The position numbers and the translations under genes are program-made. Below the pieces are notes generated by a model. It was not told the DNA's origin. It saw only the letters and a list, made by a program, of their open reading frames with translations, and ran no database searches. DNA of 64,000 nt, from contig JAFZHY010000002.1 of the NCBI GenBank assembly GCA_017554615.1, positions 62,001 to 126,000 on the forward strand. Reading direction: 5' to 3'. Below are positions 1 to 64,000 of this stretch, in pieces. The DNA is from Clostridia bacterium. GTDB lineage: Bacteria > Bacillota > Clostridia > UMGS1840 > HGM11507. Position 1 is the first letter of the stretch; each line of letters begins with the position of its first letter.

Positions 1-29
1 TTTTATGCATTAAGTTTAATTTAAGTTAA

Positions 30-1073
<1,044 letters not shown>

Positions 1074-1085
1074 TTACCAAAATAT

Positions 1086-1114
1086 ATTTTACTATATTTC
1101 TTTTTATAATGCAA
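1086..1114 (-). promoter_or_regulatory. gapA promoter
   Basis: On the minus strand, TTGCAT (1109-1114), 17 bp, then TAAAAT (1086-1091) give a sigma-A-like promoter about 45 bases upstream of the gapA start. Confidence 0.6.
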
Positions 1115-1139
1115 TAGTTTTTTTAATTATCACTTAGTA

Positions 1140-2603
<1,464 letters not shown>

Positions 2604-2634
2604 TTAGTCCTCCGTTTTTTTACACTTTCTTCTT

Positions 2635-2663
2635 AGTATAATAAAAATGACAAAATTAGTCAA
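2635..2663 (-). promoter_or_regulatory. guaB promoter
   Basis: TTGACT (2658-2663), 17 bp and TATACT (2635-2640) on the minus strand. It stands back-to-back with the dus promoter; the two -35 boxes are only 5 bp apart. Confidence 0.7.
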
Positions 2664-2668
2664 GTACA

Positions 2669-2697
2669 TTGATTATTTTTTTATAATAAGATATAAT
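2669..2697 (+). promoter_or_regulatory. dus promoter, very short leader
   Basis: TTGATT (2669-2674), 17 bp and TATAAT (2692-2697). Transcription should begin near 2704, leaving only about 10 bases before the likely start codon at 2714. Confidence 0.65.
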
Positions 2698-2713
2698 ATA
2701 TATGGTGATTTTA

Positions 2714-3682
2714 ATGAAATTTGTTAATTTTGACATAAAAAACAGGATATTTTTAGCTCCAATGGCAGGAATTACCGACCTTTCGGTAAGAACTGTTGCA
2801 AGGGACTGGGGGGCTTCTTTTTGCTATTCTGAAATGATTAGTGCAAAAGGTCTTTATTTTAAGGATAAAAAAACCAAAGAACTTCTCCTTACAAATGATT
2901 ACGATTCTCCCTTAGCAGTCCAGATATTCGGAAACGACCCTTACATTATGAGCGAGGGAGTTAAAGTAATTGCCGATATGGGCTTTAAAATGATAGATAT
3001 AAATGCAGGTTGCCCTGCCCCTAAAATCGTAAATAACAACGAGGGATCTGCACTTATGAAAAACCCGAAACTGCTTGGGGAAATTGTAGAAGCCTGTGTT
3101 AAGGCATCAGATTTACCTGTTTCGGTTAAAATAAGAACAGGGTTTACCTCTTCGACCATCAATGCAGTAGAATGTGCTAAAATCATTGAGGATGCAGGGG
3201 CAAAAGCAATAGCGGTTCACGGTAAAACAAGGGAGCAGTTTTATTCAGGAGATGCCGATTACTCAGTTATAAGAAATGTTAAAGAAAATGTTAAAATTCC
3301 CGTTATAGGAAACGGAGAAGTGCATACTCCAAAAGACTGCGAAAAACTGTTTAAAGAAAGTTTATGCGATTTTGTTTTAATTGGCAGAGGAATGCTTGGA
3401 AACCCATTTATTTTTTCACAGATTAACGACTATTTTGAAAAAGGAAGTTACATTAAAGATTATGGCATAAATACCAAAATGGACACTTTAATCAAACAAA
3501 CAGAACTTACCGTTAAATACAAAGGAGAGCACCGTGCAATTTTGGAGGCAAGAAAGCACATAGCGTGGTATTTAAAAGGCGTTAAAAATTCCAAAACTTT
3601 CAGGCTTATGGCAAACACGGTAAATTCTATAGAAGATGTTTACAATCTTGTTAAAAAGGTAAAAGAAACTTATACACTTTAA
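2714..3682 (+). CDS. dus: tRNA-dihydrouridine synthase
   Basis: FMN-dependent enzyme that reduces uridine to dihydrouridine in the tRNA D-loop. The LAPMAGITD N-terminal strand, DINAGCPAPK with the catalytic Cys near residue 100, KIRTGF, AVHGKTREQFYSG and GNGEV/GRGMLGNP phosphate-binding motifs are those of the DusB/Dus family. An in-frame ATG also occurs at 2702. GGTGA at 2704-2708 lies 5 bases before the ATG at 2714, so the shorter form of 322 residues is chosen. The gene stands alone, divergent from guaB. Confidence 0.95.
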   Translation: MKFVNFDIKNRIFLAPMAGITDLSVRTVARDWGASFCYSEMISAKGLYFKDKKTKELLLTNDYDSPLAVQIFGNDPYIMSEGVKVIADMGFKMIDINAGCPAPKIVNNNEGSALMKNPKLLGEIVEACVKASDLPVSVKIRTGFTSSTINAVECAKIIEDAGAKAIAVHGKTREQFYSGDADYSVIRNVKENVKIPVIGNGEVHTPKDCEKLFKESLCDFVLIGRGMLGNPFIFSQINDYFEKGSYIKDYGINTKMDTLIKQTELTVKYKGEHRAILEARKHIAWYLKGVKNSKTFRLMANTVNSIEDVYNLVKKVKETYTL

Positions 3683-3826
3683 TTTTATAATTACAAATTT
3701 TGATATTTTTTAAAAACCCTTATATATTCACAAAGTAATTTAATAGAAGAATAGCAAATTTAATTTAAGGTAAATTTAATAACATCAGATAAAATTCATA
3801 CTTTCATAAGAAAGGATAATGAAATT

Positions 3827-4891
3827 ATGAAAAAAAGAAAGTTGTTATTATTCTTTACCTTATTTTCTTTTTTATTTATATTTTTTTCATCATATAAATT
3901 TAATGAAAAAAATTATGAAAACTTAAATTATAATCTTGTAAAAACCAACAGTCCTAAAAATGAAGAAATTTTTGTTTATCCGTCAGGTGAAAGTTGCGGA
4001 ATTAAAATTCTTTCAGACGGAATTTTAGTAATATCGGTTACGGACATAAACGATATTCCCTCACCTAGCAAAAAAGCAGGAATAATGCCTGGCGATTTTG
4101 TTAAAAAAATAAACGGAGTTCCTCTTAAAGATGCAGATGATTTTATAAAAACGGTTAAAGAAACAAATGGCGAATTTACACTTGAATATGAAAGAAATTC
4201 TGTTGTAAAAAGTTGCACAATAAAGCCTGTTAAAATAAACGGAGAAAATATTTTGGGTATGTGGGTAAGAGACAGTATTGCAGGGATAGGAACTCTTACT
4301 TTTTACTCTAAAGACAAATCTTATTTTGCAGCGCTTGGACATTCTATTGCCGATTTAGATACTGGAGAAACAATGCCTGTAAAAAACGGAGAACTGGTAT
4401 ATTCAAAGATTATATCCTGTAAAAAAGGAGAAGCAGGAAACCCCGGAGGGCTTTCAGGAATATTTTTAGATGACAGCAAGGTTATAGGAAATATTTACGA
4501 TAACTCCGATTTTGGCTTATACGGAAAAACTGCAAATTGCGATTTTCTTCCCCCGCAGGACCTTATTCCGATAGGATATAAAAGTGAGGTTCATACAGGA
4601 GAGGCAGAAATTATATCTACCATTGATGGAAATAACCCTGAAAGGTTTAAAATTGAGATAGTAAAAATCAACAAGCAGAATAACCCTGATGTAAAGGGAA
4701 TGTTGATTAAAGTTACTGACAAAAAATTACTCGAAAAAACAGGTGGAATAATTCAGGGAATGAGCGGCAGCCCCATTATACAAAACGGAAAGTTAATTGG
4801 CGCTGTTACCCATGTGTTAGTTAACGACCCCACAAGAGGTTACGGGATATTTATTGAGAATATGTTAGCGAAAGCGGAGAAAATCAAATAA
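3827..4891 (+). CDS. spoIVB: SpoIVB peptidase (sporulation signalling protease)
   Basis: Serine protease of family S55. In sporulating bacilli it is made in the forespore and secreted into the intermembrane space, where it triggers pro-sigma-K processing by the SpoIVFA/BofA/SpoIVFB complex. It has an N-terminal membrane anchor (residues 5-23) and a PDZ domain at about 70-135, including the AGIMPGDFVKKING core. The S55 domain follows, with GHSIAD (His near 171) and GMSGSPI (Ser near 313) as the catalytic pair. Length 354 residues is slightly short of the Bacillus protein. An AAAGGA ribosome site precedes the ATG. In many Clostridia spo0A follows spoIVB; here a terminator does. A forespore promoter (sigma-F or -G) is expected but was not clearly seen. 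Confidence 0.95.
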   Translation: MKKRKLLLFFTLFSFLFIFFSSYKFNEKNYENLNYNLVKTNSPKNEEIFVYPSGESCGIKILSDGILVISVTDINDIPSPSKKAGIMPGDFVKKINGVPLKDADDFIKTVKETNGEFTLEYERNSVVKSCTIKPVKINGENILGMWVRDSIAGIGTLTFYSKDKSYFAALGHSIADLDTGETMPVKNGELVYSKIISCKKGEAGNPGGLSGIFLDDSKVIGNIYDNSDFGLYGKTANCDFLPPQDLIPIGYKSEVHTGEAEIISTIDGNNPERFKIEIVKINKQNNPDVKGMLIKVTDKKLLEKTGGIIQGMSGSPIIQNGKLIGAVTHVLVNDPTRGYGIFIENMLAKAEKIK

Positions 4892-4895
4892 AATT

Positions 4896-4926
4896 AAAAA
4901 ACCCTTGAATTTTTCAAGGGTTTTTT
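4896..4926. terminator. Bidirectional terminator, spoIVB/radC
   Basis: AAAAAACCCTTGAA, a 3-base loop, then TTCAAGGGTTTTTT: a perfect 14-bp stem with A- and T-tracts on each side. It serves both converging genes and overlaps the radC stop codon. Confidence 0.9.
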
Positions 4927-5605
4927 ATAATAGATTAAGTTTTGCAAAACTATTATATTCATTATCTGAAACAATAATATGGTCGAAAAGTTCCACTCCC
5001 ACTACATTTAAAGAATCTTTTATTTCTCTTGTTATGGATATATCTTCTGTGGATGGAATTGTTGTGCCGCCAGGATGATTATGGGCAATTATTACTTTAA
5101 CTGCATTATTTCTTATTGCCATTCTTGCTATATGCCTTGGATAAACAACAATTTCATCAGATGCACCCTCTGATACTTTCTCGCAACTTATAACCTTATT
5201 CTGCGAATTTAAGCATATAACAAAGAAAGATTCGTAAATTCTTGCATAAAACAGGTTAAGGCAATATTCCCCTGCTTCATTTGTGGAATTTATATAACTT
5301 TTCTTAAAGATTCTATCTGATTCATATTTTCTTTTAACCTGCGAAAACATATTAAGATAAACTGCTGTCCCCTTACCTATTCCGTCAATAGTGATAAGTT
5401 CTTTTGCAGGTGCTTCAAACACACCTGAAAGATTACCGAATTTATTTAACAGTTTATGAGCAAGTTCGTTAGTATCTTTTCTCGGAATGGCATAAAACAG
5501 AATAAGTTCTAAAACTTCGTGGTCTCTAAGACCGTCAATTCCCTCGTTTAAATATCTGTCTCTTAACCTTTCACGATGCTTATCATGTACATTTTCTTTC
5601 TTCAT
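4925..5605 (-). CDS. radC: RadC/YsxA-type JAB domain protein (UPF0758)
   Basis: Family protein of uncertain role; the old DNA-repair assignment of RadC is not firmly supported. The N-terminal part (about 20-85) holds the UPF0758 helix-hairpin-helix region, including DGIGKGTAV. The C-terminal JAB/MPN domain (about 105-226) has the metal-binding signature HNHPGG followed by S-x-x-D (PSTED). Length 226 is normal. In Bacillus the homologue sits near mreB; here it is alone between spoIVB and the feo operon. Confidence 0.9.
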   Translation of the reverse strand: MKKENVHDKHRERLRDRYLNEGIDGLRDHEVLELILFYAIPRKDTNELAHKLLNKFGNLSGVFEAPAKELITIDGIGKGTAVYLNMFSQVKRKYESDRIFKKSYINSTNEAGEYCLNLFYARIYESFFVICLNSQNKVISCEKVSEGASDEIVVYPRHIARMAIRNNAVKVIIAHNHPGGTTIPSTEDISITREIKDSLNVVGVELFDHIIVSDNEYNSFAKLNLL

Positions 5606-5638
5606 AAAAAAATCTTACCTTTTTGTTTTCTTTATTTA

Positions 5639-5667
5639 ATTGTAGCATAAAATTTAAAAATCTTCAA
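5639..5667 (-). promoter_or_regulatory. radC promoter
   Basis: TTGAAG (5662-5667), 17 bp and TACAAT (5639-5644) on the minus strand, shortly upstream of radC. Confidence 0.6.
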
Positions 5668-5674
5668 GATTAAA

Positions 5675-5707
5675 CTTACCCTGCTAATAAAATATTAACA
5701 GGGTAAG
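5675..5707 (-). terminator. Terminator of the feo operon
   Basis: CTTACCCTG at 5675-5683 pairs perfectly with CAGGGTAAG at 5699-5707. It lies directly after the small Cys-rich gene. The T-tract on the minus strand is weak. Confidence 0.6.
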
Positions 5708-5715
5708 ATAAATTC

Positions 5716-5859
5716 TTATAAACATTTTTCTTCTTTATTACAGGTTTTACTGTACGGACAGCCTATACATTTGGCACCGTTTTTCTTTGATTTATAAATA
5801 TAATATAATGCCAGACCTATAATACATATTAAAATTAAAAATACTAAAATTTCTTTCAT
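5716..5859 (-). CDS. FeoB-associated Cys-rich membrane protein (47 aa)
   Basis: A 47-residue protein starting 17 bases after the feoB stop codon. It has one N-terminal membrane helix (about residues 4-22) followed by a basic turn and a cysteine cluster C-x2-C-x6-C-x5-C (CIGCPYSKTC then a last Cys near the end). This matches the small FeoB-associated Cys-rich membrane family found beside feoB in Firmicutes, thought to assist ferrous iron uptake. The exact role is unknown. The ribosome site is weak (GAAAG), which suggests translation coupled to feoB. Confidence 0.9.
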   Translation of the reverse strand: MKEILVFLILICIIGLALYYIYKSKKNGAKCIGCPYSKTCNKEEKCL

Positions 5860-5876
5860 TAAAAATCAAACTTTCT

Positions 5877-7832
5877 TTATATTTTCTTTGGCTTTACAAT
5901 AAAATATGTGATAACTAAAATCATAGCCGAAACTAATATAAGCCCCGGTATAAAAGCAGTTCCGAGTGAACCTGTTTCAAGTAATGTTCCCACCTGATAT
6001 ACTAAAAAGGCAACTATGTATCCTACCGAAAACTGAAAACCAATTCCCCCTAGTAACCATTTAGCACTCTTCATTTCTGAATTCATAGCGCCGATAGCAG
6101 CAAAGCAAGGAGGAGTAAACAGGTTAAACATAAGCGCCGCAAGGGCTGCTGCCTTAGTTAGAGCAAATATACCTGCAACCTCTGTTGACCCGCTTGTTAA
6201 AATAAGTTGGTCGGTATCTATAAAGTTTGTTACACCGTAGCATACTGCCAGTGTTCCAACCACATTTTCCTTTGCAATAAAGCCTGTGATTGCGGCTGCT
6301 GCCATTTGCCATACTCCAAAGCCCAAAGGAATAAGAAGAAATGCAAAAGGTGTTGCTAAAGACGCTAAAATGGATGTATGTGCCATTCCCTCTTCAACTA
6401 TTTCAAAATTCCAGTTAAATGTCTGCATAATGTGAACTAATGTGTTACACACAAGAATAATAGTTCCTGCTTTTACTATGTACGACCAGCCACGAGAACA
6501 CATAGATAAAAATGCTCTTTTTATACTTGGCATTTTATATTCAGGAAGTTCCATAATAAAGAATGACCTTTTGGAACTGTTACCTGTTATTTTATTTATA
6601 ATAAGTGCGCCTATAAAGATAATAACAATTCCTGCAAAATACATAAGTGTTCCAACCCATGATGCATCGTTAAAGAACACCCCTGCAAACAAGGCGATAA
6701 CAGGCAGTTTTGCTCCGCATGGCATAAAAGGCGCAAGCATTGCAGTCGCTCTTCTTTCCCTCTCGTTACGAATTGTTCTACACGCCATAACCCCAGGGAT
6801 AGCACATCCTGTTCCTATAACAAAAGGAATAACTGATTTACCTGATAAGCCAACTTTTTTAAATATAGGGTCTAACACTACTGATACTCTTGCCATATAA
6901 CCGCAGTCTTCCAATAGTGCAATCATAAAATACATTACCATAACCAATGGTAAAAAGCCTATAACTGCTCCTACACCACCGATTATACCTTCAACAGTTA
7001 TCGAATATAAAAGAGGATTTATTCCGTCAAGATTTGCTCCTACCCACTCTTTAAAACTTTCTATAAAACCTACTAAAATATCTGCAATCATTGGCCCTAA
7101 TGATGACTGAGAAATATCAAACACCAAAAACATAATAACTGCAAAAATAGGAATTCCAAGCCATCTGTTAGTTAGCACTCTGTCAATTTTATCCTGAGCA
7201 TTTTTCTGATTTGTAAATACTTTTCTTTTTTCTACTGATTTTACTATTCTATTTACAAAATCAAACCTTCTTTTATCCCATTTAACAACCTCTTCTTTGT
7301 CGGTTAAATCAACATCATAAGTAAATGGTGCAACCTGTTTTTTCCCTGCCATTTTAACTGCATATTTTATTACCTCATAAAGCCCCTCAGAAGAGGTGGA
7401 CACAGTTTCAACAACAGGGCATCCTAATTTAGAAGACAGTTTTTCTATATCTATTTTAGTTTCCTTTTTTTCGTTTATATCAGTTTTATTAAGCGCCACA
7501 ACAACAGGAATTGAAAGTTCTAAAAGTTGGGTTGTGAAAAATAAACTTCTGCTTAAATTTGTACTGTCTACTATATTTATAATAACATCTATATTTTCAT
7601 TCTTTATATATGAACTTGTAATACTTTCCTCAGATGTAAATGGAGACATTGAATATGCTCCAGGAAGGTCAACTATAACTACTTCTTTATCACAAAATTC
7701 TTTTTTAAGTAAACTTTCTTTTTGCTCAACCGTAACCCCTGCCCAGTTGCCCACTTTTTCGTTTCTGCCTGTCAAAGCATTATACATTGTGGTTTTACCA
7801 CTGTTGGGATTTCCTGCCAATGCTATTTTCAT
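5877..7832 (-). CDS. feoB: Ferrous iron transport protein B
   Basis: Inner-membrane Fe2+ permease with a cytosolic G domain. GNPNSGKTT (residues 7-15) is the P-loop, DLPGAYS (about 54-60) is G3 and NKTD (about 113-116) is G4. A linker leads to a polytopic membrane region from about 230 with two repeated gate cores containing Cys and Pro (GTGCAIPGVMACR; TPPCFAAIG). Length 651 is slightly short of the E. coli protein. GGAGGAAG precedes the start. It lies second in feoA-feoB-small Cys-rich protein. A perfect palindrome identical to the upstream operator lies 16 bases before its start codon. Confidence 0.97.
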   Translation of the reverse strand: MKIALAGNPNSGKTTMYNALTGRNEKVGNWAGVTVEQKESLLKKEFCDKEVVIVDLPGAYSMSPFTSEESITSSYIKNENIDVIINIVDSTNLSRSLFFTTQLLELSIPVVVALNKTDINEKKETKIDIEKLSSKLGCPVVETVSTSSEGLYEVIKYAVKMAGKKQVAPFTYDVDLTDKEEVVKWDKRRFDFVNRIVKSVEKRKVFTNQKNAQDKIDRVLTNRWLGIPIFAVIMFLVFDISQSSLGPMIADILVGFIESFKEWVGANLDGINPLLYSITVEGIIGGVGAVIGFLPLVMVMYFMIALLEDCGYMARVSVVLDPIFKKVGLSGKSVIPFVIGTGCAIPGVMACRTIRNERERRATAMLAPFMPCGAKLPVIALFAGVFFNDASWVGTLMYFAGIVIIFIGALIINKITGNSSKRSFFIMELPEYKMPSIKRAFLSMCSRGWSYIVKAGTIILVCNTLVHIMQTFNWNFEIVEEGMAHTSILASLATPFAFLLIPLGFGVWQMAAAAITGFIAKENVVGTLAVCYGVTNFIDTDQLILTSGSTEVAGIFALTKAAALAALMFNLFTPPCFAAIGAMNSEMKSAKWLLGGIGFQFSVGYIVAFLVYQVGTLLETGSLGTAFIPGLILVSAMILVITYFIVKPKKI

Positions 7833-7848
7833 TTTCTTCCTCCTTTAT

Positions 7849-7868
7849 CAGTTAGCCTCTGCTAACTG
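7849..7868. promoter_or_regulatory. Intergenic iron-box-like palindrome between feoA and feoB
   Basis: CAGTTAGCCTCTGCTAACTG is a palindrome with perfect 8-bp arms around CTCT. The inner 18 bases are identical to the site at 8136-8153. It lies in the 58-bp feoA-feoB gap, just upstream of the feoB ribosome site, so it could act as an internal operator or as an mRNA hairpin. Confidence 0.7.
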
Positions 7869-7890
7869 TGCCCCAAAAAATTTAACCCTA

Positions 7891-8103
7891 CTATATAATT
7901 ATGGCTTGTGCCAACTCATTATCAATATTATATCTTGCATCTTTGATTGATACCGTGCATCCCCCTTTTAATTTAGAGATAACAGTAATAGGTTCGCCAC
8001 TGTAACACCCCAAAGAAAACAAAAATGAGTCCATCTCTTCATCAAAAGTTACTATATCTTTTATAATATATTCTTTGCCCTCTATGGCATCTTTTAGATT
8101 CAT
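7891..8103 (-). CDS. feoA: FeoA domain protein
   Basis: Small SH3-like cytosolic partner of FeoB, 70 residues, starting with the sequence MNLKDAIEG. The hallmark features are a central LGCYSGEPITVI segment followed by a glycine turn and VSIKDARYNI. A longer in-frame start at 8178 exists, but GGTGA lies six bases upstream of 8103, and the longer version would be translated from the operator region. Transcribed leftward with feoB from the promoter at 8192-8220. Confidence 0.93.
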   Translation of the reverse strand: MNLKDAIEGKEYIIKDIVTFDEEMDSFLFSLGCYSGEPITVISKLKGGCTVSIKDARYNIDNELAQAIII

Positions 8104-8135
8104 ATAAATCACCGAAACTTTCAATAATATTCGCG

Positions 8136-8153
8136 AGTTAGCCTCTGCTAACT
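8136..8153. promoter_or_regulatory. Operator palindrome 2 (iron box-like)
   Basis: AGTTAGCCTCTGCTAACT, perfect 7-bp arms. It lies in the feoA leader, 33 bp (centre to centre, about three helical turns) from the next site. The GTTAG/CTAAC arms resemble IdeR/DtxR boxes. Confidence 0.7.
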
Positions 8154-8170
8154 GCTTCCCGAAAAAAGAA

Positions 8171-8184
8171 TTAGCCATTGCTAA
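8171..8184. promoter_or_regulatory. Operator palindrome 1 at the feo transcription start
   Basis: TTAGC-CATT-GCTAA, the same half-sites as the other two copies. It covers the predicted feo transcription start immediately downstream of the -10 box, a classic repressor position. Confidence 0.7.
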
Positions 8185-8191
8185 CTTCTAT

Positions 8192-8220
8192 ATATTACCA
8201 TATATTTTTTTTCCTGTCAA
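8192..8220 (-). promoter_or_regulatory. feoAB promoter
   Basis: Consensus TTGACA (8215-8220), 17 bp and TAATAT (8192-8197) on the minus strand. Two operator palindromes lie at and just after the expected start near 8185. Confidence 0.8.
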
Positions 8221-8238
8221 TGACTTTTTGCATTTTTC

Positions 8239-8267
8239 TTGAAATTTAATTTATGGTATGATATATT
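8239..8267 (+). promoter_or_regulatory. Promoter of the DtxR-type regulator
   Basis: TTGAAA (8239-8244), 17 bp and TATATT (8262-8267). No TTAGC palindrome overlaps it, so obvious autoregulation through the same box is not seen. Confidence 0.55.
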
Positions 8268-8289
8268 ACATATAAAGGGAGGGAGAAAT

Positions 8290-8652
8290 ATGCAATTACA
8301 AGAATCTGCTGAAATGTATTTAGAAACAATATATCTATTATCAAAGAAAAAAAATATTGTAAGAAGTATTGATGTGGCAGAATATATGAATTATTCCAAA
8401 CCAAGCGTAAGCAGAGCCATAGGGCTTTTAAAAAATGGTGGATATATACTTATGGATAAAGACGGTTCTCTCACTCTTACCGAAAAAGGAAATGAAACTG
8501 CAAATAAAATTTTTGAAAGGCATACAATACTTTCAAAACTTCTTATTAAAATCGGAGTTTTACCTGATGTGGCAACAAAAGAAGCATGTAAAATAGAGCA
8601 TGTTATAAGCGATGACACTTTGAAGAAAATAAAAGAATTTTTAGAAAAATAG
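8290..8652 (+). CDS. DtxR/MntR-family metal-dependent regulator
   Basis: A 120-residue winged-helix repressor of the DtxR/IdeR/MntR family. The N-terminal half (about 1-65) has the family start QESAEMYLETIYLLS and recognition helix region SKPSVSRAIGLL. The second half holds the metal-binding/dimerisation domain with the helix that ends CKIEHVISDDTL, where Cys/Glu/His are the usual metal ligands. The SH3-like C-terminal domain of DtxR is absent, as in MntR. GGGAGG precedes the ATG at 8290; a longer in-frame start upstream is rejected because it begins inside the promoter. Divergent from feoAB with operators between them, so an Fe2+-sensing repressor is the best inference. Confidence 0.9.
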   Translation: MQLQESAEMYLETIYLLSKKKNIVRSIDVAEYMNYSKPSVSRAIGLLKNGGYILMDKDGSLTLTEKGNETANKIFERHTILSKLLIKIGVLPDVATKEACKIEHVISDDTLKKIKEFLEK

Positions 8653-8656
8653 TATA

Positions 8657-8928
8657 GTGCAGTAGTACTCGAACACCATATGGTTTTAAAATATAAATTA
8701 TGCTTCATATTGCAGAAATCTCTTCAGATATACGAAAGTATTATCCTTGATATTTCTTTATCTGAAACAAAATTTCTTGTTTTAAAACTCTTCAACCTTA
8801 AACACAGGAAAATTTTCAAGATTTTTAATGCGAAGGACGAAGTCAGGCTGACGCCTTACGAGGACGACAAATTAAAAAGATTGGAATTTAACAAGTTTAA
8901 GGCATATTGTGTTAGAGTACTACTGCAC
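8657..8928. repeat. MITE-like inverted-repeat element, copy A (272 bp)
   Basis: Bounded by GTGCAGTAGTACTCGAACAC (8657-8676) and its near-perfect reverse complement at 8909-8928 (19 of 20). The similarity of the ends extends imperfectly to about 30 bp. Its first 59 bp match the copy at 60430-60488 at 54 of 59 positions on the opposite strand. It begins four bases after the regulator stop codon. An 83-codon reading frame runs from end to end but has no ribosome site or recognisable domain. No transposase is present, so it would be non-autonomous. Confidence 0.75.
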
Positions 8929-8929
8929 T

Positions 8930-8961
8930 AAATGGCTTGAACAAAATTGTTCAAGCCATTT
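8930..8961 (-). terminator. Terminator of the Fic operon
   Basis: AAATGGCTTGAAC (8930-8942) pairs with GTTCAAGCCATTT (8949-8961): a perfect 13-bp stem between the repeat element and the fic stop codon. It could also stop rightward transcription. Confidence 0.75.
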
Positions 8962-8990
8962 GTCGTTTTTAATTAAAATCAGAATTAAAA

Positions 8991-9587
8991 CTAATTTACA
9001 CATTTTTGAAGTGTTCTTATCAACACCTTATAGTTATCAACTGACAATATTGATGCTTCCAAGAGTTCTTCTTTATCTGCATTTCCCCAATTCAGGTCAT
9101 ATCCCAAACGTTTTGCCATAAGGCGGATAAATTCTCGAATGGCACGACCATTGCCTTCTCTAAAAGGGTGGATAATGTTGAGTTCCACCATTACATATGC
9201 CAAATTATCAAAAACCTTTTCTTCGTCAATTTCCTTAAGCATATTTTTCTCTTTTATTTTAGAAAACACCTTATCAAGTTCTCTATCAATCAAATTCGGC
9301 GGATAAATCATAGTATCCGCTTTACTTATTTGCTCTTGTCTGATTTTTCCGGCAAACGAATACATATCTTCAAAAATAAACTTGTGTATATTCATAAGAT
9401 GTGCTTTTGAAAAATTCCCCTTAATTGGATTTTTCAAAAGTTCCATTTGCTTAATAAGTGTAATTTCTTCTTCAGCAGTTTTGAGAAGTTCGTTATCTCT
9501 TATATTTAATTTATTTCTCAATACATTACTATTGGGATAACAATAGATAGATTGTGTAGTTGTATAAACATCATATTTTGAAAACAT
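8991..9587 (-). CDS. fic: Fic domain toxin (AMP-transferase)
   Basis: 198-residue Fic protein. The catalytic motif HPFREGNGRAIREF is complete, with the His base, the Asn/Gly anion loop and the distal Arg; the flap region precedes it. Fic enzymes usually transfer AMP to a target hydroxyl, and in bacterial TA systems such as VbhT or FicT the targets are GyrB and ParE. The target here is unknown. It starts 2 bases after the stop codon of the antitoxin-like gene, the order expected of a class I Fic module. The (S/T)-x3-E-(G/N) inhibitory helix was not seen in Fic itself. Confidence 0.93.
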   Translation of the reverse strand: MFSKYDVYTTTQSIYCYPNSNVLRNKLNIRDNELLKTAEEEITLIKQMELLKNPIKGNFSKAHLMNIHKFIFEDMYSFAGKIRQEQISKADTMIYPPNLIDRELDKVFSKIKEKNMLKEIDEEKVFDNLAYVMVELNIIHPFREGNGRAIREFIRLMAKRLGYDLNWGNADKEELLEASILSVDNYKVLIRTLQKCVN

Positions 9588-9589
9588 TT

Positions 9590-9961
9590 TTACACCCTCT
9601 CTCTATATTTAAGTTTCAATTCTTCGATTACATCAATATATCTTACTTTACCACTGTCAATTCTTTTGAGATTTTCAATGCTTTCCTCACTAACCGTCAT
9701 ACTTTCAACAGCAAAAGTTCCTTTTAGATTTTTTAAATTACTTTCAAAATCTTTAGATGCCATATCTACTTTGTTTCTCCAATCTTTGTATTTACCTGAT
9801 TTAATTCTCGCATCTTTGGGTTTCTTCACATCTTTTGGTAAAAGCCAAACACCTGCAATTTTCTTTGCCCCAGCAATTCTTCCCTCGTTACACAAAACAG
9901 TAATTCTTCTTACAGAAATTCCCCAAGCAGAACTTGCTTCTTTTATTGTTAGTATATCCAT
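9590..9961 (-). CDS. Helix-turn-helix protein with C-terminal Fic-antitoxin (VbhA-like) segment
   Basis: 123 residues. Residues 1-45 form a MerR/excisionase-like helix-turn-helix (TIKEASSAWGISVRRI, then GAKKIAGVWLLPKD). The C-terminal 45 residues resemble the VbhA antitoxin helix bundle. TFAVES (residues 82-87) fits the inhibitory (S/T)-x3-E-(G/N) pattern except that Ser replaces the final Gly/Asn. It is followed by the SEESIENLKRIDSGKV helix. It is thus a likely antitoxin that also binds DNA and represses its own operon. GAGG precedes the ATG. Confidence 0.85.
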   Translation of the reverse strand: MDILTIKEASSAWGISVRRITVLCNEGRIAGAKKIAGVWLLPKDVKKPKDARIKSGKYKDWRNKVDMASKDFESNLKNLKGTFAVESMTVSEESIENLKRIDSGKVRYIDVIEELKLKYRERV

Positions 9962-9981
9962 TTTAACACCTCATTTACAAT

Positions 9982-10010
9982 ATTATATACCACAAATAGA
10001 ACGATGTCAA
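9982..10010 (-). promoter_or_regulatory. Promoter of the antitoxin-fic operon
   Basis: Consensus TTGACA (10005-10010), 17 bp and TATAAT (9982-9987) on the minus strand, giving a short leader before the antitoxin ATG at 9961. Confidence 0.8.
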
Positions 10011-10086
10011 TACAATCAATATTTTATGATAGATTTGATTACAATATTTTTTCAATATATAACGATAATATATGTAATACAAAAAA

Positions 10087-10111
10087 GCAGACAGTCAAAA
10101 CAACTGTCTGC
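10087..10111 (-). terminator. Terminator, probably the ancestral guaA terminator
   Basis: GCAGACAGT (10087-10095) pairs with ACTGTCTGC (10103-10111), followed by T6 on the minus strand. It lies just outside the left repeat of the island. If the island were excised it would stand about 25 bases behind the guaA stop codon. Confidence 0.8.
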
Positions 10112-10136
10112 AAAAATTAAAATTTATTTAATTGTT

Positions 10137-10151
10137 ATTATTCCCACTCTA
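10137..10151. repeat. Left attachment-site copy (guaA 3'-end duplication)
   Basis: ATTATTCCCACTCTA, identical over 15 bp to the guaA stop region at 15736-15750. On the minus strand it still reads as codons for Glu-Trp-Glu-stop, the guaA C-terminus. Confidence 0.75.
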
Positions 10152-10250
10152 ACTTGACTTGCATTTCTATGGTGTTATAGGGTACTTTTGTCGTTATTTC
10201 AAGCCCTTTTTTGTTACCATTTCCCTATATTCCCACCATTCCACAAGGAA

Positions 10251-10272
10251 AGTGTTGTCAAAAGTGTTGTCA
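10251..10272. repeat. Left candidate integrase arm-site pair
   Basis: Two tandem copies of AGTGTTGTCA separated by two bases, 100 bp inside the left end. A related pair occurs at 15634-15654 near the right end. Confidence 0.45.
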
Positions 10273-10277
10273 GAAAA

Positions 10278-13200
10278 TTATTGGATATTTTCAACCCCGC
10301 ATATAGGTTTTAAGTTTGTTATATCATCCCAAATCATAACCTTTGCTTTTGTATAAGTCTTAGTCGTTGTAAAAGGAACTATTTCGCCTGTATATACTGC
10401 ACTCTGCGTTTCAACAAATTGTTCTCCGTTGTATAATGCAAGAATTACATTTTTACCATTTTCAACATTGATTGGTGTAATGGTAAATGATTTCTTATCT
10501 TCTGATACTTCTGTTTTTGTTCCTTCAAATTTGATAACTTCAATGGTGTAAACACTATTGGTCATATCAGTTACATTTTCTCTGTTTAAGGTGATTGTGG
10601 TTACCGTATCATTAAGGTCAAAATCTTTAGGACGACCAGATACCCAAACGCTACTTCCGTTAGGTCTTAAAACTCCACCGCCAGAGAATGTAGGAGTTAA
10701 AGAAATTGAAGTTGCATTTTCTTTAACATAGACTGTATATTTTCTGACATCAGGATTAAACTCGGTCAAAACAACACCCCTACCAAAATCAAGGCTGTTG
10801 ATTTTAGCATAAGCAATTACATTTACTGTCTTTGTTGCAAAAACTTCACTTCCGTCTTTTGCTGTTGCAGTAATAATAACTGTTCCGTTCTTAACAGGGA
10901 TTACTGTTCCGTCTTGTGTGATAGTTGCAATAGTTTCATCATCCACAGACCATACGACTGACTTATCTGTTGTGTAGTCAGGAGAAACAACAGCATTAAA
11001 CTGTTCTGTTGCATCAATTTCATCTTTTCCAATGATTTCAATGCTTTCTGCTAATTTTGGAAGAATTGTAAGTGTGTGATTTTTAATGTCTGTAATACCA
11101 AAGGTATCATCACCTATAAGCATTACATTTTCTATTGAAATCTCACACGCTCCAAGAGTTGCATCTGTATTAACATCAAATTCAATTTCAAAAGGAATGT
11201 AGTTTGTGTTTATTTTAGCAAAATTACCTTCATAGTCAAAAACACAGGTAATATCTGCATATTTATAGTCACCAACTACTTTTTCAGAATCTTTGTTAGC
11301 TTCTTTAAAATCAATACCTTTAATGTTCTTAAAGTTTAAATATTTAGGATATTTAACAGTTGCAATAAAATATGTTGCATTCTTATCTGTTGCAAAAATA
11401 GCCTTTTGAGTGATTGTATCACCAGGCATTGCAGAAACTGTACCTTGCATCTCAACTTTATTTAAATGCGTTGCTTCAAAGTAAGGAAACACAGTTAAAT
11501 TTCCAGCAATATTATATACCTTTAAACTTTCACCTTTTTCGTTGGTTATTTGTTGACCTTTTCCATCTTTTTGAGTGAAGTAACCTATAAAATTATAGCC
11601 ATTCTTATTTTGTACCGCAATATTGTAATTATCATTATATGTTACTGTTATTGTATTTGAAAGACCATCAGCAGTAATTGTATAGTTATTATACCTATAA
11701 ACCGCTGTAAAGGTTATATCATCTGTTAATGTTATTCCCTCTGTAAAATTTTCCCAGTAATCAAACAAATAATATTCTGTTTTATCAGATATTTCAGGTG
11801 CTATTATTTGTGTGCCATAGTCAACCTTTTCTTCCTTTAAAACGCTTCCATCTTCATCAAGGAATTTATAAGTATATTGGTTTGTTATTATTTCATAATT
11901 TACATTGAAGGTTGCATCATCTGTTACTTGCATACCATCAGTATAACCATTCCAACCAAGAAATGTATATGTATATTGTTGAGTATTGGCTTTTGGAGTA
12001 TATTCTGGAAGTACTATTGTTGTACCATAATCAACTGTTTCTTCCTTTATAACAACTCCATTTTCATCAACAAACTTGTATGTATATTGATTTATTGTTG
12101 CAGTATATGTTGCAGTAAATACCATTTCTTGATTTGTTTGTGTGACTCCTTCAGTATAGCCTTCCCATCCTACAAATGTATATGTATATTGCGGCGTTGC
12201 CTCTTTTTGTGGAGGGATAGGAGCTGTAATAATCTCCCCATAATTAACAGTAGATTCTTTTATAACATTACTATTTTCATCAACAAACTTATGTGTATAT
12301 TGGTTAATATCATATACGATGTAAAGTTTAGTATTATTCGTTATAAGTGTAGCAAAATCAAATTCTTCCGTTAATTCAGAATCCGTGTATACTTTCGTAG
12401 AATAACCTGTTTTATTGGGCACACACGAAGATTCAAAAACAGAATTATAATTACACCTGTTAGAAAGTTTTATGCCATCATCAAAAAACAAATCTACATA
12501 TTTAAAACAAATTATAGTAGCATCTCTTAACGGAGTATTATTAACATCAATATATACTTCTCCCCATTCTTCTGGAGAGCCGTTGAAATAAACAGTGGAG
12601 AGTTTTGTGCAACTGCCAAATGCCCCCATACTAATCGAAGTAACTTTTAGTGGCAATACTACACTTTCTAAGTTGCTACAACCACTAAAGATATAATAAT
12701 CTATTCCTTGAACATTTCGCGGTATTGTTATATCTGTCAAATTGCTACAACCCGAAAATGCACCTATATCAATAGTTGTTAAATTTTCTGGTAAAGATAC
12801 ATTAGAAAGTGATTTGCATCCACTAAAAGCATAATAGCCTATAGTTTTTACACTTTTAGGAATATTTATATTTGTTAAATTAGTACAGCCTTTAAAAACC
12901 TCATAGCCAATTTCGGTTATACCTTCTGGTATAACTATACTCCTCAAGCTAGTACACCCCGAAAAAGCATTTTGTCCGATACTTCTTACACTACTAGGAA
13001 GAATCACACTTGTGATACTGTTACAATTAGCAAACATTTTGTTCCCTATACTTGTAACGGTATTGGGAATCTCTATTTCAGTTGCCACATTACCATCTAT
13101 ATAAAGATTGTTAGCCACAAAATTTTCATCACATTTTTTTATATCAATCCATGTTTCAATGTCTGCAATGTATAGATTTTCAACTTTACTATTGTAAAAA

Positions 13201-14627
13201 GCATTAGTTCCTATGGTTGTTATACTATCTGGCATAACCAATTTGCTAATATTTTTCCAATTATATAAAACATAATCTTTTATTGCAGTAGTACCTTCTG
13301 GAAATATTATTTCTTTGCCTTCTTCTACATAGATTTCTTCTGCATATGACATTGGGTTTGATAAAGTATTTCCAAAACTTATATTTAACCACGACTCTGT
13401 GTTTTTAATATAAACATTTTTAAGTCCACCACATTCACCAAAGGCATTTAAATTGATAGATGTTACACTTTCAGGAATAGTCACATCCGTCACTCCGCTT
13501 CCCCATAAAAATGCCTGAGGTAAATTTGTTACAGAATCACCAATTATTACGTGAAAACCATTGTCCGAACCAGCTCCAATAAATGGAGTATTGCTGTATC
13601 TACGATTGCCATAAATGTTAGTGAAATAATCATAGTCAACGCTACAACTAATTGCATTATAATACATAGTTTGTAATGCACAATTGTTAAAAGCATTTCT
13701 ATAAATATATGTTACGCCTTGAGGTATATTAACTTCGGTCAATGAGATACAATCTTTAAATGCATTTTCACCAATTGTTGTGATGTTATCAGGAAGTAAT
13801 ATCTTTGTTATTGTAGCGCAGTTAGCAAATGAATTTGCTCCAATTTTTGTTACCGCAACTCCATTGATTGAATCGGGTATGATAACGTGGGTATCGGCAC
13901 CGATGTATTTGGTGATTGTTCCGTTAGAAAACTCAAAATCATCTTCTGACGAACTTCCAAAAAACTTTGTTACAGTATTGGAAACACCTTCTTTTTTTCC
14001 ACCAATAACATTTAATCTAAACCAGTATTTTACATTACTTTCAAGAGTATTAACTGTAGCTTTTGTTGTTACTGATGTTAATGGTTCTACTGTGGTCGCA
14101 GTATTCCAAATTGCACCATCAGTAGAGTATTCCAAAGTAACAGTCGTTGCATCTGTTGGTGCTGTGAAAGTAAAATCAATTCCAGTTCTAGTTACTGTAG
14201 CAGAAAAATCAGTTATTGGACCTTTTTCTATAATTGCTTCTATATTCGTTACTCTGAATCCATACTTTTGAACACTGTTATCAGAAGTTAACTTAATTTT
14301 TACAATATTTCCAGGAATGGTTATTGTTTGATTCGCGAGCGTTGTTCCATCATATTTACCTATTTGATTATCATTTCCATCAAATATGTAAATAAAATCA
14401 TACCTTGTTTCTGTTTCGGTATCACTTGAAAAGGTAATTTCCAAGCTGTCTGCATCCGTCGGATGAGTATATATCCAAGTCGTATCCATATTGTTGGTAT
14501 AATTGTGTGCAGATTGAAGTTCTGAAACTGTTGATACATTTAATGTTGCTGCAGATGCACTAATTGTACCAAAAACAATAATACTTATTGTAATTACTAG
14601 TAATGTTAATAAAAATCTTTTTTTCAT
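10278..14627 (-). CDS. Large secreted BspA-like leucine-rich-repeat surface protein
   Basis: About 1449 residues from the ATG at 14627, which has GGGGGAAG just upstream; an in-frame start at 14657 lacks a site. It has a signal peptide ending ASA. Order from the N-terminus: a beta-sandwich region; a fibronectin III-like segment; a run of LRR_5 (BspA/TpLRR) repeats of the form ITxIGxNAFxxCxSL (about residues 240-700); four Listeria-Bacteroides-type repeats of the YTYKFVDENGxVIKEE / YTFxGWxGYT type (about 760-1010); a cohesin-like beta domain; a bacterial Ig-like (Big_2) domain with WSVDDETIATI; and a cadherin-like beta sandwich. No LPXTG or SLH anchor was seen at the C-terminus. Such proteins usually mediate adhesion. 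The stop of the upstream membrane-protein gene abuts its ribosome site, so both form one operon. Confidence 0.88.
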   Translation of the reverse strand: MKKRFLLTLLVITISIIVFGTISASAATLNVSTVSELQSAHNYTNNMDTTWIYTHPTDADSLEITFSSDTETETRYDFIYIFDGNDNQIGKYDGTTLANQTITIPGNIVKIKLTSDNSVQKYGFRVTNIEAIIEKGPITDFSATVTRTGIDFTFTAPTDATTVTLEYSTDGAIWNTATTVEPLTSVTTKATVNTLESNVKYWFRLNVIGGKKEGVSNTVTKFFGSSSEDDFEFSNGTITKYIGADTHVIIPDSINGVAVTKIGANSFANCATITKILLPDNITTIGENAFKDCISLTEVNIPQGVTYIYRNAFNNCALQTMYYNAISCSVDYDYFTNIYGNRRYSNTPFIGAGSDNGFHVIIGDSVTNLPQAFLWGSGVTDVTIPESVTSINLNAFGECGGLKNVYIKNTESWLNISFGNTLSNPMSYAEEIYVEEGKEIIFPEGTTAIKDYVLYNWKNISKLVMPDSITTIGTNAFYNSKVENLYIADIETWIDIKKCDENFVANNLYIDGNVATEIEIPNTVTSIGNKMFANCNSITSVILPSSVRSIGQNAFSGCTSLRSIVIPEGITEIGYEVFKGCTNLTNINIPKSVKTIGYYAFSGCKSLSNVSLPENLTTIDIGAFSGCSNLTDITIPRNVQGIDYYIFSGCSNLESVVLPLKVTSISMGAFGSCTKLSTVYFNGSPEEWGEVYIDVNNTPLRDATIICFKYVDLFFDDGIKLSNRCNYNSVFESSCVPNKTGYSTKVYTDSELTEEFDFATLITNNTKLYIVYDINQYTHKFVDENSNVIKESTVNYGEIITAPIPPQKEATPQYTYTFVGWEGYTEGVTQTNQEMVFTATYTATINQYTYKFVDENGVVIKEETVDYGTTIVLPEYTPKANTQQYTYTFLGWNGYTDGMQVTDDATFNVNYEIITNQYTYKFLDEDGSVLKEEKVDYGTQIIAPEISDKTEYYLFDYWENFTEGITLTDDITFTAVYRYNNYTITADGLSNTITVTYNDNYNIAVQNKNGYNFIGYFTQKDGKGQQITNEKGESLKVYNIAGNLTVFPYFEATHLNKVEMQGTVSAMPGDTITQKAIFATDKNATYFIATVKYPKYLNFKNIKGIDFKEANKDSEKVVGDYKYADITCVFDYEGNFAKINTNYIPFEIEFDVNTDATLGACEISIENVMLIGDDTFGITDIKNHTLTILPKLAESIEIIGKDEIDATEQFNAVVSPDYTTDKSVVWSVDDETIATITQDGTVIPVKNGTVIITATAKDGSEVFATKTVNVIAYAKINSLDFGRGVVLTEFNPDVRKYTVYVKENATSISLTPTFSGGGVLRPNGSSVWVSGRPKDFDLNDTVTTITLNRENVTDMTNSVYTIEVIKFEGTKTEVSEDKKSFTITPINVENGKNVILALYNGEQFVETQSAVYTGEIVPFTTTKTYTKAKVMIWDDITNLKPICGVENIQ

Positions 14628-14637
14628 TTTCTTCCCC

Positions 14638-15369
14638 CTAAAATTTCTCATCAGCATAATCTTCTGAATTGTACGCTATTGTATAGTTTTCCTTTAAATC
14701 TTCAAACATTCCATATATAGCTATTGCGAGTTTGTCAAATTGATATCTATATAAAACCGTCTTGTCTGCTTTTCTTTCCTTTATCCTAATTTGTTTACAA
14801 GCGTCAATTAGTTGAGTACATATATCCATTTCTCTTTTACGTTCGTCTTGAGTAATAAAGTCTTGATATTCACTAATTATCCCAAATACTTTTATAGTTT
14901 CTTCTTTAATGGATTTCACATCTTCCAAAAAGGCTTCTTGACCATCGCTATATTTTTCGGTGTAATATTCTGAAAATAAAATTTCACACCATTGCACAAA
15001 TGTTTTTCTTTCTTCCTCCTCATCGCATTTTTCAACGACTTGATTGATACTAACAAGTACATCACTAGCAAGCCACTCGCATTTTTGTTTTAAAAGCATT
15101 TTACTACTTTCAACATACTTTTTCCAGTTTTCTCTTTGGCTACTTTGCATAGAACGTTCTATCAAAAACGAAACCAATACACCAGGTAACATTCCAAAAG
15201 CCATTATTTCAATAATTGTTTTTATACAATCTGGAATCTTATTTTCAATTTTAATACATCCATCAATAGTAATATGTGTAATGATAAACAATATAGATAT
15301 TCCAAACAAAATAACATACAACAGATTATGGCTTATATGTTTCTTCTTCAAGCTAAAACTCCCTCTCAT
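14638..15369 (-). CDS. Island membrane protein of unknown function
   Basis: About 243 residues, not recognised. Two hydrophobic helices lie near the N-terminus (about residues 15-35 and 50-72), separated by a short outside loop. A charged, mostly helical cytosolic domain rich in Glu/Lys/Cys follows to the end. The upstream ATG at 15387 lies inside a hairpin without a ribosome site. The ATG at 15369 has GGGTGA ten bases upstream and is preferred. The stop codon overlaps the ribosome site of the surface-protein gene. It may relate to export or sensing for that protein, but nothing in the sequence proves this. Confidence 0.75.
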   Translation of the reverse strand: MRGSFSLKKKHISHNLLYVILFGISILFIITHITIDGCIKIENKIPDCIKTIIEIMAFGMLPGVLVSFLIERSMQSSQRENWKKYVESSKMLLKQKCEWLASDVLVSINQVVEKCDEEEERKTFVQWCEILFSEYYTEKYSDGQEAFLEDVKSIKEETIKVFGIISEYQDFITQDERKREMDICTQLIDACKQIRIKERKADKTVLYRYQFDKLAIAIYGMFEDLKENYTIAYNSEDYADEKF

Positions 15370-15403
15370 AAAAAATGCATCACCCATATTTCAGAGTGAT
15401 GCA
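15370..15403 (-). terminator. Terminator/ribosome-site hairpin in the island leader
   Basis: On the minus strand TGCATCAC (15403-15396) pairs with GTGATGCA (15383-15376) and is followed by T6 (15375-15370) and then the ATG. The 3' arm overlaps the GGGTGA ribosome site. The loop sequence CTCTGAA can instead pair with TTCAGAG at 15426-15420. Confidence 0.6.
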
Positions 15404-15435
15404 CCAAAAACGCACACATCTCTGAATGATAGGTT

Positions 15436-15556
15436 GCTAGACACTAATCAATATACTTCCCAGAAAGCATTTTCAGAGTAGTACGCTTTTAACATAGCGT
15501 ACACTTTCTGGAAAATAATATACTAACCCCAGTATATTGATTTTACAGTATCTAGC
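15436..15556 (-). ncRNA. Large structured leader RNA of the island operon
   Basis: The predicted transcript starts near 15556, at the base of a 121-nt layered hairpin. P1 is 15436-15444 with 15548-15556 (GCTAGAYAC). P2 is 15447-15456 with 15532-15541 (10 bp, ATCAATATAC). P3 is 15460-15467 with 15504-15511 (CCAGAAAG). P4 is 15481-15487 with 15496-15502 (GTACGCT). A competing hairpin inside P2 is possible. It resembles a regulatory leader, but a small inverted-repeat insertion is an alternative. Confidence 0.55.
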
Positions 15557-15562
15557 ATAAAT

Positions 15563-15591
15563 ATTATAACACACAATTCCTAAAAAGTCAA
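15563..15591 (-). promoter_or_regulatory. Promoter of the island operon
   Basis: TTGACT (15586-15591), 17 bp and TATAAT (15563-15568) on the minus strand, placing the start at the first base of the leader hairpin. Confidence 0.75.
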
Positions 15592-15633
15592 TTAAACGAC
15601 CAATTTAACTGAAAAATTACACTTACCAAAAAA

Positions 15634-15654
15634 GTGATGTCAAAGTGTTGTCAA
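15634..15654. repeat. Right candidate integrase arm-site pair
   Basis: AGTGATGTCA and AGTGTTGTCA in tandem with one base between. Same orientation and nearly the same sequence as the pair at 10251-10272. Confidence 0.45.
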
Positions 15655-15687
15655 AATCAATTTTAAAACGGTCTTCAAAAATGTCAA

Positions 15688-15720
15688 AAGTGGCTTGAAC
15701 ACTATGGTTTCAAGCCACTT
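15688..15720 (-). terminator. Terminator downstream of guaA
   Basis: AAGTGGCTTGAA (15688-15699) pairs with TTCAAGCCACTT (15709-15720). It lies just behind the guaA stop codon inside the island and would keep guaA transcription from entering the island. Confidence 0.7.
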
Positions 15721-15735
15721 GTTATTTTTTATGAA

Positions 15736-15750
15736 ATTATTCCCACTCTA
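15736..15750. repeat. Right attachment-site copy in guaA
   Basis: ATTATTCCCACTCTA, comprising the last codons and stop of guaA on the minus strand. Identical to 10137-10151. Confidence 0.75.
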
Positions 15751-16717
15751 TTGTTCCTATTGGTTTTGGAGTAAGGTCTAAGCATACTCTGTTAATACCG
15801 TCTACTTCATTTGTGATACGGTCAGTAATTTTATGAAGAATATTATAAGGTATTTCTTCGATAGTTGCGCTCATGGCATCAACAGTATTCACTGCACGGA
15901 TAATTGCAGCCCATCCTTCGTATCTTTTATCATTCTTAACGCCTACGCTTTTAAAATCAGGAACAGCGATAAAATACTGCCATACTTTTTTATTAAGACC
16001 GCATTTATCAAACTCTTCTCTTAAGATTGCATCTGCTTCTCTTAGGGCATGAAGTCTGTCGCGAGTGATTGCGCCAAGGCAACGAACGCCAAGACCAGGA
16101 CCTGGGAATGGCTGTCTGTCAACCATTTCATCAGGAAGACCTAATGCTCTTCCCACTTCTCTTACTTCGTCTTTATATAAAAGTTTAACAGGCTCAACAA
16201 GGTCTAACTTCATATCTTCAGGAAGACCACCAACGTTATGATGCGCTTTTACTCCGTCACTTTCTAAAATATCAGGATAAATTGTACCCTGTGCAAGGAA
16301 ATCAACATCGGTTAGTTTTCTTGCTTCTTCTTCAAACACAACTATAAATTCAGCACCGATAATTTTTCTTTTCTTTTCAGGCTCTGAAACTCCTGCAAGT
16401 TTATCTAAGAAACGGTCTGTTGCATCTATATAAATAAGATTTGCATCAAGTTTATTTTTAAATACTTCTATAACCTGTTCGCTTTCGCCTTTTCTCATAA
16501 GACCATGGTTAACATGAACGCAAACAAGTTGTTTGCCTATTGCTTTAATAAGAAGTGCTGCAACAACGGAGGAATCTACGCCACCGGACAGTGCAAGAAG
16601 AACCTTTTTATCTTTAACCTGTTCTCTTACTGCTTTAACCTGTTCATCAATAAATTTATCTGCTAATTCTTTTGTAGTAATACGTGCCATTGTATCCGGT
16701 CTTTTGTTTGAGTCCAT
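15737..16717 (-). CDS. guaA: GMP synthase ATP-pyrophosphatase subunit without glutaminase domain
   Basis: Aminates XMP to GMP. The 326 residues match only the C-terminal two thirds of the usual bacterial enzyme of about 510-520 residues. The ATP-PPase P-loop LSGGVDSS is at about 42-49. The RQPFPGPGLGVRCLG loop and the C-terminal dimerisation domain ending KPIGTIEWE are intact. The N-terminal class I glutamine amidotransferase domain is absent. AGGAGG six bases before the ATG and a promoter directly upstream show this is a native start, not a truncation. It resembles the split GuaA-B subunit of archaea; a separate GuaA-A subunit or free ammonia would be needed. Its 3' end is the island attachment site. 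Confidence 0.93.
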   Translation of the reverse strand: MDSNKRPDTMARITTKELADKFIDEQVKAVREQVKDKKVLLALSGGVDSSVVAALLIKAIGKQLVCVHVNHGLMRKGESEQVIEVFKNKLDANLIYIDATDRFLDKLAGVSEPEKKRKIIGAEFIVVFEEEARKLTDVDFLAQGTIYPDILESDGVKAHHNVGGLPEDMKLDLVEPVKLLYKDEVREVGRALGLPDEMVDRQPFPGPGLGVRCLGAITRDRLHALREADAILREEFDKCGLNKKVWQYFIAVPDFKSVGVKNDKRYEGWAAIIRAVNTVDAMSATIEEIPYNILHKITDRITNEVDGINRVCLDLTPKPIGTIEWE

Positions 16718-16755
16718 AAATATCCTCCTAAATTTTTACATTTTTCTTTCTTTTA

Positions 16756-16784
16756 ATTTTAACACATTGTTTTTTCATTTTCAA
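16756..16784 (-). promoter_or_regulatory. guaA promoter
   Basis: TTGAAA (16779-16784), 17 bp and TAAAAT (16756-16761) on the minus strand, about 40 bases before the start codon. Confidence 0.6.
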
Positions 16785-16853
16785 GTATTTATATAAACAA
16801 AAGAATAATATTATAATTTACTTTTTTGTGTGCAAAAATACTAAAACAAAAAA

Positions 16854-16885
16854 ATTCTGCCCAAAAAATTACTTTCAGGCAGAAA
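16854..16885 (-). terminator. Terminator of the cysteine synthase gene
   Basis: TTCTGCC (16855-16861) pairs with GGCAGAA (16878-16884), overlapping the region just after the stop at 16890. T-rich on the minus strand. Confidence 0.65.
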
Positions 16886-16889
16886 ATTA

Positions 16890-17816
16890 CTATTCAAATA
16901 AAGGTGTGGAAAAATATCTTTCTGCAGTATCAGGAAGTACTGTTACAACAGTTTTTCCTTTTCCAAGTTTTTTTGCAAGTTTTATAGCGGCGGCAACATT
17001 TGTTCCACTGGAAATTCCACACATTATGCCTTCTTTACTTGCTAAATCTTTTGCAGTGTTAATTGCTTCGTCATCTTTTACGATGCAGATATCATCATAA
17101 ATATCCTGATTAAGAATTTTTGGAATAATGCCATCCCCTATTCCCATCTGGATATGAGTGCCTATTGAGCCACCTGATAAAATCGCTGCATCTTCAGGCT
17201 CTACTGCCCAGATTGTAATATCAGGATTATATTTTTTTAAAGTTTCGCCAATCCCTGTGATAGTTCCACCTGTGCCGATTCCTGAACAGAAACCGTGAAT
17301 TGGTTTATTAACCTGATTTATTATTTCCATACCTGTTTGTTCCCTTTGTATATCAGGGTTTGCAGGGTTTTCAAACTGCTGAGGAACAAAAACATCAGGG
17401 TTTTCGTCTTTCATTTTAAGAGCAAGATTCAAACATTCTTCAATACAAAGACCGATATTTCCTGCATCGTGAACAAGGATAACTTCTGCTCCATAATGTT
17501 TCACAAGTTTTCTTCTTTCTTCACTTACTGAATCGGGCATAATAATTATAGTTTTATATCCTTTTACAGCACCCACTAATGCAAGACCTATTCCCTGATT
17601 TCCACTTGTAGGCTCAACTATAATTGAATCTTTATTTAAAAGCCCCTGTTCTTCGGCTTTTTTAATCATATTAAAGGCAGTTCTTGTTTTGATAGAGCCA
17701 CCAACATTAAGCCCCTCAAATTTAACTAAAATTTCAGCACTGTCTTCCTCTGTCATATTTGAAAGTTTTACTATCGGGGTGTTTCCCAATGCTTCTAAAA
17801 TATTATTATAAACCAT
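16890..17816 (-). CDS. cysK: Cysteine synthase family PLP enzyme
   Basis: Fold-type II PLP enzyme, probably O-acetylserine sulfhydrylase making cysteine from O-acetylserine and sulfide. The PLP lysine is in GGSIKTRTAFN (about residue 42). The substrate loop is PTSGNQGIGLA, and the phosphate loop is SGIGTGGTITG. GISSGTN near the end matches the Ser that contacts the PLP ring nitrogen. Two departures from typical CysK are SIKTR instead of SVKDR and GNQ instead of GNT. The precise substrate is therefore less certain, and an SbnA-like or related synthase is possible. Confidence 0.88.
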   Translation of the reverse strand: MVYNNILEALGNTPIVKLSNMTEEDSAEILVKFEGLNVGGSIKTRTAFNMIKKAEEQGLLNKDSIIVEPTSGNQGIGLALVGAVKGYKTIIIMPDSVSEERRKLVKHYGAEVILVHDAGNIGLCIEECLNLALKMKDENPDVFVPQQFENPANPDIQREQTGMEIINQVNKPIHGFCSGIGTGGTITGIGETLKKYNPDITIWAVEPEDAAILSGGSIGTHIQMGIGDGIIPKILNQDIYDDICIVKDDEAINTAKDLASKEGIMCGISSGTNVAAAIKLAKKLGKGKTVVTVLPDTAERYFSTPLFE

Positions 17817-17854
17817 TTATTTTAACCTTTCCAAACAAAATCTATATCTACATC

Positions 17855-17883
17855 ATTATATACATATTTCCAATAAAAGTCAA
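17855..17883 (-). promoter_or_regulatory. cysK promoter
   Basis: TTGACT (17878-17883), 17 bp and TATAAT (17855-17860) on the minus strand. Confidence 0.7.
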
Positions 17884-17890
17884 TTAAAAA

Positions 17891-17915
17891 AGTTTCTGCC
17901 TTTAAAGCAGAAACT
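17891..17915 (-). terminator. Terminator of the yebC/pfkA/pgsA side
   Basis: AGTTTCTGC (17891-17899) pairs with GCAGAAACT (17907-17915) and is followed by T6 on the minus strand, behind pgsA. Confidence 0.8.
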
Positions 17916-17934
17916 CTTGTTAAATATATAACTA

Positions 17935-18480
17935 TTATTGTTTATGAGACTTCATATAAACTTCTTTATATGAGATTATGTAACTTACAAATGCAAGAAT
18001 GGACATTATCACAAATGTAAGACACAAAATATTTTTCATAACAAAGCCTATATTGTTAAATATCATAATTGTAAGAAATACCAAGAAATACACAACACTT
18101 GCAAGTTTACCGAATATATTGGCTTTTACCACTATATTACTTTTTCTTAAAAGTTTTGCTGCTCCAAAAATCATAACCAATTCTTTAAGTATTAAGAATA
18201 TGGGCACCCACACAAGAGATGCTTCCTTTACCGACATACAGATTGCAACGGTTATCTGCATAAGTTTATCTGCAAAAGGGTCCATAAGTTTACCGAAATC
18301 GCTTTCTATTTTAAACTTTCTTGCAAGAAAACCATCCAGAACATCACTTGCTCCGGCTATTAAAAAAGTTATTACACAGTAAAGATTTTTATGGTCTATA
18401 TCAGACGAAAAAAGATATATAAACACAAAAACCAGCATTACTCTGAATATCGTGATATAATTGGGAATATTTCTAAGCAT
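17935..18480 (-). CDS. pgsA: CDP-diacylglycerol-glycerol-3-phosphate 3-phosphatidyltransferase
   Basis: Membrane enzyme making phosphatidylglycerophosphate from CDP-diacylglycerol and glycerol 3-phosphate. The CDP-alcohol transferase signature D-x2-DG-x2-AR-x8-G-x3-D-x3-D is complete (DVLDGFLARKF to GKLMDPFADK, about residues 47-75). Several hydrophobic helices follow. The family usually begins MLxNIPNxxTxxR, matching the ATG at 18480; another ATG four codons upstream has no ribosome site. It lies 18 bases after pfkA and is probably cotranscribed with it. Cardiolipin synthase at 61.9 kb uses the derived phosphatidylglycerol. Confidence 0.93.
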   Translation of the reverse strand: MLRNIPNYITIFRVMLVFVFIYLFSSDIDHKNLYCVITFLIAGASDVLDGFLARKFKIESDFGKLMDPFADKLMQITVAICMSVKEASLVWVPIFLILKELVMIFGAAKLLRKSNIVVKANIFGKLASVVYFLVFLTIMIFNNIGFVMKNILCLTFVIMSILAFVSYIISYKEVYMKSHKQ

Positions 18481-18498
18481 TTTTAACACCATATAATA

Positions 18499-19461
18499 TT
18501 AATATGTGATATCTGCAAAAACTTTAAATAATTCATTATCCATTTGTTTTTTCATAGATAACGCTTCGCTGATATCATAATCTACCAACTTACTGTCTTT
18601 ATATGCAACTACTCTGTTACCCTGATTGTTAAGAAGAAGTTCAACTGCTCTAACACCCATACGGCTTGCCATTACTCTGTCATACACAGTTGGAGAACCA
18701 CCTCTCTGAAGATGACCAAGTATTGCAACACGGGTTTCAATTTCTGTAAGTGTTTCTACCTGAAGAGCAATTTTTTCAGTATTTCCCACACCTTCTGCAA
18801 CGATAACAACGAAGTGAGATTTACCTTTTTTAAGTGATTCGTTGATATAAGAAACAATATCTTCTTTTACATCATAATCTTTTTCAGGAACAAGAACTGC
18901 TTCTGCACCGTTTGCAATAGCAAGTTCTAATGCTATATAACCTGCTCTTCTTCCCATTACTTCAACAACGGAACATCTGTTATGAGATGAACATGTATCT
19001 TTAAGTTTATCTATACACTCACAAGCAGTATTACAAGCAGTATCAAAACCTATTGTATAATCTGTGCAGGAGATATCATTATCTATTGTACCAGGAATAC
19101 CAACAGTTGGCATACCTGCATCACTAAGGTCTTTAGCACCTCTGAAAGAACCGTCTCCACCGATTACAACTATACCTTCAATTCCGTTTGCTCTTGCATT
19201 TTCAACTGCTTTTTTAACGCCCTCTTTAGAATTGAATTCTGAACTTCTTGCAGTTTTTAAAATAGTTCCGCCTTTATTTAAGCAGTCAGAAACTGAACGG
19301 TAGCCCATATCTATCATTTTATTTTTCATAAGGCCTTTATAGCCCTCTAATATACCAACAACTTCCATACCATTATGAAGTGCACAACGAACAACTGCAC
19401 GGATAGCAGCATTCATACCAGGTGCATCTCCCCCACTGGTTAAAACAGCAATTTTTTTCAT
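18499..19461 (-). CDS. pfkA: ATP-dependent 6-phosphofructokinase
   Basis: Phosphorylates fructose 6-phosphate to the 1,6-bisphosphate. TSGGDAPGMN near the N-terminus, GGDGSFRGA (ATP site), PGTIDNDI with the catalytic Asp, MGRRAG and LGHLQRGG are all present. From the ATG at 19461 the protein is 320 residues, the usual PfkA length. A GTG three codons upstream is part of the AAAGGGTGG ribosome site and is not used. Confidence 0.97.
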   Translation of the reverse strand: MKKIAVLTSGGDAPGMNAAIRAVVRCALHNGMEVVGILEGYKGLMKNKMIDMGYRSVSDCLNKGGTILKTARSSEFNSKEGVKKAVENARANGIEGIVVIGGDGSFRGAKDLSDAGMPTVGIPGTIDNDISCTDYTIGFDTACNTACECIDKLKDTCSSHNRCSVVEVMGRRAGYIALELAIANGAEAVLVPEKDYDVKEDIVSYINESLKKGKSHFVVIVAEGVGNTEKIALQVETLTEIETRVAILGHLQRGGSPTVYDRVMASRMGVRAVELLLNNQGNRVVAYKDSKLVDYDISEALSMKKQMDNELFKVFADITY

Positions 19462-19512
19462 AACTTCCACCCTTTCAAAACCTTATCACCATTCTTTTTA
19501 TTCATAAAAAAC

Positions 19513-19541
19513 AGTATAATGTTATTCTTTATAAAAATCAA
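19513..19541 (-). promoter_or_regulatory. pfkA promoter
   Basis: TTGATT (19536-19541), 17 bp and TATACT (19513-19518) on the minus strand. Confidence 0.65.
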
Positions 19542-19580
19542 TATTTTATTATTTTTTTAACAAAAATTTAATATTTGTAA

Positions 19581-20306
19581 TTATTCTTCCCAGTTATGAT
19601 AAATATTCTGAACATCATCGTTGTCTTCAAGATGTTCGATAAGTTTTTCCATCATAAGAAGGTCTTTCTCATCAGTTAAAGAAACGTATGTCTGAGGAAC
19701 TAATGTAACCTCTGCTTTTAAAAATTCAAAGCCTTTATTTTCAAGTTCTTCACGCACTGATGAAAAATCTTCAGGCTGAGTAATAATTTCAAAAACTTCG
19801 TCTTCTTCGTTAAAATCTGATGCTCCTGCTTCCATAGCAGCATCCATAAGTTCTTCTTCGGATACCGAATCATTCTTTTCAACAATTAAAACCCCTAATT
19901 TATCAAACATAAAGGATACACAACCGTTTGTGCCAAGGTTTCCGCCGAATTTATCGAAATAATGTCTTACATCTGCTGCAGTACGGTTTCTGTTATCAGT
20001 AAGCGCTTCTACTATAACTGCGACACCTTTAGGCCCGTAACCTTCATATACGATATCTTCATAGTTATCAGTATCCTGACTGCCTGCTGCTTTTTCAATA
20101 CATCTTTTAACATTATCGTTAGGCATATTGTTTGCTCTGGCTTTTGCAATTATATCTTTAAGTTTACCGTTAACTGACGGGTCAGGCCCACCTGCTTTAA
20201 CAGCAACTGCAATTTCTCTGCCTAATTTTGTATAGATTTTTGCTTTCTGAGCATCTGTTTTTTCTTTTTTGTGTTTAATATTTGACCACTTTGAATGTCC
20301 GGACAT
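19581..20306 (-). CDS. yebC: YebC/PmpR family regulator (TACO1-like)
   Basis: 241-residue protein of the YebC/TACO1 family. It starts with the family signature MSGHSKWSNIKHKK and contains NMPNDNVKRCIEKA and VYEGYGPKGVAVIVE. Members are described both as transcription regulators and as factors relieving ribosome stalling at proline stretches; the sequence does not decide between these. GGAGG precedes the ATG. Confidence 0.95.
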   Translation of the reverse strand: MSGHSKWSNIKHKKEKTDAQKAKIYTKLGREIAVAVKAGGPDPSVNGKLKDIIAKARANNMPNDNVKRCIEKAAGSQDTDNYEDIVYEGYGPKGVAVIVEALTDNRNRTAADVRHYFDKFGGNLGTNGCVSFMFDKLGVLIVEKNDSVSEEELMDAAMEAGASDFNEEDEVFEIITQPEDFSSVREELENKGFEFLKAEVTLVPQTYVSLTDEKDLLMMEKLIEHLEDNDDVQNIYHNWEE

Positions 20307-20427
20307 ATTTTTTCCTCCATTATATTTACATAACTTATTTTACTAAAAATTATACATATGTTGGTATTGTAACATAGGTAACAATAAATTTTCAAGTTTT
20401 TTATTTAAATTCGGCATTTTTTATAAA

Positions 20428-20456
20428 TTGACATTTGAATAATATGGTGGTATTAT
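20428..20456 (+). promoter_or_regulatory. asd-dapA-dapB promoter
   Basis: TTGACA (20428-20433), 17 bp and TATTAT (20451-20456). The leader is only about 40 bases, so no lysine riboswitch fits between it and the start codon. Confidence 0.8.
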
Positions 20457-20501
20457 ATAAATTGATAGCATATGCATATATTGTAATGGAGGAAATAAAA
20501 T

Positions 20502-21581
20502 ATGAAAACTTTTAATGTAGGTATAGTTGGTGCAACCGGAATGGTTGGTCAGAGATTTATAACTTTGCTTGAGAACCATCCTTGGTTTAATCTTAAAGTT
20601 CTTGCCGCTTCTTCCCGTTCTGCAGGAAAAACTTATGAAGAAGCAGTTGGCAACCGTTGGGTTATGAAAACACCGATACCTGAAGATATAAAGAAAATTG
20701 TTGTTTTAGATGCTACTTTAGATATTGAAAAAATTGCATCGCAAGTAGACTTTGTGTTCTGTGCTGTTGATATGAAGAAAGACGAAATCAAGGCATTGGA
20801 AGAAAAATATGCAAAAGCAGAATGCCCTGTTATTTCCAATAACTCTGCACACAGACATACTCCTGACGTTCCTATGATTGTTCCTGAAATCAATGCAGAC
20901 CATGCAAAGATTATTGAAGCCCAGAAAAAACGTTTAGGAACAAAGAGAGGTTTTATTGCAGTTAAATCAAACTGTTCACTTCAGAGTTACGTTCCTGCTC
21001 TTCACCCACTTATGAAGTTCGGAATTAAAAACGTTCTTGCATGTACATATCAGGCAATTTCAGGCGCAGGAAAAACATTTGAAACTTGGCCTGAAATGGT
21101 GGATAATGTTATTCCGTACATTGGTGGAGAAGAAGAAAAGAGCGAAATTGAACCACTTAAAATCTGGGGTAAAATTGAGGGAGACAAAATCGTCCCTGCA
21201 ACAAGCCCTGCTATTACAACTCAGTGTATAAGAGTTCCTGTCAGCGACGGGCATCTTGCTGCTGTGTTTGTATCTTTTGAAAACAAGCCATCTATTGATG
21301 AAATAAAAGAAATATGGAAGAACTACAAAGGAACTGCTCAGGAATTAGAACTTCCTTTAGCACCTAAAAACTTCCTTAACTACTTTGAAGAAGACAACCG
21401 TCCTCAAACTAAACTTGAAAGAAACTTAGAAGGCGGAATGGCTGTTTCTATGGGTAGACTCAGAGAAGACTCTCAATATGACTACAAATTTGTTTGTATA
21501 TCCCATAACACATTAAGAGGTGCTGCAGGTGGTGCAGTTCTTATGGCTGAACTTCTTGCAAAACTTGGTTATATGGACTAA
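20502..21581 (+). CDS. asd: Aspartate-semialdehyde dehydrogenase
   Basis: Reduces aspartyl phosphate to aspartate semialdehyde. GATGMVGQRF is the NADP-binding loop. SNCSLQSY carries the catalytic Cys (about residue 157), and the later SDGHLAAVFV segment holds the catalytic His. The length of 359 and overall pattern match the archaeal/fungal-like ASADH group rather than the E. coli type. GGAGG lies nine bases upstream. First gene of an asd-dapA-dapB lysine/diaminopimelate operon. Confidence 0.96.
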   Translation: MKTFNVGIVGATGMVGQRFITLLENHPWFNLKVLAASSRSAGKTYEEAVGNRWVMKTPIPEDIKKIVVLDATLDIEKIASQVDFVFCAVDMKKDEIKALEEKYAKAECPVISNNSAHRHTPDVPMIVPEINADHAKIIEAQKKRLGTKRGFIAVKSNCSLQSYVPALHPLMKFGIKNVLACTYQAISGAGKTFETWPEMVDNVIPYIGGEEEKSEIEPLKIWGKIEGDKIVPATSPAITTQCIRVPVSDGHLAAVFVSFENKPSIDEIKEIWKNYKGTAQELELPLAPKNFLNYFEEDNRPQTKLERNLEGGMAVSMGRLREDSQYDYKFVCISHNTLRGAAGGAVLMAELLAKLGYMD

Positions 21582-21614
21582 TTTATAATTTTAAAATCCT
21601 AAGGGGGAATTGAA

Positions 21615-22505
21615 ATGAAAAAAACTGTATTTACAGGTTCAGGTGTTGCAATTATTACCCCGTTTAATGAAAACGGAATAGATTTTGAAAGTTTTGGAAA
21701 GTTAGTTGACTTTCATTTGGAAAACAGCACCGATGCCATTATAGTATGCGGTACTACCGGCGAAGCAGCAACAATGCCTGATAATGAGCATTTATCTGCT
21801 ATTGAATTTGTTGTAAAAAGAGTTAATAAAAGAATTCCTGTTATTGCAGGAACAGGAAGTAACGATACTGTTCACGGAGTTAAACTCAGCAAAGAGGCCG
21901 AAAGACTTGGCGCTGACGCTCTTTTAGTTGTTACTCCTTACTATAACAAGGCTAACAAACAGGGGCTTGTAAATCATTTTAAAATGATTGCTGATTCTGT
22001 TCAGATTCCTGTTATTTTATATAATGTTCCATCCCGTACAGGTATGAACATTGCTCTTGATGTTTTAGAAGAATTAAAAGATATTGATAATATTGTGGGT
22101 ATTAAAGAAGCAAGTGGAAATATGTCTTATGTTATGGAACTTGCTGCAAAATTCGCAGACAGATTTGATATCTATTCAGGAAATGATGATATTATTGTTC
22201 CTGTTATGTCTGTTGGCGGAAAAGGAGTTATCTCTGTTCTTGCCAATGTGCTTCCTAAAGAAACTCACGATATTTGTCAGTTATATCTTGACGGTAAATG
22301 TGAAGAAAGCAGAAAACTTCAACTTAAACTTTTAGATTTAATCAACTCACTGTTTTGTGAAGTTAACCCAATTCCTGTAAAAACTGCTATTAACTTAATG
22401 GGACTAAACGGAGGAATTTTAAGAATGCCTCTTTACGAAATGGCTCCTAACAACAAGGAAAGACTTATAAAAGACTTAAAAGCAACAGGAGTTAAACTGC
22501 AATAA
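21615..22505 (+). CDS. dapA: 4-hydroxy-tetrahydrodipicolinate synthase
   Basis: Condenses pyruvate with aspartate semialdehyde. TIM-barrel protein of 296 residues. GTTGEAATM binds pyruvate, TPYYNKANKQG carries the catalytic Tyr, and GIKEASGNM carries the Schiff-base Lys (about 163). GGGGG ribosome site. Follows asd by 33 bases, and dapB comes 23 bases after it. Confidence 0.97.
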   Translation: MKKTVFTGSGVAIITPFNENGIDFESFGKLVDFHLENSTDAIIVCGTTGEAATMPDNEHLSAIEFVVKRVNKRIPVIAGTGSNDTVHGVKLSKEAERLGADALLVVTPYYNKANKQGLVNHFKMIADSVQIPVILYNVPSRTGMNIALDVLEELKDIDNIVGIKEASGNMSYVMELAAKFADRFDIYSGNDDIIVPVMSVGGKGVISVLANVLPKETHDICQLYLDGKCEESRKLQLKLLDLINSLFCEVNPIPVKTAINLMGLNGGILRMPLYEMAPNNKERLIKDLKATGVKLQ

Positions 22506-22528
22506 CTAAATTCAAAGGACTGATACAA

Positions 22529-23287
22529 ATGATAAATATAATGCTTAGCGGTTGCAATGGGAAAATGGGCAGGGTTATATCCTCTCTTGTTGAAGCTGAT
22601 GAAAATTCAAAAATAATATGCGGAGTTGATTTAAACACCGAGTCATATTCTGACTTTCCTGTTGTAAACTCCCCTTTTGATTTTAATGATAAGGCAGATG
22701 TTATAATTGATTTTTCTCATCCTTCTGCAATAGAAAAAAATATAAACTACGCTAAAGAAACAGGCACACCTATTATTGTGGCTACCACAGGGCTTTCAAA
22801 AGAGCAGGTTGCATTTGTAAAAGAGGCATCTTCAAAAGTTGCAGTATTTTACTCTGCAAATATGTCTATTGGCGTTAACCTTATTATTGACCTTGCAAAA
22901 AAAGCAGCAAGATTATTATCTGATAAATTTGATATAGAAATTATTGAAAAACATCATAACCAGAAAATTGATGCTCCAAGCGGAACTGCTCTTGCTATTG
23001 CTGATGCAATAAATGACGAACTTGATAATTCTTACGAATATGTTTATGACAGACACAGCGTCAGAATGAAGAGAACAAAAAAAGAAATCGGTATTCACGC
23101 TGTAAGAGGTGGCACTATCGTTGGAGAGCACGATGTTTTGTTTGCAGGTAATAACGAAGTTGTTACACTATCACATCTTGCAACAAGCAAAGAGATTTTT
23201 GCAGAGGGTGCAATTAAAGCAGCCAAGTATCTTGCTGGAAAACCTGCAGGTTTCTACAATATGGATTCAATGATAAAAGAACTTTAA
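22529..23287 (+). CDS. dapB: 4-hydroxy-tetrahydrodipicolinate reductase
   Basis: Reduces the DapA product for lysine, cell-wall diaminopimelate and spore dipicolinate supply. GCNGKMGRV is the dinucleotide-binding loop. EKHHNQKIDAPSGTA contains the signature His pair and Lys, and GGTIVGEHDV follows. Length 252 is normal. Last gene of the operon, ended by the terminator at 23295. Confidence 0.97.
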   Translation: MINIMLSGCNGKMGRVISSLVEADENSKIICGVDLNTESYSDFPVVNSPFDFNDKADVIIDFSHPSAIEKNINYAKETGTPIIVATTGLSKEQVAFVKEASSKVAVFYSANMSIGVNLIIDLAKKAARLLSDKFDIEIIEKHHNQKIDAPSGTALAIADAINDELDNSYEYVYDRHSVRMKRTKKEIGIHAVRGGTIVGEHDVLFAGNNEVVTLSHLATSKEIFAEGAIKAAKYLAGKPAGFYNMDSMIKEL

Positions 23288-23294
23288 TATAAAA

Positions 23295-23327
23295 ATACAA
23301 GAGTTTTTCTGCTCTTGTATTTTTTTA
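23295..23327 (+). terminator. Terminator of asd-dapA-dapB
   Basis: ATACAAGAG (23295-23303) pairs with CTCTTGTAT (23312-23320), followed by a run of T. Confidence 0.9.
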
Positions 23328-23343
23328 TGTTTTATTATATAAT

Positions 23344-23427
23344 GATTGTAACTTTTGATAAGTTGCAATCAACGATATAAATTACTTAATGGAATTTGCG
23401 ATATATTTTTTGATTAACGCAACGAGA
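23344..23427 (+). repeat. Hairpin array 1 with GATAT-type spacers, upstream of nagA
   Basis: GATTGTAACTT pairs with AAGTTGCAATC (23344-23370). Then come ACGATAT, an AAATT/GGAATTT weak hairpin, GCGATAT, and a degenerate unit ending GCAACGAG. The AAATTnCTnAnGGAATTTGCGATAT part and the GCAACGAGAA end match array 2 at 47977-48059. It lies in the untranslated region of nagA. Confidence 0.65.
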
Positions 23428-23452
23428 AATTAAAAAAGAGGGTTTTAAAAAA

Positions 23453-24634
23453 ATGAAAACTTCAATTTATAACGGAAAGATAATTACTCCTGACAGAATT
23501 ATTGAAAATGGATATATACTGATTGAAGACGGTATTATCACAGATATTGGCACAAATTTTGATGAAACTGTTTTTTGCGGGAAAAAAATTGATGCTAAGG
23601 GAAATTATATTTCTCCCGGCTTTATTGATATACACGTTCATGGTGGTGGCGGCGGAGATTTTATGGACGGAACAGAAGAAGCATTTATAACTGCGCTTTC
23701 ATCACATGCAAAGCATGGCACAACCTTGATGCTTCCTACTACCGATTCTGCGCCTGACGAAGAATTGTACCGTGTGTTTGATGTGTATCACTCAGTAAAA
23801 AACAAGAAATACAAAGGTGCAAAAATGTTTGGTCTTCATTTAGAGGGGCCTTATCTTAGTTTAAATCAGGTTGGCGCAATGAACCCTGATTTAATTAAAC
23901 TTCCTGTTTATGAAAATTACAGCGCTATATTTAAAAGAGCAAACGGAGCAATAAAAAGATGGACTGCTGCTCCTGAACTTAAAGGGTCTGATGCTTTTGG
24001 TGCATTTTTAAGCGAGAATGGAATTATAGGCTCTATCGGTCATTCAGACGCTTATTTTAGCGATGTTATAAAAGCGTATGAAAACGGTTTTGAACTGCTT
24101 ACACATTTTTATTCTGCTATGCCTACTGTAAGAAGAATTGACGGTTACAGATATCCTGGAATAATAGAGGCAGGATATCTTATCCCTAGAATGAAAGTTG
24201 AACTTATTGCTGACGGTTGCCATCTTCCTAAAGAATTATTGCAACTTGTATATAATGTAAAGGGTGTTGAAAATATTATTCTTGTTACCGATTCTATGAG
24301 GGCATCTGATATGCCTGAGGGCGAGATTATTATAGGAAGCATAGAAAGAGGAAGAATTGCTCTTCACGAAGACGGGGTTTGTAAACTTACTGACCGTTCT
24401 GCTTTTGCAGGAAGTGCTTGTACTGCTGACAGGCTTATAAGAACAATGGTTAATCTTGCCGAAGTGCCTTTATGCAAGGCTGTTACAATGTTAACCAAAA
24501 ACCCTGCAAAACTTCTTTCGGAAAGTAAAAAAGGCTCTATTGCCATTTCAAAAGATGCTGACATTTTAATATTTGACAAGGACATCAATATTAAAATGAC
24601 AATGATTGGCGGAGAAGTAATATATAATGCTTAA
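23453..24634 (+). CDS. nagA: N-acetylglucosamine-6-phosphate deacetylase
   Basis: Amidohydrolase that deacetylates GlcNAc-6-phosphate to glucosamine 6-phosphate. FIDIHVHGGGG gives the HxH metal pair (about residues 61-63), LEGPYLS the metal Glu, GHSDAYF and THFYSAM further His ligands, and VTDSMRA the catalytic Asp. Length 393 is typical. GAGGG lies ten bases before the ATG. No nagB follows, so the gene is solitary. Together with nahK at 42 kb it suggests use of amino sugars from mucin or cell wall. Confidence 0.95.
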   Translation: MKTSIYNGKIITPDRIIENGYILIEDGIITDIGTNFDETVFCGKKIDAKGNYISPGFIDIHVHGGGGGDFMDGTEEAFITALSSHAKHGTTLMLPTTDSAPDEELYRVFDVYHSVKNKKYKGAKMFGLHLEGPYLSLNQVGAMNPDLIKLPVYENYSAIFKRANGAIKRWTAAPELKGSDAFGAFLSENGIIGSIGHSDAYFSDVIKAYENGFELLTHFYSAMPTVRRIDGYRYPGIIEAGYLIPRMKVELIADGCHLPKELLQLVYNVKGVENIILVTDSMRASDMPEGEIIIGSIERGRIALHEDGVCKLTDRSAFAGSACTADRLIRTMVNLAEVPLCKAVTMLTKNPAKLLSESKKGSIAISKDADILIFDKDINIKMTMIGGEVIYNA

Positions 24635-24636
24635 AA

Positions 24637-24665
24637 AAAAGGCTGTTTTAAAAAAACAGCCTTTT
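24637..24665. terminator. Bidirectional terminator, nagA and the converging membrane-protein gene
   Basis: AAAAGGCTGTTTT (24637-24649) pairs with AAAACAGCCTTTT (24653-24665). It overlaps the stop codon of the leftward gene. Confidence 0.85.
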
Positions 24666-24978
24666 ATTTTCCTGATTTATTTAATAAAAATACTCCGTAT
24701 GCTATAAATGCTGACGGTATAATAAGTTTTATAACAATATCATAGCCGACAATTCCCTGCTCTTTTAGAAGAAGAAAAACACCTATTGCAAGGAAAATAG
24801 CATTACCGACTTTGTTCCTGTCTGTGAAAAGACCCACAAGGCAAGGAAGAATAATAACAAGAGTCCACCAACCTGCAAAAAACAAATTAAAATTTATCAG
24901 CCCTACTGCATTTGCTCCTGAAAGCAAACCTAAGATAAGAAATATAAAGCCCCACAAAATATTTTTTGTATTTCTCAT
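24664..24978 (-). CDS. Small membrane protein, LiaF/DUF5668-like
   Basis: 104 residues with four hydrophobic segments. The arrangement, with an ILWGFIFLILGLL start and a WWTLVIILPCLVGL motif, resembles the LiaI/LiaF-like transmembrane region (DUF5668). The cytosolic LiaF C-terminal domain is absent. AGAGGTGG precedes the ATG at 24978; an in-frame GTG three codons earlier is part of that ribosome site. It may have a role in envelope-stress signalling by family resemblance only. Confidence 0.7.
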   Translation of the reverse strand: MRNTKNILWGFIFLILGLLSGANAVGLINFNLFFAGWWTLVIILPCLVGLFTDRNKVGNAIFLAIGVFLLLKEQGIVGYDIVIKLIIPSAFIAYGVFLLNKSGK

Positions 24979-25007
24979 AATTTCCACCTCTTTATACCTT
25001 TTCTTTT

Positions 25008-25036
25008 ATTCTATATTATGTTATCTAAAATGTCAA
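25008..25036 (-). promoter_or_regulatory. Promoter of the small membrane-protein gene
   Basis: TTGACA (25031-25036), 17 bp and TAGAAT (25008-25013) on the minus strand. Confidence 0.7.
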
Positions 25037-25080
25037 CAAAATAACTTGCGATTAAAATTTCTAAAGATTAAAACATATTT

Positions 25081-25629
25081 TTAATACACAATATGATATA
25101 CATATTCATCACATATATATTTTTCTCTTTTAATATTTTCATCAAAATAGTCTGCACTTTTTAAGTTTTTTATACCTGTACCAAGATATTTAAAATACGC
25201 TTCCTTAAAAGTCCATATTTCAAGAAGACGGATATTTTTTTCCTTACTGTCTATCCCATTTAAGACATATTCTTCTTCTTTTTTATTACACACTTTTTTT
25301 ATTATATTTAAATTTACATCCCGTATTACTTCAATATCAGCACCGACATATGTATCATTTACTGCCACCAACACATAATTTTTGGAATGAGATATAGAAA
25401 ACTCGCCTTTTTTATTTGTAAGATAAGGCTTTTTTAGGTTGGAAATATCAATGACAGAATCTTCTCCATAATGCCTTTTTACAAGCATCTCCCCTGCTAC
25501 TGTCTGTTTTTTATTTTCATCAAATTTAAGACGGGAAACTTTGTCCCGTCTTAAAGTGCTCATATTATTAAAATAGTGTGTATAATCTGTTAAAGTTAAA
25601 TCTTTAATATCATAAATATATTTATTCAT
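25081..25629 (-). CDS. 4'-phosphopantetheinyl transferase superfamily protein (Sfp-like)
   Basis: 182 residues. VGADIEVIRD (Mg2+-binding Asp and Glu) and IWTFKEAYFKYLGTGI (the WxxKEA-x-K signature) identify the Sfp/AcpT superfamily, which transfers phosphopantetheine from CoA to carrier proteins. No carrier protein or NRPS/PKS gene is nearby, so the partner is unknown. Its start overlaps the end of the cyclophilin gene by 8 bases, which implies coupled translation as the last gene of the deoD run. Confidence 0.9.
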   Translation of the reverse strand: MNKYIYDIKDLTLTDYTHYFNNMSTLRRDKVSRLKFDENKKQTVAGEMLVKRHYGEDSVIDISNLKKPYLTNKKGEFSISHSKNYVLVAVNDTYVGADIEVIRDVNLNIIKKVCNKKEEEYVLNGIDSKEKNIRLLEIWTFKEAYFKYLGTGIKNLKSADYFDENIKREKYICDEYVYHIVY

Positions 25630-26680
25630 TTATAATAATTTCCTTAACAACTATATCTTTAGTTGGCTTGTCCATTTCATCTGTTTTAGTATTACAGATT
25701 TCATCTAAAACTTCTAATCCTTTTGTTATCTCACCGAATGCTGCATAGTTACCGTCAAGCAATGGAGCGTCCTGATGGCAGATAAAGAACTGGTTTGCTC
25801 CTAAATTATAGTCATAAGGTCTTGCAAGAGAGATAGTTCCTCTTTTATGAGGAATAATATTAAACGCTCCGTTCATTACAAATTCGCCAGGAATTGCGTC
25901 GCTTACTTTTTCTTCTCCTGATACATTAAGTCCTCCACCCTGAGCAACAAAATCTTTTATTACTCTGTGGAATAATGTATTACTGTAAAATCCTGATTTT
26001 GCAAGGTTAATAAAGTTATTTGCAGTTACAGGTGCAAGTTCAGGATATACTTTAAATTCCATACTTTTTCCGTTAGTTAAAACGATTTTGCCTGACACAC
26101 CTTTTAATGTGCCTTCTGCAAACTGTTTATATGAATCATATAACTCTAAAAGACACTCGCCATACAGATAACATTCTTTAGCAATACCTGTATTTTGCTC
26201 TATATCCCCTAATTCATATGTAATTTCAACTGTTTTTGTTTCTCCTATCCATTCAACTTCTGCGCCTAAAAGTTCTGCAACTGCTCTTACAGGCACTAAA
26301 GTTCTGTCATTTACTATTGTAGGAGGAACATCCATATGATAGCATTTTGAAAGTGCTATACCGTCTAATAAAAATGCACAGGATGTATCAAGCCACATAT
26401 TAACAAGTTGATTTTTTCTGTAAATATCAATACCTTTTGTTGCTTCATTCCAGTTTACATCAAAGTTTAATTTTTCGCTTATAGCACGGATAGGAAGCAT
26501 TGTTCTGTCTCCCACATAAGCACCGTTTGCATCATACACCGGAATAGACTGTGCAGGAACATCGCTAACTAATTTTTCTTTGTTAATGATAATGGTTATT
26601 CCGTTATCGGAAGGTTCGGCATAAACCATACCTGATAAAACAAATGATGCTGCTAATAATAGTAATAAAATTCTTTTCAT
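25622..26680 (-). CDS. Secreted cyclophilin-type peptidyl-prolyl isomerase with copper-amine-oxidase-like stalk domain
   Basis: 352 residues. A signal peptide ends near VYA (about residue 21). Residues about 25-155 form a copper-amine-oxidase N-terminal-like module of the stalk type (DRTMLPIRAISEKLNFDVNW and DRTLVPVRAVAELLGAEVEW repeats), common in clostridial exported proteins. Residues about 190-350 are a cyclophilin domain with FHRVIKDFVAQGG, NQFFICHQ and LDGNYAAFGEI, which include the catalytic Arg and Gln/Phe positions. It probably folds proteins outside the membrane. The combination is unusual but plausible. Confidence 0.92.
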   Translation of the reverse strand: MKRILLLLLAASFVLSGMVYAEPSDNGITIIINKEKLVSDVPAQSIPVYDANGAYVGDRTMLPIRAISEKLNFDVNWNEATKGIDIYRKNQLVNMWLDTSCAFLLDGIALSKCYHMDVPPTIVNDRTLVPVRAVAELLGAEVEWIGETKTVEITYELGDIEQNTGIAKECYLYGECLLELYDSYKQFAEGTLKGVSGKIVLTNGKSMEFKVYPELAPVTANNFINLAKSGFYSNTLFHRVIKDFVAQGGGLNVSGEEKVSDAIPGEFVMNGAFNIIPHKRGTISLARPYDYNLGANQFFICHQDAPLLDGNYAAFGEITKGLEVLDEICNTKTDEMDKPTKDIVVKEIIINE

Positions 26681-26708
26681 ATTCTTTCTCCTAACTGTTA
26701 TATTAATT

Positions 26709-27407
26709 TTAATCTTCTTCTGTATAGATTAAATAGGAAGATTCATAGGCAAATATCGGAGCCATAGACCCGAACCTTGCTTTTTTATCCATTCCTTCTT
26801 CTCTTAAATATGTCATTGCAAAAATTCTGTCTTTAAACCCACTGGTATCAAATGTGAGTTTTTTTGCATTCATAACTTCTTCTTTTATTCTTACAAGTTC
26901 ATTAAAACCTATTGTGCAAAGGAGAATTTCTAAATCAGGGTTATTTTTAATAAACTCTTTTAATTCGTCCATAGGAACAGGATTTGGATGAATAAGGTAA
27001 GAAACTCTTTCATCCTCTAAATGAACATTTATAAAAAGAGGAAGATTATTTTTTCTAAGTAGTTTTACAAGGTCTTTAACACAGTCATCATTTATACTAT
27101 AACCGTGATAACCGGGCATAATTCTTACACCGCATATTTTAAGTTCCTCTATTGCTCTTTTAACTGTATTTATACAAATATCAAGGGTAGGATTAATTGT
27201 AAGCACCTGCTTATATCCGCTTCCCTTTATTTCATTATAAAGTTCAAGTTCTGATTCGTAAGGGTCATTATAAAATATAGATTCTATTTTAGATATGTAT
27301 CCGTATTCTACGCCTGTATTTTTGTGCATTCTTAAAATGTCTGAAAACTTATTGTTTCTGGTTTTATGAAAAGGCCAGTTTCCAATAAAGCAATTATAAT
27401 CTATCAT
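26709..27407 (-). CDS. Amidohydrolase-like protein with degenerate metal site
   Basis: 232 residues of the TIM-barrel amidohydrolase type (PF04909-like). The usual N-terminal H-x-H is replaced by N-x-F in DYNCFIGNWPF. A His remains in FINVHLED, but the next expected His strand reads LLCTIGF. The terminal DTSGF strand is present. It follows the intact amidohydrolase gene by 14 bases. Either the catalytic role has been lost and it acts as a partner, or it uses a different chemistry. Confidence 0.75.
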   Translation of the reverse strand: MIDYNCFIGNWPFHKTRNNKFSDILRMHKNTGVEYGYISKIESIFYNDPYESELELYNEIKGSGYKQVLTINPTLDICINTVKRAIEELKICGVRIMPGYHGYSINDDCVKDLVKLLRKNNLPLFINVHLEDERVSYLIHPNPVPMDELKEFIKNNPDLEILLCTIGFNELVRIKEEVMNAKKLTFDTSGFKDRIFAMTYLREEGMDKKARFGSMAPIFAYESSYLIYTEED

Positions 27408-27421
27408 ACATCCACTCCCCC

Positions 27422-28174
27422 TTACAGTCTAAAACTTGTATCAAGAATTTTTAGAGCATTCTTATAGAAAATTAAGTCTTTTTCGTGATCGCTTATATTA
27501 GCGTGAAGAACTTTTCCTACATTGTTAAGATAAGGGCCTACCATATCAGTACCAAAGAGTATTCTTTCGCTGCCGATATTTTCAACTGTATAGTCAACAT
27601 AATCAGAATGAAACATTGTGCAGGAAAGATCAACCCATACATTTTTACAGTCTCTTATCATAGGAATTCCGTTATACGGATTACCCCCAAGATGCGCCAT
27701 AATAATTTTAAGTTCAGGAAATCTTTTTGCAAGTTCTCTTACATTTTTCCCTACTGATTCCTTGCCTGTCTGGTTTCTGCTTTTATGGAAACTGTGAATA
27801 AGCATAGGAACACCGTACTCAATAGTTTTCTCAGCAATTTTATCCATTTTATGAGAATCACAGTACTCGGATATCCAGATTTTTACTCCTTCAAAGCCTT
27901 GTTCTTCTATCCCTTTTTTAAGCACTTCAACTGAATTTTCGTGTTCAGGGCTTATGTATACAAAGCCGCCTATTTTATCAGGATGAGCCTTTTTAAAATC
28001 ATAAACAAGACTATTAGCCTCATCAACCTGTTCTATTGTAGGAAATATTGCTAAAAGATTTGAAATATAAACTTTAGTTATATCATATTTTTCTATTGCC
28101 TTTAGAAGCAAAGATTCGCTTACTTTATGGTTTCCGCCAGGCAGACAACCATGGGCATGAATATCAATTACCAT
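27422..28174 (-). CDS. Amidohydrolase family protein (PF04909-like)
   Basis: 250 residues. The metal site is complete: H6 and H8 in DIHAHG, HSFHKS, MAHLGGN and FGTDMVGP. The substrate is unknown; the family includes decarboxylases and hydrolases. GGAGGGG stands five bases before the ATG at 28174, so longer in-frame starts upstream are rejected. The start overlaps the end of the VTT-protein gene by 11 bases. Neighbours deoD and the membrane protein give no clear pathway. Confidence 0.85.
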   Translation of the reverse strand: MVIDIHAHGCLPGGNHKVSESLLLKAIEKYDITKVYISNLLAIFPTIEQVDEANSLVYDFKKAHPDKIGGFVYISPEHENSVEVLKKGIEEQGFEGVKIWISEYCDSHKMDKIAEKTIEYGVPMLIHSFHKSRNQTGKESVGKNVRELAKRFPELKIIMAHLGGNPYNGIPMIRDCKNVWVDLSCTMFHSDYVDYTVENIGSERILFGTDMVGPYLNNVGKVLHANISDHEKDLIFYKNALKILDTSFRL

Positions 28175-28862
28175 TTTTCCCCTCCTTGTTTTTGTCTGTA
28201 ATTTTATAATATAAAAATATTCCCAATACACAAAGTATTAAAGTTATACCAAAAACTACAACCGCTTTTATATAGTTTTTATCTCCTAAAAGGTCTCCCC
28301 CCATTGCAGAGGTTATAACTGACGGAAGACGAGCAATAAGGCTCATTATTATCCACATTGAAAGTTTCATATCGGTAAGACCTGCATAATAACATAAAAG
28401 GTCTTTCGGTGTGCCGGGAATCATAAAAATTATAAAATAAATTATTGTTCTTTTTTTATTGGTTTTAAGAAAAGAAAGAGAATTTATTTTCTCCTCTGTA
28501 AAAAACAGTTTTACTATTTTCATCCCGTATTTTCTTACAGTTAAAAATACTATTATACTGCCTAAAGTGATTGCGAAAACTGAAAGAAGAGTTCCCTCTA
28601 TGGCGCCGAAAGCATACCCTGCGGCAAGTTCAAACGGTTCGCCAGGAATAATCGCTATAATAACCTGCAGAACAATTAAAGAAACAAAAATAAGCCTTGC
28701 AAAAAAACCAAGTTCGCTTACCCGGTCTCTCACAGTTTGAGGTTCTAATATAACTGTTATAATTCTTGTTCTGTAAATATAAAGTATTAGTGCAGATATA
28801 AAAGCAAATAATACCATTCCGATAATTACAGCAATTCTTTTTCTTCTTATAGTTTTCTCCAT
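28164..28862 (-). CDS. VTT-domain (TVP38/TMEM64, DedA-related) membrane protein
   Basis: 232 residues with about six hydrophobic segments. The VTT core is recognisable in PGEPFELAAGYAFGA followed by GTPKDLLCYYAGLTDM. Related proteins are linked to lipid transport across membranes. The N-terminal basic stretch is cytosolic. It starts 2 bases after the lipoprotein stop and overlaps the next gene, so it is firmly within the operon. Confidence 0.88.
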   Translation of the reverse strand: MEKTIRRKRIAVIIGMVLFAFISALILYIYRTRIITVILEPQTVRDRVSELGFFARLIFVSLIVLQVIIAIIPGEPFELAAGYAFGAIEGTLLSVFAITLGSIIVFLTVRKYGMKIVKLFFTEEKINSLSFLKTNKKRTIIYFIIFMIPGTPKDLLCYYAGLTDMKLSMWIIMSLIARLPSVITSAMGGDLLGDKNYIKAVVVFGITLILCVLGIFLYYKITDKNKEGKNGN

Positions 28863-28864
28863 TT

Positions 28865-29902
28865 TTAACCTAAGAACTCAGACCTGTCAAGTTTGAATTC
28901 TCCGCCTTCCATAACTAAATGGTATGAATATCTCATTTTTCTTGTGCTTCCTATACCGTTTGTAAAGCCAAGCTGGGTTGCCACTTCGTCAGATATACAA
29001 TTTAACACTTTTACGGTTATTTCCACCTGCACTGTATATCCTGTGGAAGTTTTTATCGTATTTGTTATCTTACAATCTTCTAAAGATGTGGAAAGTTCAT
29101 ACCCTGAGTATGCATCTTTATTATTTTTTGCATCATCTCTAAATCTGTTAAGTTCTACTATGTACCTTTCGGTAAGATACGGATAATGCTCATTTCCTTC
29201 AAATTCGGTATATACTATATTATTTTGTACTTCTGATATAATATATGCAAAACGCTCTGCTTTTTCTTCGTCAGTAAGTGCGATATTATTTAATCTTTCT
29301 TCATATTTGTCAAACGCTAAAAGATAACCGTCTTCTTCTATAATCTCATAGTCATATACACGGAATTCTCTCTTATTATACTGAACTTTAAGCCCATATT
29401 TTATAAGCGCGCTGCTGTTTACGCCTTCAGTAAAACCTAAGATTTTGGCTACCTCAGGGTTTTTACAATTTGTAAGTTTTACTCTGGCTACGCATACAAC
29501 ATACGCATCGTCATTCTTTTTTATAACCTGTTTAATATCAGTATTTACAAGTTCTGTTGTAAGTTCATATTTTTTATAAAGATCGTCTGTGAATTTAATA
29601 TATTTATCAAGTTCTTCTTCGTGTTTGTCAAGATAGTTTTTAGAATATATTACTTTAACATATTCAGAACTTTTATCATCGGTATAATCTTTGTTATATA
29701 AAGTTGCCATAAATTTATTCGCAAAATCTTTTGCATCTTTTATAACCATATCTTCATCGCATTTTTTAATTTTTCCGCCTGATACTTTAGAGTATCTAAA
29801 GTCTGTTTCAAATGAATCAATATTATCAAGTGTTATTTTATCGGCACATCCACTAAATGACAAAGTTATAAGTATAAAAAAGATAAGTAATAATTTTTTC
29901 AT
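28865..29902 (-). CDS. Lipoprotein with internally duplicated domain, unknown function
   Basis: 345 residues. A signal peptide with lipobox LSFSGC gives an acylated Cys near residue 19. Two copies of a module are visible (about 115-205 and 265-345). Each contains a T/V-rich strand, NC-x-(S/N)-x-EVA-x2-LGFT-x-G and a closing Y/F strand. The first copy reads NPEVAKILGFTEG, the second SDEVATQLGFTNG. It is not recognised as a named family. It lies between deoD and the VTT protein, 10 and 2 bases away. Confidence 0.8.
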   Translation of the reverse strand: MKKLLLIFFILITLSFSGCADKITLDNIDSFETDFRYSKVSGGKIKKCDEDMVIKDAKDFANKFMATLYNKDYTDDKSSEYVKVIYSKNYLDKHEEELDKYIKFTDDLYKKYELTTELVNTDIKQVIKKNDDAYVVCVARVKLTNCKNPEVAKILGFTEGVNSSALIKYGLKVQYNKREFRVYDYEIIEEDGYLLAFDKYEERLNNIALTDEEKAERFAYIISEVQNNIVYTEFEGNEHYPYLTERYIVELNRFRDDAKNNKDAYSGYELSTSLEDCKITNTIKTSTGYTVQVEITVKVLNCISDEVATQLGFTNGIGSTRKMRYSYHLVMEGGEFKLDRSEFLG

Positions 29903-29912
29903 TTTTTCACCT

Positions 29913-30623
29913 CTATAGTTTTATTCCGGTTTCAAGTGCAAGGCTTATCATATTTTTAAAACCTGTCTGCCTGTCTTCTACACTTAACCCTTCGCCTGTT
30001 AATATATTATCTGAAACAGTTGTCATACAAAGTGCCTTCTTCCCTGCTCTTGCTGCATTCATATAAAGTGCTGCCGCTTCCATTTCAACTGCTAAAACAT
30101 CCATCTTATTCCACACAAGGTCGTTCTCTTTATCGTCAGTATAAAAAGTATCCGAAGTTAAAATGTTTCCCACTAAAACATCAAGATTTAATTCTTTCGC
30201 AGTGTTATATGCACTATAAAGAATTGAAAAGTCGCATATTGCTGAATAGTCGCCAGGGAGTTTATATTGCTTTGCATATCCCGAGTTTGTTGATGCTCCC
30301 ATAGCAAGAAGAATTTTATTTAAAGGAAGTTTTTTTGAAATACTTCCTGAACTTCCTGCTCTTATAATATTTTCTACATTATAAAAATTAAAAAGTTCGT
30401 AGGAATAAATACCCATTGAGCCTACTCCCATACCACTTCCTAAAACGGTAATCTCTACGCCTTTATAAAGGCCTGTATACCCTAACATATTACGGATGTC
30501 GTTTATAATCTTATAATCTTTAAGATAATTTTCTGCTATAAATTTTGCTCTTAAAGGGTCCCCCGGCATTATAACCGTTTTTGCTATTTCCCCAGTGTTT
30601 GCTCGTATATGAGGTGTGCTCAT
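29913..30623 (-). CDS. deoD: Purine-nucleoside phosphorylase, DeoD type
   Basis: Phosphorolyses purine nucleosides to base and (deoxy)ribose 1-phosphate. MPGDPLRAK, GSGMGVGSMGIYSYELF and the substrate-binding VEMEAAALY are conserved. 236 residues. GGAGG precedes the ATG. First gene of a leftward run that ends at 25081. Confidence 0.97.
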   Translation of the reverse strand: MSTPHIRANTGEIAKTVIMPGDPLRAKFIAENYLKDYKIINDIRNMLGYTGLYKGVEITVLGSGMGVGSMGIYSYELFNFYNVENIIRAGSSGSISKKLPLNKILLAMGASTNSGYAKQYKLPGDYSAICDFSILYSAYNTAKELNLDVLVGNILTSDTFYTDDKENDLVWNKMDVLAVEMEAAALYMNAARAGKKALCMTTVSDNILTGEGLSVEDRQTGFKNMISLALETGIKL

Positions 30624-30707
30624 AATTTACCTCCTGTATTTAAGATAAATTTATAATTTATTAAGCATAATGACTGTTGTTTTTAAACATCCTTGTCCTA
30701 TTATATT

Positions 30708-30736
30708 ATTATAATAAATTTTAACCATATTGTCAA
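30708..30736 (-). promoter_or_regulatory. deoD operon promoter
   Basis: Consensus TTGACA (30731-30736), 17 bp and TATAAT (30708-30713) on the minus strand. Confidence 0.8.
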
Positions 30737-30774
30737 TTTCAAATATAGGAAAAGATAGTTTGAAATTTTGATAA

Positions 30775-30813
30775 AAAAAAGGAAAATCATATTTTTAAGA
30801 TTTTCCCTTTTTT
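30775..30813 (-). terminator. Terminator of asnS-asnA
   Basis: AAAAGGAAAATC pairs with GATTTTCCCTTTT around a 10-base loop, with A/T tracts on both sides. It lies just after the asnA stop. Confidence 0.85.
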
Positions 30814-30823
30814 ACATAGTTGT

Positions 30824-31831
30824 TTATAAAAGATATATATTATTTTCTTTACATTCTTCTATCATATCCAAAGGCCATACGGAAGAATGAACTTCTCCTA
30901 TATGTGCTTTTCCAAGAAGCAACATACAAAGTCTTGACTGACCTATTCCCCCACCGATAGTAAGAGGATAAGTATTATTTAAAATATTTTTATGGTAGTC
31001 AAAAGCGCTTCTTTCTTCACAGTTTCTTTCCTTTAACTGATATTTTAATCTGTCAGCATCAACTCTTATTCCCATAGAGGAAATTTCAAGTGCACTGTCT
31101 AAAACATCATTATAAATCATTATATCTCCGTTTAATGTCCAGTCGTCATAATCCGGTGCTCTTCCGTCATGCATCTGGCCGTTTGAAAGTTTTTCGCCTA
31201 TCTGCATAATAAAGGCAGTTCTATGCTCTTTAACATACGCATTTTCTCTTTCTTTTGCTGAAAGATCAGGATACATATCATAAAGCTCCTGAGTAGTAAC
31301 AAAACTTACTTGGGGCGAAATTTCGGTATCTATATTAGGGTATTCTTCTTTTACAATATTTAGTGTATATATTAAAACTTCGATAATTTTATTTACTGTG
31401 TCTTTTAAATACTCAAGGGTTCTTTCCTCTTTTTTTATAACCTTTTCCCAGTCCCACTGGTCAACGAAAACGGAATGGATATTATCCATATCGTCATCTC
31501 TTCTTAAGGCATTCATATCGGTATATATACCTTCTCCTACAACGTATCCGAAACGATACAGCGCTCTTCTTTTCCATTTGGCAAGAGACTGAACAACCTC
31601 AATCTGACCTTCCATTTCTTTTAAATCAAAAGAAACTTTTCTTTCAACTCCGTTAAGGTCGTCATTAATACCACTGTCGCTTCTTACAATAATAGGCGCA
31701 GTAACCCTGTCTAAATTAAGAACTTTGGAAAGTTTTACCTGAAATGTGTCTTTTATAAGTTTTATTGCTCTCTGGGTTTCTTTAACCGAGAGTTTAGATT
31801 TGTACCCTTTCGGGAAAATCATACTGGACAT
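30824..31831 (-). CDS. asnA: Aspartate-ammonia ligase
   Basis: Makes asparagine from aspartate, ammonia and ATP. It has the class II tRNA-synthetase-like fold: DSGINDDLNGVERKV, VDQWDWEKV, GRAPDYDDW and GGGIGQSRLCMLLL are AsnA signatures. 335 residues. It follows asnS by 12 bases, so both synthesis of Asn and its charging are under the T-box at 33.2-33.5 kb. Confidence 0.97.
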   Translation of the reverse strand: MSSMIFPKGYKSKLSVKETQRAIKLIKDTFQVKLSKVLNLDRVTAPIIVRSDSGINDDLNGVERKVSFDLKEMEGQIEVVQSLAKWKRRALYRFGYVVGEGIYTDMNALRRDDDMDNIHSVFVDQWDWEKVIKKEERTLEYLKDTVNKIIEVLIYTLNIVKEEYPNIDTEISPQVSFVTTQELYDMYPDLSAKERENAYVKEHRTAFIMQIGEKLSNGQMHDGRAPDYDDWTLNGDIMIYNDVLDSALEISSMGIRVDADRLKYQLKERNCEERSAFDYHKNILNNTYPLTIGGGIGQSRLCMLLLGKAHIGEVHSSVWPLDMIEECKENNIYLL

Positions 31832-31843
31832 AAAGTTTCTCCT

Positions 31844-33214
31844 TTATCTGATATTGCCTGTTGTACGAGGATATAGAATAACATCTCTTATATTGCTTAT
31901 TCCTGTAACATACATAATCATTCTTTCAAAGCCTAAGCCAAAACCACTGTGAGGAACAGAACCGTATTTTCTTAAATCAAGGTAATCACAATAATCATCC
32001 ATATTCATATTTCTTACCTTCATTGCTTCAACTAACTTGTCATAGTCTGCTTCTCTTTCACTGCAGCCTATAATTTCGCCAACACCAGGAACTAAAAGGT
32101 CAGTTGCGGCAACAGTTTTTCCGTCTGCATTCTGTTTCATATAGAAAGATTTGATTTCTTTAGGATAGTTGGTGATAAACACAGGTTTATTATATACTTC
32201 TTCTGTGATATATCTTTCATGCTCTGTCTGCAAATCGCATCCCCAGTATACAGGATATTGGAATTCTTTATCTGCTTTTTCTAATATTTCTATTGCTTTA
32301 GTATAATCTAAAACTTCAAAATTATTGTTTATAAGATTATTTAATTTTTCTTTTAAACCTTTTTCAAAATGCGCTTCAAAGAAATCTATTTCTTCAGGGC
32401 ATTTTTTCATAATTTCCGATACGATATACTTAATCATATCTTCTGCTATTTCAATTATATCACTAAGTTCGGCAAATGCTACTTCAGGCTCAACATGCCA
32501 GAACTCTGCAACATGACGAGGAGTGTTACTGTTTTCTGCTCTGAAAGACGGACCAAAAGTATAAATTTTGCCATATGCCATTGCGGCAACTTCGCCCTCT
32601 AACTGACCTGAAACGCTAAGACCTGCTTTTTTACCGAAGAAATCTTCGCTGTAATATTCTTCTGCTGTTTTATAAGTATGGTTAAAAGGATGAGTTGTAA
32701 CCTGGAATACTTCCCCTGCCCCTTCACAGTCGCTTCCTGTTAAAATAGGGGTGTGAACATAAATATAGTTTCTATTTTGGAAATACTCATGGATAATATT
32801 AGCCATAACAGAACGAATTCTGAACACAGCATTAAAAGTATTGGCACGAACTCTTATATGAGGCATTGTTCTTAAAAATTCAAGTGTATGTCTTTTTTTC
32901 TGAAGAGGATAGTCTGACGGACAGTCCCCTAAAACTGTAATCTCTTTAACATTTATTTCAAATAATGACTGCCTTGCTTCAACAACTTCGCCTTTAACAC
33001 AAAGGGATGCTCCAAGGTGGAACGCTCTTTCATCAACGGTTATAGCCGCTTTATCGATAACAAGTTGCAGATGCTTTAAAGTTGTACCGTCATTAAGTTC
33101 GATAAAAGCCATATTTTTAGAGTCTCTTGCAGTTCTTACCCAACCACAAACAGTAACTTCCTTGCCTAAGTAATCTTTGTTTGAAATAATTTCTTTAATA
33201 TCTGAATGCTTCAT
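31844..33214 (-). CDS. asnS: Asparaginyl-tRNA synthetase
   Basis: Class IIb synthetase of 456 residues. An OB-fold anticodon-binding domain lies at about 1-115 (VTVCGWVRTARDSKN). The catalytic core includes motif 2 (FRAENSNTPRHVAEFWHVEPE) and motif 3 (GFGLGFERMIMYV). Motif 2 and the downstream FITNYPKE pattern fit AsnRS rather than AspRS, as does the T-box specifier. AAGGAG precedes the start. Confidence 0.97.
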   Translation of the reverse strand: MKHSDIKEIISNKDYLGKEVTVCGWVRTARDSKNMAFIELNDGTTLKHLQLVIDKAAITVDERAFHLGASLCVKGEVVEARQSLFEINVKEITVLGDCPSDYPLQKKRHTLEFLRTMPHIRVRANTFNAVFRIRSVMANIIHEYFQNRNYIYVHTPILTGSDCEGAGEVFQVTTHPFNHTYKTAEEYYSEDFFGKKAGLSVSGQLEGEVAAMAYGKIYTFGPSFRAENSNTPRHVAEFWHVEPEVAFAELSDIIEIAEDMIKYIVSEIMKKCPEEIDFFEAHFEKGLKEKLNNLINNNFEVLDYTKAIEILEKADKEFQYPVYWGCDLQTEHERYITEEVYNKPVFITNYPKEIKSFYMKQNADGKTVAATDLLVPGVGEIIGCSEREADYDKLVEAMKVRNMNMDDYCDYLDLRKYGSVPHSGFGLGFERMIMYVTGISNIRDVILYPRTTGNIR

Positions 33215-33228
33215 AATTATATCTCCTT

Positions 33229-33497
33229 TTTTTATAAACTAAAAAAGCGCATTTACCTGCCCTAAATTATAGGACGAGTAATATGCACCCGCGGTACCAC
33301 CTATATTACCGTTTTAAACAAAACGGTCTCTCTTAACTGTTTACGCACAGTTTACACGGCGCACCTACTGATTTTAAAAAAACGTTCAGATTGCGGCTCG
33401 AAAGTGTTATTCATATAATCTCAACTGCCTGTTTTCCACTGCCACAGGCTCACTGGAAGCGAACTATTATATTACTTCTCTTTGTCATCGCCTTTAC
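33229..33497 (-). promoter_or_regulatory. T-box riboswitch, asparagine specifier
   Basis: A leader of about 270 nt on the minus strand. It holds the T-box core GGTGGTACCGCG (33301-33290). A terminator hairpin with T6 occupies about 33285-33241. In the specifier loop the sequence GAATAACAC carries AAC (33408-33406), an Asn codon. Uncharged tRNA-Asn would stabilise the antiterminator and switch on asnS-asnA. Confidence 0.95.
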
Positions 33498-33503
33498 ATT
33501 AGT

Positions 33504-33531
33504 ATTATACTCTTTTTATATAATTTGTCAA
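33504..33531 (-). promoter_or_regulatory. asnS-asnA promoter
   Basis: TTGACA (33526-33531), 16 bp and TATAAT (33504-33509) on the minus strand, just upstream of the T-box. Confidence 0.8.
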
Positions 33532-33551
33532 TGGTTTATACTTTAAAATTA

Positions 33552-33580
33552 TTTACATTTTATATAAAAAATAGTATAAT
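33552..33580 (+). promoter_or_regulatory. ung promoter
   Basis: TTTACA (33552-33557), 17 bp and TATAAT (33575-33580). Confidence 0.7.
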
Positions 33581-33611
33581 AAGTTTTAAAGATAAAAAAA
33601 GGGGTGTTAAA

Positions 33612-34289
33612 ATGGTAAATATAGGCAACGACTGGGACGAATTACTTTATGATGAATTTAAAAAAGATTATTACTTAAAAATCCGTGAATTTTTAAAAAA
33701 AGAATACAGCCTAAAAACTATATATCCTGATATGTATGATATATTTAACGCCCTTAAATACACATCATATAAAGACTGCAAGGCTGTTATTTTAGGGCAG
33801 GACCCATATCACGGTGAAGGTCAGGCTCACGGTTTGTCTTTTTCTGTTAAGCCGAACATTAAAATTCCACCCTCTTTGGTTAACATATATAAAGAATTAA
33901 AAAGTGATATTGACGGTTTTTACATACCGAATAACGGATATCTTACCAAGTGGGCAAAACAGGGCGTTTTACTGCTAAACGCATCTCTTACAGTAGTTAA
34001 AGACAATGCAAATTCACACTCAAAAATCGGCTGGAGTATATTTACTGATAATATAATAAAACTTTTAAACGAAAGAGAAACTCCACTTGTATTTATCCTG
34101 TGGGGAAATAATGCAAGGCAGAAAAAAGCATTTATCACAAATAAAAATCATCTTGTTTTAGAGGCGGCTCATCCAAGCCCGTTATCTGCATATAACGGTT
34201 TTTTCGGTTGCAGACATTTTTCAAAAACAAACGAGTTTCTTATAAAGAACAATATATCGCCTGTTGACTGGCAGATAGAAAATATATGA
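33612..34289 (+). CDS. ung: Uracil-DNA glycosylase, family 1
   Basis: Removes uracil from DNA to start base-excision repair. GQDPYHG contains the catalytic Asp (about residue 63). The minor-groove loop is HPSPLSAYNGFFGCRHF, and WGNNARQKK precedes it. From ATG 33612 (GGGGTG seven bases upstream) the protein is 225 residues, as usual. In-frame starts further upstream lie in the promoter. It heads a rightward run ung-methyltransferase-hslO. Confidence 0.96.
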   Translation: MVNIGNDWDELLYDEFKKDYYLKIREFLKKEYSLKTIYPDMYDIFNALKYTSYKDCKAVILGQDPYHGEGQAHGLSFSVKPNIKIPPSLVNIYKELKSDIDGFYIPNNGYLTKWAKQGVLLLNASLTVVKDNANSHSKIGWSIFTDNIIKLLNERETPLVFILWGNNARQKKAFITNKNHLVLEAAHPSPLSAYNGFFGCRHFSKTNEFLIKNNISPVDWQIENI

Positions 34290-34298
34290 GGTTAAAAT

Positions 34299-35048
34299 AT
34301 GTACACAAACTTTGCCTTGGGGTATCATAATATTATGAAAGATACTACCCAGAATGATTTTTTAAAATATTATAAAAAGATTTTTGAAAAGTTTAATATA
34401 TCCCCATCTTTAATACTTGATTTAGGATGCGGCACGGGAGATATTACATATCTTTTTGCAAAAGACGGATACGATATGATTGGAATAGATATATCCTTTG
34501 ATATGCTAAATATTGCAAAGGAAAAAAACAATCACGAAAAAATACTTTACTTAAATCAGGATATGAGAGAGTTTGAACTTTTTGGTACAGTTGATGTTAT
34601 ATACTCTGCTCTTGACTGTGTTAACTACATTACCGACAAAAGAGATTTAAAAAAGGTTTTTAAACTTTGTAAAAATTATTTAAACCCTAACGGAATTTTT
34701 ATATTTGATATAAATACAGGGTATAAATATAAAAATATTTTAGACAAAAATACTTTTATTTATGATACAGATAATACATATCTTGTATGGCAGAGTGAAT
34801 ATTTAAAAAAGGAAAAAATATGTACTTTCTTTCTTGATATGTTTTATAAATATGATGATACTTACAAGCGTTTTTACGAAGAACAGGAACAAAGAGAATA
34901 CTCGGTAGAAGAACTTATAAAAATTGCAAAGGACTCAGGCTTTGAAATTCTTGGAATTTATGATAACCTGTCTTTTAAAAAATACAATGAAAAAAGCGAA
35001 AAGATATTTTTTGTGTTAAAGAAAGGAAATAATAAAAGTGAAAGATAA
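34299..35048 (+). CDS. Class I SAM-dependent methyltransferase
   Basis: 249 residues. Motif I, ILDLGCGTGDITY (about 42-54), and the acidic residue ending the second strand (GIDISFDML) define a Rossmann methyltransferase. The substrate is unknown. It starts 10 bases after ung and overlaps hslO by 11 bases. Confidence 0.9.
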   Translation: MYTNFALGYHNIMKDTTQNDFLKYYKKIFEKFNISPSLILDLGCGTGDITYLFAKDGYDMIGIDISFDMLNIAKEKNNHEKILYLNQDMREFELFGTVDVIYSALDCVNYITDKRDLKKVFKLCKNYLNPNGIFIFDINTGYKYKNILDKNTFIYDTDNTYLVWQSEYLKKEKICTFFLDMFYKYDDTYKRFYEEQEQREYSVEELIKIAKDSGFEILGIYDNLSFKKYNEKSEKIFFVLKKGNNKSER

Positions 35049-35913
35049 AATTTTAAAAATTCTCTCTAAAGATAAAGAAATAAGAGTGTTTTTAGCAAAA
35101 ACAACTCATATGACAGAGTGTGCAAAAACACTTCACTCCCTTTCTAAAACTGCTACTGCAACTTTAGGAAGACTGCTTACAGCAAATGCCCTTATGGCTT
35201 CAGATTTAAAAGGAGAAAATAATACAGTATCTCTACAGATAAGAAGCGAAGGACCTATTGGAAACATTCTTACTTACGCAAATTCAAAATGCGAAGTCAA
35301 AGGATATGTATCTAACCCAGATGTTGACCTGCCGATAAGAAAAGATGGTAAAATCGATGTCGGGGGTGCTGTTGGTTTAAACGGGTCTTTAACTGTTGTA
35401 AAAGATATAGGAGGGAAAGAGCCATATACAGGCACTATTGAACTTGTAAGCGGAGAAATTGCTCAGGACTTAACCTATTATTTTGCAAAGAGTGAGCAAA
35501 TTCCTACTGCTATTGCTCTTGGAGTTTTAGTTGATAAGGATAACAGATGCGTTTTATCTTCAGGGGGGCTTATGATTCAACTTCTTCCTGATGCAAGTGA
35601 AGAAACTATTTTAAGACTGGAAGAAATTTTAAACAGTAATTTTTCTATTTCCAAACTCCTTTGCGAAGAAGATTATATTGAAAAAACCTTAAAACTTATT
35701 TTTCCTGATGAAGATTATGAAATTTTAGAAGAAATATATCCTGTATTAAGATGCGATTGCTCAAAAGAAAGATTTTTAAGAGGTATTATTTCTTTAGGAA
35801 AAGAAGAACTTGAAAAACTGATTAACGAAGAAGAAAAAATTGTTGCCAACTGCCATTTTTGCAACACTTCCTATGAATACTTATCAGAAGAATTAAAACC
35901 ATTTATAAAGTAG
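35038..35913 (+). CDS. hslO: Redox-regulated chaperone Hsp33
   Basis: Cytosolic holdase activated by oxidation. 291 residues from a GTG start that overlaps the methyltransferase gene. The C-terminal zinc site is complete: C-x-C in LRCDCSKERF and C-x2-C in NCHFCN, the Cys that form disulfides on activation. The N-terminal half has the typical EGPIGNILTYAN and GGLMIQLLP motifs. A terminator follows. Confidence 0.96.
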   Translation: MKDKILKILSKDKEIRVFLAKTTHMTECAKTLHSLSKTATATLGRLLTANALMASDLKGENNTVSLQIRSEGPIGNILTYANSKCEVKGYVSNPDVDLPIRKDGKIDVGGAVGLNGSLTVVKDIGGKEPYTGTIELVSGEIAQDLTYYFAKSEQIPTAIALGVLVDKDNRCVLSSGGLMIQLLPDASEETILRLEEILNSNFSISKLLCEEDYIEKTLKLIFPDEDYEILEEIYPVLRCDCSKERFLRGIISLGKEELEKLINEEEKIVANCHFCNTSYEYLSEELKPFIK

Positions 35914-35921
35914 ATAAAAAA

Positions 35922-35953
35922 AGAGATGTAAAATTTATGAATTTTACATCTCT
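35922..35953. terminator. Bidirectional terminator after hslO
   Basis: AGAGATGTAAAATT (35922-35935), loop of four, AATTTTACATCTCT (35940-35953): a perfect 14-bp stem with A- and T-tracts. Confidence 0.9.
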
Positions 35954-35958
35954 ATTTT

Positions 35959-36987
35959 TTAGTATAACAGTATTTTCTTACCAGTTTTACTTGATTCATA
36001 TGCCGCAAGTATAATATCAACAGGCTTCTTACCTTCATAAACATTAACCATAGGCTCACGGTTTTCCTTAATCGCATCGATTAAGTCTTTAATCTGACGC
36101 CTGTGGTTTTCATTATCAAACCCTGCAGGGTTTCTGTAACTGTTGGTATTACCCTGTGGAATCTGGTCTTCACTAAGTTCTTTACCATCAACATCCCAAC
36201 GGATAATAACATCTTCTTTAATAACGATAGTACCTCTTGTACCACTGATTTCAATAACTCTCGGATAGCCAGGCTCAACAGATGTTGTACACTGAATTGT
36301 ACCTATTGCACCACTTGCATATTCAACAATAACATTGGCAGTATCTTCAACCTCGATATCTCTTGTTAAAGTTTTGCATACGCCTGAAACGGATACAACA
36401 GGGCCAACAAGATACTGAAGCACGTCAACACCGTGAATACCCTGATTCATAAGTGCTCCGCCACCGTCCATTTCCCATGTCCCTCTCCAGCCGGCAGAAG
36501 CATAGTATTCGGGAGAACGGTAATATTTCATATAAACATCACCAACAACAATTCTTCCAAGTTCTCCGTTTCTTATGGCTTCTCTTGCTCTCTGGATAGA
36601 TTTTGTAAATCTTAACTGGGATATAACTGCACCTTTGACTTTATTCTTTTCAACTGCGTCTATCATATCGATAACCTGCTTTTTAGTTATCGCCATAGGT
36701 TTTTCAACTATAAAGTGTTTACCTGCATTTGCCGCCTGAATGGCAAGTTTTGAATGAAGACCGCTCGGTGTGCATATACACACTATATCAATTTCATCTA
36801 AGCTTAGCATTTCTTCTAAAGTTTCAAACGCTTTACAATTTCTTTCATTTGCAAATCTTTTGGCAGATTCAAAATTTAAATCAAATGCGCCGACTATTTT
36901 TGCATCCTCTATTTTTTCAATGGAATCTGCATGCCATTTTGAAATAACGCCACAACCGATTATACCAAAACCAAATATTTTGTTCAC
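35959..36987 (-). CDS. Gfo/Idh/MocA family oxidoreductase
   Basis: 342 residues. NAD(P)-binding loop GFGIIGCGVISKWH, the family EKPMAIT motif with the catalytic Lys (about residue 95), and a C-terminal GFO_IDH beta domain with GGGALMNQGIHGVDVLQY. The substrate is probably a sugar, inositol or uronate derivative. It lies 5 bases after the enolase-superfamily gene, suggesting one catabolic step pair. Confidence 0.9.
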   Translation of the reverse strand: MNKIFGFGIIGCGVISKWHADSIEKIEDAKIVGAFDLNFESAKRFANERNCKAFETLEEMLSLDEIDIVCICTPSGLHSKLAIQAANAGKHFIVEKPMAITKKQVIDMIDAVEKNKVKGAVISQLRFTKSIQRAREAIRNGELGRIVVGDVYMKYYRSPEYYASAGWRGTWEMDGGGALMNQGIHGVDVLQYLVGPVVSVSGVCKTLTRDIEVEDTANVIVEYASGAIGTIQCTTSVEPGYPRVIEISGTRGTIVIKEDVIIRWDVDGKELSEDQIPQGNTNSYRNPAGFDNENHRRQIKDLIDAIKENREPMVNVYEGKKPVDIILAAYESSKTGKKILLY

Positions 36988-36992
36988 TTTAA

Positions 36993-38282
36993 TTACCTCA
37001 CAAATTCACTGTAATATTCTGAGTCTCTGAACATTCCACCACTTATTTTGTAAAAATCTTCATCTAAGTTGATTATACCGTTCTCAGGCTCAATATAATT
37101 TGCTTTGCCATACATTGGATGATATGTAAGCATTTTATCCCAATGCACGTAATTCTGCATACCGTTGGCTTCAATTATTCCAACTTTTATGCCAGGGAAT
37201 TTTTCTATTCTTGCAGCAACATTTTTGTTAAATTCTATCATTACAGGGTTAACTGTTAAATCTGCACAGAAGCAAGGGATATTTCTCTTATGCGCTTCTT
37301 TTAAAATTCTTATAGATTCAGACATTGTTTTTGCGATAGGTTTTAGTGCAATAGCCTTATAGCCTAATTCAATTCTTTCTATTGCATCTTCTAAAGAGTG
37401 AGCAGATTCGTCTGCTGCAATTCTTACATTCAAGTCAGATACATCAACTTTATATTCTTCAGGGAATGGCTCTTCTATAATTGCTATTCTTTCTAAAGCA
37501 CCGATTTCTTCAGCATAGTCTATAAATTCTTTTAATCTTTCTTTACTGTCATATCTTCCGTTAGCATCAAAGTAATACGGAATATAGCCTGATTCTGTAT
37601 GTTCAGTTCTTATATCTTTAACAGCATTATGGATTTCATAAAGTCTCTTTTTATCCCATTCAACCATTTTTTCATAAGAGCCGCTTCCGTCAGGGTTACA
37701 TCCTATTTTAACCTTTAAGAAGAAAAATCCGTCATTAACTAATTTTAAAACATCGTCTATTGACATATTATATGTAACAAGAGGGATATTGCAAAGTTTT
37801 TCTGCTTTGTTTAAAAGAGGAGTTTTATATTCGTCAGAGACTAATGATAAAAAGTCTTCAGTTTTATTAACTTTACCGTACATCTGCCAAAGTGCATTGT
37901 CAACAGGAACAAGTGCATTAAGTGCAAATGTTTTTCTTAAGTCAGGTCTTTTTGTAACCTTTTTTCCATATTCATAAACATCATCAAATATAGAATCTAA
38001 GGCATCCATAGGGTCTTTATATGTATTACCTTTTAAAAGGCTTAGTGCATACTGAGTTATATCATACATATACTGATTTCCAACATCAGGCGGATTGGCT
38101 TCAAATACTCTCGCATCAGACCATAACACGCTCTGAACTCCAAGACCTACTCCAAAGCAGTCGTCGTTTTCCACCTTGGCAACAACTGTCCAGATTTGTT
38201 TTACATATCCACCTTTAAAACCAAAAGGTGCGTTCAAAGGGTCTTTAATAAGATTAAATTTTGTGTCTTTAATATAAAGCAT
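36993..38282 (-). CDS. Enolase-superfamily enzyme (muconate cycloisomerase/epimerase-like)
   Basis: About 429 residues from ATG 38282 (AAGGAG upstream). The barrel motifs are visible: a K-x-K pair in FLKVKIG, the first metal Asp in FDANGRYD, Glu in EEPFPEEY, and DES in RIAADESAHS, then a further Lys in AIALKPIAK. This Lys/Lys arrangement fits the muconate-lactonising/epimerase-type subgroups. The substrate is not evident. Cotranscribed with the Gfo/Idh gene. Confidence 0.83.
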   Translation of the reverse strand: MLYIKDTKFNLIKDPLNAPFGFKGGYVKQIWTVVAKVENDDCFGVGLGVQSVLWSDARVFEANPPDVGNQYMYDITQYALSLLKGNTYKDPMDALDSIFDDVYEYGKKVTKRPDLRKTFALNALVPVDNALWQMYGKVNKTEDFLSLVSDEYKTPLLNKAEKLCNIPLVTYNMSIDDVLKLVNDGFFFLKVKIGCNPDGSGSYEKMVEWDKKRLYEIHNAVKDIRTEHTESGYIPYYFDANGRYDSKERLKEFIDYAEEIGALERIAIIEEPFPEEYKVDVSDLNVRIAADESAHSLEDAIERIELGYKAIALKPIAKTMSESIRILKEAHKRNIPCFCADLTVNPVMIEFNKNVAARIEKFPGIKVGIIEANGMQNYVHWDKMLTYHPMYGKANYIEPENGIINLDEDFYKISGGMFRDSEYYSEFVR

Positions 38283-38394
38283 AACAGCCACTCCTTTTTT
38301 ACAATATTTATAATATTGTATCATAATTTATAAAAAATGTATTTAGTCATTTTTGCCCTTTTTTTGCATAAACTTGATATAGCATAAAAGTTAA

Positions 38395-38416
38395 GGGGTG
38401 GATAACTTACCACCCC
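38395..38416 (-). terminator. Terminator of the CNNM/CorC gene
   Basis: GGGGTGG (38395-38401) pairs with CCACCCC (38410-38416), just after the stop at 38425. Confidence 0.75.
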
Positions 38417-38424
38417 ATATATAA

Positions 38425-39672
38425 TTATTCTTCAGTTTCTTCTTCTTTTATTCTTACCACTTTTATAAGTGCTACACGGTGAGAATCTGTTTCCAGAACG
38501 GAAACCTTAAGTGTTTTAAACTCAAAATTATCGCCTTCTTCAGGAATTTTCCCAAGACATTCCATAACCCATCCACCGACAGATATACTTTCTGATTCGG
38601 CTTCAATGTCAAAGAAATCACAGAAATCTTCAAAGTTAACGAGCCCTTCCACCTTGTATGTATCAACATCAATTTCGTGGAAGTTTTCAACTACTTCGTC
38701 ATGTTCGTCCCATATTTCTCCGACAAGTTCTTCTAAAATATCCTCCATAGTAACAATACCAAGTGTTCCGCCATACTCGTCGATTACAACTGCTATATGA
38801 GATTTATTGGTTTGAAGAATTTTTAACAGGTCGTTAATTTTTTCGCCCTTTTGAATAAATAAAGGTTTTGTCATAAGATTTTTAACATCTTTTTTGGTTA
38901 TACCGTTTTCTGAGTAAAAATCTTTTAAGTGAATTATACCTACTATATCGTCAATATTTTCATTATATACCAAAAGCCTTGAAAACTGAGTTTCTTTAAA
39001 CTTTCTTGCAATTTCAACCTTATCGTCTTCTAAAGATACTGCTTCCAAGTCTACCCTGTGGGTTAAAATATCTTCTGCGCAAAGGTCTTTAAATTCAATA
39101 GCATTACGGATAAGTTCACTGTCATCATCATCAAGTGAACCCTCCTGCTGAACTTCCTCTACAAGCATAATAAGTTCTTCGGAAGACATTCCAGCATTTT
39201 CTTCCACCTTAAATATTTTTGAAATAAGTTTTTTCCACTGCGAAAAAATATAATTTACAGGTGTTAAAATTATTATTAAAAAGTTAATAAACGGTGCTGC
39301 AAACATTGCAAACTTTTCAGGAGAATCTTTTGCCAGACTTTTAGGCGAGATTTCCCCGAAAATAAGAACAAGCAATGTGATGACCACGGTTGCTATCAAT
39401 GCTCCGTAAAAAGGGTTAAGTGCTATAAAATATACAGTAGCAACAGATGAAACACCGATATTGACAATATTGTTGCCTATAAGAATGGTGGATATCAAAC
39501 TGTCATACTTTTCTGAAAGTTTAAGTGTAAGCCCTGCTCTTTTATCCCCTTTTTCTGCCATTGATTTAAGCCTTGTTTTATTAACAGAAGTAAAGGCAGT
39601 TTCAGTTGCAGAAAAAAACGCAGACATTAAAATTAAAAAGCCTATAATTACTATATACGTCGAATCGCTCAT
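38425..39672 (-). CDS. CNNM/CorC (DUF21-CBS-CorC_HlyC) membrane transporter, 'hemolysin' family
   Basis: 415 residues. The N-terminal DUF21/CNNM domain has about four hydrophobic segments (1-165), including the family SATETAFTSVNKTRLK. A CBS pair lies at about 200-325, ending in VIDEYGGTLGIVTMEDILEELVGEI. A C-terminal CorC/HlyC domain follows (about 335-412). Relatives such as CorC, MpfA and human CNNM are linked to Mg2+ (or Co2+) transport, mostly efflux. Expression appears to be controlled by the leader at 39673-39858. GGAGA precedes the ATG. Confidence 0.93.
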   Translation of the reverse strand: MSDSTYIVIIGFLILMSAFFSATETAFTSVNKTRLKSMAEKGDKRAGLTLKLSEKYDSLISTILIGNNIVNIGVSSVATVYFIALNPFYGALIATVVITLLVLIFGEISPKSLAKDSPEKFAMFAAPFINFLIIILTPVNYIFSQWKKLISKIFKVEENAGMSSEELIMLVEEVQQEGSLDDDDSELIRNAIEFKDLCAEDILTHRVDLEAVSLEDDKVEIARKFKETQFSRLLVYNENIDDIVGIIHLKDFYSENGITKKDVKNLMTKPLFIQKGEKINDLLKILQTNKSHIAVVIDEYGGTLGIVTMEDILEELVGEIWDEHDEVVENFHEIDVDTYKVEGLVNFEDFCDFFDIEAESESISVGGWVMECLGKIPEEGDNFEFKTLKVSVLETDSHRVALIKVVRIKEEETEE

Positions 39673-39717
39673 TTTTATTTTTTCTCCTATTAGTTAAGTT
39701 AAATTATTTTTACACGC

Positions 39718-39755
39718 AAAAAAGCACGCCTATATATAAATCTATATAGGTATGC
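39718..39755 (-). terminator. Attenuator terminator in the CNNM/CorC leader
   Basis: On the minus strand GCATACCTATATA (39755-39743) pairs with TATATAGGCGTGC (39736-39724) and is followed by T6 (39723-39718). It begins 8 bases after the leader-peptide stop codon. TATAAAT over that stop codon (39768-39762) can pair with ATTTATA (39741-39735) in the terminator, forming a weaker alternative. Confidence 0.75.
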
Positions 39756-39763
39756 TATGCCAT

Positions 39764-39829
39764 TTATAGTAACAAATAATAAAACAACAATTCAGTATTA
39801 GTGTTAGTATCGCACTCGTCTGAATCCAT
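39764..39829 (-). CDS. Leader peptide with acidic N-terminus, 21 aa
   Basis: A 21-codon reading frame that begins Met-Asp-Ser-Asp-Glu-Cys-Asp, continues with Thr/Asn repeats, and ends with a hydrophobic LLFYYLLL tail. GAGGA stands eight bases before its ATG, and the promoter lies about 30 bases further up. It is followed at once by a terminator and then the CNNM/CorC gene. Dense acidic residues right after the start are the feature that destabilises translating ribosomes at low Mg2+ in MgtL of Enterobacteria. A role as a translation-coupled sensor is inferred. Confidence 0.7.
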   Translation of the reverse strand: MDSDECDTNTNTELLFYYLLL

Positions 39830-39864
39830 TTTTATTATCCTCGCTTCCTCATTTATTTTAGGTT

Positions 39865-39893
39865 ATTGTATCATACAACTAAAAAAATGTCAA
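39865..39893 (-). promoter_or_regulatory. Promoter of the CNNM/CorC leader
   Basis: TTGACA (39888-39893), 17 bp and TACAAT (39865-39870) on the minus strand; start expected near 39858. Confidence 0.8.
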
Positions 39894-39896
39894 ACA

Positions 39897-40520
39897 CTAT
39901 TTCTCAATGGCCATTTTGCCGAAACATTCAGGGTGATGAAAATCAGGTTTTTCACTTATTATTGGAAATGCTGAAACAAAGTGCGGGTTAACTCCTGATT
40001 CCTTACATTTCTGGAAATTGCCCATTATATAATCGCCTATTTTTTCTGCATTTTCTGCTCTTTCTAAAACGAATGAATAAGGGATATAAAGTTTTAATAA
40101 AAACCCTTTTTCCTCTATTTTACTTTCTATTTTAAAAATAGACTTATCTATTTCGGGAAGACGGCTTCTTAAAGGAGACCTTCCTGTTCCATAGCCTACA
40201 AGTATTGTTCCTTTTGCGTTTATTTCAAAATTAAAATAACCGTCGCTGTTTACAGGGTCAGGATTAAAGAAAAACTCCACGCAACTGTCTTTATAAACAG
40301 GCCCGTTTACTTCATCACATTCCATAATAAGATTTTCTTCATCTGTCTTAAATTTTACAAAAAAGCCTTCATCCCCTGCAAGAACTTTTACAAAAGTTTC
40401 AGGACAGTATGTAAAATCTGACCAGTTAGCACTATCTATTTTTATAGTTTCTGCCTTTTCCCATTCATTTGAGTTTAAAGTTATATCTTTAAGATTTGTT
40501 TTTCTTATATTATATTCCAT
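39897..40520 (-). CDS. CBM9-like carbohydrate-binding protein, no signal peptide
   Basis: 207 residues resembling the family 9 carbohydrate-binding (DOMON-like) beta sandwich: a KVLAGDEGFFVKFKTDE strand, VYKDSCVEFFFNPDP, then a FNFEINAKGTILVGYG stretch. No signal peptide is seen, so it would be cytosolic unless exported otherwise. Its start overlaps the kinase-like gene by 11 bases. Confidence 0.78.
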   Translation of the reverse strand: MEYNIRKTNLKDITLNSNEWEKAETIKIDSANWSDFTYCPETFVKVLAGDEGFFVKFKTDEENLIMECDEVNGPVYKDSCVEFFFNPDPVNSDGYFNFEINAKGTILVGYGTGRSPLRSRLPEIDKSIFKIESKIEEKGFLLKLYIPYSFVLERAENAEKIGDYIMGNFQKCKESGVNPHFVSAFPIISEKPDFHHPECFGKMAIEK

Positions 40521-41133
40521 AGTTTAACTCCATTATGTAATTATATATTGAATTAACCGTTTTATCTATTCCGACAGAAGAGTTTATACATAACATATAG
40601 TTATTTACATCCCCCCATCTTTTGTTTGCGAAAAACTCGTAATAACTGCTTCTTGACTTATCTATTTTTTTAATCATTTCCAGTGCTTCTTTTTCGCTGA
40701 TATTATATTTTTGGGATATTCTTTTTGCTCTGTCTTCTTTATTTCCGTATATAAATATCGTAACAAGTTTTTCGTTTTCTTTTAAAATATCATCAGCACA
40801 TCTTCCTATAAACACAGAAGCATTTTCTTCGCTTATTTTTTTAATAGCCTCTGCCTGATGGGAAAACATTTTATCGTTAGACAGAGCATTGTCAATATTT
40901 ACTGGAACAGAATATGTCGGAAACCCATATGCAACCGTAGAGTAAAGAAAACTGTTAATCGGTTTTTCATCGGCATTTTCAAAAAACTTTTCGCAAATTC
41001 CACTGTCTGTTGATGCTCTTTTTATAATTTCTTTATCATAACATTTTATGCCTAATTTATCAGCAAGTTTAATTCCTATTTCTCTGCCGCCGCTACCGAA
41101 TTGACGGCCTATGGTGATTACAAGATTACTCAT
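40510..41133 (-). CDS. Cytidylate-kinase-like family protein (Cmk2 type)
   Basis: 207 residues of the cytidylate-kinase-like P-loop family (PF13189). ITIGRQFGSGGREIG is the P-loop. KCYDKEII and FIGRCADDIL follow as in the family. Probably a nucleotide kinase, but the substrate is uncertain. Expressed with the CBM9-like gene. Confidence 0.85.
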   Translation of the reverse strand: MSNLVITIGRQFGSGGREIGIKLADKLGIKCYDKEIIKRASTDSGICEKFFENADEKPINSFLYSTVAYGFPTYSVPVNIDNALSNDKMFSHQAEAIKKISEENASVFIGRCADDILKENEKLVTIFIYGNKEDRAKRISQKYNISEKEALEMIKKIDKSRSSYYEFFANKRWGDVNNYMLCINSSVGIDKTVNSIYNYIMELNYGI

Positions 41134-41178
41134 ATAACCAACTCCTTTTACTCATTATATAATATGATATTTGTTTAG

Positions 41179-41976
41179 TCAAGGTTGAGATGTCATTTCT
41201 CTTATATACTGTGTGGGAGACACTCCTGTAAAGTTTTTAAACTGCCTTGAAAAATAATGAATACTGTCATACCCTAAAGCATTTGAAATCTGAGTTACAT
41301 TAAATTCGCCATCACAAAGCATAGTTTTTGCTTTTTCAATTTTTAAATAATTAAAATACTTCATTACCCCCATACCTGTATATTCTTTAAAAAGATTTTT
41401 AAGACCAGTGGAAGAAAGCCCAACTATTTTAACAATTTCTAAAAACCTTAACTCCTTATCTATATTTTCTTTTAAGTAATCTATAACCGTATTAATTATA
41501 ACATCATTACTCTTACTGCTTTTTCTTACCCTTTCTATCCTAAGATTATCTCTTAAAATGCCAAGGAAAAACAGTTCAAACATCGACTTTATCATAAGAG
41601 GCGAAATCTCACTGTTTAAAGATAGACTGCAGCGCGAAAACTCATCAATTATTTCTTTTAATATTATTTTTTGCTTTCCCTTTATAACAAATCTTTTTTG
41701 CAAAATTCTATCTGTATATTTTCCGTTTAACTTAACAAAAAGTATTTTATAGGAAGAAAGAAACGGAGAGTCTATGCTAAACTCTTTTTTATACCCTGTT
41801 ATAAAAATTTCGTCCTTTGAGAGCCATTCGTTTTTCTGCCCGAATTTAATCTGGATATCATTTTCCTCAGAGTATATTATCTTTATATATGAATTATACT
41901 CATTTATTACACTATCTTTATTTTCCATTTTAACTGATATTAAATTTTTAAAATCTATAACTTTCTTATCCGGCAT
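41179..41976 (-). CDS. AraC-family transcription regulator
   Basis: About 265 residues. The N-terminal 150 residues form a cupin-like sensing region of low conservation. The C-terminal 100 are the double helix-turn-helix of AraC, with LSSTGLKNLFKEYTGMG and the family signature SIHYFSRQFKNFTGVSPTQYIRE. GAGGTG places the start at 41976; the GTG three codons upstream is part of that site. Divergent from nahK with about 155 bp between, so it probably regulates nahK. Confidence 0.9.
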   Translation of the reverse strand: MPDKKVIDFKNLISVKMENKDSVINEYNSYIKIIYSEENDIQIKFGQKNEWLSKDEIFITGYKKEFSIDSPFLSSYKILFVKLNGKYTDRILQKRFVIKGKQKIILKEIIDEFSRCSLSLNSEISPLMIKSMFELFFLGILRDNLRIERVRKSSKSNDVIINTVIDYLKENIDKELRFLEIVKIVGLSSTGLKNLFKEYTGMGVMKYFNYLKIEKAKTMLCDGEFNVTQISNALGYDSIHYFSRQFKNFTGVSPTQYIREMTSQP

Positions 41977-42131
41977 ATTGTTCACCTCGTTTTTATTATA
42001 ACACGCCTTGTCTTTTTGTGCAAGTTTTTTGGCTTTTTTTCTAAATAAAAATATTTTTTTGGTGTTATAATTAATAGGAATTCCAAAATATTAATATTAA
42101 GTAGTAATATAAATTAAAGAGGATTGATTAT

Positions 42132-43220
42132 ATGCTAAAATGCAAAGAAATTATTAAAAGTTTTTGCATGGAAGAAGAAATCATAAATGTTGAGAATTTT
42201 GGCACAGGTCATGTGAATGATACATATCGTATTACCTGCCCTAAGAACAAATACATACTTCAAAGAATAAATCACAAGATTTTCAAAAACCCTTATCACG
42301 TTATGGATAATATAATAAATATCTGTAACCATCTTAAAGAAAAGGTTACCTATTTAGGTGGTAATACCGAAAGGGAAGTTTTAAATTTTATTCCTACCGT
42401 TGACGGAAAGTATGTTGCAGAGTATGAAGGTAATTATTACAGAATGTACATTTTCCTTGACGATGCTATGACTTATCAGTCCATCGAAGACCCTATCCAT
42501 TTTTACAATGCGGGAAAAGCTTTTGGTAAATTCCAGAATATGCTTTCAGACTTTGATGCTGACAAACTTTATGAAACCATAGCAAACTTCCACGATACAA
42601 AAGACAGACTTAACAATCTTATGATTGCATTTAACAATAATAAAGACGGAAGAAAAGATATTGTTAAGGACGAAATCGATTTTATATTAAAAAGAGAAGA
42701 TAAATGTTCAATTATTATTGACTTATTAAATGAGAGAAAGATTCCTTTAAGAGTTACACATAATGACACTAAATTAAACAATGTTTTAATCGATTCCAAA
42801 ACAGGCGAAGCAATGTGTGTTATAGACCTTGATACTGTTATGCCGTCATCTTTATTATGTGATTTCGGCGATGCTATAAGGTTCGGCGCAAGTACAGGCG
42901 ATGAAGATGAAAAAGATTTATCAAAGGTTAATCTTGATATCAATCTTTTTGAGAAATTCTCTCAGGGCTTTTTAACAGAACTTAAAGATTCCATAACTTT
43001 AGATGAGGTTAATCACCTTGCAATATCTGCCCAGATTCTTACCTTAGAATGCGGAATAAGATTTTTAACAGATTATCTTGAAGGAGATGTTTACTTTAAA
43101 ACTTCAAGAGAAGGTCAAAATCTTGACAGAGCAAGAACTCAGTTTAAATTAGTTGCCGATATGGAAAAGCACGAAGAAGAAATGAACAATATTATTAAAA
43201 ACATATATAATAATTTATAA
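42132..43220 (+). CDS. nahK: N-acetylhexosamine 1-kinase
   Basis: 362 residues, aminoglycoside-phosphotransferase fold. It resembles bifidobacterial NahK (LnpB) along its length: GHVNDTYRI near the start, IPLRVTHNDTKLNNVL (catalytic loop), VIDLDTVMPSSLLCDFGDAIRFGAS (metal-binding) and ECGIRFLTDYLEGD. NahK phosphorylates the anomeric position of GlcNAc/GalNAc in the lacto-N-biose/galacto-N-biose pathway. The phosphorylase, epimerase and uridylyltransferase partners are not in this window. GAGG lies nine bases upstream. A hairpin terminator follows. Confidence 0.9.
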   Translation: MLKCKEIIKSFCMEEEIINVENFGTGHVNDTYRITCPKNKYILQRINHKIFKNPYHVMDNIINICNHLKEKVTYLGGNTEREVLNFIPTVDGKYVAEYEGNYYRMYIFLDDAMTYQSIEDPIHFYNAGKAFGKFQNMLSDFDADKLYETIANFHDTKDRLNNLMIAFNNNKDGRKDIVKDEIDFILKREDKCSIIIDLLNERKIPLRVTHNDTKLNNVLIDSKTGEAMCVIDLDTVMPSSLLCDFGDAIRFGASTGDEDEKDLSKVNLDINLFEKFSQGFLTELKDSITLDEVNHLAISAQILTLECGIRFLTDYLEGDVYFKTSREGQNLDRARTQFKLVADMEKHEEEMNNIIKNIYNNL

Positions 43221-43225
43221 AAATT

Positions 43226-43259
43226 AAAGGCGATGTTTAATATATTAAACATCGCCTTT
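43226..43259. terminator. Terminator after nahK
   Basis: AAAGGCGATGTTTAA and TTAAACATCGCCTTT form a 15-bp stem with a 4-base loop, A/T-flanked on both sides. Confidence 0.85.
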
Positions 43260-43330
43260 TCTTTGTGAATAGGTAAAAATGTTTGGAATATATATTTAAA
43301 AGTTCCAGACCTTTTTAACATTCCCTATTT

Positions 43331-43864
43331 CTACTTTATTTCATTTATAGTTATATTGTCTGCACTACATCCTGTTTCATTCATCACAGTATCTTTTATT
43401 TTTGCAATATCTTCACTTTGAAGACCGTCTTTTAACACAGAAACAGTTACTCTGTTATCACTTAAATACACACTTACTTTAGGGAAACCTTTATTCATAA
43501 GTATATTTTCAATGTTTCCCTCTTTTTCTATATTCTTTGCTATTTTAACCATTTCTTCCTGAGCCATTCTTTTAGCCTCTGAATCTGCGTTCTCATTATC
43601 GGAAATTTCTTTAATCATCGCCACTGCTTCGCTTCTTGTTTTATCTTTATTTGTTTTTGTCATATTAAAGAACTCTTCTTTAGACTCTTCGGTAGCACTT
43701 ACAAAATGTGCTTCACCATAGTTTATATCCTCAGGTGTTTTAACTTCGCTGTTAACAGGCAATTCTTCTTTTATATTATTTGAAGAAAAATTTATGTAAC
43801 CTGCAACTACTACCAAAAGTGCCATTGCTACTGTAACTATCTGCTTCTTTTTTATAACCATCAT
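43331..43864 (-). CDS. spoIIIAH: Stage III sporulation protein AH
   Basis: 177 residues: one N-terminal membrane helix (about 9-25), a linker, then a ring-forming YscJ/FliF-like domain (about 70-177) including the conserved closing part ending ITINEIK. In Bacillus SpoIIIAH, in the mother-cell membrane, binds SpoIIQ of the forespore to form the feeding-tube channel. Last gene of the spoIIIA operon. Confidence 0.93.
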   Translation of the reverse strand: MMVIKKKQIVTVAMALLVVVAGYINFSSNNIKEELPVNSEVKTPEDINYGEAHFVSATEESKEEFFNMTKTNKDKTRSEAVAMIKEISDNENADSEAKRMAQEEMVKIAKNIEKEGNIENILMNKGFPKVSVYLSDNRVTVSVLKDGLQSEDIAKIKDTVMNETGCSADNITINEIK

Positions 43865-43870
43865 TTTAAT

Positions 43871-44380
43871 CTAACTCCTATCATTTATTACAACCTGAAT
43901 TTTATGAATATCAACACCTAACGCTTTAGATGTTATAGAATATATAATATCTTCCATTCCCTTCACTTTACAGTCGGCAACTATTGACACCCCCTTAATA
44001 ACCGGACTAATTTCTCTTTTTAGTATCGGCTCTTCATTCCCGTTAGTTTTTTTCACAACAATCTGGCGCTGAGTCTTTAAATTGGAATCGTCTCTGTCTT
44101 CTTGCTCGTTACGGTAATATTCTTTTACTCCGTTATCTAAAAAAGAGATCATTACCCTGCACTTACTGACACCGTCGACAGATGTTATGATCTTTTCCAG
44201 CCTTTTTTCCTCCGATTCTCTTAAAGAACTTTCAAGATTTATTGTGTCGGCTTTATTATTACTTTTATTATCAGGTAAACTTATTAAAATAAGACCTATT
44301 ATAAAAATTATAACAAGCACTACTATCTTTTTATTCTTAGTATATTTATTAAACATTTCTTTTATGTTAAAAATCTCCAT
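43871..44380 (-). CDS. spoIIIAG: Stage III sporulation protein AG
   Basis: 169 residues with a single membrane helix at about 18-36. The ring-building domain contains a conserved LEKIITSVDGVSKCRVMI strand, and the C-terminus has LGVDIHKIQVVIND. Forms a large oligomeric ring in the mother-cell membrane. Starts 14 bases inside the end of spoIIIAF. Confidence 0.93.
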   Translation of the reverse strand: MEIFNIKEMFNKYTKNKKIVVLVIIFIIGLILISLPDNKSNNKADTINLESSLRESEEKRLEKIITSVDGVSKCRVMISFLDNGVKEYYRNEQEDRDDSNLKTQRQIVVKKTNGNEEPILKREISPVIKGVSIVADCKVKGMEDIIYSITSKALGVDIHKIQVVINDRS

Positions 44381-44822
44381 TATTATCTTCCTCTTGGTAT
44401 GTTATATCAATTAAATTAAAATCAATTCCAAAATTATTTAAAAGTATTTCTTCTGCCTTTTTTAAATCTTTTCTATCCTTTAATTTAATATTTATTTTCT
44501 TTATGACTAAATTTTTGTCATATCTTATATCAAGCCTTATTACCTCTATATTCTCATTTAATAGAGTATTTTTGATATTATTTTTAAACGTGTCCATTAT
44601 GTTTTCTTCTGATTTTGTTATTACATCCTGTGCAATACTTTCGGCTTTTTTAATTAAATCATCATCAATTCCTTTATACTCAAGTGAAAATACCCCTTCA
44701 ATAATTATTAAAAACGCAAAAATGCCTACTACCGACTTTACATATTTTTTAAATTTACTGCCGGATAAAAACATCTCGACAACTACCGTAATAAGGCTCA
44801 TTCCAACCAGTATTTTAAACAT
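44367..44822 (-). CDS. spoIIIAF: Stage III sporulation protein AF
   Basis: 151 residues from ATG 44822, where GGAGG lies directly upstream; a longer in-frame start is rejected. Two membrane helices (about 5-50) and a soluble C-terminal domain with the LNENIEVIRLDIRYDK pattern. Overlaps both neighbours closely. Confidence 0.88.
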   Translation of the reverse strand: MFKILVGMSLITVVVEMFLSGSKFKKYVKSVVGIFAFLIIIEGVFSLEYKGIDDDLIKKAESIAQDVITKSEENIMDTFKNNIKNTLLNENIEVIRLDIRYDKNLVIKKINIKLKDRKDLKKAEEILLNNFGIDFNLIDITYQEEDNNGDF

Positions 44823-44823
44823 T

Positions 44824-45906
44824 TTATCCTCCAAGAAGAATGGCAAGAGATATTATAAATAAAAATGCAACGCTTATAACCACTGCGCCTATCATATTTA
44901 TTGTTATAGCAGAATTATCAAGAACTTTGGCAATCCTCTGGGCACCTACCGTCTGACTTACTGCTGAGAGAATATAAAACATTAAACTTATAAGAAAAAT
45001 CTTTACCAAAGGAATAAAGGCAACTATAACTATACCTGCAATTCCTGATAAGCCTGTTGCATTTTTTATAAGAATTATGGATGTGCCTACCGATTCTGCC
45101 CCCTCCGATATTGCACCGCCTACAACAGGAATAAAGTTGGCAACTGCAAACTTAGTTCCCTTAAGTGCTACGGTATCAAAAGAATGGGAAAGTATATTAT
45201 TGGCAGAAAGTATGGCAGTAAAAAGCGTTATAAGAAAAATTAAAGACCATTTTATAGTTTTTGCAATTAAAGATGATATCCTCTTAAAATTATCCTTATT
45301 TGTGATATTATCGGTTACATTAAGGGAGAAATTAAGCATTATAAGTGGAAATAATGCCTTTGTAATTATAAGTAATATAAACTGGGATAAGAAGATAACG
45401 GTAGGATGCATATTGGTATAGGATATAAATCTTCCCAGTGTAATCATCATAGAATACATAACAGGAACAATAACCTCACTCATAATAGTTATACTGTCTA
45501 TCGTTTCTTTACCCAAAGTTACTGCATCTAAAAAGGTATGCATTATTACTCCCGAGATTGCAAGATATGAAGCGATATTTGCCATATCACAAACTCCGTC
45601 ATCCTTTAAATTAAGGTTGGGAATCATACCCATTAAAAGAATGGGAATAACTAAAATTACTAAAGTTTTACCAACTCTTGCCGCTTCTTCTAAAATAATA
45701 TCCGCAATAATTTTTACTATGTTTTTCGCACTTGGGATTTCATTTTTTTCTAAAATTTCATTTTTAAAGTCCGAAACAGAAAACCCGCTTATATCTATAT
45801 TTTTAAGTTCGTCATCTATTATACTGTTTACATCTTCCATTGAATACGAAAAAGAACTAAAGATGAGAAGAATAAACAAAACAATAAGAAATATTTTCTT
45901 TAGCAT
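44824..45906 (-). CDS. spoIIIAE: Stage III sporulation protein AE
   Basis: 360 residues: an N-terminal signal-like helix, a short soluble part, then about seven to eight hydrophobic segments. FIPVVGGAISEGAESV and VCDMANIASYLAIS are family hallmarks. Likely the permease-like core of the feeding-tube complex. GGAGG before the ATG. Confidence 0.95.
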   Translation of the reverse strand: MLKKIFLIVLFILLIFSSFSYSMEDVNSIIDDELKNIDISGFSVSDFKNEILEKNEIPSAKNIVKIIADIILEEAARVGKTLVILVIPILLMGMIPNLNLKDDGVCDMANIASYLAISGVIMHTFLDAVTLGKETIDSITIMSEVIVPVMYSMMITLGRFISYTNMHPTVIFLSQFILLIITKALFPLIMLNFSLNVTDNITNKDNFKRISSLIAKTIKWSLIFLITLFTAILSANNILSHSFDTVALKGTKFAVANFIPVVGGAISEGAESVGTSIILIKNATGLSGIAGIVIVAFIPLVKIFLISLMFYILSAVSQTVGAQRIAKVLDNSAITINMIGAVVISVAFLFIISLAILLGG

Positions 45907-45924
45907 ATTTCCTCCGAAGGCTTT

Positions 45925-46311
45925 TTAAAATATGGAAACAATAAGTTCTGATAGAGAATTTATTACAGGCAGGGTTATTATAAAAATTATAATCTTTCCT
46001 GCAAGTTCCACCTTTTTACCCATAGCCGATTCGTTTGCATCGTAAAAAAGTGCTGATGTATATTCGCTTAAATATGCAATACCGATAATTTTTAAGATGG
46101 TTACAATATAATCAGGATTTATCCCTGACTTTTCCATAATACTGTTTATATTATCAAACACCAGAGTAAAAAAATCGGACAGGAAAATCAGTATTATAAC
46201 CGATGCTCCCACATTTATTGCCAGAGCGTATTCAGGGTGCTGTTTTTTAATAATACTGCTTAGAAAAACAGATATAACACCAACCATTATAACTTTTATA
46301 AGTATGTTCAT
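45925..46311 (-). CDS. spoIIIAD: Stage III sporulation protein AD
   Basis: 128 residues, four hydrophobic helices. YLSEYTSALFYDANESAMGKKVELAGKI is the recognisable family stretch (given in parts: YLSEYTSALF, DANESAMGKK). Starts 4 bases inside the spoIIIAC end. Confidence 0.93.
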   Translation of the reverse strand: MNILIKVIMVGVISVFLSSIIKKQHPEYALAINVGASVIILIFLSDFFTLVFDNINSIMEKSGINPDYIVTILKIIGIAYLSEYTSALFYDANESAMGKKVELAGKIIIFIITLPVINSLSELIVSIF

Positions 46312-46502
46312 AGTCCAAAAACATTCTTTATAGTATCAAATAAATTTGCAATAATATCAACCAACATATATAAGACCACCACAAGCCCTGCAAGAGTTGT
46401 AAGCATTGCCTGGTCTTCTCTTCCCGAACGCACAAGAAGTTGGTTAAGCACAGCAACTATTATTCCTATTGCTGCTATTTTAAATATTAAATCTACCTCC
46501 AT
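46308..46502 (-). CDS. spoIIIAC: Stage III sporulation protein AC
   Basis: 64 residues from ATG 46502 (GGAGG upstream), starting MEVDLIFKIAAIGI and containing LVRSGREDQAMLTTLAG, the family signature. Two membrane helices. A longer in-frame version to 46565 would overlap spoIIIAB and lacks a ribosome site. Confidence 0.95.
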   Translation of the reverse strand: MEVDLIFKIAAIGIIVAVLNQLLVRSGREDQAMLTTLAGLVVVLYMLVDIIANLFDTIKNVFGL

Positions 46503-46513
46503 TTTACCCTCCG

Positions 46514-47008
46514 TTATACAAAAATAATTACTGCGATAATAAAAAAGCACATTGTAAGAGTACACTTTGATTTCTGATTTTTCTCTTTGTTTTCCTTTGC
46601 TTCTTTTATAAGTAACAAAAGATTTTCTTTCTGGCAGTTAAGATTATTTATTTCGTTTAAGTTATGTGTACTGCCGATGCTTTTAAAAAAAGACAGGATA
46701 ATTTCTTTATCCTTTTTTAAAAGATAGGGGTCATCTATTTTAAGTTCATCATCTAAAAGCTCGTCTGAATAAAAAGAGTCAAGTTTTAAATAAAATTTTT
46801 TTATGTATCCGTTACTTTCAGATACAAGATGGCTTATTATTTCTTTAACAGGCATTTTTAAAAAACTTATTTTATTTACAGAATATAAAAAGTCCAAATA
46901 GAAAATTTCAAGAACTTCTACCCTTTTATCAAATCTCTTTTTTACCTCTAAAGTTGCACCTAACCCGCAAAAGAGAATAATAAGGCTTCCTAAAATTTTA
47001 AAGTTCAT
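46514..47008 (-). CDS. spoIIIAB: Stage III sporulation protein AB
   Basis: 164 residues: N-terminal helix, a soluble alpha-helical domain with NKISFLKMPVKEII, and a C-terminal membrane helix, a topology like GspF/type II secretion proteins. Its start lies 11 bases inside spoIIIAA. Confidence 0.92.
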   Translation of the reverse strand: MNFKILGSLIILFCGLGATLEVKKRFDKRVEVLEIFYLDFLYSVNKISFLKMPVKEIISHLVSESNGYIKKFYLKLDSFYSDELLDDELKIDDPYLLKKDKEIILSFFKSIGSTHNLNEINNLNCQKENLLLLIKEAKENKEKNQKSKCTLTMCFFIIAVIIFV

Positions 47009-47873
47009 AAAAATCGCCCCCTCTTATTTTAAATAATCGTAATTTAAAATTTTTATCAAGGAATACTATATTTTTAAAAACACCTTTAAATTCACCTATA
47101 TCTTCCATACTGTTTCCGTGAATGGTTGCAATTACATTAACTCCCCTTTTTGACGCATCCAAAATATTTAAAAAATCTTTTGGACCACCTATTTCATCGC
47201 ACACTACTACATCGGGGCTAAGACCTCTTATGGCATGGGAAAACCCGTCTTTTTTTAAATATCCTGACAATACAAAAGTTCTTTCCCCCACATCATTAGC
47301 ATTACTGCCCATAAACGATGCGGCTATTTCATCCCTTTCATCAATAAGCACAACTTTTATTCCTTTTGTTTTGGAAATAAGCCTTGTTAAATCTCTTAAA
47401 AGGGTTGTTTTGCCGCATTTCGGGGGAGAAACTATAAGCGTGTTTTCCACTCTTTCATTAAATAATTTTAAAAAAACTTCTTCCCCTGCTCCCATTATTT
47501 CATTGGCACATCGTATATTTAAAAAACTTATATTTTTTATATTTATAATGCCGTCTTTACCGTATACTGCTTCTCCTGAAATTCCTATTCTGTGCCCTCC
47601 GAAAACTGTTATATACCCCTGCTTTATTTTTTCATCGAATGCATAGAAAGAAGAGTCTGTGGCTTTTTTTAATATAAAATTTATATCAGAAGAAGTTGCC
47701 CGTATAACTTCTCCTTTATAATAAAGACAATATTCTTTATTTTTTGAATATACAAACACTCTTGAGTCTGATTTTATTCTTATTTCTTCAATTATTACAT
47801 CGCCGATATTTATTATGCCTTCTTTTATATTATCGGGTAAAATGCACAGAAGACTTTTTGTTCCTTTGTTCAC
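46998..47873 (-). CDS. spoIIIAA: Stage III sporulation protein AA (ATPase)
   Basis: 291 residues, GTG start with AGGTGA eight bases upstream. RecA-type ATPase related to secretion ATPases. The Walker A motif is SPPKCGKTTLLRDL (about 149-162), Walker B is VVLIDERDE, and VVCDEIGG follows. It energises the SpoIIIA-SpoIIQ channel. First gene of the operon; a sigma-E promoter is expected just upstream but no strong match was seen. Confidence 0.95.
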   Translation of the reverse strand: MNKGTKSLLCILPDNIKEGIINIGDVIIEEIRIKSDSRVFVYSKNKEYCLYYKGEVIRATSSDINFILKKATDSSFYAFDEKIKQGYITVFGGHRIGISGEAVYGKDGIINIKNISFLNIRCANEIMGAGEEVFLKLFNERVENTLIVSPPKCGKTTLLRDLTRLISKTKGIKVVLIDERDEIAASFMGSNANDVGERTFVLSGYLKKDGFSHAIRGLSPDVVVCDEIGGPKDFLNILDASKRGVNVIATIHGNSMEDIGEFKGVFKNIVFLDKNFKLRLFKIRGGDFYEL

Positions 47874-47926
47874 TTAAAATCACCTGTTTAAAATATACGA
47901 TGTGTTGTCCAACTTTAGAACAATTT

Positions 47927-47955
47927 TTGCATTTTTTAAAATTGTGTGTTATAAT
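47927..47955 (+). promoter_or_regulatory. rlmH promoter
   Basis: TTGCAT (47927-47932), 17 bp and TATAAT (47950-47955). The transcript leader then contains hairpin array 2. Confidence 0.65.
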
Positions 47956-47976
47956 GATTTTGTCAAAGAGAAAAAA

Positions 47977-48059
47977 GCGATATAAATTCCTAACGGAATT
48001 TGCGATATGTACTCTGTATGCGATATATCCTGACGGATGCGATATGTTGCCAGTGCAAC
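47977..48059 (+). repeat. Hairpin array 2 with GCGATAT spacers, upstream of rlmH
   Basis: Four copies of GCGATAT separate small palindromes: AAATTCC-taac-GGAATTT, a degenerate unit, ATCC-tgac-GGAT and GTTGC-cagt-GCAAC. The end GCAACGAGAAG abuts the rlmH ribosome site. Parts match array 1 upstream of nagA. Confidence 0.7.
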
Positions 48060-48076
48060 GAGAAGAGAGGAACAAT

Positions 48077-48556
48077 ATGCTTAAAATAAAAATAATATCA
48101 GTTGGAAAAGTTAAAAATAAAGACCTAAAAAAAGTTATAGAAGAATATGAAAAAAGGTTATCTAAATACTTAAAGTTGGAAATAATTGAGATAAATGATG
48201 TATTCGTATGCGAAAAACCCTCCCAGGCTGAAATTGATATGGTATTAAAAAAAGAGGCAAATGAAATTTTTAAAAAAATTGACTCAAAATCTTATATAGT
48301 ATCTATGTGCATTGAGGGTAAAAAGTTAAAATCGGAAGATTTGGCAGTTTGTTTATCGGATATAACTCATAAATATTCAGAGATTACTTTTATCATAGGA
48401 AGTTCTCACGGTATAAGCGATGAGATTAAAAAAATAAGCAATTTAAAACTTTCCATGTCGGATATGACATTTCCTCACAATATTGCAAAACTTATGCTTA
48501 CCGAACAAATATACAGGGCATTTAAAATTCTTTCAAATGAATCGTATCATAAATAA
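48077..48556 (+). CDS. rlmH: 23S rRNA (pseudouridine-1915-N3) methyltransferase
   Basis: 159 residues, the exact family length. SPOUT methyltransferase with FIIGSSHGISDEIK (SAM loop) and the C-terminal LSMSDMTFPHNIAKLMLTEQ followed by IYRA, where the last residues bind rRNA. GAGAGG precedes ATG 48077; upstream in-frame starts would translate the hairpin array. Confidence 0.97.
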   Translation: MLKIKIISVGKVKNKDLKKVIEEYEKRLSKYLKLEIIEINDVFVCEKPSQAEIDMVLKKEANEIFKKIDSKSYIVSMCIEGKKLKSEDLAVCLSDITHKYSEITFIIGSSHGISDEIKKISNLKLSMSDMTFPHNIAKLMLTEQIYRAFKILSNESYHK

Positions 48557-48592
48557 AAATATCTCTTTATATAATTATAAAGAGGTGATTTG

Positions 48593-48820
48593 ATGGATAC
48601 TTTCTTAGATTTGCAGAAAAAAGAGGTTATAAATGCTATTGACGGAACAAGATTAGGGTTTGTAAGCAATATTGATATTGACATTGAAAAAGGAATTGTT
48701 ACCGCTATACGAATCCCCTCTTCTTCTAAAGTTTTTAATCTGTTCGGAAAAACGGAAGACCATATTATAAATTGGGACAGAATTAAAAAAATCGGCGATG
48801 ACATTATACTTATAGACTAA
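48593..48820 (+). CDS. ylmC: YlmC/YmxH family PRC-barrel protein
   Basis: 75 residues. The pattern LQKKEVINAIDGTRLGFVSN followed by a beta-barrel ending WDRIKKIGDDIIL is that of YlmC/YmxH, PRC-barrel-like proteins found in spore formers. Function unknown. GAGGTGA before the ATG; lies 36 bases behind rlmH. Confidence 0.9.
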   Translation: MDTFLDLQKKEVINAIDGTRLGFVSNIDIDIEKGIVTAIRIPSSSKVFNLFGKTEDHIINWDRIKKIGDDIILID

Positions 48821-48834
48821 AAGGAGAAATACGA

Positions 48835-49479
48835 ATGAAAAAGGAAAATCTGTTTTTTGATTTAGACGGAACAATTATAGATTCTTCACAGGGAATTTTT
48901 AATTCTATAAAATATGTTGTAGACTCATATAATCTTAAAATGCCTGATAATAAAACTTTAAGTTCCTTTATAGGCCCTCCTCTTCACGATTCTTTTAAAA
49001 GAGTTTTTAATGTGGACTTTAAAACAAGTGATATGTATGTTTCAAAATACAGAGAATATTACAGTGAAAAAGGGCTTTTTGAATTTTCTCTTTATGATGG
49101 TCTTTTGGATGTATTTAAACTATTAGAAAAAAAATATACTCTTTTTATTACCACTTCAAAACCTACTCATTATGCTAAACTGATTTTAGATAAGGCTGAT
49201 GCTTTAAAATATTTTAAAGATGTTTCAGGAAGTTTTATGGGTAAGCCTGACAGTTCGAAAGAAGAAGTTGTAAACAATGTTATTTGTAAATACTCTTTAG
49301 ATAAAAACTTATGTGCATTAATAGGCGATACGCGTTTTGACGGTGAGGGTGCAAAAATATCAGGGGTTGACTTTTTCGGTGTAAGTTACGGGTTTGGAAG
49401 AGAAGAAGAATTAAAAGAATATAAGCCTGTTAAAATTTTTAAAACCACTAAGGAAATTTCAGATTATTTTTTGGGGTGA
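48835..49479 (+). CDS. HAD hydrolase, phosphoglycolate-phosphatase-like
   Basis: 214 residues. Motif I FFDLDGTIIDS (nucleophile Asp at residue 9), motif II FITTSKPT, and motif IV ALIGDTRFDGEGAKISG. The helical cap follows motif I, as in Gph/PpaX. The substrate is not determined. AAGGAG upstream. Last codons overlap the ribosome site of the DUF951 gene. Confidence 0.9.
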   Translation: MKKENLFFDLDGTIIDSSQGIFNSIKYVVDSYNLKMPDNKTLSSFIGPPLHDSFKRVFNVDFKTSDMYVSKYREYYSEKGLFEFSLYDGLLDVFKLLEKKYTLFITTSKPTHYAKLILDKADALKYFKDVSGSFMGKPDSSKEEVVNNVICKYSLDKNLCALIGDTRFDGEGAKISGVDFFGVSYGFGREEELKEYKPVKIFKTTKEISDYFLG

Positions 49480-49483
49480 AAAT

Positions 49484-49657
49484 ATGGATATTAAGATAAA
49501 CGATATTATTACACTAAGAAAAAAACACCCTTGCGGATGCGATAAATTTATTGTAAAAAGAACAGGAATGGATATTGGTATATCCTGCACAAAGTGCGGA
49601 CACTATACATTAGTTCCCAAAAACAAACTTATAAAAAATATAAAGAGTATTAATTAA
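49484..49657 (+). CDS. DUF951 family protein (57 aa)
   Basis: 57 residues starting 4 bases after the phosphatase stop, with GGGGTGA as ribosome site. The DUF951 layout is clear: DIITLRKKHPCG, a middle KRTGMDIGISC, then CTKCGHY, and a C-terminal LVPKNKL. The four Cys (C-x-C and C-x2-C) suggest metal binding. Function unknown. Confidence 0.92.
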   Translation: MDIKINDIITLRKKHPCGCDKFIVKRTGMDIGISCTKCGHYTLVPKNKLIKNIKSIN

Positions 49658-49684
49658 AGGCTATGTGAAAATCACATAGCCTTT
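49656..49684. terminator. Bidirectional terminator between DUF951 gene and 6S RNA
   Basis: AAAGGCTATGTGA (49656-49668) pairs with TCACATAGCCTTT (49672-49684). It terminates the rlmH-DUF951 run and probably also the leftward RNA. Confidence 0.85.
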
Positions 49685-49699
49685 TAAAATTTTAAAAAA

Positions 49700-49895
49700 T
49701 ATACCCACTTGTGCCGTTACAATCTTTATAATAACCTGCTCTCGCAGGTGGGTACTCGCCCGACGACATTACTGTTTCCCCTACAGCCATCTGCAAAAGC
49801 AGACAGGGGGCATACAAACCGAAGTCGGAGACAAAATTCCCTTATTATTATCAACGGTTAATATAACAGATTGATGACGGACACAGCAGGTATTT
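49700..49895 (-). ncRNA. ssrS: Probable 6S RNA
   Basis: A non-coding stretch of about 190 nt that folds into one long interrupted rod on the minus strand. The closing stem joins 49876-49892 with 49702-49718. AGATTG/CAATCT follows (49868-49873 with 49720-49725). On the 3' side of the central bubble is a small CCTGC/GCAGG hairpin (49735-49748) next to GAGTACCCACC. The apical part is GC-rich with CTCCGAC/GTCGGGCGAG pairing. This is the architecture of 6S RNA, the sigma-A RNA polymerase inhibitor. It lies 10 bases after the SLH gene; no clear promoter was seen. Confidence 0.7.
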
Positions 49896-49899
49896 ACTT

Positions 49900-50964
49900 C
49901 TATTTTTTAAGAAGCATAAGCTGATGGATAATTTTTGCCGCTTCTGCTCTTGTTGTAGTTAATTTTGGCTCAAACTTATTATTACCCATTCCGTGAATAA
50001 TATCCGCTTCCTGAAGTTCTTTTATTGCCCAAACGGAATAATATGAGCAGGAAGAATTATCTATAAAGTCAGTAGAATACTTTATGTCAGGAAGATTTAT
50101 ATCTGCTCTAAGAGAAGCTCTATATGCTATTGCACACATATCTTCTCTTGTTATATACACTCCATCTTCAAAAACATCTTCGTCATAAATGCCCTGAATA
50201 AGTGCATAAAACTCTGCAGCAGCAAGGTAAGAATAATACCACTTCCCTAACCCTTTTTGCCCGAACTCATTATCATACATAGTGTTTGTTGTTAAAAGCG
50301 CCTCAACTACCATTTTTAAAAATTCTTCTCTTGTAATAGGTTTATCAGGCTCGTATGTTTTTTCATAAACACCGTTTACAACACCTTTTTCATATAGATA
50401 TACTATGCTTTCTACTGCCCACGGATGAGTTGATATATCGTCAAACGGAAGTGGAGGTATTTCTATAACAGGTTCTTCCGGAGGTATAATCTCCTCTTCT
50501 ATAAAAATATCATCCATATCCTCTTCAATATCGTCTTCGTCATCCGAAGAATCATCATATATAAGTTTATCATGAAAGATAATCGTTTTAAAATTATACA
50601 TACAATCCGGAACTTTTCTATAATTTAGCATATATAATATTTCTTCCTGATATTCTAAATCAAATGCGACAAGCACAGAAATATGTGTCTCTTTCTGCAA
50701 AGCCTGTAAAAACACGGTAATAAAATATTCGTCAAGGTCCTGAGCATATATACTTTCCTGGAAACTGTTAACAACATTATCTATTGTGTCTACAAATGAT
50801 TTAACATATTCATCTTCTACACCTAAACGCGCCATTCTTAAAATAAAATCGTCTTCACTGGCACACATTAATTCATAAGCGGTCATTTCATCTGACAAAA
50901 CAGATAAAGGAAATAAGGAAATTAAAATTGATGTTAAAAGAATAAATGTAATAAATCTTTTCAT
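49900..50964 (-). CDS. Secreted S-layer-homology (SLH) protein
   Basis: 354 residues. Signal peptide (1-24), an N-terminal domain of unknown function (30-160), an acidic linker (DSSDDEDDIEEDMDD and following, about 160-185), then three SLH modules (about 190-354) with HPWAVESIVYLYEKGVV, YITREDMCAIAYRA and TTRAEAAKIIHQLM. SLH modules anchor proteins to secondary cell-wall polymer. The bound partner and the N-terminal role are unknown. Confidence 0.9.
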   Translation of the reverse strand: MKRFITFILLTSILISLFPLSVLSDEMTAYELMCASEDDFILRMARLGVEDEYVKSFVDTIDNVVNSFQESIYAQDLDEYFITVFLQALQKETHISVLVAFDLEYQEEILYMLNYRKVPDCMYNFKTIIFHDKLIYDDSSDDEDDIEEDMDDIFIEEEIIPPEEPVIEIPPLPFDDISTHPWAVESIVYLYEKGVVNGVYEKTYEPDKPITREEFLKMVVEALLTTNTMYDNEFGQKGLGKWYYSYLAAAEFYALIQGIYDEDVFEDGVYITREDMCAIAYRASLRADINLPDIKYSTDFIDNSSCSYYSVWAIKELQEADIIHGMGNNKFEPKLTTTRAEAAKIIHQLMLLKK

Positions 50965-51098
50965 TTTCCCCCTCCTTTTAAAATGTATAAAAATATAATT
51001 TTTATGTTTCTTTAATTATACAACATATTTTAAGAAAAATAAATAAATTTTTTTACTTTTTATAATAATATTATAAAACATTTTTATAAGGTGAATTT

Positions 51099-51776
51099 AT
51101 GATACTTGTTGTAAGAACTTTTATATTATACTTCACGGTAATTTTTTCGTTACGCTTTATGGGGAAAAAACAAATCGGTCAGTTAGAACCATCTGAACTT
51201 ACCGTTGCCATTATGATTTCTGAACTTGCTGCCGCGCCACTATCTGAAACCGATGTTCCTCTTTTACACGGAATTATTCCTGTTTTAATTCTTGCAGTGA
51301 TAGAAATACTTACCTCATCTCTTATTATAAAAAGCCTTTTTATAAGAAAAGCCATTACGGGAAAACCCGTTATAATAGTTGAAAAAGGAAGACTCATTGA
51401 AGAAAACTTAAGAAAAACAAGGTTTACAACAGATGATTTAATGGAGGAAATGAGATTAAGGGAAATAACTGACATTTCAGATATAGATTATGCAATTTTG
51501 GAAACCTGCGGACAGGTAAGTTTTATTATAAAAAAAGAAAAAACGCCTGTTACTTACAGCGATTTAAAAATTACTCCATCCGATGATTCTCTTACCTTTT
51601 CGGTTATAAATAAGGGGCATTTAAACAAAGAAAATCTGCAGGTTATAAAAAGAGACGAAAAATGGCTTTATAAAAAATTAAAAGAAAAAGGTTATAATGA
51701 TTATAATAATATTTTACTTCTTACTGCAAACCACAATGGGATAAAATTTATTCAAAAATGGGGGAAAAAGGAATGA
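51099..51776 (+). CDS. DUF421/YetF-type membrane protein
   Basis: 225 residues. Three N-terminal hydrophobic segments including LRFMGKKQIGQLEPSEL, the family signature, then the cytosolic DUF421 domain (GKPVIIVEKGRLIEENL, MEEMRLREI, DIDYAILETCGQ). Relatives include YrbG/YetF, some in spore or germination contexts. Function uncertain. Overlaps the next gene slightly. Confidence 0.9.
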   Translation: MILVVRTFILYFTVIFSLRFMGKKQIGQLEPSELTVAIMISELAAAPLSETDVPLLHGIIPVLILAVIEILTSSLIIKSLFIRKAITGKPVIIVEKGRLIEENLRKTRFTTDDLMEEMRLREITDISDIDYAILETCGQVSFIIKKEKTPVTYSDLKITPSDDSLTFSVINKGHLNKENLQVIKRDEKWLYKKLKEKGYNDYNNILLLTANHNGIKFIQKWGKKE

Positions 51777-52153
51777 AGATGGGAATTTTAGCAGCAATAT
51801 TATTAGTTATAATAATTATTTTTCTCATTTGGTTTTCCTGGTATTTTTCCTCATCATTTGAAGAAATAAGCACTTTAGTTAAGGAACTTGATAATCTTAT
51901 TCTTCAAGAAAATTATAAGGATGCATATACTAAGTTTTCTTATCTTAAAACAAAATGGAGGGAAAAAAGAAAAATATTAGGCTATCTTATTATAAAAAAC
52001 GAGCTTGACATTTTAGAAGAATATTTAGATGAAATAGAATGTTATTTTAAAGACGGATCGTTTGATGAGTATATCTTATCCAGCAATAAATTCTTACTGA
52101 ACTTAAAAAGATTAGAGGGCAAAAATAAGGTAAGTTTTGAAACTATTTTTTAG
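51773..52153 (+). CDS. DUF4363-like membrane protein
   Basis: About 126 residues: an N-terminal membrane helix followed by a helical domain with a KLKTKWREKRKILGYLI-like segment (here LKTKWREKRKILGYLI), as in DUF4363 proteins often next to DUF421 genes in Clostridia. The start may be 51773 or 51779; both have A/G-rich sites upstream. Confidence 0.75.
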   Translation: MKMGILAAILLVIIIIFLIWFSWYFSSSFEEISTLVKELDNLILQENYKDAYTKFSYLKTKWREKRKILGYLIIKNELDILEEYLDEIECYFKDGSFDEYILSSNKFLLNLKRLEGKNKVSFETIF

Positions 52154-52216
52154 AAGAACATATAATGTAGTATAAACTATGTGATAAAATATCACATTTT
52201 TGAAAAGAGGATTAAA

Positions 52217-52465
52217 ATGAAGTATTATATAGCAGTATTTTCTTCTATTACTTTTGCTAACAGAATAAAAAAGAAACTTGAAAATTCTCCGGGTTATATT
52301 ACTCTTATGCATACACCTATGCAACTTAGCGAAAAAGGTTGCTCTTATTCTTTAAGATTTAAAGAGGATAAATTGAACAGCGTTATTGAAACTGCAAAAA
52401 TGATGAATATAAAAATTGTTAGTATATATACCGAAGATAATAATAAGTATATTAAAATTCAATGA
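52217..52465 (+). CDS. DUF3343 protein (putative Se/S carrier-like)
   Basis: 82 residues. YYIAVFSSITFANRIKK near the start, then MHTPMQLSEKGCSYSLRF, whose Cys fits the DUF3343 conserved position. These proteins are proposed to carry sulfur or selenium. The start at 52217 follows AGAGG; an in-frame ATG earlier lacks a site. Its stop overlaps the cysteine desulfurase start (ATGA), so the two are translationally coupled. Confidence 0.85.
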   Translation: MKYYIAVFSSITFANRIKKKLENSPGYITLMHTPMQLSEKGCSYSLRFKEDKLNSVIETAKMMNIKIVSIYTEDNNKYIKIQ

Positions 52466-53589
52466 TTTATCTTGATAACGCGGCAACTACCAATAAAAAA
52501 CCGTGTGCAGTCTTAAAAGCTGTTATATCCGAACTTAAAAATAGCGCTAACCCCGGTAGGTCATCCCACTTTCTAGGTGTAAAATCACTTGATAAAATTT
52601 TAAAAACAAGGGAAATTCTTGCCCGTCTTTTTAAACTTTCACACCCTGAAAATTTCATTTTAACCCCTAATGCCACTTACGGTCTTAATTTTGTGATAAA
52701 AGGTTATTTAAAACCATACGACCATTGTATAACAACTTCTATGGAGCATAATTCGGTAATACGCCCTCTTAACTCTATAAAAAACCTTGATATAACTTTT
52801 GTAAGGGGAGATAAATTCGGTTTTATTTCTCCGGATAGTATAGTAGAGCACATTAAAGAGAACACAAAACTAATAATTATCAATCACGCTTCAAATGTCA
52901 ATGGTATTATTCAGGATGTTGAAACAATCGCAAAGAAAGTTGCACCTTTTAATATCCCCATTTTAATAGATGCTTCGCAGACCGCAGGTATTTTAGACAC
53001 AGACTGGAGCCTATTTTCTTTTATTGCTTTTCCAGGGCATAAAAGTCTTTACGGTCCTCAGGGAACAGGCGCAGTTTATATAAAGCCTGGAATGGAACTT
53101 GAAACCATAATAGAGGGCGGAACAGGAAGCAACTCACAACTTACAACCAACCCCTTAGAACTTCCTGACCGTTTTGAAAGTGGAACTTTAAATACTCCAG
53201 GGTTTTGCGGGTTATATGAAGGCGTAAACTTTATTTTAAATGAGGGAACCGATGCCATTTTAAAATATGAGCATTATCTTTGCTATAATCTTCTTTGCAA
53301 TCTTTATAATATGGAGAATATAACAGTATATTCCCCTTTTGATATAAATAAAATCAATAATACTATATGTTTTAATATAAATGGTAAAGACAGTTCAACG
53401 GTGGCTGAAATTTTAAACAGTAAATTTAACATTGCAACACGCCCTGGATTTCACTGTGCTTATCCTGCTCATGAAACACTGGGCACTAAAAATCAGGGCT
53501 CTGTCAGGGTAAGTGTTTCCTATTTTAATACTATATCTGAAATAAACTACTTTGTAGACTCTATATATAAAATAAGAACCTCTGTGTAA
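52462..53589 (+). CDS. Cysteine desulfurase family protein (class V aminotransferase)
   Basis: 375 residues. PLP lysine in FPGHKSLYGPQG (about residue 195), IDASQTAG with the cofactor Asp, and the persulfide Cys in RPGFHCAYPAHE. The pattern resembles the am_tr_V_EGTL group that often accompanies selenium-metabolism genes. The coupled DUF3343 gene supports transfer of S or Se. selD or yedE were not seen in this window. Confidence 0.92.
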   Translation: MIYLDNAATTNKKPCAVLKAVISELKNSANPGRSSHFLGVKSLDKILKTREILARLFKLSHPENFILTPNATYGLNFVIKGYLKPYDHCITTSMEHNSVIRPLNSIKNLDITFVRGDKFGFISPDSIVEHIKENTKLIIINHASNVNGIIQDVETIAKKVAPFNIPILIDASQTAGILDTDWSLFSFIAFPGHKSLYGPQGTGAVYIKPGMELETIIEGGTGSNSQLTTNPLELPDRFESGTLNTPGFCGLYEGVNFILNEGTDAILKYEHYLCYNLLCNLYNMENITVYSPFDINKINNTICFNINGKDSSTVAEILNSKFNIATRPGFHCAYPAHETLGTKNQGSVRVSVSYFNTISEINYFVDSIYKIRTSV

Positions 53590-53609
53590 TTTCTTACCCA
53601 GGGGTTCTT
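53574..53609 (+). terminator. Terminator after the cysteine desulfurase gene
   Basis: AAGAACCTCTG (53574-53584) and CAGGGGTTCTT (53599-53609), with one G-T pair, followed by T. Confidence 0.75.
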
Positions 53610-53614
53610 TAATT

Positions 53615-54130
53615 TTAATTTTTTATTTCTTTAATATATGTTTGTCCCTTATATTTAAATGTTACTTTTAAAGGTTTTAGGTCTAAGTTAACATCGCATA
53701 CAAAAGTAACTTCTTCTGTTTGGCCTGTTTTTATATTGACATTTTCGTCTCCAGTTTTAGTTTTATAATATTCTCCAAAATATGTTTTATTATCATCACA
53801 AAGAATTTCAATCTCTACCGAATGGTCTATATCAATATCATATTCTTCATTATTTTTTACTAAGTAGTTTAATACAAAATATTTACCGTCATTATTATTA
53901 AGTTTTATTTTGGTATCCCCACCGTCAAACTCAATATTTTTCATTTCCTTTATTTCGTTAAAAGTTATTTGCGCATTACCTAAACTAAAATTATCGGGAA
54001 ATTCATTAGTTACTGTTTCCACTTTGTTTTCATTAGGCTCAAGGTTATTTTTCGTAACTTCATTTTTATCGCCACAGCCTGAAATAAAAATCACGCCAAG
54101 GCATAATATTAAAACTAATATTTTTTTCAT
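53615..54130 (-). CDS. Lipoprotein with DUF4352-like domain
   Basis: 171 residues. Lipobox FISGC gives an acylated Cys near residue 20. The C-terminal domain has alternating strands with YFVLNYLVKNNEEYD and FVCDVNLDLKPLKVTF, resembling the Ig-like DUF4352 fold common in Gram-positive lipoproteins. Role unknown. It follows glcK by about 13 bases and is probably cotranscribed. Confidence 0.8.
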   Translation of the reverse strand: MKKILVLILCLGVIFISGCGDKNEVTKNNLEPNENKVETVTNEFPDNFSLGNAQITFNEIKEMKNIEFDGGDTKIKLNNNDGKYFVLNYLVKNNEEYDIDIDHSVEIEILCDDNKTYFGEYYKTKTGDENVNIKTGQTEEVTFVCDVNLDLKPLKVTFKYKGQTYIKEIKN

Positions 54131-54143
54131 ATTTATCTCCCCT

Positions 54144-55088
54144 TTAATTCATTGCAAGAAATGCTGCACCAATAATTCCTGCATCATTATATAATTTAGC
54201 AATTTCTATTTTGGTCTTTTCTACATAATTATTATATTTGCAAAAATAAACAATTTCTTTTAAAGGCTTTAGAAGATAATCTCCCTCTTTGGATATTCCT
54301 CCGCCTATAACAATTTTTTGAGGCTGTAATACATTTATAATAGATGTAACACCGCATCCTATATATCCTATATATTTATCCACTACTTCCTGTGCAGCCT
54401 TGTCCCCTTTTTTCGCACAGTCAAATGATGTTCTTCCGCTTACTTTAAAGTTATTATCCTTAACCCATTTATGCATTAAAGAATCAGGGTTTTTATCCAT
54501 AGCCTCTTTTGTAAAGCGTATAAGCGCACTTACAGATGCATACTGCTCCCAGCAACCTGAACATCCGCAAGTACAAGGTGCACCGTCAACTTCAATTTTC
54601 ATATGCCCGAGTTCTGCTCCTGCTCCGTTAAAGCCACTGTAAATCTTGGAGTTTATTATTATACCTCCTCCGACGCCTGTCCCCAATGTTACGAAAACAA
54701 AACTGTCGCACCCTTCACCATATAAAATATACTCGCCTAATGCTGCTGCGTTGGCATCGTTTCCTATACTTACCTTTTTGTTAAGTTTTTTTCCTAACAT
54801 TTCTGATATAGGCACATTGGTCATCCCTATATTGCTTAAATGCTTTATTATCCCCTCTTTATTATCAACTATCCCAGGGCATCCCACTCCCACACCGTAT
54901 ATATCATCCATACTAAGAGATGCTTCTTTTACGATTTTTTGTGATAGTGTTGCCATATCATCAATTATCTTTGATGGCTCTCTTTCTTTCAAAGTAGGAG
55001 TTGACCCTTTATTTATAATGTTGCCCTTTTCATCTACTATTCCTGCGGCAATATTTGTTCCCCCAAAATCTATTCCTAAGTAATACAT
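54144..55088 (-). CDS. glcK: ROK-family glucokinase
   Basis: Phosphorylates glucose. 314 residues from ATG 55088 (GGAGG upstream). GIDFGGTNIAAG (ATP/phosphate loop), IGNDANAAALGEY with the catalytic Asp, LGTGVGGGIIIN, and the zinc-binding ROK motif GHMKIEVDGAPCTCGCSGC followed by WEQYAS. A longer start five codons upstream lacks spacing. Confidence 0.94.
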   Translation of the reverse strand: MYYLGIDFGGTNIAAGIVDEKGNIINKGSTPTLKEREPSKIIDDMATLSQKIVKEASLSMDDIYGVGVGCPGIVDNKEGIIKHLSNIGMTNVPISEMLGKKLNKKVSIGNDANAAALGEYILYGEGCDSFVFVTLGTGVGGGIIINSKIYSGFNGAGAELGHMKIEVDGAPCTCGCSGCWEQYASVSALIRFTKEAMDKNPDSLMHKWVKDNNFKVSGRTSFDCAKKGDKAAQEVVDKYIGYIGCGVTSIINVLQPQKIVIGGGISKEGDYLLKPLKEIVYFCKYNNYVEKTKIEIAKLYNDAGIIGAAFLAMN

Positions 55089-55189
55089 AAATGCCTCCAT
55101 TAGTTAAAAATATCTATATAGTTATTATATATATTTTTTTAAATAAAATCAATTAAATATTTAAACTTTTAAATTAGCGAAAAAAAATA

Positions 55190-55218
55190 TTGCAAAGGAT
55201 AAGAAAAAATGATAAAAT
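55190..55218 (+). promoter_or_regulatory. Promoter of the acidic-tail membrane protein gene
   Basis: TTGCAA (55190-55195), 17 bp and TAAAAT (55213-55218). Confidence 0.55.
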
Positions 55219-55251
55219 AATAACATATAAATTTAAAAGGATGGTACATAT

Positions 55252-55977
55252 ATGAACGAATTTAACGGTATCGAAACAAACGAAGTTTTACAGCAACCAA
55301 ACGAAAATAGTCTAAAGGCTAAAAAGAGTTTTTTTAATTTCTCTTTATCTAAACTTTTTGTTATTTTATTAGGCTTTACAGCAGCACTTTGTACTTTATA
55401 TTTTTCTATTGACACTATTTATAAACCTCTTATAGAAAACATAAAGTTATTTACCGAGCAGCAACAGGCAGGTGCCGAAATTTCAGCTCTTAGCATGATT
55501 CCTATATACATATATCTTGCTATTGTTTCACTTTTTATAATCTGCCCTGTAATAGCAAGTCTTCTTCCTAAAAAGTTTAAAAATATGGCAATAATTCTTA
55601 TGATGGTTCCTTTTTCTTGGAAAATTCTTGAATTTTTACCTTCACTTGTTGATATTATTTTATACAGCATTGAATACAAAGAAGAATACAGTCAACTTAT
55701 TGCAATGGATGAATTTAAAACTCAGTTAAGAGATTTATACTTAATGTTAGTTGCAACTTTATCTGTACTTGCGGCTTCTATTATAATCGCTCTAAGAGGT
55801 AAAGAAAAGAAAGTAAAAAATACACCTGAAATTTCAGATGAAAACGATGTTGTATTCTACGAAATTTCTGATGAAACTAAAGAAGTTGTTACAGAAGATA
55901 ACGAAGAAGAAGTTACAGAAGAAGCTACAGAAGATAACGAAGAAGTTATCGACGAATCAGACGAAGAAAATCTTTAA
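55252..55977 (+). CDS. Membrane protein with acidic C-terminal tail, unknown
   Basis: 241 residues. Four hydrophobic helices at about 35-56, 82-104, 115-135 and 163-182. After a short basic patch (RGKEKKVKN) comes a strongly acidic tail of about 45 residues made of near-repeats such as VTEDNEEEVTEEATEDNEE. No family is recognised. An AAAGGA-like site precedes the ATG. Confidence 0.8.
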   Translation: MNEFNGIETNEVLQQPNENSLKAKKSFFNFSLSKLFVILLGFTAALCTLYFSIDTIYKPLIENIKLFTEQQQAGAEISALSMIPIYIYLAIVSLFIICPVIASLLPKKFKNMAIILMMVPFSWKILEFLPSLVDIILYSIEYKEEYSQLIAMDEFKTQLRDLYLMLVATLSVLAASIIIALRGKEKKVKNTPEISDENDVVFYEISDETKEVVTEDNEEEVTEEATEDNEEVIDESDEENL

Positions 55978-55982
55978 TATAT

Positions 55983-56015
55983 AAAAAGGCGATGTGAAGA
56001 TTACATCGCCTTTTT
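55983..56015 (+). terminator. Terminator after the acidic-tail protein gene
   Basis: AAAAAGGCGATGT (55983-55995) pairs with ACATCGCCTTTTT (56003-56015). Confidence 0.9.
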
Positions 56016-56041
56016 AAAGTCAGTATTTTAAGGTTAATTTT

Positions 56042-56956
56042 ATGTATTATAAATATTCAGAGTATCTTAAAGAAAAATACAAAGAAAAAGTATATAAACT
56101 TCCTGTTAATCTTCCCCTTACCTGCCCTAACAGAGACGGTACAAAGGGGTTTGGCGGGTGCATTTTCTGCTCCGAAATAGGTGCAGGGTTTGAAACTAAA
56201 AAAGCAAGTGTGCCTATAAAGACACAACTTAAAGAGAATATGGCATATATCGGGAAAAAATACAATGCAAAAAAGTTTATTGCTTATTTTCAAAATTTTT
56301 CAAACACTTATCTTCCGCCTGATGAGTTTTATAGAAACTTAAAAGAGGCATCCCAGTTTGAAAACATTGTAGAAATTGCAGTTTCTACCCGTCCTGACTG
56401 TATTACAAAGGCTCATCTTGAGAGTGCAAAAAAGATAAAGGACGAATACGGTGTTGAAATAATGTTTGAAATGGGGCTTCAGACTGCAAATGACAATTCT
56501 CTTAAAATTCTTAACCGTGGGCATACAGTATATGATTTTGAAAATTCGGCAGGTCTTATTCATGAATATGGCTTTTTAGTTGGTGCGCATGTAATTTTAG
56601 GGTTATTTACCGATACGATAGAAGACGTTAAAAACACTGCCCTGTTTTTAAATAAATGTAAAGTAGACAATATAAAATGCCATTCTTTATACATACTTAA
56701 AAACACACGACTTTTTGGAATGTATGAAAAAGGCGAAATAAAACTTAAAACCAAAGAGGAATTTATAGATGAAGTGTTTGTTTTTCTTGCTTACCTAAAC
56801 CCTCAATGTGCTGTTCAAAGGTTACTTGGAAGAGCGCCAAAGGAAGACACTGTTTTTGAAAACTGGGGGCATAGTTGGAGAAAGATACATAACGAAATTG
56901 AAGAAAGAATGAGAAAGACAAACTTTTGTCAAGGTCAAAGTTTAAAATTAAAATAA
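56042..56956 (+). CDS. Radical SAM protein, TIGR01212 (YtqA/YhcC) family
   Basis: 304 residues. The cluster motif is in CPNRDG...GGCIFC (Cys near residues 24, 36 and 39), an atypical long spacing that marks the YhcC/YtqA family. FQNFSNTYLP, EIAVSTRPDC and FEMGLQTAN follow. The family is of uncertain substrate, with possible tRNA modification links in some bacteria. Confidence 0.92.
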   Translation: MYYKYSEYLKEKYKEKVYKLPVNLPLTCPNRDGTKGFGGCIFCSEIGAGFETKKASVPIKTQLKENMAYIGKKYNAKKFIAYFQNFSNTYLPPDEFYRNLKEASQFENIVEIAVSTRPDCITKAHLESAKKIKDEYGVEIMFEMGLQTANDNSLKILNRGHTVYDFENSAGLIHEYGFLVGAHVILGLFTDTIEDVKNTALFLNKCKVDNIKCHSLYILKNTRLFGMYEKGEIKLKTKEEFIDEVFVFLAYLNPQCAVQRLLGRAPKEDTVFENWGHSWRKIHNEIEERMRKTNFCQGQSLKLK

Positions 56957-57007
56957 TCATAAAGGCAACTTTTTTTAAATATATTTATACCGAAAGGAGT
57001 TTTTTCC

Positions 57008-57424
57008 ATGAATATTATTGATTTAAGAAGGTCAGTTATAAGTGCTTTGGTAGGCATTATATTAACCGTAATTTTATTTTTACTTTTTACTTTACTTACT
57101 GCTATGTCTGTAATTCCTGACGGAGCGATAAAAACAATTTCTATAATCATTACTGTTTTTTCTGCTTTTGCATCAGGCTTTTTAACATCTAAAAATGTAT
57201 ATGAATACGGTCTTTTAAACGGACTTGCTACCGGTCTTATATATTTTCTTATGCTTTTTGTTTTAAGCATTATAGTTACTCTTAGTTTCTCTTTTACATC
57301 TTCTTTATTCATCCGTTTTCTGCTTATTATAATTGCATCAGGCTTTGGCGGAATTTTAGGAATAAATGTAAGAGCAAACAGACAAAGACAAAGACGAAGA
57401 AGAAGTGCATACAGAAGAGTATAA
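57008..57424 (+). CDS. TIGR04086-family membrane protein
   Basis: 138 residues with four hydrophobic helices and a very basic C-terminus (RQRQRRRRSAYRR). Layout and the SGFLTSKNVYEYGLLNGLATG segment match TIGR04086 proteins of Firmicutes. In many genomes they lie near yajC/secDF or scfA; here they follow the radical SAM gene. AAAGGAG precedes the ATG. Confidence 0.85.
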   Translation: MNIIDLRRSVISALVGIILTVILFLLFTLLTAMSVIPDGAIKTISIIITVFSAFASGFLTSKNVYEYGLLNGLATGLIYFLMLFVLSIIVTLSFSFTSSLFIRFLLIIIASGFGGILGINVRANRQRQRRRRSAYRRV

Positions 57425-57529
57425 AATATTTAATTTTTTTTAAAAAAGTATATGCAAATTAAAAAAAGTGTGATAAAATAATTTTTGTTATTTAAGATAA
57501 TTTTATTTTTTATAGAAGGAGCGCTACTT

Positions 57530-58216
57530 ATGAAAAAGATTTACACAGGTAAAACAAAAGATGTTTACAGTTTAGATAACGGAAACGTTATGTTAAAATT
57601 CAAAGACGACTGTACAGGCAAAGACGGAGTTTTTGACCCAGGTGAAAACTCAGTTGGTCTTACAATAGACGGTATCGGTAAAGCTAATCTTGAAACATCT
57701 ATTCACTATTTTGAACTTCTTAAAGAAGCAGGTATAAAAACTCACTATGTTGGTGCAAATATAGAAGATGCTACAATGGAAGTTCTTCCTGCTACTGTTT
57801 TCGGACACGGTTTGGAAGTTATCTGCAGATTGGTTGCAACAGGAAGTTTTATAAGAAGATACGGTGAATACATTGAAGACGGAACAGTTTTAGACGGCGG
57901 ATATGTTGAATGTACATTTAAAAATGACGAAAAAGGCGACCCGTTAGTTACAAAAGAAGGTCTTGTTGCTCTTAAGGTTATGAGTGATGAAATGTTTGAA
58001 AGCATGAAAGAACAGACTTTAAAAATCACAAAAATTGTTGCTGACGATTTAAAAACTATCGGTCTTGACCTTTGGGATATTAAATTTGAATTTGGCTTTA
58101 ATAAAGATGAAGTTATCTTAATTGATGAAATTGCTTCAGGTAATATGAGAGTTTATAAAGACGGTAAAATCGTTGACCCTGTTGAACTTACAAAACTTAT
58201 ATTAAACAGAAACTAA
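57530..58216 (+). CDS. purC: Phosphoribosylaminoimidazole-succinocarboxamide synthase
   Basis: 228 residues from ATG 57530 (AAGGAG upstream). [36 protein letters not shown] and [16 protein letters not shown] are SAICAR-synthase motifs. It adds aspartate to CAIR in purine synthesis. No other pur genes adjoin it, unusual because purC is often in a pur operon. Confidence 0.96.
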
Positions 58217-58234
58217 TAATTAAATAACTAAAAA

Positions 58235-58272
58235 AAATAAATGGTTGTACAATTTACAACCATTTATTTTTT
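58235..58272. terminator. Bidirectional terminator, purC/pnp
   Basis: ATAAATGGTTGTA (58237-58249) pairs with TACAACCATTTAT (58255-58267) between the converging genes, with flanking A and T tracts. Confidence 0.85.
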
Positions 58273-58278
58273 ATATAA

Positions 58279-60390
58279 TTATTCGCTGACTGTTTCTTCT
58301 TTTTCTGGGCGAGGAAGTGCATCTTTTCTTGAAAGATTTATTCTTCCCATTTTGTCAATCTCAACAACCTTAACAACTATTTCATCGCCAACATTAACAA
58401 CATCTGTTACTTTATTAACGCGTTTAAAGTCAAGTTTTGAAATATGGCAAAGACCTTCTTTATTAGGAAGAACTTCTACAAATGCACCGAAGTCCATAAT
58501 TCTTGTAACTTTACCTGTATAAACTTCGCCAACTTCTATTTCTTTAACAATACCTTCAATTATTTTAACAGCCTTGTTACCTGCTTCTGCATCATTTGCT
58601 GCAATAAATACTCTTCCGTCATCTTCAATATCGATTTTAACGCCTGTATCAGCGATAATCTTCTGAATAACTTTACCGCCTGAACCGATAACATCACGGA
58701 TTTTATCAACATCAATCTGCATTGTCATAATTTTAGGAGCGTATTTTGAAAGTTCAGGTCTAACTTCAGGAATTGCTTTTAGCATTACTTCGTCTAAGAT
58801 ATAATATCTTGCATTCTTGGTTTTTTCAAGCGCTTCTTTGATGATTTCCATAGTTAAACCGTCAACCTTGATATCAACCTGAATTGCTGTGATACCTTTC
58901 TTTGTACCACCAACTTTAAAGTCCATATCTCCGTAGAAATCTTCCAAGCCCTGAATGTCAACCATTGTTGCAAAACCATTGTCATCAGTAATAAGACCAC
59001 ATGAAATACCTGCAACAGGAGCAGTGATAGGAACACCTGCAGCCATAAGTGCAAGGGTACTTCCGCAGATACTTCCCTGAGATGTAGAACCGTTAGAACT
59101 TAAAACTTCGGATACAACTCTTATTGAATAAGGGAATACATCTTCTGACGGAATAACTGGCTCTAATGCTCTTTCTGCTAAAGCACCATGACCAACTTCA
59201 CGTCTGCCTGGGCCTCTTGAAGGCTTTGTTTCACCAACTGAATAACTTGGGAAGTTATAGTGGTGGATATATCTTTTTGATTCTTCTTCGTCAATACCGT
59301 CTAACTTCTGAACATCAGAAAGAAGACCTAATGTAACGATAGATAAAACCTGAGTCTGACCACGGGTAAACATACCTGAACCGTGTGGTCTTGGAAGAAG
59401 GTCAACTTCTGCAGATAATGGTCTTATTTCGTCCATTCCTCTTCCGTCAACTCTTTTTCTTTCGTCTTTAAGCCATGCTCTTACAATCTTCTTCTGAAGT
59501 TTGTACATAACTTCGCCGATTTCTGCATCTATTATTTCTTCATATTTTTCTTTGAACTCTTCAACTGCTGCATCAGTTATAGCCTGAATTGCTTTATCTC
59601 TTTCAGATTTTTCTATAATAACCAATGCTTTTTTAACATCTTCGCTAAACTTAAGTTCAACATCATCGAATAAATCGTGGTTTACATCGATAGATTCATA
59701 ACTGAATTTTTCTTTACCGATTTCTTTTGCTATCATATCGATAAAATCGCACATTTTTTTGATTTCTTCATGAGCAATTTCGATAGCCTTTAACATATCT
59801 TCTTCAGATACTTCTTTAGCACCTGCTTCAATCATAACGATTTTTTCTCTTGAAGCAGCAACTGTTAAATTAAGAGTAGAGATTTCTCTCTGTGCGCTTG
59901 TAGGGTTTATAACAAATTCCCCGTCGCAAATACCCATATTAACAGCACCGATAGGTCCGTTAAACGGAATATCAGAAATGGCAACAGCAAGTGCTGCACC
60001 GTTCATTGCTGCTATTTCAGGTGAGTTATCCTGCTCAACTGACATAACAGTTGCAACGATAGAAACATCGTTTCTTAAATCTTTAGGGAATAAAGGTCTC
60101 ATCGGTCTGTCGATAAGTCTTGATGTTAAAATCGCTTTATCGGTAGGCTTTCCTTCTCTTTTCATAAATGAGCCTGGAATTTTACCAACTGAGTAAAGTC
60201 TTTCTTCAAAGTCAACATTAAGAGGGAAAAAGTCTATTCCTTCTCTTGGCTTTGCAGATGCTGTTACGTTAACTAATACTGCAGTTTCTCCATATCTTAC
60301 AAGGCAAGACCCGTTTGATAAACCAGCCATTTTACCTGTTTCTACGATAAACGGACGGCCTGCAAGTGTTGTTTCAAATACCTTAAACAT
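58279..60390 (-). CDS. pnp: Polyribonucleotide nucleotidyltransferase (PNPase)
   Basis: 703 residues: two RNase PH-like domains (1-about 215 and about 310-540) joined by an alpha-helical part, then KH (about 550-610, IGSGGKVIQKI) and S1 (about 620-690, VYTGKVTRIMDFGAFVEV). SRGPGRREVGHGALAERAL and STSQGSICGSTLALM are in the active core. It degrades RNA 3'-5' with phosphate. AAAGGAG precedes the start. Downstream of rpsO, the conserved rpsO-pnp order. Confidence 0.97.
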   Translation of the reverse strand: MFKVFETTLAGRPFIVETGKMAGLSNGSCLVRYGETAVLVNVTASAKPREGIDFFPLNVDFEERLYSVGKIPGSFMKREGKPTDKAILTSRLIDRPMRPLFPKDLRNDVSIVATVMSVEQDNSPEIAAMNGAALAVAISDIPFNGPIGAVNMGICDGEFVINPTSAQREISTLNLTVAASREKIVMIEAGAKEVSEEDMLKAIEIAHEEIKKMCDFIDMIAKEIGKEKFSYESIDVNHDLFDDVELKFSEDVKKALVIIEKSERDKAIQAITDAAVEEFKEKYEEIIDAEIGEVMYKLQKKIVRAWLKDERKRVDGRGMDEIRPLSAEVDLLPRPHGSGMFTRGQTQVLSIVTLGLLSDVQKLDGIDEEESKRYIHHYNFPSYSVGETKPSRGPGRREVGHGALAERALEPVIPSEDVFPYSIRVVSEVLSSNGSTSQGSICGSTLALMAAGVPITAPVAGISCGLITDDNGFATMVDIQGLEDFYGDMDFKVGGTKKGITAIQVDIKVDGLTMEIIKEALEKTKNARYYILDEVMLKAIPEVRPELSKYAPKIMTMQIDVDKIRDVIGSGGKVIQKIIADTGVKIDIEDDGRVFIAANDAEAGNKAVKIIEGIVKEIEVGEVYTGKVTRIMDFGAFVEVLPNKEGLCHISKLDFKRVNKVTDVVNVGDEIVVKVVEIDKMGRINLSRKDALPRPEKEETVSE

Positions 60391-60429
60391 AATTTTCTCT
60401 CCTTTGTATTAAATATTTATCGGAGGTTA

Positions 60430-60488
60430 GTGCAGTATGAAGCACAATTTATAATTTAAAACCATATAGTGTTCGAGTACTACTGCAC
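60430..60488. repeat. MITE-like repeat, copy B (59 bp)
   Basis: A 59-bp unit whose reverse complement begins GTGCAGTAGTACTCGAACAC and matches 54 of the first 59 bp of copy A (8657). Its own ends are perfect 8-bp inverted repeats (GTGCAGTA/TACTGCAC). It lies in the rpsO-pnp spacer, between a long hairpin and the pnp start. Confidence 0.8.
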
Positions 60489-60490
60489 GA

Positions 60491-60549
60491 AGGTTTTAGC
60501 AGTTAGATATATATTCCCTTTTAAAACACATATCTAATTGCTATAACCT
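60491..60549 (-). promoter_or_regulatory. Long hairpin in the rpsO-pnp spacer, possible RNase III site
   Basis: Arms at 60491-60510 and 60530-60549 match at 18 of 20 positions around a 19-base loop. In E. coli an RNase III-cleaved stem-loop in the pnp leader is the basis of PNPase autoregulation. A comparable role is inferred from position only. Confidence 0.5.
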
Positions 60550-60573
60550 CTTTTTCTCCGAATGATTATAATT

Positions 60574-60595
60574 AAAGGGGCATATTTGCCCCTTT
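60574..60595 (-). terminator. Hairpin after rpsO
   Basis: AAAGGGGCA (60574-60582) pairs with TGCCCCTTT (60587-60595), right behind the rpsO stop. The downstream minus-strand sequence is AT-rich but not a T-run, so termination may be partial. Confidence 0.55.
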
Positions 60596-60599
60596 AAAA

Positions 60600-60863
60600 T
60601 TACTTTCTGATGTTTAACTTTTCAATAATTGCTCTGTATCTTTCGATATCTTTCTTCATAAGATATGCTAAAAGATTTTTTCTTTTACCAACCATCATTA
60701 AAAGACCTCTTCTTGAGTGGTGGTCTTTCTTGTGAGTTTTAAGATGCTCTGTAAGATGATTGATTCTTTCAGTTAAAATAGCAACCTGAACTTCTGGAGA
60801 ACCTGTATCACCGTCTTTTAACTGATAAGTTGTGATTAATTCCTGTTTTCTTTCTTTAAGCAT
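60600..60863 (-). CDS. rpsO: 30S ribosomal protein S15
   Basis: 87 residues, usual length. The [24 protein letters not shown] segment (shown as [12 protein letters not shown] and [11 protein letters not shown]) and [21 protein letters not shown] are S15 signatures. Binds 16S rRNA early in assembly. GGAGG precedes the start. Confidence 0.98.
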
Positions 60864-60907
60864 TGTTTTTTACCTCCTTTTATTATTTATCACATACCTT
60901 AGTAAAG

Positions 60908-60961
60908 GGTCAAAGGTGTGCGAAATTTATTCGCTTTATCCCTAAACCAAGAATATTGACC
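60908..60961 (-). promoter_or_regulatory. Possible S15 autoregulatory leader
   Basis: GGTCAA (60961-60956 on the minus strand) pairs with TTGACC (60913-60908), enclosing a GCGAA/TTCGC hairpin at 60934-60920. Bacterial rpsO leaders often bind S15 to repress translation; the structure is compatible, but its match to a known S15-leader class is uncertain. Confidence 0.4.
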
Positions 60962-60968
60962 ATAGAAC

Positions 60969-60997
60969 ATTCTAACATATGAGTAAAGTTTTGTCAA
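60969..60997 (-). promoter_or_regulatory. rpsO promoter
   Basis: TTGACA (60992-60997), 17 bp and TAGAAT (60969-60974) on the minus strand. The -35 box overlaps the pdxY stop. Confidence 0.75.
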
Positions 60998-61827
60998 TTT
61001 ATTTTTTTATTAAATTGAAAGAATTTTTCATAAACAAGACCTTGCTCCCAACTTCCTCCCAAATTATAAGTTTCCTTTATAATTTCGGTAAGAACATTAT
61101 GGGCATTTACTGCTGCTTCTTTAACATTTTTACCGTTAAGCATTTCGCCTAACACAACAGATGAAAAAACATCCCCTGCGCCGCAATAGTCCCCTTTTAT
61201 GTATTCACATTCTATTATTTCTACCTCTCCGTATTCGGATACTACCATACACATTTTATCTTCTAATGGAACGGATGTTATTATAATTTTATTTGCCATA
61301 CCGTGGCTGTTAAGCCTGTCTACCAACCCTCTTATATTTTCTCTTGTAACCGTTTCTTTATATGGAAGTTTTGCAAGAAAACACGCTTCGGTAAAATTAG
61401 GGGTTACTAAATCTGCATAAAGGCAAAGTTCTCTCATTTTTTTAACAGATGAATCGTCAAAAAAAGTATAAAGTTTACCGTCATCCCCAAGAACAGGGTC
61501 AACCAAGACAAACTTTTCCTTTATTTTATTTTTAATCATAAACTGCTTAACTGTTTCCATCTGCGAAACTGTCGGAATATAGCCTGTAAACACTGCATCA
61601 AACTCAACGCCTAAATCATCAAGACGCGAGAGTATATCCTTTGTAGTAAATTCTAAATTAAAATTTGCAGGGTTTTCAAAACCTGTATGATATGATAAAT
61701 ATGATGTAACAATCGGGCAAACTTCATACCCCATTGCCGAAAGTGTTGGAATTACAACCGTAAGCGAACATTTGCCGAATGTTGACAAATCGTTTATTGC
61801 TGCAACTCTTTTTAATAATTTTTTCAT
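60994..61827 (-). CDS. pdxY: Pyridoxal/pyridoxamine kinase family protein
   Basis: 277 residues of the ribokinase-like PdxY/PdxK family. INDLSTFGKCSLTVVIP near the start is the substrate loop, VDPVLGDDGKLY binds ATP/Mg, LVTPNFTEACFL and KGDYCGAGDVFSSVVLG hold the catalytic Asp and anion hole (GAGD). Phosphorylates B6 vitamers, supplying PLP. Which vitamer is preferred cannot be read here. Confidence 0.9.
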   Translation of the reverse strand: MKKLLKRVAAINDLSTFGKCSLTVVIPTLSAMGYEVCPIVTSYLSYHTGFENPANFNLEFTTKDILSRLDDLGVEFDAVFTGYIPTVSQMETVKQFMIKNKIKEKFVLVDPVLGDDGKLYTFFDDSSVKKMRELCLYADLVTPNFTEACFLAKLPYKETVTRENIRGLVDRLNSHGMANKIIITSVPLEDKMCMVVSEYGEVEIIECEYIKGDYCGAGDVFSSVVLGEMLNGKNVKEAAVNAHNVLTEIIKETYNLGGSWEQGLVYEKFFQFNKKIN

Positions 61828-61915
61828 AACTTTATTCCTTTTTTTTAATTCTCTATTTATTGTAATATAAATCTTAAATAATTACAATAATAAATTTAAA
61901 AAAGGGTGTGAAAAA

Positions 61916-63322
61916 ATGCTGCTTATCTTATTTTTAATAAACTTTTTATGTATTATAACCGTTATTTTTTCTGACAACAAAAAGCCACAGGAAACTGTTG
62001 CCTGGATACTGCTTTTATATATATTTCCTATTGGCGGAGTTTTAGTTTATATACTTTTTGGAAACCCTTTTCCTGCTTATAAAAAAAAGAAGTTATCATT
62101 AAGAGAATATTGCCATTTTAAAGATTATATAGAACTTAATAAAAAAGATATTTTAAAGGATAAAAAAAATATTTCTAAAAATTCCAAAGATTTAATTTTA
62201 TTTAACTTTAAAAATAACTTAAGCATCTTTTCAAAGGATAACACTCTTACCCTTTTTACTGACGGATATGATAAATACAAGAGCCTTTTTAATGATATAT
62301 TAAATGCAAAATACTCAATAAATATTGAATATTACATTATAAGAAACGATAAGGTAGGCAACGACTTTGTCAGTCTTCTTACAAAAAAGGCAAAAGAAGG
62401 GGTTAAGGTTAATTTGCTTTATGATGAATTTGCAAGTGCAAAAACATCTCTTAAGATGTTTAAGCCTCTTATTGATGCAGGGGGAAATGTTCACCGTTTT
62501 TTTAATTCTATGGGTATAAATCTTATCAAGGTAAATAACCGCAACCACAGAAAAATTGCAGTTATAGACGGAAAAACAGGTTATATAGGTGGAATGAATA
62601 TAGGGCTTGAATATATGGGCTTAAAAAGGCTTACGCCTTGGAGGGATACACATCTTAAAATAGAGGGGTCTGCTGTATATTCTCTTCAGGCAAGGTTTTT
62701 AAATGATTTGGTTTTATGCACAAAAAACTTTAAGATAGATTATAAATTTTATTTTCCCAAAGTAGACTTTTTGGGGGATAAGAGTGTACAGATTATTACA
62801 TCCGACCCTGAATGCAGGAAAGAGGAGATAAAATACTCGTTTATTAAAATGATAAATATGGCAAAAAAAAGCATATATATTCAGACGCCATATTTTGTGC
62901 CTGACTCTGCATTTTTGGAGGCTTTAAAAATTGCGGCACTGTCAGGGGTGGATATACGCATTATGATTCCAGGAAAGCCTGACAAGAAATATATTTATTA
63001 TATCAATATGTCTTATATTGATGAACTTATAAAATACGGAGTTAAGTTTTATATACTTGATGCCTTCCTGCATTCTAAAACTATTGTAACCGATTGCGAG
63101 ATAACCTCGATAGGTACAAGCAACTTTGATATAAGAAGTTTTACGCTTAATTATGAAATAAATGCTTTTATATATGACAAGGAATTTGCTATAAAAAATG
63201 TTGATGCTTTTTTACAGGATATTAAAAACTCAAAACTTTTAACCTATGAAGAATTTAAAAAAAGAAGCACATTTAAAAAGTTATGCGAAAAAACGCTAAA
63301 ACTTTTTTCGCCTTTAGCATAA
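61916..63322 (+). CDS. cls: Cardiolipin synthase
   Basis: 468 residues. Two N-terminal membrane helices (about 1-18 and 28-47), then two phospholipase-D catalytic motifs: NHRKIAVIDGKTGYIGGMN (about 220) and HSKTIVTDCEITSIGTSNFD (about 385). It condenses two phosphatidylglycerol molecules to cardiolipin. AAAAGGG before the ATG. Gene stands alone, ended by a split terminator. Confidence 0.95.
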   Translation: MLLILFLINFLCIITVIFSDNKKPQETVAWILLLYIFPIGGVLVYILFGNPFPAYKKKKLSLREYCHFKDYIELNKKDILKDKKNISKNSKDLILFNFKNNLSIFSKDNTLTLFTDGYDKYKSLFNDILNAKYSINIEYYIIRNDKVGNDFVSLLTKKAKEGVKVNLLYDEFASAKTSLKMFKPLIDAGGNVHRFFNSMGINLIKVNNRNHRKIAVIDGKTGYIGGMNIGLEYMGLKRLTPWRDTHLKIEGSAVYSLQARFLNDLVLCTKNFKIDYKFYFPKVDFLGDKSVQIITSDPECRKEEIKYSFIKMINMAKKSIYIQTPYFVPDSAFLEALKIAALSGVDIRIMIPGKPDKKYIYYINMSYIDELIKYGVKFYILDAFLHSKTIVTDCEITSIGTSNFDIRSFTLNYEINAFIYDKEFAIKNVDAFLQDIKNSKLLTYEEFKKRSTFKKLCEKTLKLFSPLA

Positions 63323-63370
63323 AAAAACTGCACTTAAAACCAATCTATATTCCTAAGGACAATAATAAAT

Positions 63371-63474
63371 AGTGATATTCTATTCTCCGTTAAAACTCGC
63401 TGAGCGAATACCACTTGGACAAAGTCCAAATATAACTGCGTAGCAATAACACTTGCCGAAAGGTGAATAAAACT
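63371..63474 (-). repeat. Hairpin array 3 with degenerate AATATCACT spacers
   Basis: On the plus strand the spacers AATACCACT, AATATAACT, AATAACACT and AATAAAACT differ from a common AATATCACT by one or two bases. They separate palindromes CGCT-ga-GCG, TTGGAC-aaa-GTCCAA, TGC-gta-GCA and TTGCC-gaaa-GGTGAA. AATATCACT is the complement of AGTGATATT, similar to the GATAT spacers of arrays 1 and 2. Confidence 0.65.
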
Positions 63475-63502
63475 AGCCAAGTGTCTTTAAGAACACTTGG
63501 CT
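63475..63502. terminator. Hairpin after array 3
   Basis: AGCCAAGTGT (63475-63484) pairs with ACACTTGGCT (63493-63502), inside the split terminator. Confidence 0.5.
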
Positions 63503-63537
63503 ATAAAGGTGCAGTTTTTAAATGCCTGTAAAAAAAC

Positions 63538-63999
63538 TTAAGTATAAATTCTGTCATTCTCAATATAAATATTTTTTGAATTAAAGAGTTCTTTTGGAAG
63601 ATATCTTCCAATTAAGCCCAAAGATGATAAAACTGACTCTAAGTGATACAATGTAGAACCACTTAAATTATTTTTTAATATTACATCAATAATGAGTTCT
63701 TCATATGAGTTAATATTCTTATCTTTTTTGATAATAATTTCTTTAACATACCTTCTGTCTTCCACCATCGGTGCAACAAGTTTTAAATCAGGCGGAAGAT
63801 ATTTTTCCATTACGGAAGATAAAACAAACGGATTCCACGAAAAATCTATCTTTGGAAGTAAATCATACAAATCAAACTTAACTAAAGATATAAAATCTCT
63901 TTTTTTAAGTTCTTCTCTTATAATATTAAATATAAGGTCTGTATTTTTCTTATCTATATTAAATCTGTCTTTTTCTATGTACTCATCTTCAGAAATTCT
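63538..63999 (-). CDS. C-terminal part of an unidentified protein, runs off the window
   Basis: An open frame of 153 codons from the window edge to a stop at 63538, leftward. No in-frame start with a ribosome site is visible, so this is the 3' end of a longer gene. The sequence is mixed alpha/beta with charged helices (EDEYIEKDRFNID, REELKKRDF) and strands such as RRYVKEIIIKKD. No family is recognised. Confidence 0.7.
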   Translation of the reverse strand, partial: RISEDEYIEKDRFNIDKKNTDLIFNIIREELKKRDFISLVKFDLYDLLPKIDFSWNPFVLSSVMEKYLPPDLKLVAPMVEDRRYVKEIIIKKDKNINSYEELIIDVILKNNLSGSTLYHLESVLSSLGLIGRYLPKELFNSKNIYIENDRIYT

Positions 64000-64000
64000 T

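Follow-up and report, generated by a model that had tools for sequence, protein, structure and literature searches.

The closest described systems are short translated leaders of enterobacteria and one attenuator of E. coli. In the mgtL-mgtA system of Enterobacteria, a short acidic/proline leader precedes a Mg2+ transporter gene and ribosome stability is the proposed sensor (PMC11282234, PMC12421838); MgtL controls an importer through RNA rearrangement and Rho, and turns it on at low Mg2+. Where acidic residues close to the start codon are neighbours or separated by a single residue, early ribosomes are reported to pause, stall or dissociate; MgtL is one such case (PMC11282234) and mgtQ another (PMC8092293). 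In Salmonella, control of a Mg2+ transporter gene requires Asp2 and Glu5 of the small ORF mgtQ (PMC8092293), which frees the ribosome site for translation of the importer gene mgtB, without a terminator. With regard to export, bacterial CNNM proteins have been linked to Mg2+ export (PMC8242095), and the CorC-domain proteins MgpA (YoaE) and CorC (YbeX) of Salmonella and E. coli protect against excess Mg2+ (PMC12421838). Expression of Salmonella corC and mgpA increases at high Mg2+, the leader YoaL is required for MgpA translation, and the regulation of corC and mgpA has been called unclear (PMC12421838). Unlike the leaders described below, YoaL overlaps its gene and has no described intrinsic terminator; the membrane domain of MgpA is TerC, not CNNM.

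A different wiring is found in pyrBI of E. coli, where the pyrL leader ORF ends within or past an intrinsic terminator whose hairpin is prevented by the advancing ribosome (PMC5021804, PMC4824070), with UTP sensed by RNA polymerase pausing. This terminator is suppressed by an advancing ribosome, and a nascent-chain stall upstream raises termination (PMC5021804). The construct with EF-P-dependent polyproline leaders, in which nascent-chain trouble upstream of the pyrL hairpin led to intrinsic termination, was an artificial one in E. coli (PMC5021804). Distance matters in E. coli: termination drops from ~90% to <10% when translation stops 5 bp ahead of the terminator, and there is no effect beyond ~30 bp (PMC4824070). 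Among the papers found, none described leader-based regulation of bacterial CNNM/CorB/CorC Mg2+ exporters, and the open full-text literature, which includes work on MgtL, mgtQ, YoaL and EttA, does not describe acidic leaders ahead of CNNM/CorC or P-type ATPase genes for Firmicutes. The newness of the module reported here is provisional.

A leader ORF and terminator before a CNNM gene

In the window (the whole 64,000-nt stretch of DNA that was analysed), all elements of the locus lie on the minus strand, and the promoter, ribosome site, 21-codon ORF, terminator and CNNM/CorC gene of the original prediction were all present as described. The promoter (TTGACA-17-TACAAT; 39893-39865) consists of a -35 hexamer (39888..39893) and a -10 hexamer (39865..39870) with a 17-nt spacer and an extended TG, matching the consensus at 11 of 12 positions. 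The 5' UTR of ~28 nt, which would be too short for a riboswitch aptamer, contains a GAGG ribosome-binding site (39839..39842) 9 nt 5' of the leader ATG at 39829. The leader ORF (MDSDECDTNTNTELLFYYLLL; 21 codons, stop TAA; 39764..39829) carries Asp/Ser-rich codons 2-7 (DSDECD; 39809..39826), the proposed sensor, and about 8 nt past its stop codon begins a terminator hairpin (AGCATACCTATATA-GATTTA-TATATAGGCGTGCT; 39723..39756; -14.6 kcal/mol) that is followed by a T6 tract (39718..39723). The gene downstream (38425..39672) encodes a 415-aa protein with a CNNM domain, a CBS pair and a CorC_HlyC domain (Pfam PF01595, PF00571, PF03471), whose relatives in the PDB include 7m1t (archaeal CorB) and 4hg0 (CorC). 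From its sequence it is a predicted Mg2+/cation exporter.

We interpret this locus as a candidate transcription attenuator in which a leader peptide reads the passage of ribosomes through an Asp/Ser-rich or Asp-Glu-Pro-Pro start and which would turn the exporter on at ample Mg2+, a reading to which we assign a probability of roughly 0.6.

Conservation and coding constraint of the leader

CNNM relatives were taken from whole genomes and named genome contigs; upstream sequence of 150 nt or more was available for 109 loci. Across Clostridia, 72 of these 109 have a leader ORF that starts Asp-rich and is preceded by a ribosome site, and leader-bearing CNNM genes extend to ~50% protein identity. Examples are MDSDECDSNTNTELFFYYLLL in a sister species (L003), MDSDSSDDYDNCY (L007, L035), MDSDDGDYPANT (L032), MDGDSSDDDTAN (L047) and MDADSSEDDTAN (L044), whereas ten leaders have a DEPP flavour (e.g., VDEPPPSPNS in L109, LDEPPPSPEPN in L102 and MDEPPRDNF in L087 and L103). 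In the 320 nt upstream of CNNM genes, acidic-start short ORFs with a ribosome site occur at 1.23 per kb, 66x the density of 0.0185 per kb in the remainder of these loci (both strands), showing that the arrangement in the window is more than chance. Near-consensus promoters (at least 10 of 12 matches) were located 30-69 nt 5' of the leader ATG for 58 of 70 leaders, compared to 2.6% of shuffles. The Asp/Ser leader clusters strongly on the CNNM tree (8 changes vs 34 expected). The DEPP flavour, with MDEPP in place of MDSD, requires at least four changes, implying that the shared property is a destabilising chemistry and not one sequence.

The variation among leaders is that of a translated peptide, as had been proposed. 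The same leader positions use varied codons (GAC/GAT for Asp; AGT/AGC/TCA/TCG/TCT for Ser), dN/dS is ~0.34 in close gapless pairs, and 24 independent leader pairs differ at 52, 42 and 74 sites at codon positions 1, 2 and 3, respectively (p=0.002 for the third-position excess). The frame and its Asp-rich N-terminus are thus conserved while the nucleotides vary, and the suggested alignment of homologous leaders gave conserved acidic codons with predominantly synonymous change, with weaker acidity in one clade.

Residues 2-8 of the 62 non-DEPP leaders comprise 41% Asp, 27% Ser, 10% Gly, 5.5% Cys and 3.9% Glu, with only three basic residues among 434. Leaders contain on average 3.1 acidic residues in frame compared to 0.1 in each of the other frames, and these residues are adjacent or one apart in 52 of 62 leaders. 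Residues 9-20 are unlike this start, being Asn-rich and then hydrophobic. As in MgtL, acidic and/or proline residues stand right after the start, but this is weak in one clade that keeps only Asp2 and Asp7/8 with Cys, Ser or Pro at residue 4 (MDSCGSTDGG, MDSPSSD); because of this clade, acidity alone is not the rule. The Asp:Glu ratio in residues 2-8 is 10:1, and published ribosome destabilization neither requires nor explains this tenfold preference. Our guess is that it comes from avoidance of ribosome-site-like GAGGAG or from a direct role of an Asp-x-Asp nascent chain. In some leaders the start is similar to the first half of an EF-hand loop (MDSDGDGIS, L070). This likeness and the 10:1 ratio are the grounds for the idea that an Asp-x-Asp-x-Ser/Gly nascent chain might bind the cation itself, which we consider unlikely.

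Several CNNM genes that lack a leader themselves start with MDSDS, MDSS or MNSDS. Such starts, often MDSDS (L016, L020, L089, L154, L157), resemble a destabilizing N-terminus that is reported for E. coli CorC/YbeX (as cited within PMC12421838), and may act directly on translation of the exporter itself; an acidic outside N-terminus could instead have a role in membrane topology. At another locus (L086), a further leader (MDDTDSDAAPFC) with a hairpin and T-run lies ~1.79 kb upstream of the CNNM gene, and may precede an operon composed of a 154-aa membrane protein, an AI-2E-family-like protein and then CNNM.

Terminator geometry and RNA structure

A terminator was detectable for 65 leaders, and in every one of them the ORF ends no more than 14 nt short of the hairpin's first base or continues further. 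Stop codons lie before the hairpin in 8, inside it in 26 and after it in 31 leaders, and five of the 31 that pass through continue to the gene start. When the bases after codon 8 were shuffled (2000 trials), a mean of 40 and a maximum of 53 out of 65 leaders stayed open this far; the alternative frames did so in 43 (+1) and 6 (+2) of 65. The frame through the hairpin varies between groups, and for this reason the conserved hairpin letters do not serve coding. RNAalifold of 44 leaders found one conserved structure, the terminator, with compensatory changes in 10 of 11 pairs. The analysis supports the proposed terminator attenuator before a CNNM/CorC gene, and likewise the first of its two suggested outcomes, in which a ribosome near the stop codon would block the terminator and switch the gene on at high Mg2+, since stop codons are suitably placed in 65 of 65 leaders.

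In the second suggested outcome, TATAAAT (39768-39762) would be covered by a ribosome that has come to the end of the leader and would otherwise pair with ATTTATA (39741-39735) as an antiterminator, so that expression is on at low Mg2+. The pairing exists in the letters of the window, as a 7-nt complement, and in a weaker form in the sister species (L003), but it is not conserved in the family: no alternative or antiterminator hairpin was conserved among the 44 leaders, a stop codon inside or beyond the hairpin leaves no such region free in 57 of 65 leaders, and the sign would be unsuited to an exporter. We consider this version very unlikely. The lack of an antiterminator bears equally on classical amino-acid attenuation, in which the leader would respond to the charging of the tRNAs for Asp, Ser, Asn or Cys. 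Runs of these codons do precede the terminator, as this explanation would have it, yet the residues change (DSD, GDG, CSC, DEPP) under a constant architecture, and cation exporters rather than amino-acid genes lie downstream, so we give little credence to a trp-type attenuator.

A metal- or ligand-binding RNA, with conserved letters that read as a peptide by chance, is the interpretation we find hardest to credit. In its favour, relatives share the GACAGT letters and those of the terminator; against it stand the ~28-nt 5' UTR, the terminator as the sole conserved structure, the synonymous variation and the constrained open frame. No Rfam family matched the window leader at the gathering threshold, two matches with E>1 being of chance level, and Rfam riboswitches including M-box and yybP-ykoY were rejected, as none had a covariance-model match. 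The whole genome of the window's organism contains no M-box Mg2+ riboswitch. Elsewhere in the window, on the minus strand, Rfam models place a T-box leader (RF00230) at 33267-33497 and a 6S RNA (RF00013) at 49698-49895. Compared with dinucleotide shuffles, the fold of the full 199-nt window leader is somewhat more stable (z -2.3). In the window and the sister species, the region of the ribosome site and start codon forms a stem of ~10 bp with codons 16-19 (GATAATAAAA/TTTTATTATT; 39840-39831 with 39785-39775, minus strand), and this stem is not conserved across the wider family.

Under the ribosome-passage reading, RNA polymerase would make the ~28-nt 5' UTR, ~20 codons and then the intrinsic terminator. 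A first ribosome that moves past codons 2-8 would end at, inside or beyond the 5' arm of the terminator and keep it single-stranded, allowing transcription of the exporter gene, whereas a ribosome that pauses or dissociates in codons 2-8, as on MgtL at low Mg2+, would let the hairpin form and transcription stop. Whether the ribosome pauses or falls off, regulation would have the same sign: ample Mg2+ would allow expression of the exporter and scarce Mg2+ would prevent it. The parts that we infer are ribosome fall-off, the high-Mg2+-on polarity and the role of Mg2+ as signal; plentiful Mg2+ is probably the condition in which ribosomes pass the peptide and the exporter turns on.

As an overall type, the best reading by analogy would be MgtL-type sensing joined to pyrBI-type wiring with the sign reversed. 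The module resembles pyrBI in a leader ORF that extends to or through the terminator (65 of 65) and in the absence of a competing antiterminator hairpin (44 leaders), but the sensor would be the nascent Asp/Ser-rich peptide. Like mgtL it precedes Mg2+ transporter genes, here CNNM/CorC genes plus P2A ATPases. It differs from mgtL in that the target gene families are others and encode exporters, the intrinsic terminator acts directly, no rearrangement is conserved (alternative structures governing Rho-dependent termination were not found, the intrinsic terminator alone being conserved) and the predicted sign is reversed.

RNA polymerase of Bacillus subtilis is reported to outrun ribosomes, uncoupling transcription from translation. 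If such uncoupling applied in Clostridia, pyrBI-type occlusion would be weakened. We see about even chances that these leaders form a previously undescribed class of nascent-peptide attenuators, which would control a divalent-cation export regulon in gut Clostridia and turn it on at high Mg2+ via terminator occlusion. Such a class, if true, would imply working transcription-translation coupling in these Firmicutes. The module also offers natural test pieces, from Firmicutes beyond B. subtilis, for the pace of ribosomes relative to RNA polymerase close to promoters.

Targets, taxonomic range and the signal

We searched 16, 51 and 197 genomes of three orders using a covariance model for the module. 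At E<=1e-6 there were 36 hits, a few of them loci used to build the model, and 35 of the 36 precede exporter-type genes; the sole non-exporter hit (L185) has no acidic leader. Three families make up the exporter-type targets: the window's CNNM subfamily (CNNM-A), a paralogous subfamily (CNNM-B) and P2A-type cation ATPases. The CNNM-B proteins are 27-35% identical to the window's subfamily and share 50% average identity among themselves, and their leaders include MDGSDSNAADRS, MDSIDEDTN and MSDDDSDSSN. Leaders of the P2A-type ATPases read MDDADSSDADRSN or MDDGDRSNTYY, with the stop codon abutting the hairpin, and a pattern search added one more ATPase case (L213, MDDSDSSNNNN). The arrangement predicted for a CNNM/CorC gene was accordingly confirmed and proved broader than stated, as it includes the second CNNM subfamily, the P2A ATPases and the MDEPP flavour. 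UTP-sensitive polymerase pausing as at pyrBI is not expected here, and no pyrimidine gene was found among the targets. An ordinary translated small ORF without sensing, with a terminator that merely reduces basal expression, leaves unexplained the biased composition, the geometry and the restriction to exporter genes across many genera, and is highly improbable.

The identity of the targets bears on the signal. The same switch could respond to the state of ribosomes or translation factors (EF-P, EttA-like ABC-F, L31, antibiotics) or to Ca2+/Mn2+, with Mg2+ as one input. The P2A ATPases are closest to PMR1/SERCA-type models and their nearest solved relative is the Listeria Ca2+ pump LMCA1, and enterobacterial acidic leaders are modulated by EttA and L31 (PMC11282234, PMC8092293), both of which speak for such a signal. 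On the other hand, most targets belong to the two CNNM subfamilies, a family tied to bacterial Mg2+ export (PMC8242095), and no translation-related gene was found among the targets, making this alternative possible but rather unlikely. The ATPase targets suggest that the signal may not be Mg2+ alone and could include Ca2+ or the general state of translation.

A single copy of the module is present in the genome of the window. We saw no module beyond the class, as a phylum-wide scan of 299 genomes (E<=1e-4) returned two known class members. Weak model hits (E>1e-4) were mostly terminators without a leader. A strict leader/terminator pattern gave 16 hits in 391 genomes of the class, several of them by chance, and a fixed-spacing MDEPP pattern, searched in one family, gave nothing useful.

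The module is a concrete and widely conserved candidate for the regulation of CNNM/CorB/CorC exporters. It would extend sensing by ribosome destabilization from enterobacterial importers to exporters of Clostridia with the opposite wiring, and join two CNNM subfamilies and P2A ATPases in one predicted regulon.

Further leaders were observed before CNNM-B genes. At one locus (L210), a leader (MDADEGDGNNAFYYLLL) lies ~110 nt before the gene, with no detectable terminator near the gene start, and is possibly a translational variant. Two model hits (L195, L200) retain conserved leader letters (CCGATCATGC) with an unclear frame and a non-acidic composition, and possibly represent another leader type.
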